Shown piece after piece: positions 1 to 64,000 of a DNA stretch of 64,000 bases; position 1 is the stretch's first letter, and every line of letters begins with the position of its first letter. Made by a program: the position numbers and the translations under genes. Source of the DNA: Rhizoclosmatium globosum (lineage: Eukaryota; Chytridiomycota; Chytridiomycetes; Chytridiales; Chytriomycetaceae); NCBI GenBank assembly GCA_002104985.1, contig MCGO01000032.1, positions 310,001-374,000 on the forward strand, written 5' to 3'. The notes beneath the pieces were generated by a model that saw only the letters and a list, made by a program, of their open reading frames with translations, was not told where the DNA came from and searched no databases.

Positions 1-50
1 GTCACCCATCGCATCTGTGTCAGTAAGAATTAACAGTTAACCGGCAAGCT

Positions 51-442
51 TCAGACACTCCGACAATACTCACAATGAACAACACCCTTAACATGTCCGA
101 CAACAGGCAAAGAACTGCCCACTCCGTCCCACGCTTCTTCCTGTCGGCGTCGAAGTCTTTCAACTTCACTATGGTTTCCACGAGCTGCTTCAACACCCAG
201 CCGGATGTTTGCTGCCACCGCATTGACTTCCGCGTAATTCACGAACGAGTTTTCAGCTCCTAATGATATAGCAATGGTTTATATGCAAATTTGGGAAGTT
301 ATGCATGGCAAACCTTTGATGAGCTTGTCAGCTGCTTCACTCTGGCCACCATAGCGCAGGCCCCAGCAGCCGCTGTCTTGCCAGCGGCCTCGGCTACTGT
401 GACGATTTCGCCAATAACGGGGATAGACGCAGCGTTTCCCAT
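51..442 (-). CDS. Small N-myristoylatable protein of unknown function
   Basis: Two exons on the minus strand, with a 54-nt GT-AG intron at about 260-313. The protein starts MGNAAS, a good N-myristoylation signal (Gly2, Ser6), followed by a small-residue-rich stretch (IPVIGEIVTVAEAAGKT) and, near the C-terminus, PVVGHVKGVVH. This suggests a soluble protein attached to membranes through its N-terminus. Exon 1 joins exon 2 in frame only if one base is added near position 351, where GG would be GGG; the frame then reads GQSEAADKLIK into AENSFVNYAEV with correct splice phase. I do not recognise a named family. The start is the ATG of the myristoylation motif rather than an upstream in-frame codon. 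Confidence 0.6.
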
Positions 443-533
443 GTTTGTCAATTTCAGAGAGTTTGAATTAAAAAGGTGTCTCAAAAATTTTACGCATTTA
501 AAGTCTGGTAAACTGTTAGTAACGGTTTCAGCA

Positions 534-1362
534 TTAACGGTTTTTTGGAATAAAGTTTGATTTAATTAAATCAGAATTGACTGCATCCGTTTTATTGTGG
601 TTACGTGAATGGCTAAAACGGAAGATTTGTATTGCTACCTTTTCACATTCTATATCAAACTTAACAAGAAAAAGCAAAACCGTCTTTGACTTGTTGTGCG
701 TACGTGAACTGCCAGAACGATGATGCTTAAGAGCCAAAACAGGTATCACAACCTTCAAAACAAACACGGGAAACATTTCTTGCGCAAATTGGATCATTTC
801 TTGGTGATTCAAGTTCTTGATCAAAAAGGGAAGTGAGGTTGCAAGGCTTCCTTCCTTCTGGCTTTCAACAGCAATATCCTTATGAACTTGATCTAATTCT
901 TGTGCAGGCAAACCGGAATCACGAAGGATTTGTGGAGAGTATTCAGTTTCTTCCTTTAGAAAGTGAGGGTTGAGTTCCGCACGAATTGCTAACAACTTCT
1001 CCTTCATCCTCGGAAAGTCGAAGGTCGTTGGATCCAAAGAATTGAGCGCTTTCTTGTCCTTACAGTGGCAGCAATGCTATCCAATTCAGCGATAAGGTGC
1101 TCCATTTGATGGTGATCGTCAGCGATGCCATTCACATTGATGCCATACTTCACAAGGCTGGAAAGTAGTACTTGTCTTCCTTGAGATGATGCTGGCGGAG
1201 GAAGTCCACGTAGCAGGCAAAGTAGCCCAAGTACGCCTTTAGTTGTTTCTTGGAAGTGATGTTCTTGACGTCGCACTTGGCCTCGAGGACTTCATTGGCT
1301 CGACGCAATACGTTGTGAACCGTACGGAACGTGAAACTGTTTTGCTCGAATGCGTCTGCCAT
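534..1362 (-). CDS. Hemerythrin-like (HHE cation-binding) protein, frame broken
   Basis: The reading frame starts at ATG 1362 and carries the spaced His/Glu ligands of the hemerythrin HHE fold: TVHNVL in helix 1, LRQHHLKED in helix 2, DDHHQMEHL in helix 3 and NPHFLKEE in helix 4. Such four-helix bundles bind a non-haem di-iron centre that senses or carries O2, NO or iron. The frame changes twice, near 1157 (after YYFPAL) and near 1042 (after RTRKRS). Each break is repaired by one added base; the first looks like a C run read one short. The C-terminal region after MFPVFVL is unusual and contains two imperfect copies of a short segment (about 596-640 and 696-740), so the true stop is uncertain. 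It may be intact with sequence errors, or a recent pseudogene. Confidence 0.7.
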
Positions 1363-1457
1363 TCTGTTTGATTGTTTGAAGTGAAGGATTTTAATTGGAT
1401 AATTTAAATATTGTTCGCACCATGAACAGACAGGATGAAAGGAGAATAAACCTTTAA

Positions 1458-3841
1458 TTAATTCACATCAAGAAACCCGCTACTCCATTTCTGCATCAAA
1501 GCGCTCGTCCTCATATGAGTCTCCTGCTCCAAAACATGTACACAGTCTTTCAACGTCACACGACACATTTCCTTAACATTCATTGTCCTCGCCAAAGTAA
1601 TCTTTTTCCCATCTGACTCAAAAGATCCGACATCTTTCAAGTCACTGTAATCCATATTCCCCATTCCACCCTCATCTTCCCCTTTTGTCTTTCGAGCGCG
1701 TTTCTTGGGTCCACCATCTTCACCAGCGGCAGAGGCTGACGCAGCACCACCTTCCGTCATCCACGCTTTCATTCCCTTTTTACCTCCAACAGCTTTCAAG
1801 GCTGTACTATTCGTACTCTTGACTTTAACAGTCTCACTCACATCCTTCTTCCCGCCTCCAGCTCCATCCTTCTTCTTCCTCTTCTTTCCAGACCCACCTT
1901 CATCACCACCCTCATCAAGCGTCGACATGTCCACACCATCACCCCGCATCTCGCCGCACTACGTCCACGTCCATCTGGGTGCACAAGCGACCGCTCCTTT
2001 GCTTCAACAGCACGTTCTAGTTTCTCTAATCCAACGAGAACAGCTTTCGGATCCAGGCCGAGTTTCACGTCAACGTATTTCTTGTGTCTCCAGGGACGGG
2101 ACTGGCCGGTGCCGTGTGTGCGAGGAGGAACTCGTGTTGATGGATACCTGCGCGGTGTTTCGCGGTTCGGATCGTTTTAGTGAGGAAGGTTGTGAGGCGT
2201 TGGGTTAAGGCGTGGGACATGTATTCAAGAGATTGTGGGGTTATTTTCAAGGGTGCGTCTCCTGGTTGGGATTTGTTTGCGATTGTGTCGACGAGGTTGC
2301 GGAGGTAGTTCATGTCTACGAGGGATTGTAGGCGGGATCGGTCTTGGCCGGTTGGGTTTGCTGGGACGTGGCGGTTGCGGAGGTGGGAAGGAAGGGAAGA
2401 GGTTGCGAGGAGGTCTTCTTCTTCGCGGCGAACGTCGATTCCCATAGTTACGTCGAATTCTTTTCCAATGTCAAATTTGGAGTTGGAATCGTCGCCTTCT
2501 TTCTTCTTCTTTCCCTTTTTGTCATCCTGGGAGAGGTTTTGTTGCTGTTGTTGCTGCTGTTGAGGAGGGCCTTGAAGTTGGATTGGGGGCGGTTGTTGAT
2601 GTACGTGAAGTTGAATGGGTGGTGGCTGCTGGAATTGCATAGCTGCTCCTGGAGTGGCTGGTTGAATGGGAGTGGAGAAGGACCGCCTTGAGGAGGAGGA
2701 ACAACCATAAGAGTTTTCACTGCTTCCGCGAATTGTTGGATGTTGATTTGTTTGTTCTACTTTCTCTGTTAGCATAATTCTGGTTGAATGTGTAATGCGC
2801 GGAGAATATTTGAACCTCGCTCCATTCCATGGAGGATTGTCTTTCGTTCATTCACGAAAGGGCGTTCGTTGCGCTCACAGTTCGCCTTCGACGAGTTGGG
2901 CGTTCGCCTGTTTGCTTCCGTCCTCCCTTCCCACCTCTTCGCTAGGTCCAACCACTCTCCATAATACAAAAGTTACCTTAAGCCTTGCAATCAAACCTTC
3001 AGCAAGAGGCAATTTATCTTTTGGAACTTTGGCAAGAATAGCATTAAACTTGTCTTGAATGACAGGAGCGGCTTGAGCGTGTTGCTGCTGGAGACGCTGT
3101 TGTTGCAGCAATAGTTGTTGTTGCTGCTGTTGTTGTTGGAGTTTCGCGGCAGCAGCAGCGGCCAAGTTTGGTTGAAAGAGGGGGTTTTGGGGTTGTTGTT
3201 GCTGTTGCTGTTGAGTTTGTTGAAATTGCTGTTGCTGTTGCGTTAGATGTTGAGCCTGTTGTTGAGCCTGTTGCGCCTGAGCGCTGCTTGTTGACGGGCC
3301 TGGATCTGTATTTATGTGGGTTGGTTAACTGGCGCAGCTGCTTCCCCTCTTTCAAACAAACACACCTGCATCATGATGGCATTTCTTTCGCCAAAGCATC
3401 TGCGTTCAAGTTTAACTGCTGTTGCTGTTGCTGGAGTTGTGGTTGGATCTGATTCTGTTGAGGTTGGAGTGGCTTCTGGTCAGACGGACCGAGCAGCCAG
3501 GACATGTCCTCGTCCTTTGTTTGTTGCTGTTGCCCTTGTTGTTGTTGCTGTTGAATCTGGTTCGAGGGTGTTGAAGTTGATGCATTTGAAAGCCGAGAAT
3601 CGCGGAAAAGTCGAGTGCGGCCATTGCATTTTGTTGATTGTTTTGCTGGTTTTGTTGTTGGTTCGAAGGTGGTTGTTGTTGCTGATTCGGTGGTTGATTT
3701 GGATTCGAAGTGGCGGCGCTGTTGAGCTCGCCCGTCGCTGAAAGTGCCTGTGTGGTGTGTGCGTGTCAAATAGAAGTAAATAAACTAAATAAAGGAGACA
3801 AGTAACTCCAGTTGCAGTTGTACCTGCAGAAAGAGGTCCAT
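1458..3841 (-). CDS. TAF4: Transcription initiation factor TFIID subunit 4 (TAF4-like)
   Basis: Exon 1 is tiny (MDLFLQ at 3841), then an intron reaches ALSATGELNSAAT. A long Gln/Asn-rich N-terminal half follows (CAA/CAG runs at about 3060-3700). After it come a segment DKFNAILAKVPKDKLPLAEGL and an intron beginning at about 2978. Next is a Pro/Gln-rich stretch, then the histone-fold-like region with DMNYLRNLVDTI and ITPQSLEYMSHALTQRL. The end contains KKITLARTMNVKEMCRV and LKDCVHVLEQET, matching the conserved TAF4 C-terminus that pairs with TAF12. TAF4 is a core scaffold of TFIID in the nucleus. The frame shifts several times by one base (near 2670, 2090 and 1960). A conserved single-copy gene is unlikely to be decaying, so I favour sequence error. 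Confidence 0.8.
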
Positions 3842-3885
3842 CAACGACTGGTTAAATTCAAAGTTGGTTTTGAGACAAAGAAAAG
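3842..3885. promoter_or_regulatory. Compact bidirectional promoter region, TAF4 / DDHD gene
   Basis: Only 44 bp separate the proposed ATG of TAF4 (minus strand) from the first in-context ATG of the phospholipase gene (plus strand). Any core promoter and both 5' UTRs must therefore lie inside this gap or overlap the neighbouring coding sequence and the first TAF4 intron. No TATA box is visible. Confidence 0.4.
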
Positions 3886-6800
3886 ATGGCCGATCCACTC
3901 ACTCCTCCTGCCGCAGTTGTCCGGTGCGAGCCAAACCTCTCTTCAAATCAACAGCTCTGATTCTTACTCAATCACTCAGATGGTTTCATGCAACGGATGC
4001 CCCGAAGGCCGACCATTCACCCTTCAAAATAATCGATCCTTCTGAATCCGCGTCATCTTCCTCTCTGACCTATCCCTGTTCCGGCTCCGGTTTCAATCCA
4101 AACTTCTGCCGGCGTCATTACGAATTCAGGATCCTCTATTGCCCCTCGTGCAAAGGCTCCAACACAATGGTTCTATTAAACCCCCTTATACTCATCATCC
4201 ACGTGTTACTAATTTTCTTGATCTCTAAACAGGTCGGCTTTCTCGTACAGAGATTCAATGAATATCGAAGAAAAGTATCAGGCAATGCTGCTTGATCCGA
4301 ATTCGACGGATGTTTTGGTCCTTGTGAATGAGGACTTGTTGTACGAAGTCAATGTTGCAAAGAAGGAAGTGTATCCTGGTATGTCTTACGAAGTTAGATT
4401 GTAATGGATATATGACGGCTATTGAGGAATCTATTGAGTGAAATTCGAGCGCTTCGAAGGATCTTGTTGAGCGATGGCGCGTGGGAGATCTTTGCCAACA
4501 GGCGGACCTGGAGGAATACAAATTTCGTTTCGAACAAACTGTAGTGTAGCGATAGCAGCATGGCATAGTGAGAGCATCCTGGCCCTGCATATATGTGGAA
4601 CACTCACTGAATGTCAGAACGCGTAAATTTGAATGCATAGCGATAGTAAAAGAATGTTAAGAGCACTATTTAACTCTTTACAGTATACTGGCACGGCCCC
4701 ACCCACCACATCCAACGTGGAACTGGTTCACATCCCCAGACGGAACAAAATTCATCCCCTGCGACGACAACCTCTCCAAACAACTCGAAGACGGCTACAA
4801 AAATACAAACCCTGGTCACACAAACCACAAACCCCCTCCCCCTCCCTTCCACAACCCCAACCCACGTCTCCTCCTCCACCACAACCCCAACCCACCAATA
4901 CCCACCCCGTCACACAACCATCCCCGTCCCCACCCGTCCAAAAATGGGCCCTCTTTGGACCCTACATGAACTCTCACGTCTTGTACACAGACAAACGACA
5001 GGCACAAATCATCAACGACCAACTCTCTTCGAAACTCACACGCGCCGTCATGTCTCAACTCACACGGACCGAGGCGCAGGCGTGGGGCACGAAAGTCTGG
5101 AGAGGGTGGGATGAAGTTGAACGGGTTGTGAAGAAGAGTCAGGCTGTTGCGGGTGCGACTGGGAGTGGTGTTGGGGCAGGGGTTTCAAAGGAGGGTGCAG
5201 GTGGTGGGTCGAGACGGAGTAGTGTTGCTATGGCGGGGGCTATGGCTGGGACGGGGGTTGAAGGAAGTGGGTCGAGTTTGGGGGATGTGAGTGGTGGTGG
5301 AGAAGGAGGTTCTGGTGGTGGAGGGGGGTTGAGTGCGAAGTCTAGTAAAGAGAGTTTGGGTGGGGAGGAGGAGAGGTGGAGGGATGAGGATAATGTTACG
5401 CAGGATCGACAGATTGATCATTTGGTTCTTGTTATTCATGGGTGAGTCGTGTTTGTTACGTGAGGCTTACTAATTGTGGTGGACAGAGTTGGCCAGAAAC
5501 TTGGAGAACGCGTGGAGACTGTTGATTTTGCAAAGGACTGTACTTCTTTGAGACAGGCTATTAAGCAGAGCTCGAAACTATATTTCACGCCGGGTGCGAC
5601 AACACCTGTTGGCGGTAACTCTACACCAAAAGAGAAACCTGCATCGACACCTTCCTCGCGCAAGCCTGTTCTTCAGAATATGCCTGAACACGGAGGCGTT
5701 CAAGTTCTTCCAGTACAGTGGCGACAAAAGATTGAGTTTGGAAAACGAAAGGATCCTAAAAAGTCGAATACACCTCAAACGGATGCTGAAAAAAAGGCAG
5801 AGGAAGAAGAAGAGGCGAGACGAAAAGAGCAAGAGGTGCATATTGATGACATTACGCTTGAGGGTGTGCAGAGTATTCGGTATTTGGTTTCGGATATTGT
5901 GCTGGACGGTAAGCCACCATTCTTATTCCTCGGCTTAGTAACACAAACTCCAATCAGTTCTATTGTATATGACTCCCAAATACCGCCAAGAAATGGTCAA
6001 CCACGTCGTTGATGAAATGAATCGCATTTATGATGCCTACAAGCTCCGAAACCCTAATTTTAACGGTCGTGTATCAGTTTACGGGCATTCACTTGGATCT
6101 CTGCTCGCGTTTGATATCCTTTGTAATCAAGCGTATGGCGAAACCGAACCAACACCAACAGAGGCTCATAACCTTGCACACACTCGTATGCAAAGTGAAA
6201 TGGACTGAGCGATATTATTAATGCTGGAGACAAGTCAGAACGTAGGTTCAATGGGTTGATGGAGAAGGCTGAGATTCAATACAAGACTCTCCATTTCAAA
6301 GTGGACAAGTTTTTCGGTACGTCTCACTGGCATTGAAATATCTACAGAGCATTGCACTCACACATACTATACAGCTGTGGATCGCCTGTTGGTCTCTTCC
6401 TCCTCCTCAAAGGAGACAAACTCCGTGGCCGGACCCTTCCACCCATTCCAAACTCTTCCACTCCATCATGCTCTGCAATCTACAACATCTTCCATCCACA
6501 TGATCCCGTTGCGTACCGCTTCGAACCTTTGGCTGCTAAGTCTCTTGCCAAGAGAAGCCTGTCCCTATTCAGTATAACAAGGGAGGTATTCGAGGCGCAA
6601 TTACGGGGATAAGTGACTTAAGTACGGGGATCATGAGTCGTGGGTTTAATATGATCAGTGGGCTTTGGATTACGAGTCCAAACCCTCAGGCTGGTGTAAT
6701 GAATATTCCGTCTGCTGGGGCTGCTAGTAGCAGTGTTGGCGTTCCTGGTAAGTCTTTTTCGTGTGTGAGGAATGTAGTTAAGTGTTTGTTTAGCTCTCGG

Positions 6801-7128
6801 GGCTCCAGTTGCGAGTCCAGGCTCACCAAAGAAAGACGGCAAAGACGAAAGAGTCAGAGAAAAGCCCCCCATTGCTGTACGACGCCGAAACCTGTGCGTG
6901 ACCTGGCAGCTGAAGATCTGGAGAATGTCAGAGCCCTGAATCCCCGAGGACGATTGGATTACGTCCTCCAAGAGGGTGTTTTGGAAAATCCATACCTGTC
7001 GAGTTTGAGGTACGGAATTTTTTCAAATAACAACTTTATTCATGATTGATGATGGATTTAGTTCGCATATGACTTATTGGCCGGATCATGATGTTGCCGT
7101 GTTCATGTTGAGAGAACTTCACAGTTAG
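3886..7128 (+). CDS. DDHD-domain phospholipase A1-like protein
   Basis: Related to intracellular PA-PLA1 enzymes (mammalian DDHD1/DDHD2/SEC23IP, yeast YOR022C), which hydrolyse phosphatidic acid and other phospholipids at organelle membranes. In order: RWFHATDAP near the N-terminus; a WWE-like stretch (YWHGPTHHIQRGTWF to PCDDNLSKQLEDGY); a Gly/Ser-rich insert at about 5140-5360; DHLVLVIHG before an intron; VLPVQWR; the lipase elbow GHSLGS with nucleophile Ser (about 6090); and the DDHD domain with VGSPVGLFL and NIFHPHDPVAYRFEPL (Asp-His pair). The last exon ends SHMTYWPDHDVAVFMLREL, typical for the family. Introns are short. Frame breaks occur near 3930 and 6556; at the latter an A run read one short would restore KEKPVPIQY. 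Confidence 0.85.
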
Positions 7129-7488
7129 ATCGCCTTTTGCTGTTTATGCATTTTCCTTTCCTTCCGTTTCTCCCTCAATAAACTTGATGCAACAAAGTGT
7201 GGTGAACTGGCACAAAGACTATGATTGCAAGTTTTCTTTGTGTGTCGTGTTGATCCTGGAGTGTTGTAGTGTTGTTCGGTTGTTGGTGGATGAAGCATTC
7301 ACGTGAAAGCACCTTTACATGGAGGGACGCGTTTGAGTAGTTGGGATACGAAAAAATAGTCTTTAAGTTAAGTCAAACTAATGTCAATCTTGGCCATTCC
7401 AACTTTAATAGTATTTCACTAATATGCTTGGGTTCTCTGTTAGGAATTTACAAAATTTAAGAAGTTTATTTTACATGCATGATACATA
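7129..7488. other. Intergenic region, no gene seen
   Basis: This holds the 3' flank of the phospholipase gene, with a CAATAAACTT polyadenylation-type signal at about 7176. No open frame with recognisable features is seen. Confidence 0.5.
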
Positions 7489-7950
7489 TTAACAATCCCA
7501 GCTTCGAACTCTCTGCTTCCACTGAATGTCCTTACGAATATCAAGCACTTCCTGCTCAAACTCTTTTCGCCGACTCTGAGAAAGGCCAGCCACACCCTGC
7601 CGTTCTTTCCATAAGCCCTTATGAACTCGGAACATTTTCGCATCGTATTGAGATGGGTTCTTGGTATCTTTATCGCTGTCATACCAACGACAAGCCATGC
7701 AGCTGTAGCATTTCATGACAGTCGCATTCGTGAAGATGATTTGATTGTGATATAGTGAACGAACTTTGCCTTCTCGGCGCATTTGTTGTGATGCACAGCA
7801 AGGAGTGTTTTTGAACCACTTGTGGCAAAGCAGATGAGGCTGGTGTGTCTTTTGGCATTCTCCAACCAGTGCTTCCAACCTTGTAAATTTGGGAAGATGG
7901 ATAATAATGCTTATTTGATACTCTGCTTCTATCTGGTTTCCAAACGTCAA
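7489..7950 (-). CDS. Cys-rich hypothetical protein
   Basis: An open frame on the minus strand ends RVRSWDC. It has paired cysteines and histidines (ECQKTHQPHLLCHKWF, TPCC, KCYSCMACRWY) and a charged C-terminus (KEFEQEVLDIRKDIQWKQ). The Cys spacing suggests zinc binding, perhaps a transposase-type or ribbon zinc module, but I do not recognise the family. There is no ATG at the left end of the open frame. A splice acceptor (TTTACAAG) just before LEALVGEC suggests an upstream exon that I could not place. A degenerate second copy lies 0.5 kb upstream on the same strand. Confidence 0.45.
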   Translation of the reverse strand: MTFGNQIEAEYQISIIIHLPKFTRLEALVGECQKTHQPHLLCHKWFKNTPCCASQQMRREGKVRSLYHNQIIFTNATVMKCYSCMACRWYDSDKDTKNPSQYDAKMFRVHKGLWKERQGVAGLSQSRRKEFEQEVLDIRKDIQWKQRVRSWDC

Positions 7951-8059
7951 AGGTGATATTATTGATCGTTTTCCATAATATTATTCAGGAAGAACACAAA
8001 AGATACAATCCGGAATTTTAAGAGCTGTTTATTAAACAAGTTGTATCACAAAAATTAGA

Positions 8060-8450
8060 TATTATCAATCCCAATTCCGAATCTCTTCTCCCGCGTAAGG
8101 TTCTTCCGATTGACCACTTCTGCCTCAAACTCCGTTCGTCAAATCTGGCAAATATTGGGTACCTTCCAGTATTTTGTTTATCTTTCTTCAAATTCTTGTG
8201 GGTTCAGAACATTCGGGCATCGCAGTGAGATGGGCTCTTGGTTGCTTCCTTGTCTTCATACCAGTTGCAACCGAAACAGGTAAAACTGTTCGTAATCGTT
8301 GAATTCGTGTAAATGATGCCGTTATGATGCCGTGAACTAACTTTGCCTTTACGGCCCATTTGCTTGAGTTTCAGTGGATTTTGAATGTACCTGTGGTGAT
8401 GCAAACGAGGCTAAGCTGTTTGCGGCGTTTAGGAATCTTTCTTTCCTCAT
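8060..8450 (-). pseudogene. Decayed tandem copy of the Cys-rich gene
   Basis: The translation aligns along its length with the gene at 7489-7950: GRKGKVSSRHHNGIIYTN against RREGKVRSLYHNQIIFTN; FTCFGCNWYEDKEATKSPS against YSCMACRWYDSDKDTKNPS; DARMF against DAKMF. After DARMF there is an in-frame stop, and the rest (THKNLKKDKQNTG to RFGIGI) survives only with frame changes. Some of the cysteines before this are lost. It looks like a tandem duplicate in decay. Confidence 0.6.
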
Positions 8451-8532
8451 ATTCTGTTAAATAGATATTTTTCAGGTCGATCATACAGGAAGCATTAAGT
8501 GTGAAGATAGAACAAAGGAACGTTTTAAAACA

Positions 8533-11500
8533 ATGCGGGATACTCCGTCCTTTTCAGTCACTCTATGCAGCATAATTTCCTCTCTGCTGTGTTTGACTGG
8601 CGTAACTTCGGCGGACAAGTCACAAACCAATATAACAATTGCATTTTTGGGGCCATATCTTGCCTTCCCTGGCGTAAAACTGAATGGCTCGCTGGTTACA
8701 GCATATCCAACATTTGCAAGTAATATAGTCCGATATAATGGAGTCGCTTCAAGCCTTGGACTTGCCATTTGGTGTGACATTGGTGCTCAGGTGTGTTGTG
8801 AGACAAAACATACGAAACTGACACCCAGTTGACAAAAGATAGCCGTGGATATGATAAACAAATCCCCGAATATTCTTCCAAATGCAACCATAATAGTCAA
8901 GCGTTTCAATGACTTGGATCCTGTGTTCTCTCGTGGTGGCAGTGGTTATGGAATGCAGGTTGCGATGAAGATTCAGGAGGAACATCCAGGTAACACGAGT
9001 TTTACCAAACCCATGCAATTTAACACTAAAAATTTGTTGCTTAGATGTCGTGGCTGTATACGGAGGAAACGGAATCACACAAACCTTGTGAGATGCCGTT
9101 TTCCATTTTGATGCATGTTTACCGTTTTTGCTCAGGCTCTCTTCATCGTTATATTCCATATTCAAAATTCCTCATTGTACAAGTATGGTGTCCTCAGAAA
9201 GATTTGACAACGAAAATAAGCGGCCATACTATTTTTCGTTGCTCGCAAGTAAGAATTCTACTCTGAAATAGTCAGTCACTTAATGTATCCAACATAGACA
9301 CAGGCTCTGGTTCCGCTATATGTCTGCTTTTGAATCGATGGAACGTGAAACGTGTTGGTTTTATAACAGAATCAGGTTCAGCAGATTTAGTGACTTCATT
9401 CAATCGCTGCAACGTTCGGATTGTATCTTTATCGAAAGTCGAAAATGATATCAGTGTTTCTGAAATTGTTAGAATCGGAAATCTGTTGGAATACTATGAT
9501 ATTCGGTTCGTGTGGAGACATATGTCGACAATAATTGCTCACGATGTCTAGATATATCATTATCGACGCTGGTTCACGCATGACAGGCCTTATTTACTTC
9601 ACATTGGCATCGTAAGTCGACTCAAGGTTTGATCTATGGTTGAAGTGTGAATAGGAAGAATATATCAATCGGTCCAGAGCATGTATGGATCGGAACAACG
9701 ACCCCGATTCCGATAGAAAACGGAAACAAATGTAAGAAAGAAGTTTTGGTACAATTTAACCAAAGTATACAAGTGCTTGGAACCGAGTATACGACGTCCC
9801 TGATTGACGGCTTTATAACAATCTCGGGTTCGAATTCAATACCAAAATATTATGATTCTCTGAAGCAAATGTTCGTTGACGCTGTTAATAACCGCACTAA
9901 ACCACTTGGGTAGGGAAACCTTTGAATTACAATGGCATTCACCGAGAAATCAGGAGGACTATCGCAGCAATTCATTATCACCATTGTCTGGTTTGATGTC
10001 GTTTGACTGTATTGGGGTATTAGCAAGTGGATTCACGACCATTATGAGGAAGACATCACCAGAATTTGTGGCTCAAAGAAAAGCTCAGGATCTACTCAAT
10101 TATACGACATTTATGAACTCAAAATACAGTGGATTTTCCGGGGATCCTGTCAAACTTCGTCCATCAGGCGACATATTAACGTAAGATTACAGCCTTAACC
10201 TCTTACACTTGGGTTTCTAATATGACCCTAGATCCTTCATTGCATTTCAGTTTTCGAGCGATTATAGCGGCATAGGTATGTTATGATATTTGCCTTTTAT
10301 AATTTATCGTTTGCGATTAAGCATTTGGTTGGATGGATTTGGAGTCGTTAACCATGGACTATTTTCCGCGTCGATATCCAATTTTCGCAGGAAGTGAGTC
10401 TGCAACGTATTTCTTGATAACATCCTTAAATGAATTTTTTCCAGACTTGACCATTCCACCTCTTGATGGCCCTATTTTCGTCGATAGGTATCTCGAACAA
10501 GATTCAACACTTGGTTACGCAATTTTGTTCTTTGAAGTTAGTGGTTTGCTGACTTGTGCGCTTGACCTCTTCGTTACTGTCTGGTTCAGACATCTCACAG
10601 TTGTTCGGTCTCAAATTATTAGTTTCAGTTGCCTTATTATTTTTGGGGCAGCCCTGGGATTCTCAAGTTCATTTTTTGAAATCGGTGTTCCATCCTTATC
10701 TTCTTGTTTGGGAGGAATGTGGTTCTATTCGCTTTCTTTCACGATAATTTCCGTCTCCATCTCTGTCAAAAACACGAAATTGGGTCTTATTTTTAACGCA
10801 AAAACAAAACTCGTAAATTTTACGTCCATGACACTGTTTGGCTGCTGTTCATATCTGGCTTTATTGTTATTGATACGGTAACACAGTACCAATCCGTGAG
10901 AGCCTTTTAAACTACTTAATGGTAATTTTACAGATTTTATTAAGTCTTTGGTCATGGAGCTGCGGACTTTATGTATCCTCGAGCTCTAACAAATTTGAAA
11001 TGACATGTGAATATACCTGTGCTTGCCATTCGCCATTATATGCCGATCTCCTCGCAGCATACCACGTATTTCTTGTGATTTCATGTGCTATTTCTGCTTA
11101 CAAGGCCAAAAACGTTACGGGAGTTCATTCCAACTCTTCATACACGTTTATTCTTGTCATTTCGACAATCCTCTTCACGAGTGTATCAATAATGATCAAC
11201 TCGTCACCTTCACCAAAAGTTTCAAAATTTTTGCTCAATCGTTGCTCACATATGTAATTCTGATTGAAACTCTCCTGTTGAAGCTTGTGCCAAAGATCCT
11301 TGGAATCTGGACAGATATTGGCTCTTCAGTCACATTGAAGTTATTATTAATGAATCGAAGCTCGGTGAAAGATTCCAGCGCTAACGTAACTTCAGCGAGC
11401 CTCCAGCCACAACCAATTAACACTGCAGTGAAAAATGGAAAGCCTGTTAAAACTGTGGAAATAAGAAAGACAAAGATCATGGTAAAGGTGTTAAGGTTGT

Positions 11501-11873
11501 CTATAAAGAGGATGGAGTGTTTTCAGAGTGGACATCGGCTCTTTGCGTGTTGAGTGTTGTTGAAAATAGGTGTATTCTGATAATGCTTCCGAACGAAGAC
11601 AAAGCGAAGGGATATCAACTGAAAAATGTACCAGGTGAATTAATATTACGTGAAGGTCTTTCAAGACTTGTCGTTTCATGCGAGGGAGATAAATCGCAGC
11701 TAGTTTTGGATTTCGCAAACAAAGAAAAGGCCGCTGCAATGATGACCGAAATTTCAAAGTGCATGAAAAACCTGAATAAACTTCATTTTATGACCTTTAT
11801 TTGCCTAGAGATAAATCAAGTTGAATCTTTCCACGTCAATCCAGAACAAAGGATCATAGAAAACAATGTGTGA
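8533..11873 (+). CDS. Class C (family 3) GPCR-like receptor, copy 1
   Basis: Starts at ATG 8533 with a signal peptide (hydrophobic SVTLCSIISSLLCL, cleavage around TSA). About 10 exons follow. The extracellular part resembles the periplasmic-binding-protein-like ligand domain of GABA-B/ANF receptors: FLGPYLAFPGVKLNG, NVKRVGFITESGSADLV, and SPLSGLMSFDCIGVLASG. From about 10510 seven hydrophobic segments can be counted, starting YAILFFEVSGLL and ending YVILIETLLLKLV, with the intracellular motif KNTKLGLIFNAKTK. A cytoplasmic tail has GVKVVYKEDG, WTSALCVLSVV and LVLDFANKEKAAAMMTEI, which reads like a PH fold. Likely a plasma-membrane receptor coupled to G protein; the ligand is unknown. Frame breaks lie near 10880, 11230 and 11490. 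The annotated stop overlaps the next ATG. Confidence 0.75.
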
Positions 11874-14800
11874 AAGAGCTGAGCGCTCACATCCTACCTC
11901 AAGGATTCTGCAAGTGCTCTACATTCTATTCTTTCTTGCTCTTTCCGTTGAAGGCGATAAATCTCAGGCTAACATAACAATCGCGTTTCTGGGCCCCTAC
12001 ATTGCATTTCCGGGCATAAAATTGAAAGGGAATCTGGTGACATCATACACGCCTTTGGAAGAAATATCGTCCGATACAATGGAATAGGGTCGAATTTGGG
12101 TCTTGTGGTTTGGAACGATGTTGGTGCACAGGTAATTGTTTGAAGTAACAAAGAAGGTCTCAAATCATTTTTGACCTTGGTCAGCTGGCAGTGGATTTAA
12201 TCAACAAATCTCCGGATATTCTTCCAAATGCTACTATAATTATCAAGCGTTTCAACGATTTGGATCCTGACTACTCGCATGGTGGCAGTGGGTATGCATG
12301 CAGTTGGCAATGACTATTCAAGAGCAGTACCCTGGTAAATGCAACATTCTGCTATCAATTTAGCTAAAATATTTTGTAGACGTAGTCGCTGTTTACGGTG
12401 GATTTGGAATTATATCCACATTGTAAGTTGTTTAATATTGAGACCAGAAATATTGATATCAAGAATTAGACTTACATCCGCATTATATTCCAAGTTTCAA
12501 ATACCACACTGTACTAGTGTAATTTCGGCTCCCGATTTTAATAATCCGAGTAATCGACCGTACTACTTTTCCTTGCTGCCGAGTAGGATTTAAACTGCCT
12601 TTTAATTTAAAAATCTGATTTGGATTAGATACTGGCTCTGGAACGGCATTGTGTATACTCTTGAAGCAATGGAATGTGAAGCGGGTTGCACTTATAACTG
12701 ACAGCGGATCTCCCGATTTAGTCTCATCGTTCAATGAATGTAATATCAGGATAATAACATTATCAACTGTTGCTGATAGCACCAGTATCCCGGAGATTAT
12801 AAACATTGGGGCCTTGATTAAACATTACGATCTTCGGTATGTCAACTTTCCAAATTACTCCATTTTTGAAAGTAAGCCAGCTACATCGTGCTGGACGCCG
12901 GATCACATACATCGGGACTTGTTTACTTCACATTTGCAGCGTAAGCGAGAAAATTTATCTTTTTCATCTTAATCTCAACTAGAAAGAATATGTCATTTGG
13001 CCTGGATACGTTTGGCTTACAACGACAACACCCTTCCCGTAGAAGACGGAAAGAGCTGTAAGATAGTTTACATACATTTAAAGGCATTATTCATATTGCA
13101 AATTTAAGTACTTGGACCTTCCTATAATTCAACTCTCATTGATGGATTGTTTGCTGTTTCAAGTGGAAATCCAGCAGTAAGCTACTATGATTCTCTATTA
13201 CAGATGTTTGTTGATAATGCAAATACTTACACCAAGCCACTTGGGTACGTACCTCTCTTAGTTTTGTCGTTTAACATTGGCCAAAGAAAAACCTATAGCC
13301 AAGCACATTGGATCCATTGGGCGGACTTGTGCATTTGACTGCATTGGAGTTTTGGCAAGTGGAATCTCTGCATTATGGAACAGACATCCCCGAAATACGT
13401 GTCTCAACGGAAGGCGCAGAATTTGATGAATTACACGACTTCGCCGATTCAAAGTATCGTGGATTTTCTGGCGATCCAATTAAACTTCGTCCTTCAGCTG
13501 ACATTTTAACGTTGAAACCTTCCTAATGAGATCCAATCGAATTAAAGCGCTCTCTTAGTCTTTCTTGGCCTTTCGGTTCTTCAGTGATTCGATAACAAAC
13601 GTACGTTCTTTTGAATTCACAGATATTAAAACATCTTTTTCAAAGCATTTGCTTGGTTGGACTTGGATACATCGTCAATATCGTATTTTTCGCGGAATTA
13701 CAAGTCTTTGCAGGAAGTAGGCTCTACGTCACTTAGAAATACACTGCTGAAACATATTTTCACAGACACAACGATTCCTCCACCTGATGGCCCATTTTTA
13801 CTACCGGTACCTTGAAAAGATTCAGAATATGGTTATGTAATTTTGTTTTTTGAAGTCAGTGGATTACTGGTGTGTGGCATCGACATTCTTGTCACACTTT
13901 GTTTCAAACACACAAAAGCTGTACGTTCCCAAATCCCAAGTTTCAACTTTATCACTGTAATTGGTGCGATTTTGGGGTATTCAAGCTCGTTCCTTCAATT
14001 CGGAAGGCCGACAATCGGCAATTGTATTGGAAATGCATGGCTTTTATCACTCTGCTTTGTGATGGTGTCAGCATCAATATCTCTCAAAAACGCGAAATTG
14101 GGGCTTATATATAACGCAAAGACAAAATTGCCAAAAATATATATGCAGGAAACAATTTGGATATTGCTGGTCAGCGGATTCGTAATTATAGATGCGGTGA
14201 GTGTAATATTGAATAGTATCTTTTAAAAAATAACGGTGTTAATTACCAGATATTTCTGAGCATTTGGACCTGGAAGGCAAATATCTACGTTTCCATCTCC
14301 ACCGACTTTTCTGCCTTGACAACAGAGTATACTTGCGCCACGAAAAGCCACATAATGAATACATTCTCATTGCGTACTACGTCATCCTCGGAATTCTATG
14401 TTCATACTCCGCTTATATGGCAAGAAACGTGACTGGGATTCACTCCAACTCATCCTACACATTCATAATCGTTTTATCAACCGCCATCTTTCTGACTATC
14501 GGCGAACTTATCAGCTCATCCTCATCTTCAACAATCTCCAAGATATTGTGCGGACGCTGATTGCTTACATCCTCCTCACGGAAATCATTCTTCTCAAACT
14601 CGTAAATAAGATTATCGGGGTATGGAGTGAAATGGATATGACAGTCACGATAAAGCTTCTTCTGAAGCATAAGAGCTCAGTTAGAGCTTCTATCACTGGT
14701 ATATATTCCAGTAAGATTCAAGCTCCATCACGGCAACAGAGTAGCGCACGAATCAAGAGTAAAAATAATAACGAAGTTGTTGACATCAAATCCAAACGAA

Positions 14801-15138
14801 AAGCTAGTGAAGCTGTAGGATCACTTCAACGTAAAATACTTGTCAAAGGAGTTAAAGTTGTTTTCAACGACAACAGATACTGGTCGGAATGGGTGACAGC
14901 GATTTGTGTAGTGACCAAGATTGGAAATGGGTGTGTTTTGGTGATGATTCCGCCTGAAGGCGAATCAAAGCCTTTCGATTGGCAGAAACGGATTGTCGTT
15001 GATATCGGAAGAAGGCCTTATCAGAGTGTAGCTTATTGCAGTGGACCTATTCCAGAAATCAGCATTGATTTCACAGCTGTTGAGAAAGCAGAGGGATTCA
15101 TGAGCGAAATAGCAAAGTACAAAAAAGAACTCCAATAA
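11866..15138 (+). CDS. Class C (family 3) GPCR-like receptor, copy 2
   Basis: Tandem paralogue of the receptor at 8533. It begins with a signal peptide (LQVLYILFFLALSVEG) and the same opening ligand-domain motif, FLGPYIAFPGIKLKG. Later exons keep NVKRVALITDSGSPDLVSSF, YYDSLLQMFVDNAN and the TM core (FFEVSGLLVCGIDILV; NAWLLSLCFVMVSASISLKNAKLGLIYNAKTK). The tail is GVKVVFNDN, WSEWVTAICVV and SIDFTAVEKAEGFMSEI, then a TAA at 15136. The gene shows more frame breaks than copy 1 (for example near 12090, 13340, 13700, 14320 and 14550), so partial decay cannot be excluded. It converges on SDHA, whose stop is only 62 bp away. Confidence 0.7.
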
Positions 15139-15200
15139 AACAGGTTTTTATTCAAGGCCAACCTTTTGCCTTCGAATGAAATAAAAGGGTGGATGCTAGC

Positions 15201-17392
15201 TTAGTAAACACGGGCGACAGGTGGTACAGACTTGCACTCGTTTTCATCCAATGTCTCGCTGATGACAGGTCTGTACTCCAACTTTGTGGTGACAGAGACC
15301 TCATCGTGGTATGAGAGTGTGTGCTTCATCCAGTTCTTGTCGTCTCTGGCAGTGATATCGTCACGGGCGTGGGCACCGCGAGATTCCTTACGGGCGGCAG
15401 CAGAGTGCATGGTTTGAACGGCGTTGGTCATCAAGTTTTGGAGTTCAAGAGTTTCGATCAAGTCAGAGTTCCTGAAAAGTGACGAAGCGTTGATAAGTAT
15501 AATTGTACACGCGATAATATTCAAAACACATACCAGATGAGAGATCTGTCGGTAACCTTGAGATCGTGCAACTCCTTAGCAACCTGGTCAATCTTGACAA
15601 CACCCTCCTGCAGAACAGACTCGGTTCTGAAGACAGCGGCGTGGTTCTGCATAACCTTTTGCATCTTCAAACGCAAATCGGCAGTCTTGTTGGCACCGTT
15701 GGCGTAACGGACCTTGTCCAAGTTAGCCAAGGTGGCAGCTCCAGCGTCAGCTGGCAGTGGGCGGTGTGGAGTTCCTGGCTTCAAGTTGTCCTTGATGTGC
15801 AAAGCGGCAGCACGACCGAAAACGACAATGTCGAGGAGGGAGTTGGCTCCGAGACGGTTGGCACCGTGAACGGAGACACAGGCAGCCTCACCAGCAGCAT
15901 AGAGTCCTGGAACAACGACGTCCTTTCCATCCTTGTGGGTAATAACTTCTCCGGTGTACTTGGTTGGAATACCTCCCATGTTGTAGTGAACGGTTGGCAA
16001 GACTGGGATTGGTTCCTTGGTAACATCAACACCTGGTCACATGGTTAGAATCGGATTGTGATGAAAATACTAAAACGCACCAGCAAAGATAGCAGCAGTC
16101 TCTGAGATACCTGGAAGTCTCTCGTGGAGAACCTCCTTTGGCAAGTGAGACAATTGCAAGTAGATGTGGTCCTTCTCTGGTCCAACACCACGACCCTCAC
16201 GGATTTCGATAGTCATGGAACGGGAAACAACGTCACGAGAAGCCAAGTCCTTAGCAGTTGGGGCATATCGCTCCATGAAACGCTCTCCCTGGGAGTTCAA
16301 CAAGAAACCACCCTCACCACGAGTACCCTCAGTAATCAAACAACCGGCACCGTAGATACCAGTTGGGTGGAACTGCACGAACTCCAAATCCTGGAGTGGC
16401 AAACCAGCACGGGCAACCATGGCGTTACCGTCTCCGGTACAGGTGTGGGCAGAGGTGGCACTGAAGTAGGCACGACCGTAACCTCCAGTCGCCAACACAG
16501 TCTTGTGGGATCTGAATCGGTGAATAGAACCATCTTCCATGTTCATGGCAATAACACCACGGCACTCTCCGTTCTCCATGATCAAGTCCAAAGCAAAGTA
16601 TTCGATGAAGTAGGTGGTGTTGTGACGAAGGGATTGACCATACAAAGTGTGGAGCAAAGCGTGTCCGGTTCTGTCAGCGACGGCAGCGCAACGGTAAGCC
16701 TGTCCTCCCTTTCCAAACTTCAAAGACTGTCCACCGAAAGCACGCTGGTAAATCTTTCCCTCTTCGGTACGTGAGAATGGAACACCGTAGTGCTCAAGCT
16801 CAATAACAGAGTGAGGAGCTTCACGACACATGTAGTGGATGGCGTCCTGGTCACCTATAATGATTTCTCAGCAAGATGAATGTGGGAGTTGAGGTTCCGT
16901 ACCGAGCCAGTCAGATCCCTTCACAGTGTCGTACATGTGCCAACGCCAGTCATCTTCAGTCATGTTTCCAAGAGCAGCGTTGATACCTCCCTGAGCAGCG
17001 ACGGTGTGGGAACGCGTGGGGAACAACTTTGTGATACAAGCAGTGTTGAAGCCTTCCTTAGCAAGACCGAAGGCAGCTCGGAGACCAGCACCACCAGCAC
17101 CAACAACAATGGCATCGTAGGTGTGGTCGATGATAGGGTAGGCCTGGGAGAGGGACTGGCCCTGTTTTGAAGGTTTAGGTTTATGCTGAGGATTGTTGCG
17201 GTATTTACATCAGCAGACTTTGCCCGCAGCTGCTGGTTACCAACGATTCCGTTGGCGCGAGCGCTCGAGTGGAAGGACGAGCGGAGGGTCTGGAATGGAC
17301 AGAGTTAGTGGGTCGTTTAACTTCGGGAACATCAAAAAGGTACGAACGTTGACAGATCTTGGACGAGCAAGATTGGCCGAAAGTCTGAACAT
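15201..17392 (-). CDS. SDHA (SDH1): Succinate dehydrogenase flavoprotein subunit, mitochondrial
   Basis: Complex II catalytic subunit: it oxidises succinate to fumarate with covalently bound FAD on the matrix side of the inner mitochondrial membrane. Five introns are visible: 17290-17347, 17162-17208, 16855-16902, 16033-16080 and 15472-15533. Exon 1 is a presequence ([15 protein letters not shown] then [14 protein letters not shown]). Next come the FAD motif [16 protein letters not shown] and the flavinylation site [10 protein letters not shown]. Substrate-site elements are [23 protein letters not shown] and [13 protein letters not shown]. The C-terminus is [18 protein letters not shown]. All exons join in correct phase with no frame break, unlike many neighbours. 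The plus-strand open frames over this gene are shadows. Confidence 0.97.
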
Positions 17393-17935
17393 TTTCTATT
17401 GAAAGAGGGACGAGGGTTAGGCGTCTGGTAGCTTGATGGGCAGGGTCGCGATTGTTCGTTGTTCCAAACTGAAGACTAATTGGCTCCAGTCCACTCTTCA
17501 GATTCGATGCTAAGTCTGTATCGTGCTGTATCCAAAGGCTGCTGTCGAGCCAGCTGTGGAATAGACGGCCAGTGTGTGGCAGGCATTGGAGACCCACCTT
17601 CTTTTCGAAAAAGTGCAAATCAAAGAAACAAGAACAGATCTTGCACCTTTCACGATCGCCACCTTTGTGTTTCATCCTCATCGTTGGTCATTTGTATTTA
17701 TTGTGTTCTTTTTTGAATGGGTCTTCTCATTTTGCAGTATCCACAGCCAAAGATCGTCGGGATGATGTAGACCAATCAAAGCTCAGAGCTCACACTTCTT
17801 CAGAGAACGATAACACAGATTAGCTCTCTCCATATACGCGAATATCTCTCTTCGTATATCAAAAACAATAGAAAGAAGGGAATAGGAGTCAGTAAGAGAT
17901 GATTCGAATTTTTCTTTACCTCTTCTTGAGCCGTC
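17393..17935. other. Upstream region of SDHA and of the tRNA; no gene seen
   Basis: This holds the SDHA promoter side (minus strand) and the left flank of the tRNA. Short open frames here look random. No TATA-like element stands out near the SDHA start. Confidence 0.5.
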
Positions 17936-18009
17936 GCCTGATTAGCTCAGTGGTTTAGAGCACCCGCCTTTTAAGCGGGTGGTCGCGGGTTCGACCCCCG
18001 CATTAGGCT
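17936..18009 (+). tRNA. tRNA-Lys (anticodon TTT)
   Basis: A complete cloverleaf can be folded. The acceptor GCCTGAT pairs with ATTAGGC (one G-T), and the D arm contains TAGCTCAGTGG (A box). The anticodon stem CCCGC/GCGGG encloses the loop CTTTTAA, giving anticodon TTT. The T arm GCGGG-TTCGACC-CCCGC contains the B box. T at 18009 is the discriminator or the first base of the terminator. There is no intron and no encoded CCA. Confidence 0.95.
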
Positions 18010-18012
18010 TTT
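18009..18012 (+). terminator. RNA polymerase III terminator
   Basis: A run of four T directly after the tRNA acceptor stem, the usual minimal Pol III stop signal. Confidence 0.6.
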
Positions 18013-18099
18013 GAGCGAGTTAAGAACGTGACATTACATCAAGGTGGAAGGTGTTGAGGATGGCAGAGAGGAAACCAAAAGGCTGCTCGTTTATTCATA

Positions 18100-21000
18100 T
18101 TACTCATTTTCCCCACTGCCAAAGTACTTTGCTATTTCAAGAAGCACAGTCTGTCTACTTTCAGACGACGTAAAATCAATCACTAGCTTATTGGAGTCTC
18201 CATATGAAACAACAACCCTTGCAGGGTCACTGTCAGATATAATCTTGTGTTGATTATTTGTTAACCGATACGCATGTGGCTCCCCGTCTGGCTCAAAAGA
18301 GAGCATCAACAGAAAACACCCTTCCTTTAAAGGATTGAGAAGACACAACGCTGATATCCATGTCGTACCCATTCCTTGCACTCGATACACAACGCGCACT
18401 CCTTTTGCAGTGTTTCTCTTTGTGGTAATAATAAGCTCAGGGTTTCTTTGGACTGATGGAGCGCGTGATATGCGTCCACTAGGAGCCTTTACAGTACTGT
18501 TATTGGAAGAACGGTTTCTTATCAAAGACTTCAATCGATTGCTAGACTCAGTTTCTGCCCAAATACCCATAATCTTGGCCACGAACTTCAAGAGAATCGT
18601 TTCCGAAAGAAGAATGAAAGTTATCAGTGTTTCGGTGTAGCGCTGAAACATCCAGGATGGTGCAGCCCCTGCAAGGAGGAACTCAATGCCGAGGAATAGC
18701 ACAACAGACAATATCAGAGTGACTAAGTACGAAAAGTTGGAATGAATTCCGACGATGTTGCGCCCGTAATATGCCGTGTGTGAACACAAGAGAAGCAGGA
18801 TAGTATGATAACGAAAAGCAAGTATTTCGAAACCATAGACCGACTCTCGCATTTATAGTCCGTTTGAAGATTATACACATCATTCCTGCTTGAAATGTAT
18901 AAATGCGATTCCCATGTCCAAAAGCTCAGGAGAATCACATCAAACATGATAAGACTTCCAGCCACCATAAACCAAAATACATCCCCGACATAAAATTTCG
19001 AAAGAACTTGCTTCGCGTTATAAATCAGTCCCAGTTTCAAGTTTTTCGCAAAAAGTGCTGCAGCGATAATTGAAAACGACAGAGAGTCATCCAAGTCTTT
19101 CCAACACATTTTGAGATTGTTGGCATTCCGAAATCAAAGTAGGAGCTCGCATATCCAAGAATCGCACCAGCTGCAATCGTGTAGCTGAAATTGGGGATTT
19201 GTGATCGGATGATGGAAGTTTTACGAAATAGGAACATGAAGGTACAGTCAAGGATGCAAATGCAAATGCCACAGATTGATAGAATTAAAAGAACTTCTCC
19301 TAGTGGTGAAGAGTAATCGAAGAGAAGGTCACTGAATATCAGTCCATCTGGAGGTGGAATTGTGGTGTCTATGTTTCAACTTAATTATTAAGATCGCGAA
19401 GAAGAGAAAAACAGGCCATACTTCCAGCAAAGATTGGTAGTGTGTTGTCTAAGATAGTAATTGCTGTTTTATTCATGTTGGTGCTTGCAAATTCTGAGAA
19501 GAAATTAGTGATGTCAACACTCATAAGATATAATTTTACCGTTGTAGTCAAAACTTGCTGTAAGCTGTACAAAAACGTACATACTTGGCTTCAGTTAGCG
19601 ATGGTCATAAATGAATATCAAACGCACACTGCTAGGTCGCCCGTTGTAAGAAACTGCACTGGGTCAGCTGAGAATCCTCGAAATCCTGTATCCATAAATG
19701 CTGAAGTATTAAGATATGATTGCGCTGCTCGCGTCACTACAGTATCAGTTGATGTTTGGCTCATGATATTGCTGATTCCTGATGCTAAAACTCCAAGGCA
19801 ATCGTAAGCAGTTAAACCACTCAAAGGATTCAGAGTCCTTGTTGTGAAATTATACTTTTGTCTGTGATAAGGACTGTTATTTTGCAACCCAAAATCTCAG
19901 CCTAATTTTTTTCATTACCCATATAGAGTTGTAAACCGATTCGCAGAATTGACGAAACTTTTATACAAAGGCAAGTAGTTGGAACTAGGTGGATTAGAGT
20001 TCCCGATAAATATATATCCGTCTATGAGTGAGTCGTTATATGCAGGACCCAACACTTTAGAGTATATTTAGTTATCCGTTCGATAAAAAGCATTTATAAC
20101 GTACATGTACTTCCATCTGACAACGGCAATGGAGTCGAAGTTCCCAACCAGACGTAGCCTGGCCCATAAGAAATGTTCCGCCTACAAATTGATTCAATCT
20201 CTTATAAATTGGGAAGCGCAATCGCCTTACGATGCAAGAGTGTAATACACAAGCCCTGATGTTTGTGATCCAGCAGATATTATGGTGTATCTGTGTGGAT
20301 GGGACTTAATACGGATTTTTCTTGCGAACTAATGTGTTATAAAACCTTGTGTCATAGTGTTTCAACAACGTCCCAATTTGTAAAATATCCGAAACAGCCA
20401 TATTGTCGCGAATAATAGACAGTACCAATATGCGAACGTTGCATCGATTTAAAGAGTCGAGGATGTCTTTGGATGAAGCATATGTAAGAAGTGCAACACG
20501 TTTGACGTTCCAAAGTTTCAAGAGGAGACAAATTGCATCACCCGCTCCGGAATCTGTAAATCGTTAATATTGAATAGTTGAAAATGAACAGGTTTTATAC
20601 TTGGGTTCATCGATAAGTAATATGGAAAGATGTTTCTGTTAACGAATTTGTATGATGAAATTAAGTTTGTGCAGTAAGGCAGTTGAAACTTCGAATACAG
20701 CGCGGCTGTGAGTCTATTTACAGACGTTAGACTCAGCGAGATAAACGGGAAGGGGGTTCAGCTCACACTGTCGGAATTGTTCCAAACCCACCAAAGACAG
20801 CGAGAACATCTGCAAGATATTGAGTTTTGTATTTATCGCAATGTTTTCATGTACCTGGATGCTGCTCTTGAATCGACATGGCAAGTTTCATCGCGTAACC
20901 GTAGCCAAGGTGAGCTCTGTTTGGATCCAAATCGTTAAAGCGCTTGATTTTGATGGTCGTGTTTGGAAGGATATTCGGATTTTGGTTGATTGTGTCCACA

Positions 21001-21316
21001 GCAATCTGTGAATTTGAATCGTGTCATTTTACTTCAACAGCATCTTGACGGTTCTCACCTGAGCGCCAACATCATTCCAAATAATAAGGCCAAGGTTAGA
21101 CGGATAACCGTTATATCTGATAATATTTGCCCCCAGACTGGCTTTTGAATATTCACTGACGAGAGTTCCATTGAGTTTGACTCCAGGAACTGCGGAATAT
21201 GGCCCCAGAAAACCAATCGTTATAGATGACTGTGTTTTATCGGCCCAAGCGAAACTTATCAATGTAAAGTACCAGAGTAGGAAATACATGAGGAGTGATT
21301 GAGCTGTATTATTCAT
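18100..21316 (-). CDS. Class C (family 3) GPCR-like receptor, copy 3
   Basis: Same family as the two plus-strand receptors, placed inverted on the far side of SDHA and the tRNA. It starts at ATG 21316 with a signal peptide (LLMYFLLWYFTLISFAWA) and ligand-domain motif FLGPYSAVPGVKLNG. It keeps NVKRVALLTYASSKDIL and NPLSGLTAYDCLGVLASGI. The TM region includes KNLKLGLIYNAK, and the last TM segments run through TLITFILLSETILLKFVAKIMG. The tail AKGVRVVYRVQG, TTWISALCLL, RVVVSYGDSNKLVIDF then a helix ends SGENE with TAA at 18100. At least one frame break lies near 19050-19110 and others in the 19.3-20.3 kb exons. The last exon (18100-18850) is clean. Confidence 0.72.
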
Positions 21317-21564
21317 TGTTATTGAATAAGGGATTTACGTCCTGCTTAATCCATTTGTTTCTAATCAAGAGCCAATGTTGCGAGTCGATGCATTGTTTCC
21401 AATGTAAATCCCTTCATTAATGGCATAATTAAATCACGAGAAGATCGAGTACTCTATATTAATTATGATAAAACAATAAAAGGATAAATTAAGTTCAGTG
21501 CTTCGCAACAAATGGGCGGCAAAAGCTTTGCATGCTTTGACCCAAGAACATTCCATCAAAGTGC

Positions 21565-24500
21565 ATGGACCCCGACACGTCCTACCCTCCACGCTTATTC
21601 GAGCATGAGCTGCGTGAAGCAACTTTGATTGGACAGCTTGTGTCGTGTCCAGCCGTTGAGCTGTCGACTGCACCAGTTCAAGGCCTCGCGATGGCACTAG
21701 TTGAAGGGAATAACGTGTCCGTATCCGTTGCGGGCGAGGTGAGTAATGATGCATTTGAATTGAGTATTATTAATATCGACAATTGTTTCTGTTCAGATTT
21801 GCGATGTCAAATGTCTTCTTTCTGAGTTGTTGCGCATCCAAATCGCGGGTTGGCGCTGTGATTTGACCGTGTCTGCTGTGGCTCTTGATCTTGGCGGTGA
21901 CTCATCTCTCGTTGATTTGATTGATGCATCGCCGGAGACAGACGATGAAGCTGGGACACTCGCGTTTGTGAATGAAGAACTTGGACACGTTCTCGAAGTG
22001 TGGGTCAGAACTGAGGCACAGGCAATAAGGTATTAAGGTTAACTCGATGGTTTATTGGTGCTTAATTCACCTGACACTTTGCTCATATTTACTCGACAGA
22101 ATCCTCGAATCGGCGTTTGCTGTCACGCCAAATCTCTCTCAAAAAGATCAAGTTGCCGTCTTCACTCTTCGGAAACATCGCAACGGCAATCCCGACTCGG
22201 CCATTACATCTCGCTTAGTCATTCGCTTTCCTGTTCTCGATATGATTAGGACACTGAAATGTGTGAGTGTTTCACAGACTTGACTGAGACTAAGACTGCA
22301 TAATTATCACAGCTGAGCTCGAAGCTCGACGATCAGAGAAAGATGCACAATTAAATCAATCGATTCAAATGAAGGGGCCGTCTGAAGTGAAGTCTGCTGC
22401 CCTCGGGCTGGTGGGTAACAAAGTTGCTCAGTTAGAAGCCGCCCTCGCCCTGGAGAAGGCTGCACATCAAGAAACAATCAATTATTTCACATCTGAACTT
22501 GAGCAAAGGGCTGAGCTCATCAATTCTTTGGAAGGCCAAGTTCGAGATGCTGCAAAATCAAACACTGAGGCGGTGGATCATTCCGTCAATACGTCGGCTC
22601 TATTGGCAGAGAAAATAGGAATTATTTCAACTCTTATGGCAGAGGCGGAGGAGCTGAAGGCGGCGAGGCAGAAGTCCGATGCTGCTCTTGCCGCAGAAAT
22701 ATTGGCACACCAAGAATCCATTCAGCGCTATACATCGAAACTCGCAGACAAGTCTTACGAAATGGAATCTATGAAAACCGAATTGACCAACCTCAAATCA
22801 ACTGCTGCACTTAGTCCGAACACATCCAAGGATGTGTCTCTGAATCAAATATCAATCCATTCTGAAAGGAACAGCAAAGGCGTTGCTGGAGTTTTGGGAC
22901 AATCATTGCCATCTCCACCACCAGAAGCACCAACGTTGGCTCGTCTTTCAACTCCTGAGATGAGAAGCATGTCTCCAGCAGGTCCGCCGACTAGCCCGGC
23001 GCCATCAAACCCTATTCTATGGATGCTTCTCCTTCATTTTCCCAAAGAGAGCAATCCCTCATAACGGAAGTGATTTCCCTACAACAACAACTCACTGAAA
23101 GTCAACACACCATATCACAACTCTCTCTCGGCCTCCAACTCCGAACAGAAATCGGAAAAATCGATGGAAAAGTAACTTCTGACGCAGACCAAGCTCTATC
23201 ATCACTGCAGAAAGAAAAACGCGAACTGGAGACAACATGCCAAGAACTCATGTCTCGTATCCAGGAATTAGAAGGCGGCCATACAATGACACCTCCGACC
23301 GAAACATTCAGGGAACTCGAAGTCAACACTCAAAAGTTACAGTTTCTCGCACAAGACCTTGAAACCTCACATAATGAACGAGGACGTCTTTCGACACGGA
23401 TTTCAGAGCTTGAAAAGGAAGTGAGTCGATTGCAAGGAGTTGAGACTCGTCTTCAAAGTGCACTCGTTGAATTGGACGCTGTTGTAAAGTCAAGAACACA
23501 TATTCAGCTCGTATTGCTGAACTGGATTTGAGGCTGGAGATGGTGAAGTCGGAGCTTATTGAATTTAAAAAGAAGGCGATAAAGGAAGAAGACGGTGGCG
23601 GTGAACCTGAGGTGAAGGCGTTGAAGGCTAAATATGGGAAGTTGAAGGAAGAGTTGATGTTGACTCAAGTCGTGCTTGAGGAGCGATCGCGAGAATTGGA
23701 TGATATCAAGCGATTAATCAAGGAGGTGAGTACTCTGGACATTTGCATCCCGGTAACTAATCATGTTTTAGGCGGCTAATTTTGAGGCTGACTTAGGCAT
23801 TGATCAGAATTCGTTGTCGGATTACTTTGAGTGAGTCGTTGATGAGGACGTCGTATTTAGCTTATGGTTATCAAAATTAGGGACTTGGAAAAGATGGTGA
23901 ATGAGAAAGTGCAACTGGAAGAACGCTGCAAGAAGCTTGACACACTCCTCAAATTGTCGCGGACAAAGTGCAAAGAGCTTGAAAGCAGCAACAAAACACT
24001 TAAAGAAACCCTCGCGAAACAAAGCGTGGATGACGCGTGAGTTTGATTGAATACTTCTATGTCGACAATCTACGTCTTTAAACAGCGCATTACTGGAGTT
24101 GGAAGAAGCGATGGCGAAATTAGTCGAGCAACTAGAACAAAGAGAATCTCAGCTGAGAAGCTCTATCGCCCGTTGTTCAGAACTCGAAGCCTCTCACAAG
24201 GAATTAAAGACGTTGACCCAAGAGAAGCAGAAACAGGAACAGAATCCCGAATTTTACCGAACTCTACATCAATACAAAGCTCTGGACGAATTGACAATCG
24301 AACTGAATCAGCTCAAAGAAATGAACGAAAGGTTGGAGGTGCAACTCAGGGAAGCGAAATCGGAAACCAAACAGCTTAAGCAGCGCGCAGTTCCTGAAAA
24401 CAAGTATGTTTCTTGAGTCATTTTTATCCAATGTCATTTAATGTTTTCCATAGAGAAAAGGACGAGGCGGAAGTACGGGCAAGAGAAGATGCCATCCGAA

Positions 24501-26440
24501 GGGCCGTTCAAGAATCAAACAGTTTGCTGCTATGTCGGTACCATCCGATGGCTCTACACTCTCGAACACTCGTCGACACCGATGAAAGCGCAAAGTCAGA
24601 GGAACATCTTCGGTAAGAATGCTCCAACTTTGGATGAAGCCGTACTAATATGGACTTGAAGTGCAATGAAAGAATTCTCACAAGAAATTGAGCGCTGGGA
24701 AACGCACATGATTCAACTTGAGGATAAGGCGAATGATTTGGAGGAATCGAATCAAAAAATGATACAAACGGTGAGGATACTTGTGCCTGCAGATATCAAT
24801 TGGCTAACCTTTGTAGATTTGTACCCTTGACAGTCAACTGAAGGCTGCAAAGAGGAACTTGGTCGCCTTGCTACCGGAAAGGACTCGAAGTCCGGCGTAT
24901 GTGTCATAACTGCCTCGTTTAATATCTGATTGTTCTCGTTTCTAGATCATCGAAAGGAGAAGGTCTCAATCTATCGCTCTAAGAGAAGTGACGTCAACAG
25001 ACGAGTCTGTCAGGTATTTGCACATTGTTTATTTTAACAGTCTATTAAGATTGGGCCTGATAGAGCTGTGGTTGCAAGCTTGGAGAACCAGGTTTTGGAC
25101 TTGAAAACAACCCTTACCGCCACTCAACTACGAGAATCCGATTCATTAACCTTCTCAAGACCAAAGAAGCCGAGCTTGCTACCGCTCGTAGAGACCTTGA
25201 AAAACTTCGGGAAGGAATTGCGGATTCACAGATCACATTGAAGACTGTCATCGCAGACTATACCACAAAACTTGAAAGTTCTGACAGAGGTGTGACTGCT
25301 GCTGAGGAAATCAACAGACGCTCTGAAGCGGAAATTGCCAGGCTTCAGGAGACTGTCAGATTATTGACTGACGACCTAAAGGAGGCAAAGCTGTGGAGTA
25401 AAGCGCAAGATTTCGAGCTGGCGAATGTCAAGGCTTTGCTTAAGGAGCAGACAAAGTCTGTGGGCACAACTGAATCGCAATCTCGTTCAACAGATACTTT
25501 CAATCTCGACCTTGACGTTGTTCTGAACAAAACAATTGATCGATCATTCCACACTGCAAACTCTTCAAACGTTTCTCCGGTTCGTGGCGATGATTCTTTC
25601 AAAGTTCAAAGTCTCTCGTCAGTGTCAAGCGATCACGAAGACCATTCCACATCACTTCTCCGCAAGAATATCCGTATTAAAGAACTCGAGGATTTGTTGG
25701 AAGCTTCGAACAAGGCTTTGGAAGCGTTGAAACGAGAACAACTTGATTCAAATGTTCTCAAAGGGTGGGAAGAAGCTCAAGTTGAAGATTTGGATCGGTT
25801 GGAAGAGGTGTTGGATTTAAGTATCCAGATGAATTCCAAGACGATGGAAGCGAATCGGTTGAGTGATTCAAGTAGCATTTCTGTGGAAATTATTGGTGCT
25901 GAAAGACAAGACCGGTCAGATAGAACTCGCACTGCTACAAAATCGCGGAATGTCAAAAAACAGCGATCTCGATCACTGGCTGTTACTGCATTTCAACAAG
26001 ATTCCAAGAAGACTGCTCAACGTTCCATAAGCGTGGATCCTGCTTCGTCAGTGAACAGGAAAGAAACTGGAACTTCATCACAACTATTTGATACCATTGT
26101 CGCTACAGCTGGACCCTACTTTGTAGTCTACAATCCAACTGTACGTGACTACGATTTACCGGGCCTGTGCGGTGTTCGACCAGAAAATCCTCTCATTGAT
26201 GTTGAGGCTGCCCAGTACATTACCGTTTTATGTCGCCTCATAGTACGCCTTCGTGCATTGATTGTAGAGAAGCAATCCATTGTGGAAGCTCTCAGTTCAG
26301 CTCCATCTAATCCTCGCAACGTCCCACCTGCTGTAGTGAATCCAGTTGAAAGCAAAGAAAAGTTTCAAGCGCGTTTGGTTCGTGTAAAAAAGAAGTTGAT
26401 GCTTTTCCTGGCGTGTACCCAGAGAGACAAGACCCTGTGA
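21565..26440 (+). CDS. Long coiled-coil protein of unknown function
   Basis: Multi-exon gene starting at ATG 21565 (MDPDTSYPPRLFEHELREA). The N-terminal 170 or so residues look globular (ICDVKCLLSELLRIQIAGW; LVIRFPVLDMI). From about 22320 to 25900 the product is almost all heptad-rich coiled coil, interrupted by a Pro/Ser-rich hinge (SPPPEAPTLARLSTP, about 22910-23000). An internal near-repeat is visible: ALALEKAAHQETINYFTSEL and ALAAEILAHQESIQRYTSKL. The last about 130 residues are globular again (TIVATAGPYFVVYNPTVRDYDLPG to the end at 26440). No motor, GTPase or membrane segment is seen. A structural, tethering or centrosome/basal-body role is possible but only a guess. Frame breaks lie near 23015, 23515 and 25000. 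Confidence 0.7.
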
Positions 26441-26624
26441 ATGTATTATTGCAAATAATAAAGTATGATTTGAATAGTAGGATGGCTGGAAAGCATGTGA
26501 GAGGGGCTATGTAAGAATTTCGGGTTTATTTGAAGGTGTGGTTCTTTGGGTAAAATCAGTTGGATGTTCGAAACAGATTGTTTAAGGCTGCTTTGAAACC
26601 CGAGGATGCGGCGCAATTGTGCAT

Positions 26625-27578
26625 TTAGTTGGCATCGGCCCACCAGACCTTCTGACGAACAGTCTTGAATTCACCGAGGGCGTGCTTGTCGACAACTCCC
26701 AGCTCGTTCAACAGAGGAGCCAAAACCTACAAAATTCGATAAATGGTGAGTTCAAGGAATCCAGCCCGAGAATACACATACGTTCAAGTATTGCTGGTAC
26801 TGCTCCTTCTTGTGAACCTTGTGCTCAACAGCCTCGAGAATACGAACAGTTGTAGCAAAGGAGTCCATGCGACGGGCAGCCTTGATAGCCTCACCGACAA
26901 GTTCGACCTGAGGACACCAATCCTGGGCAAAGATCTGGTTCAAACCACGTTCGAGCTCAAAGTCGTCCTGGCAAGATTGGAAGTGGGCAGTCCATTCGCT
27001 GACGTACGCGTCGTAGTCCTTGGATGAGGCTGGGTCCAAGCCGTGGGAGTAGGCACGGGCTGGGACCATGCGGGCGGCTGGGGCAGCAGCTGAATTGAAG
27101 GGAGAATTAGGTTGGATTTATTTGGGTTGGTGGTTGGGTGATTTGGAGTTTGGTGTTGTTGACAGGGTGTGACTCAAGGTTGGGTTGCCTCTTCCAAAGA
27201 TGAATCCCTTCTTTCTCCCGCTTTCCAAGTATGCACTTGATTGATTCTTTTCGCATCTTTCGAGTTCGGATCCACCAGTTACTCCAGGACATTAATGCCT
27301 TGGATAACTACTCAAGGCCCATTGCACAATCCTCCACCACGACCACCGATACAACCACCCACTCCAAACACCTTCAAGCTACACCTTTGTGCACTATCTA
27401 CGGCCCAGATCGGCTCGCAACCCTCAAAACCACTCATCTCCGCATCATCCTCGATTGCAAACTCCCCCTCCCACTCCCTCAAACGTCGTCGATGGCCATG
27501 GCTTCTGATTTTACCTCTCTGAACAAAGTTGATGGAGGCGACGCTTCTCTTGGCGGCAAGTTGACGGAGGGCGAACAT
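26625..27578 (-). CDS. COX6: Cytochrome c oxidase subunit VI (COX6 / Va)
   Basis: Nuclear-encoded structural subunit of respiratory complex IV (yeast COX6, animal COX5A), on the matrix side of the inner mitochondrial membrane. Exon 1 (27515-27578) is a presequence, MFALRQLAAKRSVASINFVQR. A 425-nt intron (27090-27514), long for this genome, follows; then AAAPAARMVPARAYSH. The mature part contains YDAYVSEWTAHFQSC, FELERGLNQIFAQDW and RMDSFATTVRILEAVEHK. A 55-nt intron (26727-26781) precedes the last exon, which ends KTVRQKVWWADAN. All splice phases agree and there is no frame break. Length is about 145 residues, normal for the family. Confidence 0.93.
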
Positions 27579-27937
27579 TGGCGGTTTTGGTGTTGAAAAG
27601 GCAAAAAGCGAAAATCGAAACTGGCCTTGTCACATGTCATTATGAGCAGGGTTTATTGCTTTATTTAAGTAGTGATATTCCTATTCGTTCCCGTGACATC
27701 CAGGACGGATATCCAAGGGGTGGATCTGCGCTTGAATTATTAGATTCCTGAGGAACGATTTATGTGCCTGAATGGAATATCGCTCTGTTTGAATCATTTA
27801 GTTTGATGGAATCGAAAAGCTTTTCTTACCATCATCGTCGTTGGTGAGATAAAACAATTCGTACGCCATATTTGCCCATATTCCTTTTACCAAAGTATCA
27901 TTCAACCTTCCAACATAACATTTGCATGTATCGTTCA
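27579..27937. other. Intergenic region between COX6 and the Pecanex-like gene
   Basis: This holds the COX6 upstream side and the 3' flank of the Pecanex-like gene. No supported gene is seen. Confidence 0.45.
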
Positions 27938-30900
27938 TCAAAAGAACTCTTGCTGTGACACGTGCTTCTTCCGTCGTTTCTGTGTCGTGGTTTCAGCCCC
28001 TTCTTTGGTTGTCAAGTCTTCATCTTTCTTTGCAACTCCGAAAATGAAAATGTTGGGTATATTCCGTTCAACGGCTTCGGACCATGAAAGTTCTTCGACA
28101 AAAGTTGGATGTTTTTGATGAACCTCAGAGTGATGCACAGTCAAGTGCCAGTTGTCGTAATGGTCATCGAGAGTACTCTGTTACGCAAATTAGTTACAAT
28201 GACGGCATAAAAAACTTACCAGTAAATCATCAAAAGTTTCTGAAGAACTTCCATCAATCTGTTCCTGCCACGTAATTTTTACTGCAAACCGCCATGCTTT
28301 CACAACAACCTGCCGTAACGCATACTGCGAGTTCTCTTGAAACCAATGCCGCAAGTCTATGCTTACTGAATCTGCAATCTCTCCCGTATATAGTCGATTG
28401 ATAAAGTTGACGGAGAGCGGTGGTGAAGATCCATTTGAATTTAGCCCCAAAAAATGCCGAATCCAAGCTCAGCAGCTAATATAGTCATTTCTTCTGCGTC
28501 GCGAGAATCTCTTGGGTTATCGATTGTTCGCAAGTATTGGTGCCAGCTATGCGGATACTTTTGTGAAATGAGTGAAAGAGGGATTCAGATATCGGGGCGT
28601 TTGATAACCTTGACGAAACGTAAATTAATTTTTAAATTACAAATGATGGAGTTAATACCTTGCGCAACGAAGGTCGCCTCTGGTTGTACCAATGATACTG
28701 TCTATATTTCTCCAAATCATATACACAAGACACTTAAAGAAGAGGGGTTGGATAAGAGCGAGTGTATCTGGATGATCTAATACTCCGGTGAGGACAGATG
28801 ATGAGTCAGAATAGGCTCGAATGTTGGTTGAGAGCATGGCTAAAAAAATCTGTCAAACATTGAGATTGCGATGTGCCCGTACCTCCAACAAGCAGCCATA
28901 TACCCATCGACCTTGTTCAAACTCTTCGCTGACTTCTTCCAGAATCACACGTTCTGCTTCGTGGCAACTTGTTCCCCGCATTTCTAAACCTGACACAATC
29001 ACTTCATAGCCTTCGTACCAACTTTCAACGACACGGACAAACATTATTTTGAATCCAAGCGTACGATAAGTATAGGAGATATATCTCTTGGAACAAGTTG
29101 AAATGGTTGATAAACCCCACTTTTGCCCAAGTTTCGAGTAACGACGGAAGGAGTTGTTTGTACAACTGCGAAACTGGATGAGGTGAAAATTCTTCATCTT
29201 TCCATGACCACCAGCTTCTCTCAGGTCGTAAGAATCCGATCCAGTAGATGGGAAGCCCAAGAAGTGGCATCAATGGTGCATTGATGCAGATGAGAGGACC
29301 AAACCAAATGGAGAAATTAACAGCGACAGGATTAAATGAAGTACCCATTCCTCTGTTCGCAGTTTCTTATCCGTCTAGATTCGATGTTGAATATTGAATT
29401 CACGTCAACAAAGGGCTCACCAAAAACGTGTATATCCCGACAACCACAACAACAGACCCACTCAAGAAGCGGCCAACACAAGTCTCAAGTATCCAACTAA
29501 AAGGATCCCCAGGGCCCAATTCCCAGGCCCGACCATCCAACAACAGTTCCACTTCTGACTGCCAACCCCCACACCGTCAAATCCCAGGCAGACTGAATAG
29601 GATGGACCCAAATCATTCGAAATATCCGCGATAGCAAAGTAGCATATAAAAAGAGACCTGTGCCCGTCCCTCCACTCCAAGTTGTGAATGATGACCCATC
29701 CAGAATTGGGGAAACGTTCACAACGAGAGTCATTGTCCGAGCGATGGTATATATCAACGAGATTATTGGAATATTGTAGTGTAGAATAGTTAAGATGTAT
29801 CCATATGCCTTCGATAAGTGTTTAATGACTCGTTTTGGAATGAAACGGGTTGCAAGCAGAACAAGAGGGTTTGGAATCATTGGAACCAGTGTCGCGTTAC
29901 AGAGAACTTGCAGACCAAGAAAAATGAAACAGTGACAAGAAGAGCTGTTTGAGATGAGTCGGCGATTGATGACAGGTTCGGGGAGGAAGTTAAAGTTGAT
30001 AGAGTGATTCCTTGTGTAAGCCAATATGAAATTCCGATTGATACCGCTGAACGAATGAGCAATAATAGTGAATCATAGATCCAAGGTTTTGAGTCGAGAG
30101 TCAAAAGTGTTGCAGTGATTCGAGAGCTAGTTATGCATCCAAACACAGATCCTACGCATATCCAGGAGAACGGACTGAGCTGGTGTACAGAACAGAGCCA
30201 AATAAAGAGCGACTGGGCCTGCCAGAATGCTGAAAGGCAGAAAGAGGAGGAGTCGTGAAAAACTCGTTGTGCAGTTCCTCCAAGAAGCATAACATGAACT
30301 ATTTCGAAGAACCAAGCGATGAATATTCTGAATGAAGGCAATATATTCGATGCGACTGATATCGGTACGATGCAAAGAACGATAAGAATGACAGTGTTTG
30401 TGGTTGAGGAAGTTGAAATTGCCAACGATGAAAGTAAGATGAGACAATAAGCCGGTCGTGTATATCCGTCGATTCCGTATGCATCTTCCGAAAAGTATGT
30501 GTTTGGATCGATTGGAGATCCGCTTGTAAGTGACCATATGCATGAACAGATTGAAAGGTGAGAAAAGACCAACAACGTCATTGATTGCCCGAATCTTCAA
30601 AGATGGTATGAGAAAAAGTGAAAGCAGTAATAAAGCACGTAACTGTAAATAAACAGCAGATAATCCCACTATAAGCCCCGAAATCCCAGCTTTCACAGCA
30701 ACGCCAATCCAGCTTTCCTTCTCGTCGAAATTCGGAAGCACCCATAGCCAAAACGGCCTCCAAGATCTGTTCCCTCCTGAAAACTTGATGTGTCGTATCC
30801 CATCTTCGTTTGATTCTTCCACTGAGTCGTCTTCGTCATAATCTGGAGCGTCATAGTATTTACTGTATGAGCTTGATGGATTTACTCGAAGTGATGACTT

Positions 30901-31328
30901 TTCGCGTAAGGAATAATGGAATTCTAGAAGCAGAGAAAGAGAGCTTGAAGTCCTAGACTCAGTCGCGTCAGTTATCACGTTTACTTTCGAATTTGAAAAT
31001 CAGTGCGAGCAGAATCACCTCCGGCTAAGGCTCCTATTCCAGCATAAGTCATTCCTGAATTATTTAGCGTGGATATAGCTCCGCTGATGATTGCTGGAAC
31101 GATGAATATGATTAAAGCCGTGATGGTTCCGAATACAAGTCCAATGACATCAGAATCTCGAGTATTCGCAAAGACCAAATACTGCAAAACACCACCAGTG
31201 AAAGAACCAAATAAGCGAAGAATGGCGAGCGGGACCTTATAGCTGTTGATCACTGGCGCTCCCATCCTTGCTGTCAAAGAGAAATTGTCAAGAACAAACG
31301 ACCAATAAATATCTCTCTCTATATTCAT
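27938..31328 (-). CDS. Pecanex-like multipass membrane protein
   Basis: Starts at ATG 31328 (MNIERDIYWSFVLDN) and ends QQEFF at 27938. The N-terminal half is polytopic (LIIFIVPAIISGAIS; AGISGLIVGLSAVYL; AISTSSTTNTVILIVLCIV and more). It includes an acidic loop (DAPDYDEDDSVEESNEDG). The C-terminal domain carries hallmarks I know from Pecanex: YTYRTLGFKIMFVRVVESWY, EGYEVIVSGLEMRGTSCHEAE, then FVEELSWSEAVERNIPN near the end. Pecanex proteins sit in the ER or Golgi membranes of animals and fungi; in flies pecanex affects Notch signalling, and the fungal role is unclear. Frames change repeatedly (near 30590, 30290, 29870, 29500 and 28640), partly introns and partly probable one-base breaks. Confidence 0.78.
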
Positions 31329-31782
31329 TTTGATTTATTTGAATAATGACCCGACGAGGGTATAAATGCGAAACAATGGATCTTCCTTTTTCTTTTACCT
31401 TACAGCTTTTGCCCTCACCGACTGTGCTCTGTAGTTCGTATTGGACGCTGACGGAGTGCATCGAGGGTGACTGACAAGAACGATTGATCTTTGCATAATC
31501 CCCGATCGTTGCCCTAATCAGCGAAAGGTTTCATGGCACTGACACATACTCTCTTTCATTCCCCACCAAATAGCTCTCCCACTCTTACCTCTTCAAATAG
31601 TCATTTCATCAGATGTGCTTGCACTCTTGATCAAATGGAACCTTTTGTTTCTCGCAACCTTGCTTTACAATCCAGATGGTGTTGATTGAAGATCATCCTT
31701 CACCCTTCTCAGATTACCATCGTCCTTTATTTTCCTAACTTCCCAATCTACCCTCCTTCGTTATGATAAATAAACGCCTGTA
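31329..31782. other. Intergenic region, no gene seen
   Basis: This is the upstream side of the Pecanex-like gene and the 3' side of the acetyltransferase. It is C/T-rich on the plus strand and carries no supported open frame. Confidence 0.5.
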
Positions 31783-32339
31783 TCAAAGAATCAACTCCCA
31801 GAACCCAACGTCAATCCACTTTCCAAACTTAAACCCACTCTCCCTCAAGTGACAGCACTTTGTAAACCCAAGTTTCTCGTGCAACTTCGCACTTGCTTCG
31901 TTAGGAAGCGACACAACACCCAACACAGTGTGGAACTTCCGCACACGCAGCTCCTCAATCAAGTGCTTGTACAAAAGGGTTCCAAGGCCTTTTCCCTTCA
32001 CGGAATCGTCATTGATAAGGTACAGCGATGACTCGGTGCAGAAGCGGTATGCGTTTCGGGTACGGAACTGGGAGGAGTAACAATATCCGAGGATCTTTTT
32101 CGTTTCTGGGTCTTCGTAGACAAAGTACGGGTATCCGTCTGCGAGAATCTTTGTGATTCGGGATCTTATCTCTTCGACGGAGACGGGCTCTTCTTCGAAT
32201 GTGATGATTGTGTCTGGATGTTGCGATGGTTAGAGGTTCGGATGACTGTAGGGTTTCTCGGGAGTGAAGTACCAGTAATGTAGGGCTGGTAGATATCCCG
32301 GATAGCTTCAGCATCGTTTTCTGTAGCGGGGCGGATCAT
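31783..32339 (-). CDS. GNAT acetyltransferase, phosphinothricin-acetyltransferase-like
   Basis: Two exons split by a 59-nt intron (32214-32272). The protein starts MIRPATENDAEAIRDIYQPY and contains TFEEEPVSVEEIRSRI, YFVYEDPETKKILGYCY and the acetyl-CoA loop VKGKGLGTLLYKHLI. It ends LHEKLGFTKCCHLRESGFKFGKW IDVGFWELIL. This layout is that of the PAT/Bar/MddA branch, which acetylates small amino groups such as phosphinothricin or methionine sulfoximine. The family is common in bacteria and also found in fungi. No frame break. The natural substrate cannot be read from sequence. Confidence 0.88.
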
Positions 32340-32677
32340 TTCGGATGTACTTTCGTTGATGATGAGAAATGGACGAATCTCCTTATAGATCCAAGATAGG
32401 ATATTACAGTTTATCTCATTAAATGTATGGAAAGTACTCCGCTATCTACGCGCCACAGGCTCAGACTGCTCATTATGTTAACGAGGAAGCGTTCTGTCCA
32501 ACTTTGAGTGAAGACAAAGATTCAAGTATTTTATTATTGAGTAAAGATGAAAAATAAATACAAAGGAATCTAGTTTTCGTTCATGTTACCCACTCTTCCA
32601 ACTCGATTTGCAAAGGAAGGAAATCTGACAGGGAATCTGCAAATCCGTCACCTACACCATCCTCCAAGGTCCTCTAC
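32340..32677. other. Intergenic region between two divergent genes
   Basis: A 338-bp divergent promoter region for the acetyltransferase (minus) and the peroxidase-like gene (plus). No gene is seen. A bZIP- or Yap-type site was not evident by eye. Confidence 0.4.
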
Positions 32678-33169
32678 ATGGCATCCTTCTACAACCTTAA
32701 AATCCGTAGCATAGACGGAAACATGATAGACTTCTCCGAGTTCCAAGGAAAAGTAGTCCTAATCACAAACTCCTCCGGTCGCGGCTGCAACAGCCAATAC
32801 GGCGACCTAGAATCCCTCTACCGAAAACACGGACCCAACGGCCTTGTTATTCTCGCGTGTCCGTGCAACCAGTTTGGAGGACAAGAGCCAGGAACCGACA
32901 GCGAAGTAAGCGACTTTGTGCACACGAAATTCAAAGTCTCGTTCCCAATGACGACGAAAGTGAATGTTGTTGGATCGCGGATGCATCCTGTGTTTACGCA
33001 TTTGGTGCAGAGGACCGGTGGGGAGCCTGTGGAATGGAACTTTGTCAAGTTTCTTGTCAGCAGGGATGGATTGAGGGTGGAACGGTTTGGGCCTAAGATT
33101 CATCCTAAGGAGATGGAGGGGGCATTCAGAGGTTTTTGTTTGGGGAATAAACGAGGTATGCTTCAGTGA
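32678..33169 (+). CDS. Glutathione peroxidase-like protein with altered active-site segment
   Basis: Single-exon thioredoxin-fold peroxidase of 163 residues, normal length. It shows FYNLKIRSIDGNMIDFSEF, GKVVLITNSSGRGCNSQY, VILACPCNQFGGQEPG (Gln and the second Cys region), and EWNFVKFLVSRDG with the catalytic Trp and Asn. In typical family members the first active-site segment reads NVAS-x-CG-x-T; here it is NSSGRGCNS, so the Cys sits one or two positions later and the surrounding residues differ. It may be a functional shift, a loss of peroxidase activity, or a local sequence error. The C-terminus (FCLGNKRGMLQ) is also atypical. It converges on the GNAT gene at 33172, with 2 bp between the stops. 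Confidence 0.85.
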   Translation: MASFYNLKIRSIDGNMIDFSEFQGKVVLITNSSGRGCNSQYGDLESLYRKHGPNGLVILACPCNQFGGQEPGTDSEVSDFVHTKFKVSFPMTTKVNVVGSRMHPVFTHLVQRTGGEPVEWNFVKFLVSRDGLRVERFGPKIHPKEMEGAFRGFCLGNKRGMLQ

Positions 33170-33171
33170 GT

Positions 33172-33740
33172 TTATTGAAGTGGTTTTCTGAAGAATGCTG
33201 CACCCAGAGCACTGTATTCTACTGGAACCCGTTCTCGAAACTCGACATAACCCAGTTTCGGATAGAGGCCATATTGTTCACGTCGCTGGCAGCTGTATCC
33301 AGCGCCATGATTTCAATCCCATACTTTGAAGCTGCAAACTTCTCCAACTGCAAAATAGACTCCTTCCCATAACCTTTCCGTTGATAAGCATGACGAATAA
33401 AGAGCGATTTTATCATTGCTGTCTTTGTTTCAGGGTTTGCAAGGCACTTGTCAATGTTCAACTGATAGTCATCGTCACGGAGGACAAGGGATATCATTCC
33501 CACTGCATGACATATGTTATCATTTGGCCCTTTTTTGTCTTGCTGAAGCTTACCAACGACTGTCTTGTTTTCCGACTCCTGTTGGCTCACTTCACAGGCA
33601 AGATTGATCCTATCACCTTGTTGTGCTTGCCGGATCCATTCCGGAACTTTCTCAGCATCCCAACCGCATTCGTGTCGTAGTTGCGTCATTGTTTCGAGTG
33701 CCTCATTGGCATCCGTGAAAGGGCGGAGTGTCAGTGACAT
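33172..33740 (-). CDS. GNAT family N-acetyltransferase, tandem copy A
   Basis: Starts MSLTLRPFTDANEALE and has the family's N-terminal part (RHECGWDAEKVPEWI). It then has MISLVLRDDDYQLNI and the acetyl-CoA binding loop AYQRKGYGKESI. The frame is lost after VNNMA near 33288. One extra C (GCC to GCCC) restores LYPKLGYVEFRER and a stop at 33172, matching the ending of copy B. It probably acetylates a small molecule; the substrate is unknown. Confidence 0.78.
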
Positions 33741-33814
33741 TTGGAAGTGAATTTGCAATGACGTTTGACAACTGATATAAAGTCAAATATAAATCAAATC
33801 GTCTTAAATAGAGT

Positions 33815-34386
33815 TTATTCTGTAGGAGGGATGAGCTTCTTGCTCATATACGCAGCCCCCAGTTTACTCCAGGGCAATGGTGGCGACCTCTCCCGAAACT
33901 CAGCATATCCCAACTTTATATAAAAGGCCATATTCTTTTTACTGCTCGCTGACGTCTCAAGTGTCATGGTTTCAATTCCGTATTGTTTGACAGCGAAATC
34001 CTCCAACAAACGTATCGATTCTTTGCCATAACCTCTCCCTTGATATTCAGGCTTGATAAATAGAGATTTAATCATGGCTGTCTTTGTTGATACATCAGCC
34101 ATTTGTACATCGTCGTCGTCCTGAAGTACCAACGCGATCATTCCTTGATACAGTCACAGCTTAGCAAAGAACATGAGCAGAGCTAAATCTAACCTACAAC
34201 TTGTGACTCCATTTGGTTTGGATCTTGAAGCTCGCATAGAAGGTTCACTCGGATGTGTTTTGAAGCTTGCTCAAACCAATGGTCTACCAAATCGTCGTCC
34301 CAACCACACTGTAGCCTCAGTTCTTTGTAAAGCTGAATTTCAGCTGGGTTTGGGTCGTTGAGAGCACGGAGACTAAAGGTGGACAT
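33815..34386 (-). CDS. GNAT family N-acetyltransferase, tandem copy B
   Basis: Two exons: MSTFSLRALNDPNPAEI to QVVG, then a short intron (about 34142-34190), then MIALVLQDDDDVQMA. The acetyl-CoA loop is EYQGRGYGKESI, followed by NMAFYIKLGYAEFRERSPP, ending IPPTE. It is clearly paralogous to copy A along its length, including the RxxCGWD motif, so the pair arose by tandem duplication. The frame is intact. Confidence 0.85.
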
Positions 34387-34601
34387 GCTGCCAGAGTTCA
34401 GGAAGATTATGTCACAAATTCACAATGCTATCAAATCAGTGATTTCACAGTGTGGCTAAGATACTGTCCTGCATTGTCAATAGTTCCGCTGGTTCAAAAG
34501 TAAGATAATAATATAGAGAATTGATAATATAAACCAAAATAGAAACAATCTCGCAAACTTGAAAAACCTCCTCATCAGTACAACACAAGTGGCCTAAAAT
34601 C

Positions 34602-34781
34602 ATGAAACTGCCAGTTCTAAGTTTCTTGCTGTTTATTGTCGCGTCAGGACAAGCTCTTCCTTTTGCTGCTAAAGATGCAAAGCGGGCAGATATCGCAGTA
34701 AGCTGTAAAGCGCCAGGAGACTGTGCTCCTGAACCACAAGGATACGTTGCGCTTGCGTATATCAATCACTGGATGAACTGA
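34602..34781 (+). CDS. Small secreted peptide precursor, 59 residues
   Basis: Short ORF starting ATG at 34602. It begins with a clear signal peptide (MKLPVLSFLLFIVASGQA), then a mature part of about 40 residues containing KDAKRADIAVSCKAPGDC, with only two cysteines (C-x5-C). KR in this stretch could be a Kex2-type processing site, leaving a short C-terminal peptide. No known family. Small secreted peptides of fungi include effectors, pheromones and defence peptides; nothing here decides among them. It lies alone between a GNAT gene and CNOT3. Confidence 0.5.
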   Translation: MKLPVLSFLLFIVASGQALPFAAKDAKRADIAVSCKAPGDCAPEPQGYVALAYINHWMN

Positions 34782-34969
34782 CTACCGAAGGCGTTCTGGA
34801 CGACTGAAGGAAAAGAATATATGCGATACAGCCGATTTAATAAATGCGAATTATCATATTAATTAACTGAGTCGTAAATATGAGGAAAATGATGCCTGTT
34901 CTTCTTCAGAGACAGACTTACTTTGTTTGGATCTGTTCTGCAAAAAAGCACACAAACCAGCACCACCTT

Positions 34970-37404
34970 ATGGCCAACCGCAAGCTCCAAGGTACACACA
35001 TTCACTTCCCCCTTCAAGAGGCGTCTAACACATCACCCAACCAATCAAAACCAGCTGAAATCGACAAGGTGCTCAAGCTCGTGGCCGCGGGAATCGAGTC
35101 CTTCGAGGGCGTCTACAACAAAATCCCAAGTGCGCCCGCCGGAACTCAAAAGGACAAACTCGAAGGCGATTTGAAGAAGGAAATCAAGAAACTGTGCGTC
35201 TGAGATAACCCTAACCTAAGTGAAGAGGGCCCTGCTAACACTCAACAACCTCCTCAGGCAGAGATACAGAGACCAGATCAAGTCGTGGATCTCAAGCAGC
35301 GAAATTAAAGATAAGGCGCCTCTTATTGAAAACAGGGGACTGATTGAACGGGTCTGTACCTGCTTTTGATGGCTCTTCAATGCTGACAACCTCCCTCTCT
35401 CTCCCACCTTCTGACAGCAAATGGAAAAGTTCAAAGCCATGGAGAAGGAACTCAAAACGAAAGCATTCTCAAAAGAAGGTCTCCTGGCAATGCAGAAAAT
35501 GGACCCACTGGAACGGGAACGACTTGAACTGGCCGATACTCTGCGAGATATCATTGAGAAACTAGAAACTCAAATCGATGCATTCGAATTCGAGACGGAG
35601 AAGCTGCGGACTGGTGCCAAAAAGAAGGATACTTCAAAGTCGGAAAAGATTTTGAAGCTGGATAAGTCGATTGAGAGGCATAAACACCACATCAAGATGA
35701 TTGAGATTGTTCTGCGATTATTGGAGAATAACGATACTGATAATGAGCTGGTGTGTGCTTGTGAATTGGAATCGAGGGTTGAATAGGACTCATGGACTCT
35801 GTGACAGGTCAAAACGCTGATTGAGGACGTTACATACTACGTGGACAGTAACCAAGAGCCAGATTTCGAGGAAGATGAAGGAATTTATGACGAACTGAAT
35901 CTGGATGATGCAGAGGCTTACGGAATCAATGCTGATGACGACAAACAGAGGAATCGGAAGACGGTAAGATATAAACTTGCCTTCTTGTTGTGATTGCTCA
36001 TGAGTATCGAATTAGATTCACCGCCAAAGAAACCTGTATGCATCCCACTTGTACCTACGAAGGTTCTAACGTTTCGCGCTTTTAGGACACAAAATCTACA
36101 GATGACCTGAAAAAGAAAGCTGCCAAACAAGAAGAGGTGGGTTCAACATCCCCTTATAACTCAATAAGGCTAATCCACACTTCAGCCCGCTCCTGTCGCC
36201 CCTTCACCGACAAAGCTTGGAATTAAAGTAGTTCCTGCAAAAGCTGTAACACCTGCAAAAGAAGAAGGTATAGTTAATTTTCGTTTCTTTTAAAGAATCT
36301 CACGTTCTTCAGTCAAAACACCTGTGAAAGGAAAAGCTCCAACAACAGCCGCTCCTGTACCGCCATCACGCGTCAACAGTGACGTACCTGCCGTTGTAAC
36401 ACCTGTGATTCCTCAAAGTACCATCCGATACGCTGCCGCTGCCAGTGCTGCGGCTGCTCCTCCAACAACGCCAGGTCCAACCACTATCCTGGCCCGAACA
36501 GACCCATCAGTGACATCACCTGCAGCAGCTCAATCACAGCAAGTGACGAGTCCATCACGTGTTACAAATCCACAATGGTCGTCACCGCCTGTGCAAGAAA
36601 CGCAACATGTACCTGCAGCCGTTTCGATCGCCCTTGCAGCAACAAAAACACCAATGTCTCAAATTGTGAGTTTTCAATTATATTTTTTCATTCATTTTGT
36701 CTGAACCATCACTTCAATAGAAGAAGGAACAACTCCCAGAATCAACCACCCCGCAAGAACCATTAGACAACCGCCTCCCACCCGCCCTCAAAGACATGGT
36801 CACATCCTTCGTTATTACAAAAGAACGATCGACGACAAAAACACGCGACGAATCCATGCTCTTCAATCACATGCTCGAAACCTCGTTCCGATTCATTCCT
36901 GAACCCGTCTTGGAGTTTGAGAGGCCGAAACAGTATGTCCCGAAAACGAGCTACCCAACTCCAGGATATTACCCACAGCTTCCTCTGCTGTGTTTGAGAA
37001 TGCGGCGGTTTTTGAGAAAATGGATTTGGATACACTGTTTTTCATCTTTTATAACCAGCAGGGAACGTATCAACAGTTGAGTTACCATCCCTCGACCTTT
37101 ACGAATTTTTGCGCTTACGTTCAATCTATCAGGTTCTTGGCTGCACAGGAATTAAAGAAACAGAGTTGGCGGTTCCACAAAAAGTATCAGACATGGTTCC
37201 AGCGCTTTGAAGAGCCAAAAGCCATCACGGACGAGTATGAACAAGGGACATATGTGTATTTCGATTATGAAGGGTCGTGGTGTCAACGAAAGAAGATGGA
37301 TTTCAGGTTTGTGTGATTCTTGTGAACCAAAAATTGGTTTGGTTAGCTTATTCTCTTTTATGTAAAGGTTTGACTACAAGTGGCTCGAGGATGAGAGCGT
37401 GTAG
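34970..37404 (+). CDS. CNOT3 (NOT5): CCR4-NOT complex subunit 3 (NOT3/NOT5)
   Basis: Subunit of the CCR4-NOT deadenylase, cytoplasmic and nuclear, acting in mRNA decay and translational control. Start ATG 34970 (MANRKLQ), intron from 34992, then [18 protein letters not shown]. The Not3 N-terminal coiled coil follows ([38 protein letters not shown]). Then come an acidic segment ([16 protein letters not shown]) and a Pro/Ala/Ser/Thr-rich linker (about 36180-36660). The C-terminal NOT box has [55 protein letters not shown] and YKWLEDESV. An intron at 37076-37132 inside the NOT box is 57 nt and stop-free, so retention would insert 19 residues. Confidence 0.93.
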
Positions 37405-37500
37405 TGAATGTTGATGATGATGGAGGGTTTTTATTCTTTGGTTTTTTTCTGTTATTCTTATTTAGTCCCTTGTGAAGAGGTTTACCCCTTGTTCTACTTA

Positions 37501-37521
37501 GTCGCGAATAATACACGTGAT
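37501..37521. repeat. 21-bp dispersed direct repeat, copy 1
   Basis: The 21 bases here are identical to 40671-40691 in the same orientation, while the flanks differ. This copy lies in the gap between CNOT3 and the first TIR gene. It contains CACGTG, an E-box core. Confidence 0.8.
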
Positions 37522-37579
37522 GGGACTTTCAGATATTATAATGATGTATTGTATTGAAGTATTGAAAATGATACAGCGA

Positions 37580-39959
37580 CTACTCCTTCATTTCTGCATC
37601 ACGCAACAATGTCAAGTTTTCTCTGAACTGAATACGTTGCTCGATAGTCTGGAATGTAAACTTTCCAAGTCTCAACAAAAGCAATCCATTTCCGTCAACG
37701 TTATTATCTGAAGAAACACATCAAGACGAGGCCAAAACAAAAAAGTTTTCACCTTTAATGTATTGCAGAACCTCAGAAGCCCCCTCTTGTGACAACACCC
37801 AATGTTCGACTTGTTCTGCAGTCCAGTCGCGTAAATTTTGTGGCAAGGATTCCTCATCTCTTCCTCCAAGACAATCAAACTCTTCGTCTTCCTCTTCGTC
37901 GTAATCGTCAACATCCGCAATATCATCAATCCAACGAACAGGTCGCTATAATTATTCATCAGTATTGTGTTATAAATCCACACATAGCATCAGCACTCAA
38001 CACCAAAAAAAACTAACCTTCCTCTTTCTTGTTTTCGACTTTTCCAAGTCTTCACTGTCCTCATAATAATCGTCATAGTCCTCATCTTCAGAATAAATCA
38101 TGTCTTCTTCTTCTGATTCTTCTTCGTTTTCATCCCTAAGGTCCAAATCGATATCTTCATCATTCTCGTTGTATAATTCGATTTCTTGTGGATTTCCATC
38201 TTCTTGAATGAACTCATTATTCATGACCTGTTGTGGCATTGATTCATCATTTGGAGCGACAGATCCTAATTTTGGAAGCTGTGAAAGAGTATCGCTGATC
38301 ATTTGCAATTCATCCTCAATCTCCTCATCAGTTTCACTAGAATAAGCTACCGTTGGCTGTGAAACTAAATCAGGCCGCTTGATTGTTGGTTTCATTCGGC
38401 TTGGTTGTTGTTGATGTTGTTGATAATATTCTGGCTGCGTTTGCAAATCAGTATCCACCTTGAATTCATCCCTGGACTCCTTCTTCCAATCTGAAAGCCA
38501 CTCAGGCAACAGGCGTTGTAATTTTTTGAACAGACTCGGATAATAGCTTTCAAGGTTTTCAGGTTGATCTCCTGGCGACATTTGGGTTTCCGAAAAATGA
38601 AGCTCACTATGTTTCACTGATTGATTTTGATTCAGATTGCCTTTACCAAATTTAGTACTAAAATTGATAGCGAGCTGGCCGGATACGGCATCCATAATTG
38701 GTGCTGCTTTTTCCAAGTTTTTGGTCACTGTTACGTCAGCCCTCTTTGTTACATGGAACACATCCCCCATTTCGTATTTCACAACTCCCAAGAAGGCCTT
38801 TTCTGCTGAGAATGCCAGTTGCGATCTATCAAATACCTCAACTTGTACAACAGATTCGTTTGATAAATCCCTGAATGAAATACGAATTGCATCAATTTTT
38901 CTTATTTTCAAATGTTGTAAGATTTTTACTTACGCAAAGAATGATTCGTTCCAGAAAGGTTTTGTAGTGTTTTTGAGAGTCTTTGTCTCGTACTTTTTAT
39001 CACCGTCAATGCTGAAGGGACTTAGCGAACGAAATAGTCTTAAACTTACTCACGATATGATACAAAAAGGTTCAGGGTACGCTAAAAAGGTGTCAGTTTC
39101 GCAATACATCCTTTATACTAGTTGCAACCTACCAAACCAATGACGTTTGACCAATCCGTCCGCTGCAACAACTTCAAATCCACATTTTGTTTAAGAAATT
39201 AGTTGAATTTGATAATATTGTATCTTACTTGTCATACGAACTGCAGCTGAATCGTTTGAGTGCAAAGTGAAAGCCGGAGACGAAGCGTATTGAACAGTTT
39301 CCGTCTGTTTGCCGTATTCGATACCTTTTAGCTCCTTATTGGCAGCAATTTGCTTAACGACCATCAACGAGACAGGAGCGGCGACACTTCGTGGAAGTGC
39401 AATTGTTGGAGCATATCCCAACGCTTGATAAATCTCTTTCAACAAAGATATTTTCAGGTCTCCTTTCTTGACTTCGTCATCTAAACAGTCAGAAAAGTCG
39501 TAGTAGAGACTGGTACCGACAATGAAGCGGGTAATTGGAAATGGGCCCTTATCTAGACGAATTGGGATCAATTGCTTCTCTTCGTCCCATGAAAAGTTAA
39601 GTTCCCGCTGGCAATTTTTTGATTTCTATTGGTGGAGTAGTGAGCGAGGTTGTTGTCATAATTGGTTTGTTGCTGAACCTCGTAATCTTTGGACATATGG
39701 ACCAGGATCAGCTTCGACTGAGTGATCCCTTCGACCATCCGTTTTACAATGTCTCCGCTCATTTGATGGTCGTCGCGCCAAAGACGGAGGCCGTGAGCGG
39801 TGAGGAAGTTAGCTATCTCAACCACTGTTTCCTTTTGAGCCCAACTACGCAAGAGAAGTTAAAACAGAGATCAAAGAAAAGCAATGATTCGGGTTACCTA
39901 TATGATACCATTGCATGGTAGCTGTAGCCATCAGGAAGAGGGACTTGCGAAAACGTCAT
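37580..39959 (-). CDS. TIR-C2-SAM multidomain protein, copy 1 (acidic linker)
   Basis: Starts MTFSQVPLPDGYSYHAM at 39959, then an intron and the TIR domain (VSYSWAQKETVVEIANFL, LRLWRDDHQMSGDIV, QSKLILVHMSKDYE). A further intron leads to KSKNCQRELNFSWDEEKQLIPI, where the Glu (39602-39604) aligns with the catalytic Glu of NAD-cleaving TIRs. Next is a C2 domain (IVAADGLVKRHWFG to VQVEVFDRSQLAF, FLGVVKYEMGDVF). A long acidic linker (EEDMIYSEDEDYDDYYED) ends in KSKTRKRK. The C-terminal SAM domain has RDWTAEQVEHWVLSQEGASE and DGNGLLLLRLGKFTF. Likely a cytoplasmic signalling or cell-death type protein. NADase activity is inferred, not shown. Confidence 0.75.
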
Positions 39960-40196
39960 TATTCTGACCTTATTCGTCGTATTTTTTTAGTAATTTTTGT
40001 GATGAATCTTCCATTCGAAACGGTGTAGCTAGGTCCACGTATAGTCGCTAATAATAAATATACTTGATGGGAACATCTGTCAAACTTCACTAATACCAGA
40101 AAACAATTGAAATATTTGTTGACATTCCTCGACACTTAGGCATGGCTGAATCAACAAATGAACGAATTTTATTGACATATTCACTTAAGGCTGAAA
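39960..40196. other. Upstream region of TIR gene copy 1
   Basis: This holds the promoter side of copy 1. It is AT-rich and carries no gene. Confidence 0.4.
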
Positions 40197-40670
40197 AATC
40201 TACACCCCGCGCTACGTAAACTCTCCAATGCCTCTCTGAACTGCCGAGATTTTTGAATAGACGAGAATGCGATCATTCCCAGTCGTAATTCATCAATCCA
40301 GAGCCGTCAATTTGGTTTTCTGTGCAACACATCTGTTAGTCACTGTTTCCACGAAATAGAATTCTACATACTTCGAACATAATCAAGAACTTCGGCAGAC
40401 CCATCTTGCGACGATACCCACGTTTCTATTTCTGAAGCGGTCCAATCGCGCGGATCACGTTGGGGCTCTTCTGAGGAGTCTGTCTTGTCTTCAAACAAGC
40501 TTTCTCCAGGCTGTGATGAACCAAAGAGACTATTTGATGGTGGCGGTACAGTAAACGCGCTTCGACTAGATTGAGAGGATCCAAAGAGACTTGTTGATTG
40601 TGCAGATGACCCAAACGTGCTTCCAGTTGCTTGCGCTGGACCGAAAAGACTTGTCGAAGATGTAGCTGAT
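40197..40670 (-). pseudogene. Truncated duplicate of the 3' end of TIR-C2-SAM copy 2
   Basis: Near-identical to about 40842-41320. It includes the SAM exon, the preceding intron (the shared TTAGTCACTGTTTCCACG stretch is unchanged), and the last FG-type repeats (LFGSSQPGESLFEDKTDSSE-like). It lacks TIR and C2. Similarity stops at 40671, where a 21-bp repeat begins. Conservation of intron sequence shows the duplication is recent. There is no start of its own, so it is treated as a gene fragment. Confidence 0.75.
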
Positions 40671-40691
40671 GTCGCGAATAATACACGTGAT
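40671..40691. repeat. 21-bp dispersed direct repeat, copy 2
   Basis: Identical to 37501-37521. It marks exactly the point at which the duplicated SAM/FG fragment loses similarity to its parent gene, which suggests a recombination junction or the end of an inserted piece. Confidence 0.8.
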
Positions 40692-40808
40692 AAAAGCTCA
40701 TTTTATGTTTATGTTTTAAGCGAACGTTCAGAAATATGAGATGTGCATCCAAACCGAAAACCTGGAAACTAGAGTTAGCTAAACACAAACCCATATGTGT
40801 CATATTAT

Positions 40809-42020
40809 TCAGTTTATTTTTTTTGTGACTTTCTTGACAGTAACCCCCACGTTACGTAAACTTTCCAATGCCTCTCTGAACTGCAGACGCTTCTCAATAG
40901 ACGAGAATGAGATCCTTCCTAGCCGCAATTCCATCAATTCAGAGCCGTCAATTTGGTTTTCTGTGCAACACATCTGTTAGTCACTGTTTCCACGAAATAG
41001 AATACTACATACTTCGAACATAGTCAAGAACTTCGCCAGACCCTTCTTGCGACAACACCCACTTTTCTACTTCTGGAGCGGTCCAATCGCGCGGATCACG
41101 GCGGGGCTCTTCTGAGGAGTCTGTCTTGTCTTCAAGCAAGCTTTCTCCAGGCTGTGATGAACCAAAGAGACTATTTGATGGTGGTGGTACAGTAAATGCA
41201 CTTCCACTAGGTTGAGAAGATCCAAAGAGGCCTGTTGATTGTGCAGATGATCCGATCGTGCTTCCAGTTGCTTGTGCTGATCCAAAAAGACTTGTCGAAT
41301 GCGTAGCTGATCCAGAAGCGCCTACAGCTGGTGCTGATGAGCCAAAGAGACCAGTTGGTGGAGAAGATGCTCCAAACCCGCCACCACTTGGAAGCGGTGA
41401 ACCAAATGCGCTTGCACCTGCTTGTGTGGCTCCAAAGAGGCCAACTGAAGGTGTAGTTGCTCCAGAAGCGCCTACAGTTGGTACTGATGAGCCAAGGAGA
41501 CCAGTCGATGGAGAAGATGCTCCAAACGTGCTTGCACTTGCTCGTCGTGCAGATCCAAACAGATTCTGAATCAATCCACTTGGAGAGACGCGCTTCTTTC
41601 TTCTAGAAACCCCTGCTTCTGCGGAAGGAATATCCAATGCGGCTGGTACAACTTCTTCTTCCATTTCTTCTTGTTCTTCTTCTTCTTCCGAGTCTTCTTG
41701 CGTGACAATAATTGGTGTGATTGGAGACATGATGGGAGCTGGACGTGGTTCAAATGTCTGCTGAACGTTTTCCAGAGCTTCCCCACGGATCAAAAGTTTT
41801 GCAATATTGTCGGACATGATTTTTGATACTTCATCAATTTCATCCTTCTTATTGTTTGGCTGGAATTGCTGCTGTTGTTGTGGCTGTTGCTGTTGTAGCT
41901 GCAGTAGCCGCTGCTGTTGAAGTAGTTGAAGCTGTTGCTGTTGCTGATACTGTGGCGATTGCTGCTGCAACTGTTGTAACTGCTGTTGTTGTAATTGTTG
42001 TAACTGTTGTTGTTGTTGTT

Positions 42021-42085
<65 letters not shown>

Positions 42086-43639
42086 GATATTGCAACTGTT
42101 GCTGTTGCTGTTTGCCGCCAATAAGCACAATCTCCGGAGAAGCATCAACCGATACAGTTGCTTCTTTCTTTTCATCCGAGAACCAACCCGTGAACGCCTG
42201 TTGAATTCTTGCGAATACTCCCGGTGGCGGCGACTCTTCAACAACTGGTGGCTTTTGCACTACAGAGCCAGGTGAAATCCTCGATAGAGATTCTTCGGCA
42301 CCAGAAACCCTCCGAAATTTCGTGCTGAAACTCACAGCAAGTTTTCCAGAAACTTCATCCATGATTGGAGCTGCCTTCTCCAGTGGTTTTGTAACAATTT
42401 CGTCGCCTCCAGTCCCAACGTCAAACACATCCCCCATTTGATATTTCACGAGACCAAGGAATGCTTTGTCTGTTGAGATTGAGAGTTGAGACTTGTCAAA
42501 GACTTCGACTTGGATGGAGGATTCGTTGGAAAGATTGCTGGACGGGGGATTATATCAGAATGGACGTAGCAGTGGAGGGGCAAAGCTGAACTTACGTGTA
42601 GAAAGATTCGTTCCAGTATGGTTTCACTGTGTTCTTGCGGGATGTGGTTTCGTGTTTTTTCTGGCCATCGACGCTGTTGAAAAGAAAAACTGGCTCAAAA
42701 AAGCGATGGGAGGTACTTACGATACAACACAATATGGTTCGGGGTAGCCTGATTGACAGTTAGTCACATGAAAACATGGAATATAGGCTCATAAGTTTAC
42801 TCACCAAACCATTGACGTTTGACAAGTCCATCGGCGGCGAGAACTAAATAATGAGTCAGTAAAAACGAATAGATAATACGATCCTTACTTGACATTCTGA
42901 CTGCAACAGGTCCTTAGAATTCAAACTTGTGGAGGTTAAAATCGGAGTGGACGACATTGGAGCAGACGCCATTGGAGCATCGACATCAAAGTCCTTTGGT
43001 ACTTTCTGAGCGAACGAATTCACAACCATGAGAGATTTAGGAACAGCCACGTGCTTTGGAAGTGGAACTGATGGAGTGAATTCCAAGACACGATAAATCT
43101 CCTGTAGCAGCGACATTTTGAGGTCTGCTTTCTTGGCTTCGTTGTTCAAGTGGTCAGAGAAGTCGTAGTAGAGACTAGTTCCGACAATGAATCTTGTTAC
43201 TGGATATGGACCTTTGTCAAGACGAATTGGGATCAAAGGCTTCTCTTCGTCCCAAGAGAAAGTGAGTTCTCTCTGGCAGTTTTTTGATTTCTGTGAATTG
43301 GAGGGCAAGGTGGTAGTTGGAGTTAGAGCGGACTGTGATCATTTGGTGAGTGATCCACCCAACCTCATAGTCTTTGGACATGTTGACCAGTATCAGCTTC
43401 GATTTGGTGATTCCTTCCACCATTCGAAGTACAATATCGCCGGTCATTTCATGGTCATCTCGCCAAAGACGGAGGCCATGATCAGAGAGGAAGTTGGCAA
43501 TCTCAACGACAATATCCTTCTGTGCCCAGCTGTACCATAGCATTAGTGCTTGAGCAAAGAAGAAACCAAGTAATTGTACCTGTAGGACATCATGGCATGG
43601 TAGCTGTACCCTTCTGGGCAGGGGAACTTGGTTATTCAT
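40809..43639 (-). CDS. TIR-C2-SAM multidomain protein, copy 2 (poly-Q / FG linker)
   Basis: Paralogue of the gene at 37580. Introns lie at 43530-43578 and 43291-43363. TIR: YSYHAMMSYSWAQKDIVVEI, LRLWRDDHEMTGDIV, SKLILVNMSKDYE, KSKNCQRELTFSWDEEKPL with the candidate catalytic Glu at 43267-43269. C2: ILAADGLVKRQWFGYPEPYC, KPYWNESFYT, SIQVEVFDKSQLS, FLGLVKYQMGDVF. Then a linker with IQQAFTGWFSDEKKE, a long poly-Gln tract, RRKKRVSPSGLIQNLFGSAR and about ten FG-type repeats. SAM: DPRDWTAPEVEKWVLSQEGS and IDGSELMELRLGRISFSSIE, stop at 40809. One-base frame breaks near 43610, 42905 and 42018 lie in homopolymer or repeat runs. The neighbour's ATG is only 19 bp away. Confidence 0.77.
41145..41560 (-). 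repeat. FG-type peptide repeats in the linker of TIR-C2-SAM copy 2
   Basis: A coding tandem repeat of about 36-39 nt, degenerate, with peptide units of the kind GLFGSSxPxxGASG. LFG or GFG cores recur about ten times. The composition (Gly, Ser, Ala, Thr, with spaced Phe) is that of FG nucleoporins, which form dynamic cohesive phases. Confidence 0.75.
42002..42090 (-). repeat. (CAA)n poly-Gln tract
   Basis: An almost pure CAA repeat on the minus strand (TTG on plus), about 28 units, interrupted by one TTTT near 42018 where the frame switches from Gln to Asn codons. This interruption may be a real indel or a slippage or assembly error. Flanking CAG/CAA mixtures extend the Gln-rich region on both sides. 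Confidence 0.8.
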
Positions 43640-43658
43640 TTTGTTTCAGAGAAAGCAA
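43640..43658. promoter_or_regulatory. Very short divergent intergenic gap
   Basis: 19 bp lie between the proposed ATG of the TIR-C2-SAM gene (minus) and the ATG of the TPR gene (plus). The promoters must overlap the opposite coding regions, or one start codon lies further in. Confidence 0.35.
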
Positions 43659-45282
43659 ATGACCATCATCAACGCAACAATTGAGCAGCTCAAAGCCGAG
43701 GGAAACAAGCTATTCGCCGCCAACGACTTCGAAGCGGCATCGACCAAGTACACGATCGCAATCGAAGCCCTGACAGCAAACAAAGACCTTGTTTCAATCA
43801 AGCTTGAACACTCTAAATTCCACTGAGGGCGGAAATTGAACAAGAACTCGAAAAGGCTACTAGCTTTACTACAAAACTCAAGGTGGGAAACACGTACTTG
43901 GATAAGATGAAGTCTGCTGTTTCAATGTGGTATCCTATGCATGGGACCTTTGCCCAAGCAGTTTTACTCACGTGTAATGACTTTGAAGCTGGAATGAAGA
44001 AGGCCAAAGAATTGAAACTGAATGTTGTTAATGGGATGGTGAATCCGGCTGAGGCGGATGGTGAAATGGGTGGATTGCAGGAACTCGCGAATGCGATTTT
44101 GGGTGAAAGTGCTGGCGTCGCCTTTGAATATGGGTAAGTTCTGATACCCATACGGACTGGAACTCAAAATACTATTACATTGAAAGCTAACATTCACCTA
44201 CAATAATCTAGGTTTGACAAGCTGCTAGAAAAGTATATATTCTTCGACTGTGTTGGTAATGGCTGTTGGCTTTGCTTCATATCGTTTAATCGTTACTGAT
44301 GCGTTTTTTGCTAGCTCGAGGCTCTGTATATCCCCCTTCCAGCAAACAGCAGATGAAATTGTCGCGCTTTATGTTTCGAGACGCTCTTCAGTTCCAAACT
44401 GGAATCAGTTTCGTCCAATGTACTCCAACACAATTAGGGCAGCAATTGTAATCACCCACATGTACGCTCTCGGCAATCAACACGAAAATGCCCTCAAGAA
44501 CATCACAATGGCCGACCAGCTCATCCAAAAGCTCCAAGCCGAGTTCCGCGACGTTCCCAAGGACGACAAAGGTGCTGTCCTCCTTCCCTCCTACCACCGT
44601 CTCGTCCGCCAACTCCGCGTCCAAATGTTACACCTCCAAAACAAAGACTCCTGCGACAAAGAAGGCGACGACATCTCTCGCGCTCTCATCAAGGAAGTCA
44701 AAGCCGACAAAGAACCTGCCACCTGAAGCCGAATTCCTATACAAAACACTCGTCCTCTTCAAAGCACACAGTAGCCTCGCAGGCAGCGCCAACAAACAAT
44801 TCAACAAAAGCATCCAATTCAAACGCGGCTTGGACCACTCCAAAATGCACACTATCGATGCGGATATCCCCATCCTACCCGAAGTCAAAGAAGCGTACAA
44901 GGAATACAAAGAAACCATTGCGCATTGCCCGATCGACCATCCTTCCCGCCCCGTGTTCTTGCACCACCTCCTTCGCTTCGCGCTCTTGAAGGGCGGGCTG
45001 CGGTACGGCGACTTGAAGGCGCTGCATCAGCAGTGTATCGCGGCTATTGATCTTGTTGATAAGCATTGCAAGAAGCTTCATCGAGTTGAAGACGCATTGG
45101 AGAAGCAGAGTGTGGATACGTTCAAGACTTACGAGGCGAAAGTGTTGGCACAGATGAGGGAGGATGAGGAGGTGGAGAGGAGGGAGGCGGAAGGGAAGGG
45201 GGAGGTGCATGTGCCTTGGGTGTTTGAGGATCGCGTTTTGGGGCCTATTTCTATTGCTTATACTAATTATTATCCTTGTTGA
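43659..45282 (+). CDS. TPR-type hypothetical protein
   Basis: ATG 43659 starts MTIINATIEQLKAEGNKLFA then ANDFEAASTKYTIAIEAL, a typical TPR first repeat. The next exons carry AEIEQELEKATSFTTKLK, MKSAVSMWYPMHGTFAQA and FEAGMKKAKELKLNVVNGM. A helical region follows (TIRAAIVITHMYALG, HENALKNITMADQLIQKL), then a C-terminal part from KTLVLFKAHSSLAGSANKQF to the end (VFEDRVLGPISIAYTNYYP). The helix-turn-helix spacing is TPR-like through much of the protein, suggesting a scaffold or co-chaperone role. I cannot name the family. Frame breaks lie near 43800, 44210 and 44720, some of which are introns. Confidence 0.65.
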
Positions 45283-45888
45283 ATGGGGGGTTTGAGATTT
45301 ATTGTTATTCTATTATTAATATTGTTCAATTGAAGATGTGTCATCACTTTAATGTGTTGGTTCTGGAAGTGTGAAGTGGAAATATATGTAGTAAACTGAA
45401 GATCCTGTGCCATGTTACCATTTGAATTGATACTACATGCATGAAATAATGTAATAGTAAAGCTTTGTCATCCGTTATAAGATGTGGTGACGTCAGCCTT
45501 TGACTCAACTGACGTTGAACTTGCAAGTCTCTCTCAAATTGAAAATTTTTGAGGCAAGGCTTTGCATTGAGCATGATATTGATAATGCAAACAAGTCGCT
45601 TTGAGAGTATCCTGCGACGTAACTCGTTCTTTTTCTTGTGTTTGACAAAGTATGGTGACTAGTTGTATCCTGCGAAATGCCAACAGAGCCAACTGGTACC
45701 TGCGTGGCACAGAAAAGGTTTAACTCCTGTCGCAAAGGAAAGCGAAGGCATGTGACCACATCGGAAAATTACCCCCGAATCTCGCCTTAATGAGAAAAAT
45801 CGGGGTAGCCTTGAAAGAGAGCCACCCGTCATGGCATAAAAGGCAGGGATGTATCAGGAAAGGTCGTCATTAAAAACATCAACCGAAA
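45283..45888. other. Promoter region upstream of the hexosaminidase
   Basis: No gene is seen in this 606-bp gap; short minus-strand open frames look random. It holds a TATA-like box at 45836 close to the hexosaminidase start. Confidence 0.5.
45836..45843 (+). promoter_or_regulatory. TATA-like box of the hexosaminidase gene
   Basis: CATAAAAG at this position lies about 50 bp upstream of the ATG at 45889, suited to a regulated secreted-enzyme gene. Visual match only. Confidence 0.45.
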
Positions 45889-48070
45889 ATGAAGTTCCTG
45901 ACTCTCTTGACTCTTGCGGCTGCTGTCTCTGCTCAAGCTCGCTCTGCTACTGACTACTTGTGGCCGTTGCCTCAAAACGTGAGTTTTGTGTCTTGTTTGT
46001 AAGATCGAGCATATGATCCTGACATACCCCATCGTTTCCAAACACTGCTAGGTCGTTGACAAGAAACAGACTGTTGCTATTGGAGGATTCTCTGTTACAT
46101 CCAACTTGGGTGCTCGTTCTATTGCTACTGCAGTTGCGTCCCTCAACACTGCCTTCGCTGCTAAGGGAGGAAAGACTGGAACCAAGTTTCCAGTTGTTGC
46201 CAACGTTGACCCAAACAACGGTTGGTCTGTCTCTGGACCAGCTGACTTGGTTGGTGCTTCTGAGGCTTACACTTTGGACATTACTGAGAAGGGTGCTACT
46301 ATCACTGGTAGGTTAATTCTGTAATTATTACTAGTTTCGCTAATCTGTATTGTAGCTCCAAACCAAATTGGTATCAAGTACGCGCTCCAGACTTTGTCCC
46401 AACTCATCACCAACGATGGAAAACTCGTCCTCGCTACCGTCAAGGACTCTCCAGCCTTCCCATACCGTGGTTTGATGTTGGACACTGCCCGTAACTTCTT
46501 CCCTGTCGAGGACATCAAGCGTATCATTGATGGTTTGGCTGCCTCCAAGCTCAACGTTTTCCACTGGCACATCTATGACTCTCAATCCTTCCCTATCGAG
46601 TGGTTGTCTTACCCACAGGTCCACCAGAAGGCTGCCTACAAGAACGCTGACGGTTCCCTCAAGATCTACACCAAGAAGGACGTACAGGACATTGTCAAGT
46701 GTAAGTTTTTGTTTTACAACGTGACTGAATTAACTCTTTGATATACAGATGCTTTCGACCGTAACATCCGTGTTATTCCAGAGTTTGAAACCCCAGGACA
46801 CAACGCCGTTCTTGGACACATTGACCCAGACCTCATCTCTTCATGGAACCACTCGTGAGTCCATTTTTATTCATATTTAGAATCAGGCGGCATTAACAAA
46901 TTGTCTGAACAGTCCATGGGATGGAAACTCCTTCGCTACCAACGCCATGTGCTCCAACCAAACTGTTCCAGTTGACAAGGTTACCAACGACTGTGTTGGA
47001 GGAGTCGTATGGTGGGGACGTCAATTCTGTAACCAACCACCATGTGGACAACTTGATGTCCGCAAGGAAAAGGCTCTCCAAATCTTGGACCAATTGATCA
47101 ACGAAGTCGGTTCCTGGTTCTCTGACCCAGTTCTCCACGTTGGTCACGACGAAGTCAACACTCGTGCCTATGGTTTGGTTCCAGACAACTGGGACTCTGT
47201 TCCAGCTGACGCCCTCCACCCATTGATGCGCAATTTCGACTCTCGTCTCCTTGGAATGCTCGGTGGAAAGACTCTTGCCGCTTGGGATGAAATCGTTACT
47301 GACTTTGGTGTTGCTGACATTATTCCAAAGCAGTCTTTGATTACTTTGTGGAACGCTCCAAACGGCGTCCCAGCCGCCATCGAGAACGTTGCTGAGAAGG
47401 GATTCAAGAACATTGCCGTTGCTCCATCTGCTTACTGGTACTTGGACTGTTCTCCATCTGCCCGTTGGTGCTCCAGCGACTTTGAGCGTACTGTCCCAGA
47501 CGCGTCTCTCAACATTCCAGGATTCAAGACTTTCCCAGGTCAATGGCACAACTGGACCTTGATCTACGATTACGAGCCACTTGATTCCCTTTCTGCCAAC
47601 GCCAAGTCTTCAGTGAAGGGAGGTTTCGGTGCATTGTGGTCTGAGACTGTCAAGCGCCACAACCTTGATCGTTACGTCTTCCCACGTGTCGCTGCTATTG
47701 CTGAGCGTTTGTGGTCGAACGTCAAGAGAGATGATAAAACCGCTACTCGTTTGGACCGTTTCCGTGCCTCTTTGGTTAACGAGAAGGCTATTGCTTCTGC
47801 TACCTTGGAGTACCTTGGCAACCAGGAGGAATTTGTTTTCCGTCCAGAGTACTGTGATGGTTTGGGTTTGACTGCTCCAGGACAGAAGACTGCTGAGTGC
47901 TGTTCCCTGGTCAGCCACTCACTGCTGCTGACGGTTCTGGCTTGATTGACCCGTACGGATCTCATTACGCTACTACTTCTGGTTACGCTGACTACTGTAA
48001 GATTGCTGGCTTGTACAACACCAACAACTATAAGTACACCAAGCCGGCTGCTGTTCCATACGCCTACTAA
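45889..48070 (+). CDS. Secreted beta-N-acetylhexosaminidase (GH20)
   Basis: Exo-chitinase-type enzyme that releases N-acetylglucosamine from chitin oligomers. Signal peptide MKFLTLLTLAAAVSAQA, then WPLPQN. Four introns: 45979-46051, 46308-46355, 46701-46748 and 46855-46912. Conserved GH20 elements are KDSPAFPYRGLMLDTARNF, LNVFHWHIYDSQSFPIE, IPEFETPGHN, HVGHDEVN (catalytic Asp-Glu pair), WDEIVTDF and a C-terminal WSETVKRHNLD. The frame is lost at about 47905 (CCC should probably be CCCC). With the extra base the protein continues through GQPLTAADGSGLIDPYG to PAAVPYAY and TAA at 48070, a Cys/Tyr-rich tail. Codon use is biased to C-ending codons, as in highly expressed genes. Confidence 0.92.
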
Positions 48071-48212
48071 TGCTTACCCTTTGACCCTATGAATAGTTCT
48101 TGTTCTTTCTTTTGTAGTATGTGATATGAAAACAGTATGAAATGTATGATCTATGTTTAACCTTATTTTCGATGATATGGGCATAGTCCTGGCGATAATC
48201 GCTAGTTGTACC

Positions 48213-48581
48213 TTAACAATAACAAATACGTACGATAGCAACCAGTTTGTGTTTTATCGGAAGCACGGCTATAATTTTAGGCTTAGCTGTTGAGTTGTCA
48301 ACAGCGAGGATCCGATAACATGTTAGGTCGTCAACCGATGCGTTTCTTTTAATATGTGTGTGCACGCGTCGAGCCTTTTCCCACGTTATAAAAGCTAATC
48401 TTAGCTCGTTTTTACTCATATCTAACTGTTGCAATTGCTTAAGATAGAACAAGCAAAAAGTGCCAACAAGTAACAAAGAAATAGGTTCATTCAGGGTTTC
48501 CTCCACCGTCGCCATTGACAAAATGATTATATATCGTTCGACGTCAAGAACTTGAGCAAGAAACCATAGGTTTCGAAGCAT
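48213..48581 (-). CDS. Hypothetical protein, one hydrophobic segment
   Basis: A 122-codon open frame beginning at ATG 48581. It has one likely membrane segment (EPISLLLVGTFCLFYLKQL) and then a basic region (WEKARRVHTHIKRNAS). No family is recognised and no splice sites are obvious. It could be a small membrane protein or a chance ORF in a 700-bp gap. Confidence 0.3.
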   Translation of the reverse strand: MLRNLWFLAQVLDVERYIIILSMATVEETLNEPISLLLVGTFCLFYLKQLQQLDMSKNELRLAFITWEKARRVHTHIKRNASVDDLTCYRILAVDNSTAKPKIIAVLPIKHKLVAIVRICYC

Positions 48582-48801
48582 GTCTTGTAACTATTTAATA
48601 TAATAATACTTAAACACGTAAAATTATTACAGCAGCTTGAGAATATATATTCTTCCTTTTTCCCTCAATATAGAACTTCGTTTTGTTGCTGTCTATAGAT
48701 GTCTGTCTGAACGAGTGGGGAAACATTGTATGAATTGATGAACAATGGAACGGTTTTTTACGTAACAATCCAAACGTGACAGCCAAAATTTTAACAACCA
48801 G

Positions 48802-50627
48802 ATGGCCAGTTCCCAGTCTTCGCCTTTCACTGCACCTCAAATGACATGGGATTCAACTAAGTCATCTCCAATGACGTCACCATATACGACTCTTCGCTCG
48901 AACAGCCTGCACAGAACGCCACTCAGACCTTTCTTACGTCTCGTCACAGACAGTACAACACCTTAGTCAACCACTAACTCACCGATCTGCTCACTTTCCA
49001 GTTGAAGCTCCAATACTCAAATTCGCAGGGTTCTGTCCTCTTCCTGCATCAGCGCCAGTGCCAAAGACATCTCCAGCAAAGTCTTTTTCAAGACTCTACA
49101 GGCTTTCGCAAAAATATATCACATCAATTGAGAAAAGATCCTTACAGGTGAGCAGTTCTGTCAAACGGGAGTTCATCCAATTTAATTGCAGTGCCGAGAA
49201 CAATGCCAACCATCAAAACAGTTCTGTGGACTCTCACAAAATTCTTTATTCGCGTTCTTCAAGTGAGAATAGTTCTCGTTCAAAACTAAAAGTCCAGCAA
49301 CGTTCACATCAACAGTCCTTCTCGCAACTTATTGCCAACACATTCACTTCCAGCCCTAGACCTCAACTCCTGCATTATCAAAATTGATGACTTTACTCGT
49401 ACATCTCAAAGTAAGCCGTCAAATATTGAACAAGAGGGGCCAAATTTCAATGCAACCATTCAACAAGTAGCCGCTTTCGGGTGCAAAAATGGTATTCCAG
49501 ATATTGTCGTTCAATGCGTTGAATATCTCGAACGTAAAAAACTGCTTACTACTGAAGGAATCTATCGCGTGCCGGGAAGTCAAAAGCGAATTAAGGAGTG
49601 GGTAGTCAAATTCAGGAAAGTCCAGCAAAGCAGACGCTCAGACTTAAATAGGATGCAATCTATAAGAAAGTCACATACTCGCGAGCAGAGCATTTTGCGT
49701 TGCCCTTTGCCCATAAGTTCCAAAACAACGGAGCCTGAACCAGGTGAACAACTGAGCGAACATCCTCAACCTAGTTCAAAGAAAACTGCAGAGCAAACAA
49801 ATTTTTCGCTTGTGGCAACAAGTGGCTCGCATTCTTCCAAAGCTTTACAAATGCCAGACGAGCAAAAGTCAATCAAGAGTAACAATAGTTCCAGATCATC
49901 TTTGAACGGTTCCATGATATCGCTGAAGTTTGAAGAGTCAAAGCGCGGTGTTGGGGTGTGGGAAGGTGATGGGCTTATGAGCACTGTTGGGTTTCCTGTC
50001 ACCCTGGATAATGAAACGCCAGCTACGATTGCGAGTCTATTGAAAACTTTCTTTCATCAGTGAAAGAAGGATTTGTTCCAAGTGGGTTTTGGGATGAATT
50101 GGACTCAATAGCTGTTGGTAAGTCATTTCAATCCACTGTACACAACTAAAAAGCATTCGTAGCAAATAGAAATAAAACTCCGAAACGGATACCATTAATA
50201 TGATGAGACTCGAAATAGAAAGGAACTGTCCATCTCGTGAGCATCTTCACACATTTGCATACTTTGTCCTCCATTTACAACGTGTTGCCGAACAAGCCAA
50301 TACAAACATGATGACCGCCAAAAATCTTGCAATCTGTATATTTGTTACTGCAAAAGAGGGCGGTGAATACATTATCCGATATGCGGACTTAATATTTGGT
50401 AACGTTGACCTCGTTGGACGAGAAACGGTGGCCTGTCTCCCATACTCCGAAACAACCTCTGTATTTCCAGAGCTTGAAGATGATCCAGTCGAATTGCCGC
50501 CTTGGGATCAACGATTGATGATCTCGAGCCTCGACTTATGCGGCGATGGTTTGAAGACCTTATTCCCTCTCCAAAAGTGATAACACCAAGCCCTAAAACA
50601 CCTTTTTGGAAAGTTTCGGAGGTGTAG
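48802..50627 (+). CDS. RhoGAP-domain protein with a large insert
   Basis: Probable start ATG 48802 (MASSQSSPFTAPQ), then a frame break near 48940 into PLTHRSAHFPVEAPILKF and a Ser/Lys-rich N-terminal region. The RhoGAP fold begins NGIPDIVVQCVEYLER, with the arginine-finger loop TEGIYRVPGSQKRIKEW. An insert of about 140 residues (Ser/Glu/Lys-rich, about 49600-50020) separates this from ETPATIASLLKTFF. The last part has REHLHTFAYFVLHLQRVAEQ and TNMMTAKNLAICIF. The end reads RRWFEDLIPSPKVITPSPK after another break near 50520. RhoGAPs switch off Rho/Rac/Cdc42 GTPases. A RhoGDI gene lies 1.2 kb downstream. Confidence 0.8.
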
Positions 50628-51221
50628 AAGGCGCTTTCTTAAACAGAGAAGCAGATTGTACACCAAACAATTGTCTCAGCCTCAATCAAGTGGAACTAAG
50701 TGAATCAAATAATGAAGCTTCAATCACAACAAATAGTCTCGTAGTGTCCTTAGCAAATGCAAGTGCTGGAAATAGCACTAATCCACAAAGTCAAGAAAGA
50801 AACTTAAGTCTTACTCTGCCACTGTTTCAAAGCACTATTCAGATAGGCCTTTATTTCTTTCTATAATTATTCCCTATCTCTGAGAGAACTCTTCTTTCAT
50901 CAACAAGTATGCTTATCACTTTATTATCTTTCCCATTTTCTCTATTGCAGATATACTTTGACTGTATCAAAGTGATAAAACTTCAACATTGTTAGGAATA
51001 CACCAGAATACAAATGAAGGCTCTTTTGCATCAAAGGCATCCCCGTTACTCAAGAGAAACCTACCATAAAACAAATCTATACACGTTTGCAAATCATAGA
51101 TTCCGTATAATAATAACCAACTTCACATCCTCCCTCGACACCCTCACTTTCCCCTCCTTCCCACTTTCAACACAAGACCGACAAACAGGGCCCTACGCAA
51201 CTTCATCACCGCCTAACCCTT
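50628..51221. other. Region after the RhoGAP gene, possibly transcribed
   Basis: An open frame without ATG (about 50606-50866) contains GGVEGAFLNREADC and a Ser/Asn-rich stretch. It may be a continuation of the RhoGAP gene in another frame, but I cannot support a gene. The rest shows nothing. Confidence 0.3.
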
Positions 51222-51512
51222 TCACCTCCAAATGCTGTACCTCCCAACCCCATTACATCCCATAAACAAACACTTTAACTTTTTCGAGGCGCCTGTATAC
51301 CCGCGATAATATGTCTCCCAGTCCCATCGATCTGGGAACGTTTCGATGACGGGTTTTGGTTTGAATGATATTCCGGGCCCGATTACGCGTTTGAAGCGGT
51401 CGGAGGGTGTTAGAGGGGTGGTGTGCATGGATGAAATGATTGAGTGTATGTTTAGGGGGTCGTGGTTTTGGTGATTGGCGGTGGGTTTGGTTAGAGTGGG
51501 CTTTGGGGCCAT
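51222..51512 (-). CDS. Small conserved-looking protein of unknown function
   Basis: A 96-codon ORF from ATG 51512. The central part looks like a real folded or binding motif: TPSDRFKRVIGPGISFKPKP, then VIETFPDRWDWETYYRGYTG. The N-terminus is Pro/His/Thr-rich. No signal peptide or TM segment is seen, and I cannot assign a family. High aromatic content argues for a true coding region rather than chance. Confidence 0.5.
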   Translation of the reverse strand: MAPKPTLTKPTANHQNHDPLNIHSIISSMHTTPLTPSDRFKRVIGPGISFKPKPVIETFPDRWDWETYYRGYTGASKKLKCLFMGCNGVGRYSIWR

Positions 51513-51851
51513 TGTTCTGTATGTATTGTGAGAGTGTGAAAGGACTTCTTGAGGGGTTGGTTGTTGTAATTTGGTCTGTTAGTTTTGATTGGAATTAGTG
51601 GGCTTTCAATATTTCGAGGTGAGTGGATGGATATATGAAACGGAAGGATTTCTTGTACGGACCAGGCGTTTTTGGTCTTTTTTTTTAACGAAGGATCCGG
51701 GTCTTAAGGTTAAAGAAGTTATGTCGCGTGGGTGGTCTCTGATTTTCACCCTCCAAACCAAGTAAGTGAGAACACACCCAACTGATCACCGCCACCATCC
51801 AACTCAACCAACCCTCTCCTCCCGAATCAACCAACAACAGATTTTAAAAAA
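51513..51851. other. Divergent intergenic region
   Basis: 339 bp between the small minus-strand gene and RhoGDI. It contains T-runs at 51679-51687; no gene is seen. Confidence 0.4.
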
Positions 51852-52799
51852 ATGAGCTCACACGACGACGACTTTGGACCCGCCGAAAGCGCTGTTGGAT
51901 ACAAGGCCGGCGCCAAGAAGACTGCTGCCGAATTGGCTGAAATGGATGCTGCTGATGGTAAGACGATTGAAGCGGTGAAGGCATGTGAATGATCGTCGGT
52001 GGAGGATGGAGGCGGAGGGAGGGGGGAGGAGGCATGGATATCCTTTTGAATGGTTGTGAAATTGGGAGTGTGTGTGCGTGTGTGTGTATGGGACAGAGAA
52101 ACTGATCAGCTTCTTTATTATTCATACGATAGAGTCTCTCAGAAAGTGGAAGGAGTCACTTGGTATCAAGGCTGGCGGTGCCCCAGGTGCGTTTCGGTTT
52201 TAAAGGTTGTGGGTGGCCAGGTTCGATAACTAATTGTTCTGCATGTGTCAATAGCCAATACTAGTGATCCACGTAACGTTGTCTTGCTTTCTATTGCGAT
52301 GGAGTCTGCGGGACGTCCTGATGTTGTGATTCCTTTGGATACTCCAGGTAAGCGGATAAGGGTGAATTAGGGGTGTGAACTAAGTATGGTGATTTCGTCG
52401 TTAGCTGCTATTGAGGCGTTGAAGGACCAGGTTATGACGATTAAGGAGGGTGTTGAGTACAGATTGAAGGTCAAGTTCCGCGTGAACCATGATGTTGTTT
52501 CTGGATTGAAGTACTTGCATGTTGTCAAGCGGGCTGGATTGAAGGGTGAGTTAGGCTCTTTGAGTGGGCATATCGAATGCTAAACTTCAATTGCATTTGA
52601 AGTCGACAAGGCAGACGAAATGCTCGGATCATACGGTCCATCTGGCGATGTGTACGAGAAGAAGTTCCCATTGGAGGAAGCTCCCAATGGAATGCTCGCT
52701 CGTGGTCACTACACAGTCAAGTCAAGATTCGTTGACGATGATGGAGTTGTGCACTTGGAGTGGGGTTGGTCCTTTGATATCAAGAAGGAATGGGAGTAA
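51852..52799 (+). CDS. RDI1: Rho GDP-dissociation inhibitor
   Basis: Cytosolic chaperone that extracts prenylated Rho GTPases from membranes and holds them in the GDP form. Five exons, with introns at 51958-52132 (contains a GT-rich run), 52187-52254, 52348-52404 and 52546-52602, all in phase. N-terminal regulatory arm [20 protein letters not shown], helix [10 protein letters not shown], then the immunoglobulin-like fold: [28 protein letters not shown] and [15 protein letters not shown]. It continues with [40 protein letters not shown] and [14 protein letters not shown] at the end. Full length (about 190 residues) and no frame break. Confidence 0.96.
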
Positions 52800-53014
52800 A
52801 AAAGCCGCTCGTTCGTTCGTTTGTTGTTCCCACCTGCCACAGTATATTGCACATCATTTTAACAGATAGAAATGAAGCAGTTTTGAAAGTTGTAGTTTTG
52901 TGAATATTTTATTTGGTTCATACACCAAACCCCTCCTCCCACTACATCAAAAGACCGCCCCTACTTCCCATGATAATTAAGATGCGTAATACTCTTCATT
53001 CCTCAAAGCAAAAT

Positions 53015-53909
53015 CTACTCAAGGATAACAGTCGCACCCAACTCCTCCAACATCTTCTTCATCTTCTCAGCCTCCTCCTTAGGAACCCCCTCCTTCAACA
53101 CTTTCGGCACACTCTCAACAAACTTTTTGGCTTCAACGAGGTTCGCCCCTGGGATAATGTTTTTCACTTCACGAATGATCTTGGCTTTCGCGGCGGCGTC
53201 GAATTTCTCGAGTTTTACTTTGAATTCGGTTTGTTCGGGGCTTTTTCCTGGGGTGGAGAGAGGAGTTAGGGATATTTGGGTGGATGAGGCACAGGGAAGA
53301 GGTGTTTGAGTACCTCGACGGCGGCAGCTGCTGGAGCGGCGGCTGGGGCGGCGGCGGCGGCTGGAGCAGCGGATGCAGCTGGCATGGCGATTTCTTGGAT
53401 GTTGAGGCGGGTCTGTGAAACGATGCATTAGATTTCTTTCATCCCAAAAGACTCCAGTTCAAGTGTTTGTGAGGTCCATGAAGAAAGTCCAAATCGGTAA
53501 TGTCAAAACCTGTATCTTTCGAATAAATATCCACAGAATCGTATCCAGCCAACTTCCAGCTTCCTAGACTCATTGGTCCTCCAGATCATTTGCAGTTTTT
53601 CCTAGCCAGACTTGATGATGACACACCTTGAGCTCCTGAATCAGCGAGGCAGTTTCAATCAAAGTCAAAGTTTCGATTTTGTCGACAATTTCTGAAATCT
53701 TTGGAGCGACGGCGGCAGTGGATCGTGTTGCGATGGCAGCAGAGAAGGATCGGGAGGAAGAGAAGATGGCGGCCCGTGGTTGGCTGTGGCAGAGACAGAG
53801 ACAGAAGAGTGTTAGTTGGCGATGCATTTGATCCGTTGATTGAATTGAACGAAGATGCTCACGATGCTCTGAGGACCGATGCGGCAGTTCGAGTGAGGCG
53901 GTGGATCAT
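53015..53909 (-). CDS. MRPL12 (MNP1): Mitochondrial ribosomal protein bL12m (L7/L12)
   Basis: Stalk protein of the mitochondrial large ribosomal subunit that recruits translation factors. ATG 53909 gives MIHRLTRTAASVLRAS, a presequence, with an intron and then QPRAAIFSSSRSFSAAIATR. The N-terminal dimerisation helix region is PKISEIVDKIETLTLIETAS. An Ala/Pro hinge (PAASAAPAAAAAPAAAPAA) follows. The C-terminal factor-binding domain has TEFKVKLEKFDAAAKAKIIR, VKNIIPGANLVEAKKFVESV, and EEAEKMKKMLEELGATVILE. The exon 1 to exon 2 phase does not fit exactly as written (one-base discrepancy near 53795-53853). The rest is clean. Confidence 0.92.
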
Positions 53910-54167
53910 TGTTTTGGTGTTGGTTGGTTGGTTTTGGTTTGGAAAAAAGAAGATCGAAAAAAAGAGGGAATTCTATACACTATTAATTTATTTGGGAATA
54001 ACAATAAATGGCTTAGATAAATGGCCAAAAAAGGATACAACAGAATATCAGTATTTTGAAGAGTTTTCAAATTGGACTTTTTTTGATTTGATTTGATGCA
54101 TGCTTGCTAGAGCTTTTTCTGTTGGGACTTGTTAAAGAATCAGAGCATCAGATTGAAATAAAACTCT

Positions 54168-55052
54168 CTAGTCTCTTCCGGAACATCCAGTGGTCTCGTG
54201 TCGTTTCAAGGCGTCAATGCGTGCATATCCACGGCTACAACCTTTACAGTAGAACCATTTACTCTTGTCATGCGACACTGCATGTCTATTCAAATCATGC
54301 ACGCGAATAAAGGATTTCTGGCACCCTTTCCGTGGACACACGAACGGCCTGTCACGAGTCTCAGCATGGATCTGCATATGTGTCTTCATGTTGAATGCGC
54401 GGGAGAACTGTTTCCCGCAGCCGTCGACTGGACAAGTGTGCATTTTGCGTTCTTTTTGAGGGAGTTGTGGTTGTTGGTGTGATATGTTCCCGGCTGCAAG
54501 GTGGAGCAAGGCTTGGAGGTCCGCCATTGAGATAGTCACATTTTGATTCGACTGGTCGATTGGCAGTTGAGTCAGATTCGACAGGTCGTCAGGCGAGATT
54601 GACTTAGCGGGCACGGGCGATCGAGAACAAGTTGAGATTGTTGAAAGCGGAGGCGAGACTGGCGAGACTGGCGACACAAGGCCAAACAGCGACCTTGTTG
54701 GTTCCCTTGACTCACTTGGTTCACTCTCACTCGTCAATTTGTCAAACAAAAGAAAGTCGTCCGAGTCGTTTGAAAAGACGGTCGAGGCGATGGCGGAAAG
54801 CGACTCGGTGGCTGATGACTCATCGTCTTCAAAGAGGAGACGGCCGCTTTCAAGGGCAAGGGCGCCCATGAACGGCGACTCTTCTTTTGTGCCCGCATTC
54901 GCATTCGCATTCGCATTCGCATTCACTCTCGTCTGGGACTCGTCTGCCTGCGAACACTGCTTGATCAAGGCGTCGAGCTCAGAGAACCCACGCACAAGTA
55001 CTCCAGAGGCCTCAGGAAGGCAAAGTGGGGATGAGAAGGTGGTGTATGTCAT
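54168..55052 (-). CDS. C2H2 zinc-finger transcription factor (CRZ1-like fingers)
   Basis: Intronless; MTYTTFSSPL is the first ATG with a good context. The N-terminal two-thirds is acidic and Ser-rich (SESEPSESREPTRSLFG; DDESSATESLSA), suited to an activation domain. Three fingers close the protein: CPVDGCGKQFSRAFNMKTHM, then CPRKGCQKSFIRVHDLNRHA, then CKGCSRGYARIDALKRHE ending in a Cys rather than a second His. The second finger closely resembles those of fungal CRZ1-type calcineurin-responsive factors. That is resemblance only, and no PxIxIT docking motif is evident. A hexanucleotide repeat encodes (Asn-Ala)n. Confidence 0.88.
   Translation of the reverse strand: MTYTTFSSPLCLPEASGVLVRGFSELDALIKQCSQADESQTRVNANANANANAGTKEESPFMGALALESGRLLFEDDESSATESLSAIASTVFSNDSDDFLLFDKLTSESEPSESREPTRSLFGLVSPVSPVSPPLSTISTCSRSPVPAKSISPDDLSNLTQLPIDQSNQNVTISMADLQALLHLAAGNISHQQPQLPQKERKMHTCPVDGCGKQFSRAFNMKTHMQIHAETRDRPFVCPRKGCQKSFIRVHDLNRHAVSHDKSKWFYCKGCSRGYARIDALKRHETTGCSGRD
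54895..54924 (-). repeat. (GCATTC)5 coding microsatellite
   Basis: Five copies of a 6-bp unit encode alternating Asn-Ala in the zinc-finger protein. The array keeps frame on expansion or contraction. Confidence 0.85.
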
Positions 55053-55416
55053 TATTTTTTGTATTTGATTTGATTTGATTTGATTTGATTCGTTTTCTGA
55101 TTTCGATTTGGTGGTGGTTGGTTGGTTTGGATTGCGTGTGTCTCTCAAGTTGGGCACGGTCCAGTTGGAAGAAAGTTTCTTGCAACTTCCACAAAAACAG
55201 ATGCCCGAATTTATACCTTTCGAAGGAGTCCGCGGAAAATTTCATTGGCACGACTTGCCCACAAAAAATTGTGCTGCTCCACATCGAAAACAGGTAACGT
55301 GGCCTTTTTGTTCAAGTGTGTCTAGTCTTGGACAAAAGTGTGTGGTGGGTGTTTAAGTTGAAGTTGAACTTGTTGGGTGAGTGTAACATCACTCATCCCA
55401 ACTCCAACCAAGTCAG
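55053..55416. other. Upstream region of the zinc-finger gene
   Basis: It includes a pentanucleotide microsatellite at 55063-55090 right at the start codon side. No gene is seen on the plus strand with confidence. Confidence 0.45.
55063..55090. repeat. (TTTGA)n microsatellite in the 5' leader
   Basis: Five to six tandem TTTGA units about 10 bp upstream of the zinc-finger gene ATG, so the repeat lies in its 5' UTR or core promoter. Confidence 0.85.
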
Positions 55417-56184
55417 TCAAACGCTCTGGATATCCATACAAACAAATTGATTTGGAATCTGATGAATATATAGGAATAATGTATTCATAAGTTTATAAGA
55501 ATAAATGGAAATCAGATGAGAAAACTCCTCCCCATCTAGTCTACATAGACATTCCGAAAATCTTGCGGTTGCGTTTCCGGCAATAGGGTGTGCAGTCTCA
55601 AGATGTTGCTTCATAGTAGATTTGGTCATTTCATGTCCACAGTCTTGACATTGCACACAACAGCGCAGTTCCTCGTTCCCCAGATGATTTGCAATGTGCA
55701 GAATCCGTGTAAGAACAGTGCCACATCTGCACGTAACAAAAGGCTTGAACATGGAACTCTGTTTCTCGTTTTCTTTGGCGGTCGGTTAGGCTCCTTGACA
55801 ACGTTGGCTCGGAGTCGGAAAATTCCATTACGGCAGGCGGGGAAAGTGGGAAGGGAAACGGTTCCACGGTGGGTCCTTGCGCGTTCCAAATGGGGGGCTG
55901 ATTTGTAGTAAAGGCTTCCACTTCTTGAGTGACATACATGTCGGTGGAGGTTGAACTGGTCCAGCGAGAAACCAGGTGTGGTGGGAAAGTTGCCAAGAGA
56001 TTGGTTGCATCCTTGCCATTAAAGATGGATGCGAAGTTGAAATGAAGTGAGACTGTATCGCGGATGTCATCGATGGCAAATATGGCCCTTGCGCCAAAAA
56101 GTTGATGAAGGCTGGGTTGAGGTAATCCACTTGGAAAGTTTCTTGGTTGCTTGAGGTGGTTAGCAGTCAAAGGAAGACATTGTC
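55417..56184 (-). CDS. Hypothetical protein with a C-terminal Cys/His zinc-finger-like region
   Basis: Likely start ATG at 56184 (MSSFDC), with a one-base break into HLKQPRNFPSGLPQPSL. The middle is NPPIWNAQGPTVEPF-like and Ser-rich (EFSDSEPTLSRSLTDRQRKR). After another break near 55750 the C-terminal part reads FKPFVTCRCGTVLTRILHIA, NHLGNEELRCCVQCQDCGHE, MTKSTMKQHLETAHP. The CxC...H...H and CxxCxxC...H...H spacing suggests two zinc fingers, and it could be a nuclear protein. The family is unknown. Confidence 0.5.
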
Positions 56185-56858
56185 TGGAGTTTTGATTTGA
56201 TAGTAAGATTGTGTTGGGTGGAGACGGATGGGAAGGAGCTCCTCTTTAAGGACTTTTTTGAGTGTCTGAATAACCGTAAAAAATGGTACAACGGTTATAA
56301 CCATACTTTTGGTGTACTCATTTTGTAAGGGTACGAGCTCCACTGGCATTAACACGGCCTATGTGTTAACGTGTATGCAAATGACATCATGTCATGTTGA
56401 CATGGTGTATAAGCGTTCATAGATGATAATTGCTTGCTTGACGTTATATATGGATTTTCTTTTCCGTTATTCACGGTTAAGCTCAATAACTGTTAATAAC
56501 ACAACAGCGCTGATATCCAATGAAATCGTTTACCGTTGTAACTTCCTTGATCAGGAACAATAGGAACTGCGCGAAACCGTTACTGATGCCTTACTTGAGC
56601 TCTAACTTATATCATAGAACGGTAGGTTGCTGCATCTTGAGTGGAGATTTGAGGTATAGTCGATCTACAATACATCTCCTTGGCAATGTAATTCGGAGTG
56701 TATCAAGTCCTCAGACGCAAAATCCCAAATCAAAGAAAATAAAATACAACCAGATTGACCTCTTCCGAATATGTTTTTTCTGGTTTTTTTGTTTACTAGA
56801 TTATCAAAAAGAAGAGGCAGAGATATTTATCGCGAAAGTTGGAAATCTCAACACAACA
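56185..56858. promoter_or_regulatory. Divergent promoter region with inverted repeats and Myb-like motifs
   Basis: 674 bp between the zinc-finger-like gene (minus) and the ZMYND12-like gene (plus). Perfect inverted repeats lie at 56270-56276 with 56292-56298, at 56293-56302 (GGTTATAACC), at 56349-56355 with 56363-56369 (TTAACAC/GTGTTAA) and at 56382-56394 (TGACAT-C-ATGTCA). AACNG-type motifs (Myb-like) recur at least seven times from 56270 to 56625. A TATATAT lies near 56445. No gene is supported inside. Confidence 0.45.
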
Positions 56859-58474
56859 ATGTCAACCTCCTTCGCACCCATACCCCCGATCCAAAAACGC
56901 ACAGTCGGCGGAGGAGCAGGAGGACACAACGGCGCTTCTGATACGACACCTCGACGCGCCATGATGAAATCGACGCTGGGACCTGGATCTGATGGCCAGC
57001 CATTGTCACTTCACGCGACCTTCATCAACCCGCTTGCGAACCCAAAAGGTACCTACACTTTGATCTTTAAAGAGACGCGTTTTTTTGATTTGGGTTTTTT
57101 GGGTAGGGATTAAGCTTGGGTGTGAGTTGTGTGGGAAGCCTGCGTAAGTTACTTTTTTGATTGTTTGCGAAGGGGGTTAGGGGAGCTGATGGGTTCTCTT
57201 TATTGGATTAGATATATTCAGTGTAAAGATTGTCGTGTTACGTTTTACTGGTGAGTTTGGAGGTTATGTGAGGGGTGAGGGGTGGAGGCTTACAATTGAT
57301 CCATGACTTTACAGTGATAAGGAACATCAGGGGACGGATTTTCGAGGGATCCATGAAAAGATTTGTTCGTTGCTTATTCCGTTGAGGTGTGTATTCTTTG
57401 TGTGATTCCTGGTTATTGATTTGGAATGATAGGACGCCCGTGAGTGTACTTGGATCAGAAGAAGAACGTATCCACAGAGATAAACAAACGCGACATCGAC
57501 AAGTACGTTAATATTGATTCCCGTCCTCGTCACTCAACACACCACCACACACCACGCAGATCCAACTCCTCGAACTCTCCAAAACCGAAGCCCACAAAAA
57601 ACTCTTTGAAGGACAATACGACCTCGCCATCCCCGCCGCCCTCCAAGCCCTCCGCTTCAGCATGGACGTATACGGCCAAGACTCCATCCAACTCGTCCCC
57701 AGCTACTTACTCCTCGGCGAAGCCAGCATCGGGCTCAAACAGTACCCGCAAGCCGAGGATTACTTGAGCCTTGCAAAGTGGGCGATCCTGAAAGTCCCGG
57801 ACTGTGAACACCGGATACGCAGCCAGATGCATAGAAACTTTGGGCTCTTGTATGCGAGTCTTGGAAAGTATGACGATGCGCTTGCACAGCTCTCGCAGGA
57901 CATCTATTATGCGAGTTTGGTAAAGGGCCCGAGCATATTAGTGTTCTTGGAGGGTATTTCCAGCTTGGAATGTGTTTCAGAAGTTGGAGGGGAGGGGGGA
58001 TGTTGTTGCTGCTGTTTTTGATAAGGTTGTTGGGGTTTGGAAGAAGGCATTGAGGGAGGGGGAGGGGAGGAGGAACGGGAGGTGTTGGATGAGGCGCAGC
58101 AGGCGGAGGCTGTGCAGATGTTGACTACGATTTATACGTTTCGGACGAGCTTTGCGGCGAGTTCTACGGGGCCTGCGGAGGTGAATTATGTGTTGGGGCA
58201 GTTGCATCATATTTATGGGAATTCGGAACGGGCGAAGGAGTATGTTGGGAAGGCTTTGGAAGGTTTGTTTCTTAACGTATGGTTTTGTGGTTTTAAACTG
58301 TTGACTTGTATAGTGTATGAGGCTGTTCTTGGGCGTGAACATAGTTTGACTATCGAAGCACGAAACTTTTTCAAGAGTGTCGTCAAAGTTGGAGGAGTTG
58401 GAAGAGTTACCAGTGCTGGAACTGGTGCTCACCATGGGGGTAGTGCAGGGCGAAGAAGGAGTATAGCTCGCTGA
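56859..58474 (+). CDS. ZMYND12: MYND-finger and TPR protein, ZMYND12-like
   Basis: Several short exons. Starts MSTSFAPIPPIQKRTVGGGA, then an N-terminal MYND zinc finger split by introns: CELCGKPA, YIQCKDCRVTFYC, DKEHQGTDFRGIHEKIC (full Cys/His set). TPR repeats follow: AHKKLFEGQYDLAIPAALQA, VPSYLLLGEASIGLKQYPQA, RNFGLLYASLGKYDDALAQL, EVNYVLGQLHHIYGNSERA, and the end at 58474. MYND first then TPR is the layout of ZMYND12, a sperm-flagellum protein linked to axonemal dynein regulation, so a flagellar role in zoospores is plausible. Frame breaks lie near 57930 and 58030. The assignment is by architecture. Confidence 0.75.
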
Positions 58475-58579
58475 TAGGAATGTGTCAGTAACCGTTTTCA
58501 TCTTGATTTCAGCTTACAATAAATCAGTCAAATTCAATAATTCAAATACTTCATTACTACAAAAAGAAAGAATATACAT

Positions 58580-59598
58580 TCAAATACCCAACTCCTTCAA
58601 CGCCTCATTAATCTCATCATCTATTTCAAACATCTCCAGTTCATCGTCGTCTTCATCGTCGTTCCCAGTGATATCATACGCTTCATATCCTTGATCCAGT
58701 CCCAGTTCTTCCATATCCACAGCACAGGAATACGTTGCAGTCGAGTTCTTGAGCTGTTCTCGCGTGATGGGGTCGATTGGATTCATTCCTGATTCTTGCA
58801 TTAGTGTACGCAGTGTATCTCGGCCGAGGTCTAGAGGTAACGGATCGATGGGGATGTTGTTGGTGTTTGAGTTGCTTTTGGTTTTATGGAAACAGTGTCT
58901 GTAGAAATCATAGTGTGAGTAAGAGAATTCTCAAGGTGTTTAAAGATCAAGGGAGTGATTATATTTCGGTTCGCTACGCTCACAGTTCCAAAACCTCGTC
59001 TCACATTTCGGCGACTCGACTTTCGTATTCGTCCTATTGAAATGTCTACGACAACTCTCCAACCTCCTTGGTTCCTCATTCAGTTTTCGGTTGTATCTCG
59101 TTCCCTCGATCTTCTTCAGTTCCCTTCGCTCAGTCAGGCCACACTTGAAAAGTATGTTGGGTGGCGCGGCGTGACATCATATGCAAAGACAAATTTCGGG
59201 ACTACTCACCAAGCCATTCACGGAATGCATGTAAATTCAGTGTACGTGAAGGATTATTGGAAGGGCTTGTTGAAATTGAACGACGGTGGTGGTGGTGGTG
59301 ATGTGTTGAGGTGGCAGAGGAGAATGCAAGAAAGAAGGTGTCGTGAAGGAATTCCGTTTAGATACTGACGTTGAAGGAGCAGAGAATATTGGAATAGATT
59401 GTGAAGTTGTCGAGGGGTTAGGTTTGAGTGACGTCTTTTTGTGGGATTGTTGGTGTTGTGAATGTGAGGTTGGGTGGGAGAAGGTAAGAGGGAGATGGGG
59501 CGTTGTGGGAGGGGATGGCGCATTGTAGTAACGGAAGTGGGAGAAGGTGTTTGGGCTCGTGATCGCGGAGTTGGTGGAAGGGCAGTCGATATGTTCAT
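58580..59598 (-). CDS. Hypothetical Cys/His-containing protein, acidic C-terminus
   Basis: Reconstructed from weak evidence. The last exon (58580-58898) reads HCFHKTKSNSNTNNIPIDPL to YEAYDITGNDDEDDDELEMF and ends NEALKELGI. A preceding exon (about 58980-59130) reads CGLTERRELKKIEGTRYNRK then LESCRRHFNRTNTKVESPKC, and a GTTTTG donor joins in phase to give KCETRHCFHK, a zinc-binding-like pattern. Further upstream lies a Ser/Thr/Pro-rich exon, possibly from ATG 59598 (MNISTALPPTPRS). The opposite strand has an ATG ORF at 59042-59368 that I judge less likely. Family unknown. Confidence 0.42.
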
Positions 59599-60025
59599 TC
59601 GAAACGAGGTTGGTTCGGAAGAATTGGATTGGAGGCGTTACTATTCTTGGGGGTGATGGGCTGCCTTAACCTGAAACAAATTGAAGATGTTTGGTAACAA
59701 GATTCGAATAGCGCGTGTTGCCTCGTGGTTCTAAGGTTCCTAAGTTTCTTGAGCTATTTGGTGGCTAATTGGCTATCGGTAGAGTTCGAGTGGACTTGGT
59801 TGTTTTATCAAATTGTTATTTTACAAACGAATGCCTTTTTGATGTGATTAATAATACTCTTTCTTTTTATATTCCAAATGAGTCTTCTATTTAGTTCTAC
59901 ATTTTCTGTTCTACTTTTCTTTGAGTTGAGGCAGACACACAACAAATCTCTCACTGTTTCATCTTTCCATCTCACATCCACACCACCAACCAACCACCAA
60001 CCACCAAGAAAGAAAGAGACATCGA
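59599..60025. other. Intergenic region upstream of the kinesin-like gene
   Basis: Nothing supported. A plus-strand ORF from 59878 overlaps the kinesin-like start in another frame and looks like a shadow or 5' leader. Confidence 0.4.
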
Positions 60026-63000
60026 ATGCACACCTTATCCGTGCATCTTCTTCCTCTTCCAAATCCGAATCCGAATCCGAATCCAAACGGATCCGTGTTT
60101 GAAACAACTTCGACGTCTCTCTCGCTGCGAATCCGGGCGTCGTCCAAATTCGCCGTTGATCGAATCGCTGAATTCGGACAAGTTTACGGCACTTCAATTT
60201 GGCCGAATGTGAAGCGATTTCTCGATGGCGAAAGTGTTGGCGTTGTTCGAGTTCGAGTTCGGGCTGGACTGGCTCAGGTGCGGAGCTTTTGCGTGTGTTT
60301 GTGTGTTCGAGTAGGGCTTTCTAACTTTGTGTTTGGATTGGCGTAGAACGACCAGCAAGACGACGCTGAAGATGTCGTTGCACTCGCAATCAAAGACTTG
60401 TTCGACTCGGTCAACACTTTCTCGAATTCTTACAATGGCATCAAGAAACCTCGCTTTACTGTGGCTCTTTCACTGCTGGAAGTACTTGGAGAGACGGTTG
60501 TGGACCTGTTGAATGCTGGGGCTGGTGACGATGAGTCAAAGGAGTTCGTTGTGGTAGCTTCGGCAGAAGAAGCCATTCGGTGAGTGCCTCTTTCTTTGCT
60601 TTGGGTGGGATGTATATTGTAGTCAGCTTGGGTCATGCACCATGTGTGATTCCACTGTTCAACTCTGACACCCAACACTAACCTATTATGTTTCAGCATC
60701 TTTTCGTCAGCTCTTCTCTCGCGAAAATCAAACTCTCATATTATTCACTCTATTCGCTTGCAGCAGCACCACTACAATCCAGATACCTTTATTCAATCCA
60801 CTCTTACATTCTATGACCTTGCTCCTATCCATCGAATTCATGCGTCCTCGAAATTAGCGAATACTACAAATACTTCGACAGAAGACGACACTAACGGCGT
60901 CATTGTCGATTCCGGATGGCTTGCTCTCGAAAATATCGTGTTTTATGAAGGAGAAGAGCATGGAGAAGGACGGCCGGATGTAACACAGAGTCAATTGACG
61001 AGATTGATGAAGGATCATTTGTTTCCTCCTGATGAGTAAGTGATTCTTCATTTTGATTAGCGGGGATGAGAGAATGAGACTGATAATCCATTTAGAAATA
61101 CGAGCACTGTATTAATTCCAACCATATCCCAATCCGAAAAAGATGTGCATGAATCAATCCAGTTGCTGCAGTTTTGTTCACGATTTTGCCAGCTTCCCCT
61201 CATGACACAGAAAGTACGGGATCCAAAAGACAGACAAATCTTGGAATTGAAAGAGATTGTGGATCGATTGAAATCAGAGAATGACGGGCTCAAGCGTGGA
61301 GGATTACGGAATCATACAGAACAAGAGAATGAGGAATTGCGGGAAGAATTAGAACGAAGAGAAAACCAAGTGTTACAAGGACTAGAAGAAATCAACGCAT
61401 TGCGAAACGAGGTACATAAAATGTTCGTTACGCTAGGAGTTCAACTCACCAAACCAAACAGATTGCATACATGAAATCAGAAACAGCATTAAAATTATAC
61501 GAATACCACCACCCCGACACCAGCGACACGGACTCATCAACCGGAACTTCGTCCACCCACACAGACTTAACAGCTACAACTACAAAACCATCCCCTCGTC
61601 GAACATCAACACCCTCAGGAAAATCAACTGCCCTCCCCGTCCCATCCTCCAAACGCCCAGGAACACCAACCACAACCACCACCACCCGTCGAAACAGCAC
61701 AACCCCACCCGTCTCCGAAATCCAAACCCGAAAAATCCGAAAACTCGCCTACTCCCTCCGCGAAATGACCCTCCTCGCACAAGAATACCACACCCGCCTT
61801 GAATCCATCCAAGCCTCTCATACCGCCTCGTCTGTCGACGCGGACCTGGAGGTTGTGCTTGCTCGCGAAGGCGTCTTGAAGCATAAAGTTGAGGTGTTGG
61901 GACGGAAGTTGGAGGGTGTTGAGAAGGCGTATAGTGGGGCTGAGGAGTATATATCTGGGCTTGAGGCTGAGGTTCGGGCTTTGAGTGAGCGTGTTGGAAG
62001 GGCGGAAGCGGGTGGTGGGACGGAGAGGGGGGTTGGTGGTGGGGATGGGGAGTTGGAGAGGAGGTTGAAAGAGGCGGAGGAGAAGCTTGCTTTTGTGTAT
62101 GGAGAGAATGGGGGTGATGGGGATGGGGATGTTGTGGAGGAGGAGGAGGGGAAGGGGTCGCCTGGGTTTATGAGTGGGATTATGAAGCAGTTTGGGTGGG
62201 AAGATACGGAGAGTGTTACTTCGTTGAGAGAGAAGTTGGGGAAAGCGGGGGAAGTGAATGGGAAGTTGAGGGAGGATGTCAAGTTGTTGAAGGCGAGGGT
62301 CAAGGTTTTGTCGCAGGTAAGGTTTATGTTGCTTTTTTGGGTGAGAGGAGATTACTTACTCGAACGTTATAGAAAACCGCAAGGCGTACACCTTCTGTTC
62401 ATTTCGGCCGTGCGAGCTCTGAAGCTGGTGTTCAAACTGAAGTTCAAGATTCTCGTGGACCAGCCGTTCAACTCCAAAAAATGCTGAATGAAGCATACGC
62501 AGACAAAGACCGTGCCGTCGAATCCTTTGAGAAAGAAGTGTCCGCCCTCCGAGTTCAACTCTCACATGCACAGCTGAACGTTGACGCTTTGACAAACGAG
62601 AAAGTCTCGACCGTTTCGGCTCTGGAATCAGATAAGAAGCGATTACAGGGAGACCTTGCAGCCTTGAAATTGAAACTGGAAGATGCGGAGAATAAGGTGT
62701 TCATACTCCAAGCACAAGTCGAAAAGTCTCGAAGTGGAAGAACGTCGCCTGTTTTGGATACAGAAGCGCGAATGCTTGTGAAAGAGCATGAACGCATTAT
62801 GAAGGAAGCTAAAGAGCGGATACGCGTTTTGGAGAAGGAAGTTGAGGAAGTTCGGTGCGACGCGCCGAAAGCTCCTGGCCGGCGTGAAGAAGCTGTTCAA
62901 GCTGGCTCTGCAGATAATGTTGATGAAGCTGTGCAGAGTGAAGTTGATGGTGTGCAGTTTGAACGTGTGATGGGACTTTTGAAGACGAGTGGGAGGGAGT

Positions 63001-64000
63001 TGGCCAGCTGTAAGTTGTTTCGTTTTATTTTGTGGGAGGAGTATTAATGGTTTTGATTAGCCAAGGAACGTGTTGGGGTGTTGGAAGCCAAGACTCAGGA
63101 GTTGGAAGCTCAGCTTGATGACGCTCGTGCAAAACTCATGACGCAGGAAGATAAGCGCGCGCATTGCAGCGGTCGGCGAATATCGCTTCAGCGCTGGTTC
63201 CTCTTGGTAGTGGCGGCGTTGATGATGAAGAGAAAGCAGCCCTCAAGCTGAGATTACTGACCTCAAAGCCCGATTGGTCGGATTGCAAGAGTTGAAGACA
63301 CGACTCGTTGATACAGCTTCTCGTTATCATACTCAAGAAGAGCTGGACGCGGTTGTTTCCAAGAGCCGAGATCTTGTCAGTGAAAGCGAGAAGGCGCTTG
63401 TTGTTATGGAAGCCTCGCTTGCGCACTGTCAAATTGAAATCGAGCGAATGCAGTTTGAATTGTCTCAAGCTCGTACTGAAATCTGCGCTTTGCAAGAACG
63501 ACTGAGTGGCTCTGAGCTCAAGAATTCGGAGACTTTGAAGTTGTACAAGGAATCTCTTGATTTGGCACATGAACTTGAAGAACGGCTGAAGGAGGTGTAT
63601 AAACACTTTGAAGTCTTGATTGGCAAAGTTGCTGCTGATGGCGACACTATTGTTACGGAGTTGAAGCAAAGAGTCGAAGTTCTCGAGAAGGAGAAGAAGG
63701 ATGTCGAAGAAGCGTTGTATCTGGAGCGCAAGACTGTGGAAAGACTTGAAACTGAGCTGAAGGAGAACAAGGCCCGTGTTGAAGGGCTTCTTCAGGATTT
63801 ACATGTTTCCACAAGGGATTTGGCAGAATGCAAGACGCAACTTCATGAGACGAAGGGACACTAGAAGCAACAGCGTCAGCAAAAGAGGCCATGGAAAGCA
63901 CAATTCAAGAATCTGCGAACGTTATTGCTTCCCATAAGGAACGTATCGATGTCCTTGAGAAGGAGCTTTCTGAGGCTCATGCATTACATCAGGCTGTGGT
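60026..64000 (+). CDS. Kinesin-like protein with degenerate motor and long coiled-coil tail (partial)
   Basis: The first about 340 residues follow the kinesin motor order but with lost catalytic motifs: LSVHLLPLP (beta 1), KFAVDRIAEFGQVYGTSI, FTVALSLLEVLGETVVDLL (normally the EIYNE-DLL segment), RKSNSHIIHSIRLQQ (switch I region), LTFYDLAPIHR (normally DLAGSE), RLMKDHLFPPDENTSTVLIP, and LLQFCSRFCQLP (normally the FA-R-A segment). The P-loop GxxxxGKT is missing; the corresponding place reads GESVGVVRVRVRAGLAQ. Coiled coil begins around 61230 and continues to the window edge, with a Thr/Pro-rich hinge (61520-61700). Frame breaks lie near 62310, 63160 and 63860. Probably a non-motor microtubule-binding or scaffold kinesin. 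The 3' end is outside the window. Confidence 0.68.
60060..60085 (+). repeat. (AATCCG)n coding microsatellite
   Basis: About four 6-bp units encode alternating Pro-Asn near the N-terminus of the kinesin-like protein, right after beta strand 1. Confidence 0.8.

Follow-up and report, generated by a model that had tools for sequence, protein, structure and literature searches.

Animals, plants and prokaryotes are known to have TIR-based immunity. Some of the closest described systems join TIR to SAM domains: SARM1 and tir-1 are ARM-SAM-SAM-TIR NAD+ hydrolases, and SAM oligomerisation contributes to TIR activity both in SARM1 and in plant TIR-SAM fusions, according to passages of PMC8635717 and PMC10242710. 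For fungi, the excerpted sections of a 2026 TIR atlas (PMC13142454) mention a very small number of TIRs reported earlier and almost none in the atlas's own data, Rhizoclosmatium globosum being the sole source of these few; no fungal TIR architecture is described in those sections. They also present amoeba TirBCD, eukaryotic TIRs that, like those described here, have regulatory parts of their own. An excerpt of PMC9815663 names the TIR-NLRs of Chytridiomycota, fungal TIR proteins that share a genome with those described here.

We analysed a 64,000-nucleotide stretch of the R. globosum genome (hereafter the window; MCGO01000032.1, positions 310,001 to 374,000), in which two neighbouring genes, A and B, present TIR, C2, linker and SAM sequences in the same order (Table 1). 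Like SARM1 and tir-1, they combine TIR with SAM and keep a Glu in the TIR, but the domain order is reversed, there is a single SAM, a C2 domain is added, and Asn replaces the Trp of the WxxxE motif. Gene B has an N-terminal TIR and one C-terminal SAM, whereas SARM1 has a tandem SAM and a C-terminal TIR, and Pfam searches at E up to 1 detected no ARM repeats in gene B. The chytrid TIR-NLRs carry NACHT plus ANK or WD40, neither of which combinations occurs in A or B; at E up to 1, Pfam detected neither NACHT nor NB-ARC in gene B or in the gene A pieces. The initial annotation had regarded TIR with C2 and a C-terminal SAM as an unfamiliar order for a fungus. This order is indeed present in one gene (gene B), and the related papers that we examined mention neither TIR-C2 nor C2-TIR, giving TIR-SAM or SAM-TIR only.

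A Rhizoclosmatium TIR-SAM-SAM-SAM family (P0002, HDU99_003349, with copies on C381, C268 and C108 of G000) resembles A and B in its N-terminus, in an aligned TIR stretch (59% identical) and in its C-terminal SAMs, but has three SAMs and no C2 match. The first intron of the C381 and C268 copies lies at the same codon and phase as in the window genes, and the second intron of the C381 copy is also equal, as judged by eye. A bacterial or viral source was set aside, as tblastn detected no relatives in genome contigs (29 and 7 pattern matches) or viral contigs (39 and 72 pattern matches); these scans reach close relatives only, so there is still room for a bacterial origin.

Gene structure at the locus

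Gene B comprises nine exons and eight GT-AG introns of 42-72 bp with an unbroken frame, and its R. hyalinum ortholog (P0001) is identical at 597/599 residues. This unbroken splice model rules out the TIR, C2 and SAM of gene B being separate genes and agrees with the original reading of TIR, C2, acidic linker and SAM in one gene. The proposed profile check came out mixed. TIR_2 scored 67.9 bits in A and 68.5 bits in B against a curated Pfam cut-off of 28, and the C2 domain of gene B (aa 205-294, E 2e-14) was also above its cut-off, whereas the SAM of gene B stayed below, with SAM_PNT at E 0.13 in the whole protein and 17.4 bits for the domain alone (cut-off, 24). PADLOC gave weak TIR matches only, and NCBIfam gave no match.

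Table 1. Features of the two TIR genes (positions within the window)
Feature	Position	Strand	Basis or remark
Gene B, TIR-C2-linker-SAM, 647 aa	37580..39959	minus	Splice model, ortholog P0001
Gene B exons 1-5	39959-39898, 39844-39679, 39625-39229, 39171-39133, 39081-39054	minus	
Gene B exons 6-9	39011-38934, 38870-38018, 37945-37753, 37707-37580	minus	
Gene B TIR, exons 1-3	39229..39959	minus	Pfam TIR_2 aa 17-122, E 1.5e-18
Gene B C2, ~aa 203-331, Rsp5/NEDD4 type by sequence, 4 introns	38648..39247	minus	Pfam, PDB, intron map
Gene B acidic linker, 29% D/E	37844..38647	minus	C2-adjoining stretch common to gene A
Gene B SAM, ~aa 576-642	37598..37843	minus	Five-SAM profile vs PDB; P0002 comparison
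Gene A, domain order as gene B, three frame breaks	40809..43639 (ends approximate)	minus	
Gene A TIR exons	43608-43580, 43529-43364, 43290-42910	minus	TIR_2 E 9.6e-19
Gene A C2 exons	42315..42910	minus	C2 E 8.6e-17; 89/128 identical to gene B
Gene A linker	41098..42314	minus	Stretch shared with B, glutamine tract, SNARE-like helix, FG repeats
Gene A SAM, extent of matches	40848..41097	minus	37/63 identical to gene B SAM
Fragment, second copy of gene A 3' end (SAM and part of linker)	40205..40590	minus	

Gene A was likewise expected to encode all of these domains. Its TIR, C2 and SAM exons do follow the order of gene B, but not in a single frame: the present assembly has breaks near 43.61, 42.91 and 42.02 kb. 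For R. globosum, the deposited model (P0042) contains the TIR alone, matching the gene A TIR at 187/187 residues and departing from the C2 frame. By comparison, the R. hyalinum ortholog of gene A (P0041), which is identical to the gene A pieces at 182/185 and 121/123 residues, reads from TIR into C2 in a single frame, so this break is not general. The TIR-C2 join is the only one settled in gene A, on the strength of this R. hyalinum protein sequence; we found no relative that spans the break at the glutamine tract, and C2-to-SAM continuity is therefore unproven. No second allele against which the breaks could be checked exists in G000, where the other matches fall only in gene B. In the linker, the stretch in common with gene B comes after the C2 and aligns with a score of 61, which 0/500 shuffles reached (shuffle maximum, 47), and the SNARE-like helix lies at ~41844-41763. 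The 3'-end fragment is 93% identical over 300 nt and 84% over 87 nt and includes a SAM match. A 21-bp repeat was also considered as a mobile element and set aside: at <=1 mismatch, the genome has just two copies, both at this locus.

A and B are a long-diverged tandem pair under purifying selection, with dS 1.56 and dN/dS 0.14 for the TIR, dS 1.16 and dN/dS 0.30 for the SAM, and pN 0.17 with saturated dS for the C2. Gene A might instead be a dying pseudogene, leaving gene B alone to work, as its three breaks, the adjoining partial copy and the truncated deposited model would suggest. We consider this doubtful, given the in-frame R. hyalinum TIR-C2, the preserved domain exons and splice sites used in the pieces, and the purifying selection itself; sequencing errors could equally well have caused the breaks.

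Kinship of the C2 domain

By sequence comparison, the C2 domains of A and B are assigned to the Rsp5/NEDD4 type rather than to a generic one, a kinship that is new here. The window genes resemble Rsp5, NEDD4 and SMURF (C2-WW-HECT) in C2 sequence, fold and intron map, but are without WW and HECT, neither of which Pfam detected in gene B at E up to 1. A search that scored 7,999 candidates, those with most words in common, gave 40 matches at E <= 0.001, and every one of the 38 non-TIR matches (38/38) is an Rsp5/NEDD4-type ligase with C2, WW and HECT. In the PDB, SMURF1 is the best match of the gene B C2 (E 3.6e-10), with SMURF1/2 on top, and Foldseek with a predicted model (pLDDT 59-88 in the C2 blocks) placed the SMURF1 C2 at rank 1. 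Furthermore, four C2 intron positions and phases match R. globosum's own Rsp5-type ligase gene, which carries WW and HECT: relative to AADGL, A, B and this gene all have introns at (-2,1), (11,1), (20,2) and (46,2). From the kinship together with these shared introns we infer a genomic capture in which an Rsp5-type gene supplied the C2; the tree of 41 C2 rows is unrooted and leaves the capture undated.

Integrated domains of plant NLRs work as decoys, and the C2 might similarly mimic the host Rsp5; any virus or parasite hijacking Rsp5-type ligases would then touch and trigger the TIR protein. PPxY motifs bind WW domains, and these partners are absent from A and B. The introns held in common with the host ligase gene, the many TIR genes of the genome, and the engagement of Nedd4-type ligases by viral PPxY motifs (a passage of PMC2958808) would suit such a decoy. 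Besides the missing WW domains, the C2 bears no sign of fast evolution (two sequences only) and no trigger is known, and we regard the decoy as improbable. In its fullest form, a self-contained fungal TIR guard made from captured host Rsp5 C2 exons, posing as a ubiquitin ligase at sites of parasite or viral attack on trafficking and SAM-wired into a genome-wide chytrid TIR NADase network, would be a similarly long shot.

Apart from the decoy, the C2 had been proposed to provide membrane or Ca2+ control. Membrane targeting is strengthened, since the C2 is of the Rsp5 type, a C2 that, as Dunn reportedly found in 2004, binds phosphoinositides. Sorting of one cargo was unaffected in yeast Rsp5 without its C2 (a passage of PMC2171029), so the contribution of a C2 can be small. 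The listed linker windows have a lipid-binding discriminant <= 0.8, which is below the usual threshold. Control by Ca2+ was scored on loop 1, at two positions that we take to be its acidic positions. Gene B has H and E there and gene A has Q and E, compared with D and D in 6/6 Rsp5 rows and E and D in the R. globosum Rsp5-type gene. The altered loop-1 acids speak against Ca2+ control and, together with the Rsp5 evidence, disfavour a generic Ca2+-binding C2.

TIR output and SAM assembly

The Glu in NCQREL, which is Glu 84 in gene B, is present in A and B and invariant in four aligned rows (A, B, the ortholog of B, and P0002). It aligns with a Glu of Cat1, the best PDB match (E 9.5e-4) and described as NAD+-cleaving in a passage of PMC12162218, and also with a Glu in PdTIR (E 0.028) and in TLR2 (E 0.07), neither of these two alignments being significant alone. 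The initial annotation was right that both TIRs keep this Glu; as an argument for NAD cleavage it is weak, for the residue is present in >70% of TIRs overall and not necessarily in step with activity (PMC7075850, in part), and the Trp position of WxxxE is Asn in A and B. Asn was likewise present in 15/16 loci with a motif match (of 20 fetched, some near-duplicates), in a search that accepted N, W, A, F or Y at this position. Sections of PMC11374754 tie the Trp to cyclic-ADPR products and not to all cleavage. Two AlphaFold models are poor over residues 1-110, the TIR (block pLDDT 29-63 and 29-64), and the pocket is unreadable in them.

The TIR may be a non-enzymatic scaffold whose assembly with SAM recruits TIR-SAM3 and TIR-NACHT paralogs on C2-marked membranes. 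The wide occurrence of the Glu, including its alignment in TLR2, and the missing Trp would be compatible with this; passages of PMC13142454 also describe amoeba TirB and TirD as lacking NAD+ processing, and TirD toxicity as independent of the homologous Glu. The invariance of the Glu and the match to Cat1 weigh against it, and the scaffold seems to us possible, though unlikely.

The SAM was further characterised with a profile built from five SAMs (A and B one each, P0002 three). In the PDB, 26 sequences matched it at E <= 0.01 (the best at 1.8e-7); going by their names, all are SAM proteins or fusions with one, including Polyhomeotic, ETV6, C. elegans tir-1 (9e-4) and SARM1 (2e-3). In a single comparison, the gene B SAM shares 26/73 identical residues with SAM 3 of P0002 (E 2e-14).

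Our reading of these sequences, which we hold with evenly divided confidence, is that A and B encode TIR proteins tethered to membranes and assembled through SAM, which serve self-defence as effectors or scaffolds. The two genes would stem from an old tandem duplication of a TIR effector gene in chytrids, and the C2 would keep the protein on phosphoinositide-bearing membranes, probably Ca2+-free. The C-terminal SAM, a relative of polymerising SAMs, may concentrate the TIRs at the membrane, perhaps aided in gene A by the glutamine/FG linker. TIR-TIR assembly would then switch on signalling, most likely NAD+ cleavage, with plain ADP-ribose and nicotinamide as favoured products because the WxxxE Trp is absent; alternatively, the output may be recruitment of other TIR proteins encoded in the genome. 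Such a system could serve self-defence or cell-death control. The logic would be that of SARM1 and plant TIR assemblies, to oligomerise and then signal, with a membrane module in place of the ARM sensor.

A fungal TIR repertoire

The R. globosum TIR gene set is unexpectedly large for a fungus, with 92 exon-level TIR matches in the genome, some of them adjoining NACHT-ANK/WD40. Beside TIR-NACHT genes, R. globosum has TIRs with C2 and SAM modules of their own. The shared introns document one way in which a housekeeping gene may provide an immune-type gene with a membrane module. Since R. globosum JEL800 can be grown in culture, completes a synchronous life cycle in 20 h and has had its RNA sequenced (a passage of PMC12659703), fungal TIR signalling for cell death is testable in this organism.

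Gene models and domains of the tandem pair

Gene B is complete in our splice model, with nine exons, eight GT-AG introns, 647 amino acids and no frame break. Gene A retains its TIR, C2 and SAM exons, and the introns inside the pieces are GT-AG; in this assembly, however, its frame is interrupted near 43.61, 42.91 and 42.02 kb, which may reflect errors or recent damage. The tandem TIR-C2-linker-SAM pair described in the initial annotation stands for gene B, and for gene A in its domain exons, not in an unbroken frame. The R. hyalinum ortholog of gene A (P0041) has a single frame from the TIR through the C2. The deposited R. globosum model of gene A (P0042, BCR33DRAFT_345373) is identical to the TIR piece over 187 residues and loses the C2 frame. 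Deposited models were found to be incomplete: P0001, the R. hyalinum ortholog of gene B, lacks the N-terminus, and P0042 lacks both C2 and SAM. Domain surveys built on such models can therefore overlook the TIR-C2-SAM architecture.

TIR_2 and C2 exceed the Pfam cut-offs in both genes. The SAM of B alone falls below its cut-off, but a five-sequence SAM profile supports it: the 26 PDB sequences that this profile matches at E <= 0.01, Polyhomeotic, ETV6, tir-1 and SARM1 among them, are all, judging by name, SAM proteins or SAM fusions. Genes A and B share 130 of 190 residues in the TIR part, 89 of 128 in C2 and 37 of 63 in SAM. As averages over this one pair since duplication, dS is 1.56 for TIR and 1.16 for SAM (C2 is saturated), and purifying selection is seen in the two computable dN/dS values, 0.14 and 0.30, respectively.

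The window corresponds to C246:310001-374000 of the assembly; three of its seven ORFs searched against Pfam were matched and four were not. The linker of gene B contains a high-moment acidic helix. The 21-bp sequence listed below has no further copy genome-wide at <=1 mismatch.

Features of the tandem pair and its surroundings (window positions)
Feature	Position	Strand	Remarks
NOT3/NOT5-type gene	35.4-37.3 kb		two pieces; adjoins gene B; Pfam
Gene B	39959-37580	minus	TIR-C2-linker-SAM
Second copy of gene A 3' end	40205-40590		between A and B; 93% over 300 nt
21-bp sequence	40671-40691		~80 bp beyond the second 3'-end copy; recurs ~60 bp past gene B
Gene A	~43639-40809	minus	TIR-C2-linker-SAM
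FG repeats, gene A linker	~41575-41140	minus	9 FG dipeptides, GLFG-like, 3' of glutamine tract; like FG nucleoporins, E 7.8e-6, below cut-off
SNARE-like helix, gene A linker	~41844-41763	minus	resembles first half of R-SNARE motif; Synaptobrevin E 2.5e-5, 24.4 vs cut-off 26.4 bits
GH20 hydrolase	46.9 kb		Pfam

Origin of the C2 domain

Of 7,999 candidates scored in a protein search, 40 matched at E <= 0.001: two TIR proteins and 38 others, every one of which carries C2, WW and HECT. The best PDB sequence matches of the C2 are SMURF1 and SMURF2, and SMURF1 also ranks first in a Foldseek search with the predicted C2 model. R. globosum has its own Rsp5-type gene, L015 (WW, E 1.2e-25; HECT, E 1.3e-19), whose C2 introns lie at codons -2, 11, 20 and 46 relative to the AADGL motif, in phases 1, 1, 2 and 2; the first was placed by its acceptor, with the donor read separately. 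Genes A and B, the C2 genes compared with L015 for this map, have the same four introns in position and phase. Such a common map is the trace expected from a capture of genomic exons, and we infer that this occurred. The exon preceding the first of these introns ends in VRIT in L015, VRMT in B and VRMS in A; given this similarity, the copied piece may reach into that exon.

By alignment score, the C2 of L015 is the best match of A and of B, after each other. By identity, however, it is not the top match of A (56/120 versus 60/123 for the proteins P0025 and P0007) or of B (49/120 versus 53/123 for P0016). As these rankings disagree, the sequences by themselves do not identify the donor lineage, and the C2 tree, being unrooted, does not date the capture.

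TIR and SAM relatives in R. globosum

The Rhizoclosmatium protein P0002 (HDU99_003349) has a TIR-SAM-SAM-SAM organization; all three SAM stretches match the SAM of B, and one exceeds the Pfam SAM_1 cut-off. R. globosum copies are found on contigs C381, C268 and C108. In the two compared with gene B (C381 and C268), the first intron is equal in codon and phase to that of B, as is the second intron of the C381 copy, read by eye. Clusters matching the SAMs of A, B and the TIR-SAM-SAM-SAM protein were also observed at C212:182000-203000 and C27:51000-119000, with no TIR_2 match at threshold.

Protein searches, which require five-residue words in common and a length within a set window and can miss distant relatives, gave four TIR-bearing proteins (P0001, P0002, P0041 and P0042, the last of which is gene A in its deposited form). 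In the assembly of R. globosum, a member of the Chytridiales (56.9 Mb, 420 contigs), 101 exon-level TIR_2 candidates were scored and 92 of them match at E <= 0.001; these 92 are spread over 58 contigs and merge within 3 kb into 81 places; since some contigs resemble second copies of one another, the number of TIR genes is below 81. Pfam was run on 10 ORFs from six of the 20 TIR stretches fetched. Four of the six (L056, L057, L058 and L059) have NACHT with ankyrin (two) or WD40 (two) repeats in the same orientation as the TIR exon; these are candidate NLR-type genes in a chytrid. L052 has a TIR followed in one frame by a Sel1 repeat below the Pfam cut-off, and the remaining locus has a TIR with no further domain call. 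In the gene at L040 (C201:154000-163999), TIRs follow an extended helical N-terminal part that looks ARM/HEAT-like on inspection and has no Pfam call; downstream are another TIR and a coiled-coil-like stretch.

Putative function and place among fungal TIRs

In the mechanism we propose, a C2 captured from an Rsp5-type gene would tether the protein to a membrane, the SAM would drive assembly and the TIR would give the output. The C2 of Rsp5 is reported to bind phosphoinositides (Dunn 2004, as cited in PMC2171029). In Nedd4L, the C2 is described as also keeping the HECT inactive (PMC11612235); by analogy, a restraining effect of the C2 on the TIR is conceivable as well. The SAMs of SARM1 are reported to make the ring required for its action, and TIR-SAM fusions to be active in plants, although two gave no cell death, their protein being undetectable (PMC8635717, PMC10242710).

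The Trp of the WxxxE motif is Asn in A, in B and in 15 of the 16 motif-matched TIR loci, and Ala in the other; the motif search required the Glu and is silent on its conservation, and four of the 20 fetched loci had no match. NAD cleavage through this Glu, considered plausible in the initial annotation, now appears weaker: we are cautious about NADase activity because the Glu is common among TIRs, the Trp is replaced and predicted models are unreliable at the pocket.

A TIR atlas (PMC13142454) reports almost no fungal TIRs, those present being from R. globosum, and mentions zero fungal entries in the clan per InterPro and very few fungal TIRs previously reported. Earlier surveys detected no PF01582 proteins among fungi (PMC2939053, 2010) and no NLRs among chytrids, with an N-terminal C2 in a few basidiomycete NLRs (PMC4986451, 2014). 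TIRs are reported in Chytridiomycota NLRs (PMC9815663), and R. globosum is listed among early-diverging fungi rich in transferred genes (PMC11291939). Among the literature matches listed, a set weak on subscription papers, we found no fungal protein described as joining TIR to C2. TIR-C2-SAM is a real domain combination, new as far as we have seen, with a clear C2 kinship and a putative function. These genes belong to the little-studied fungal TIR repertoire.
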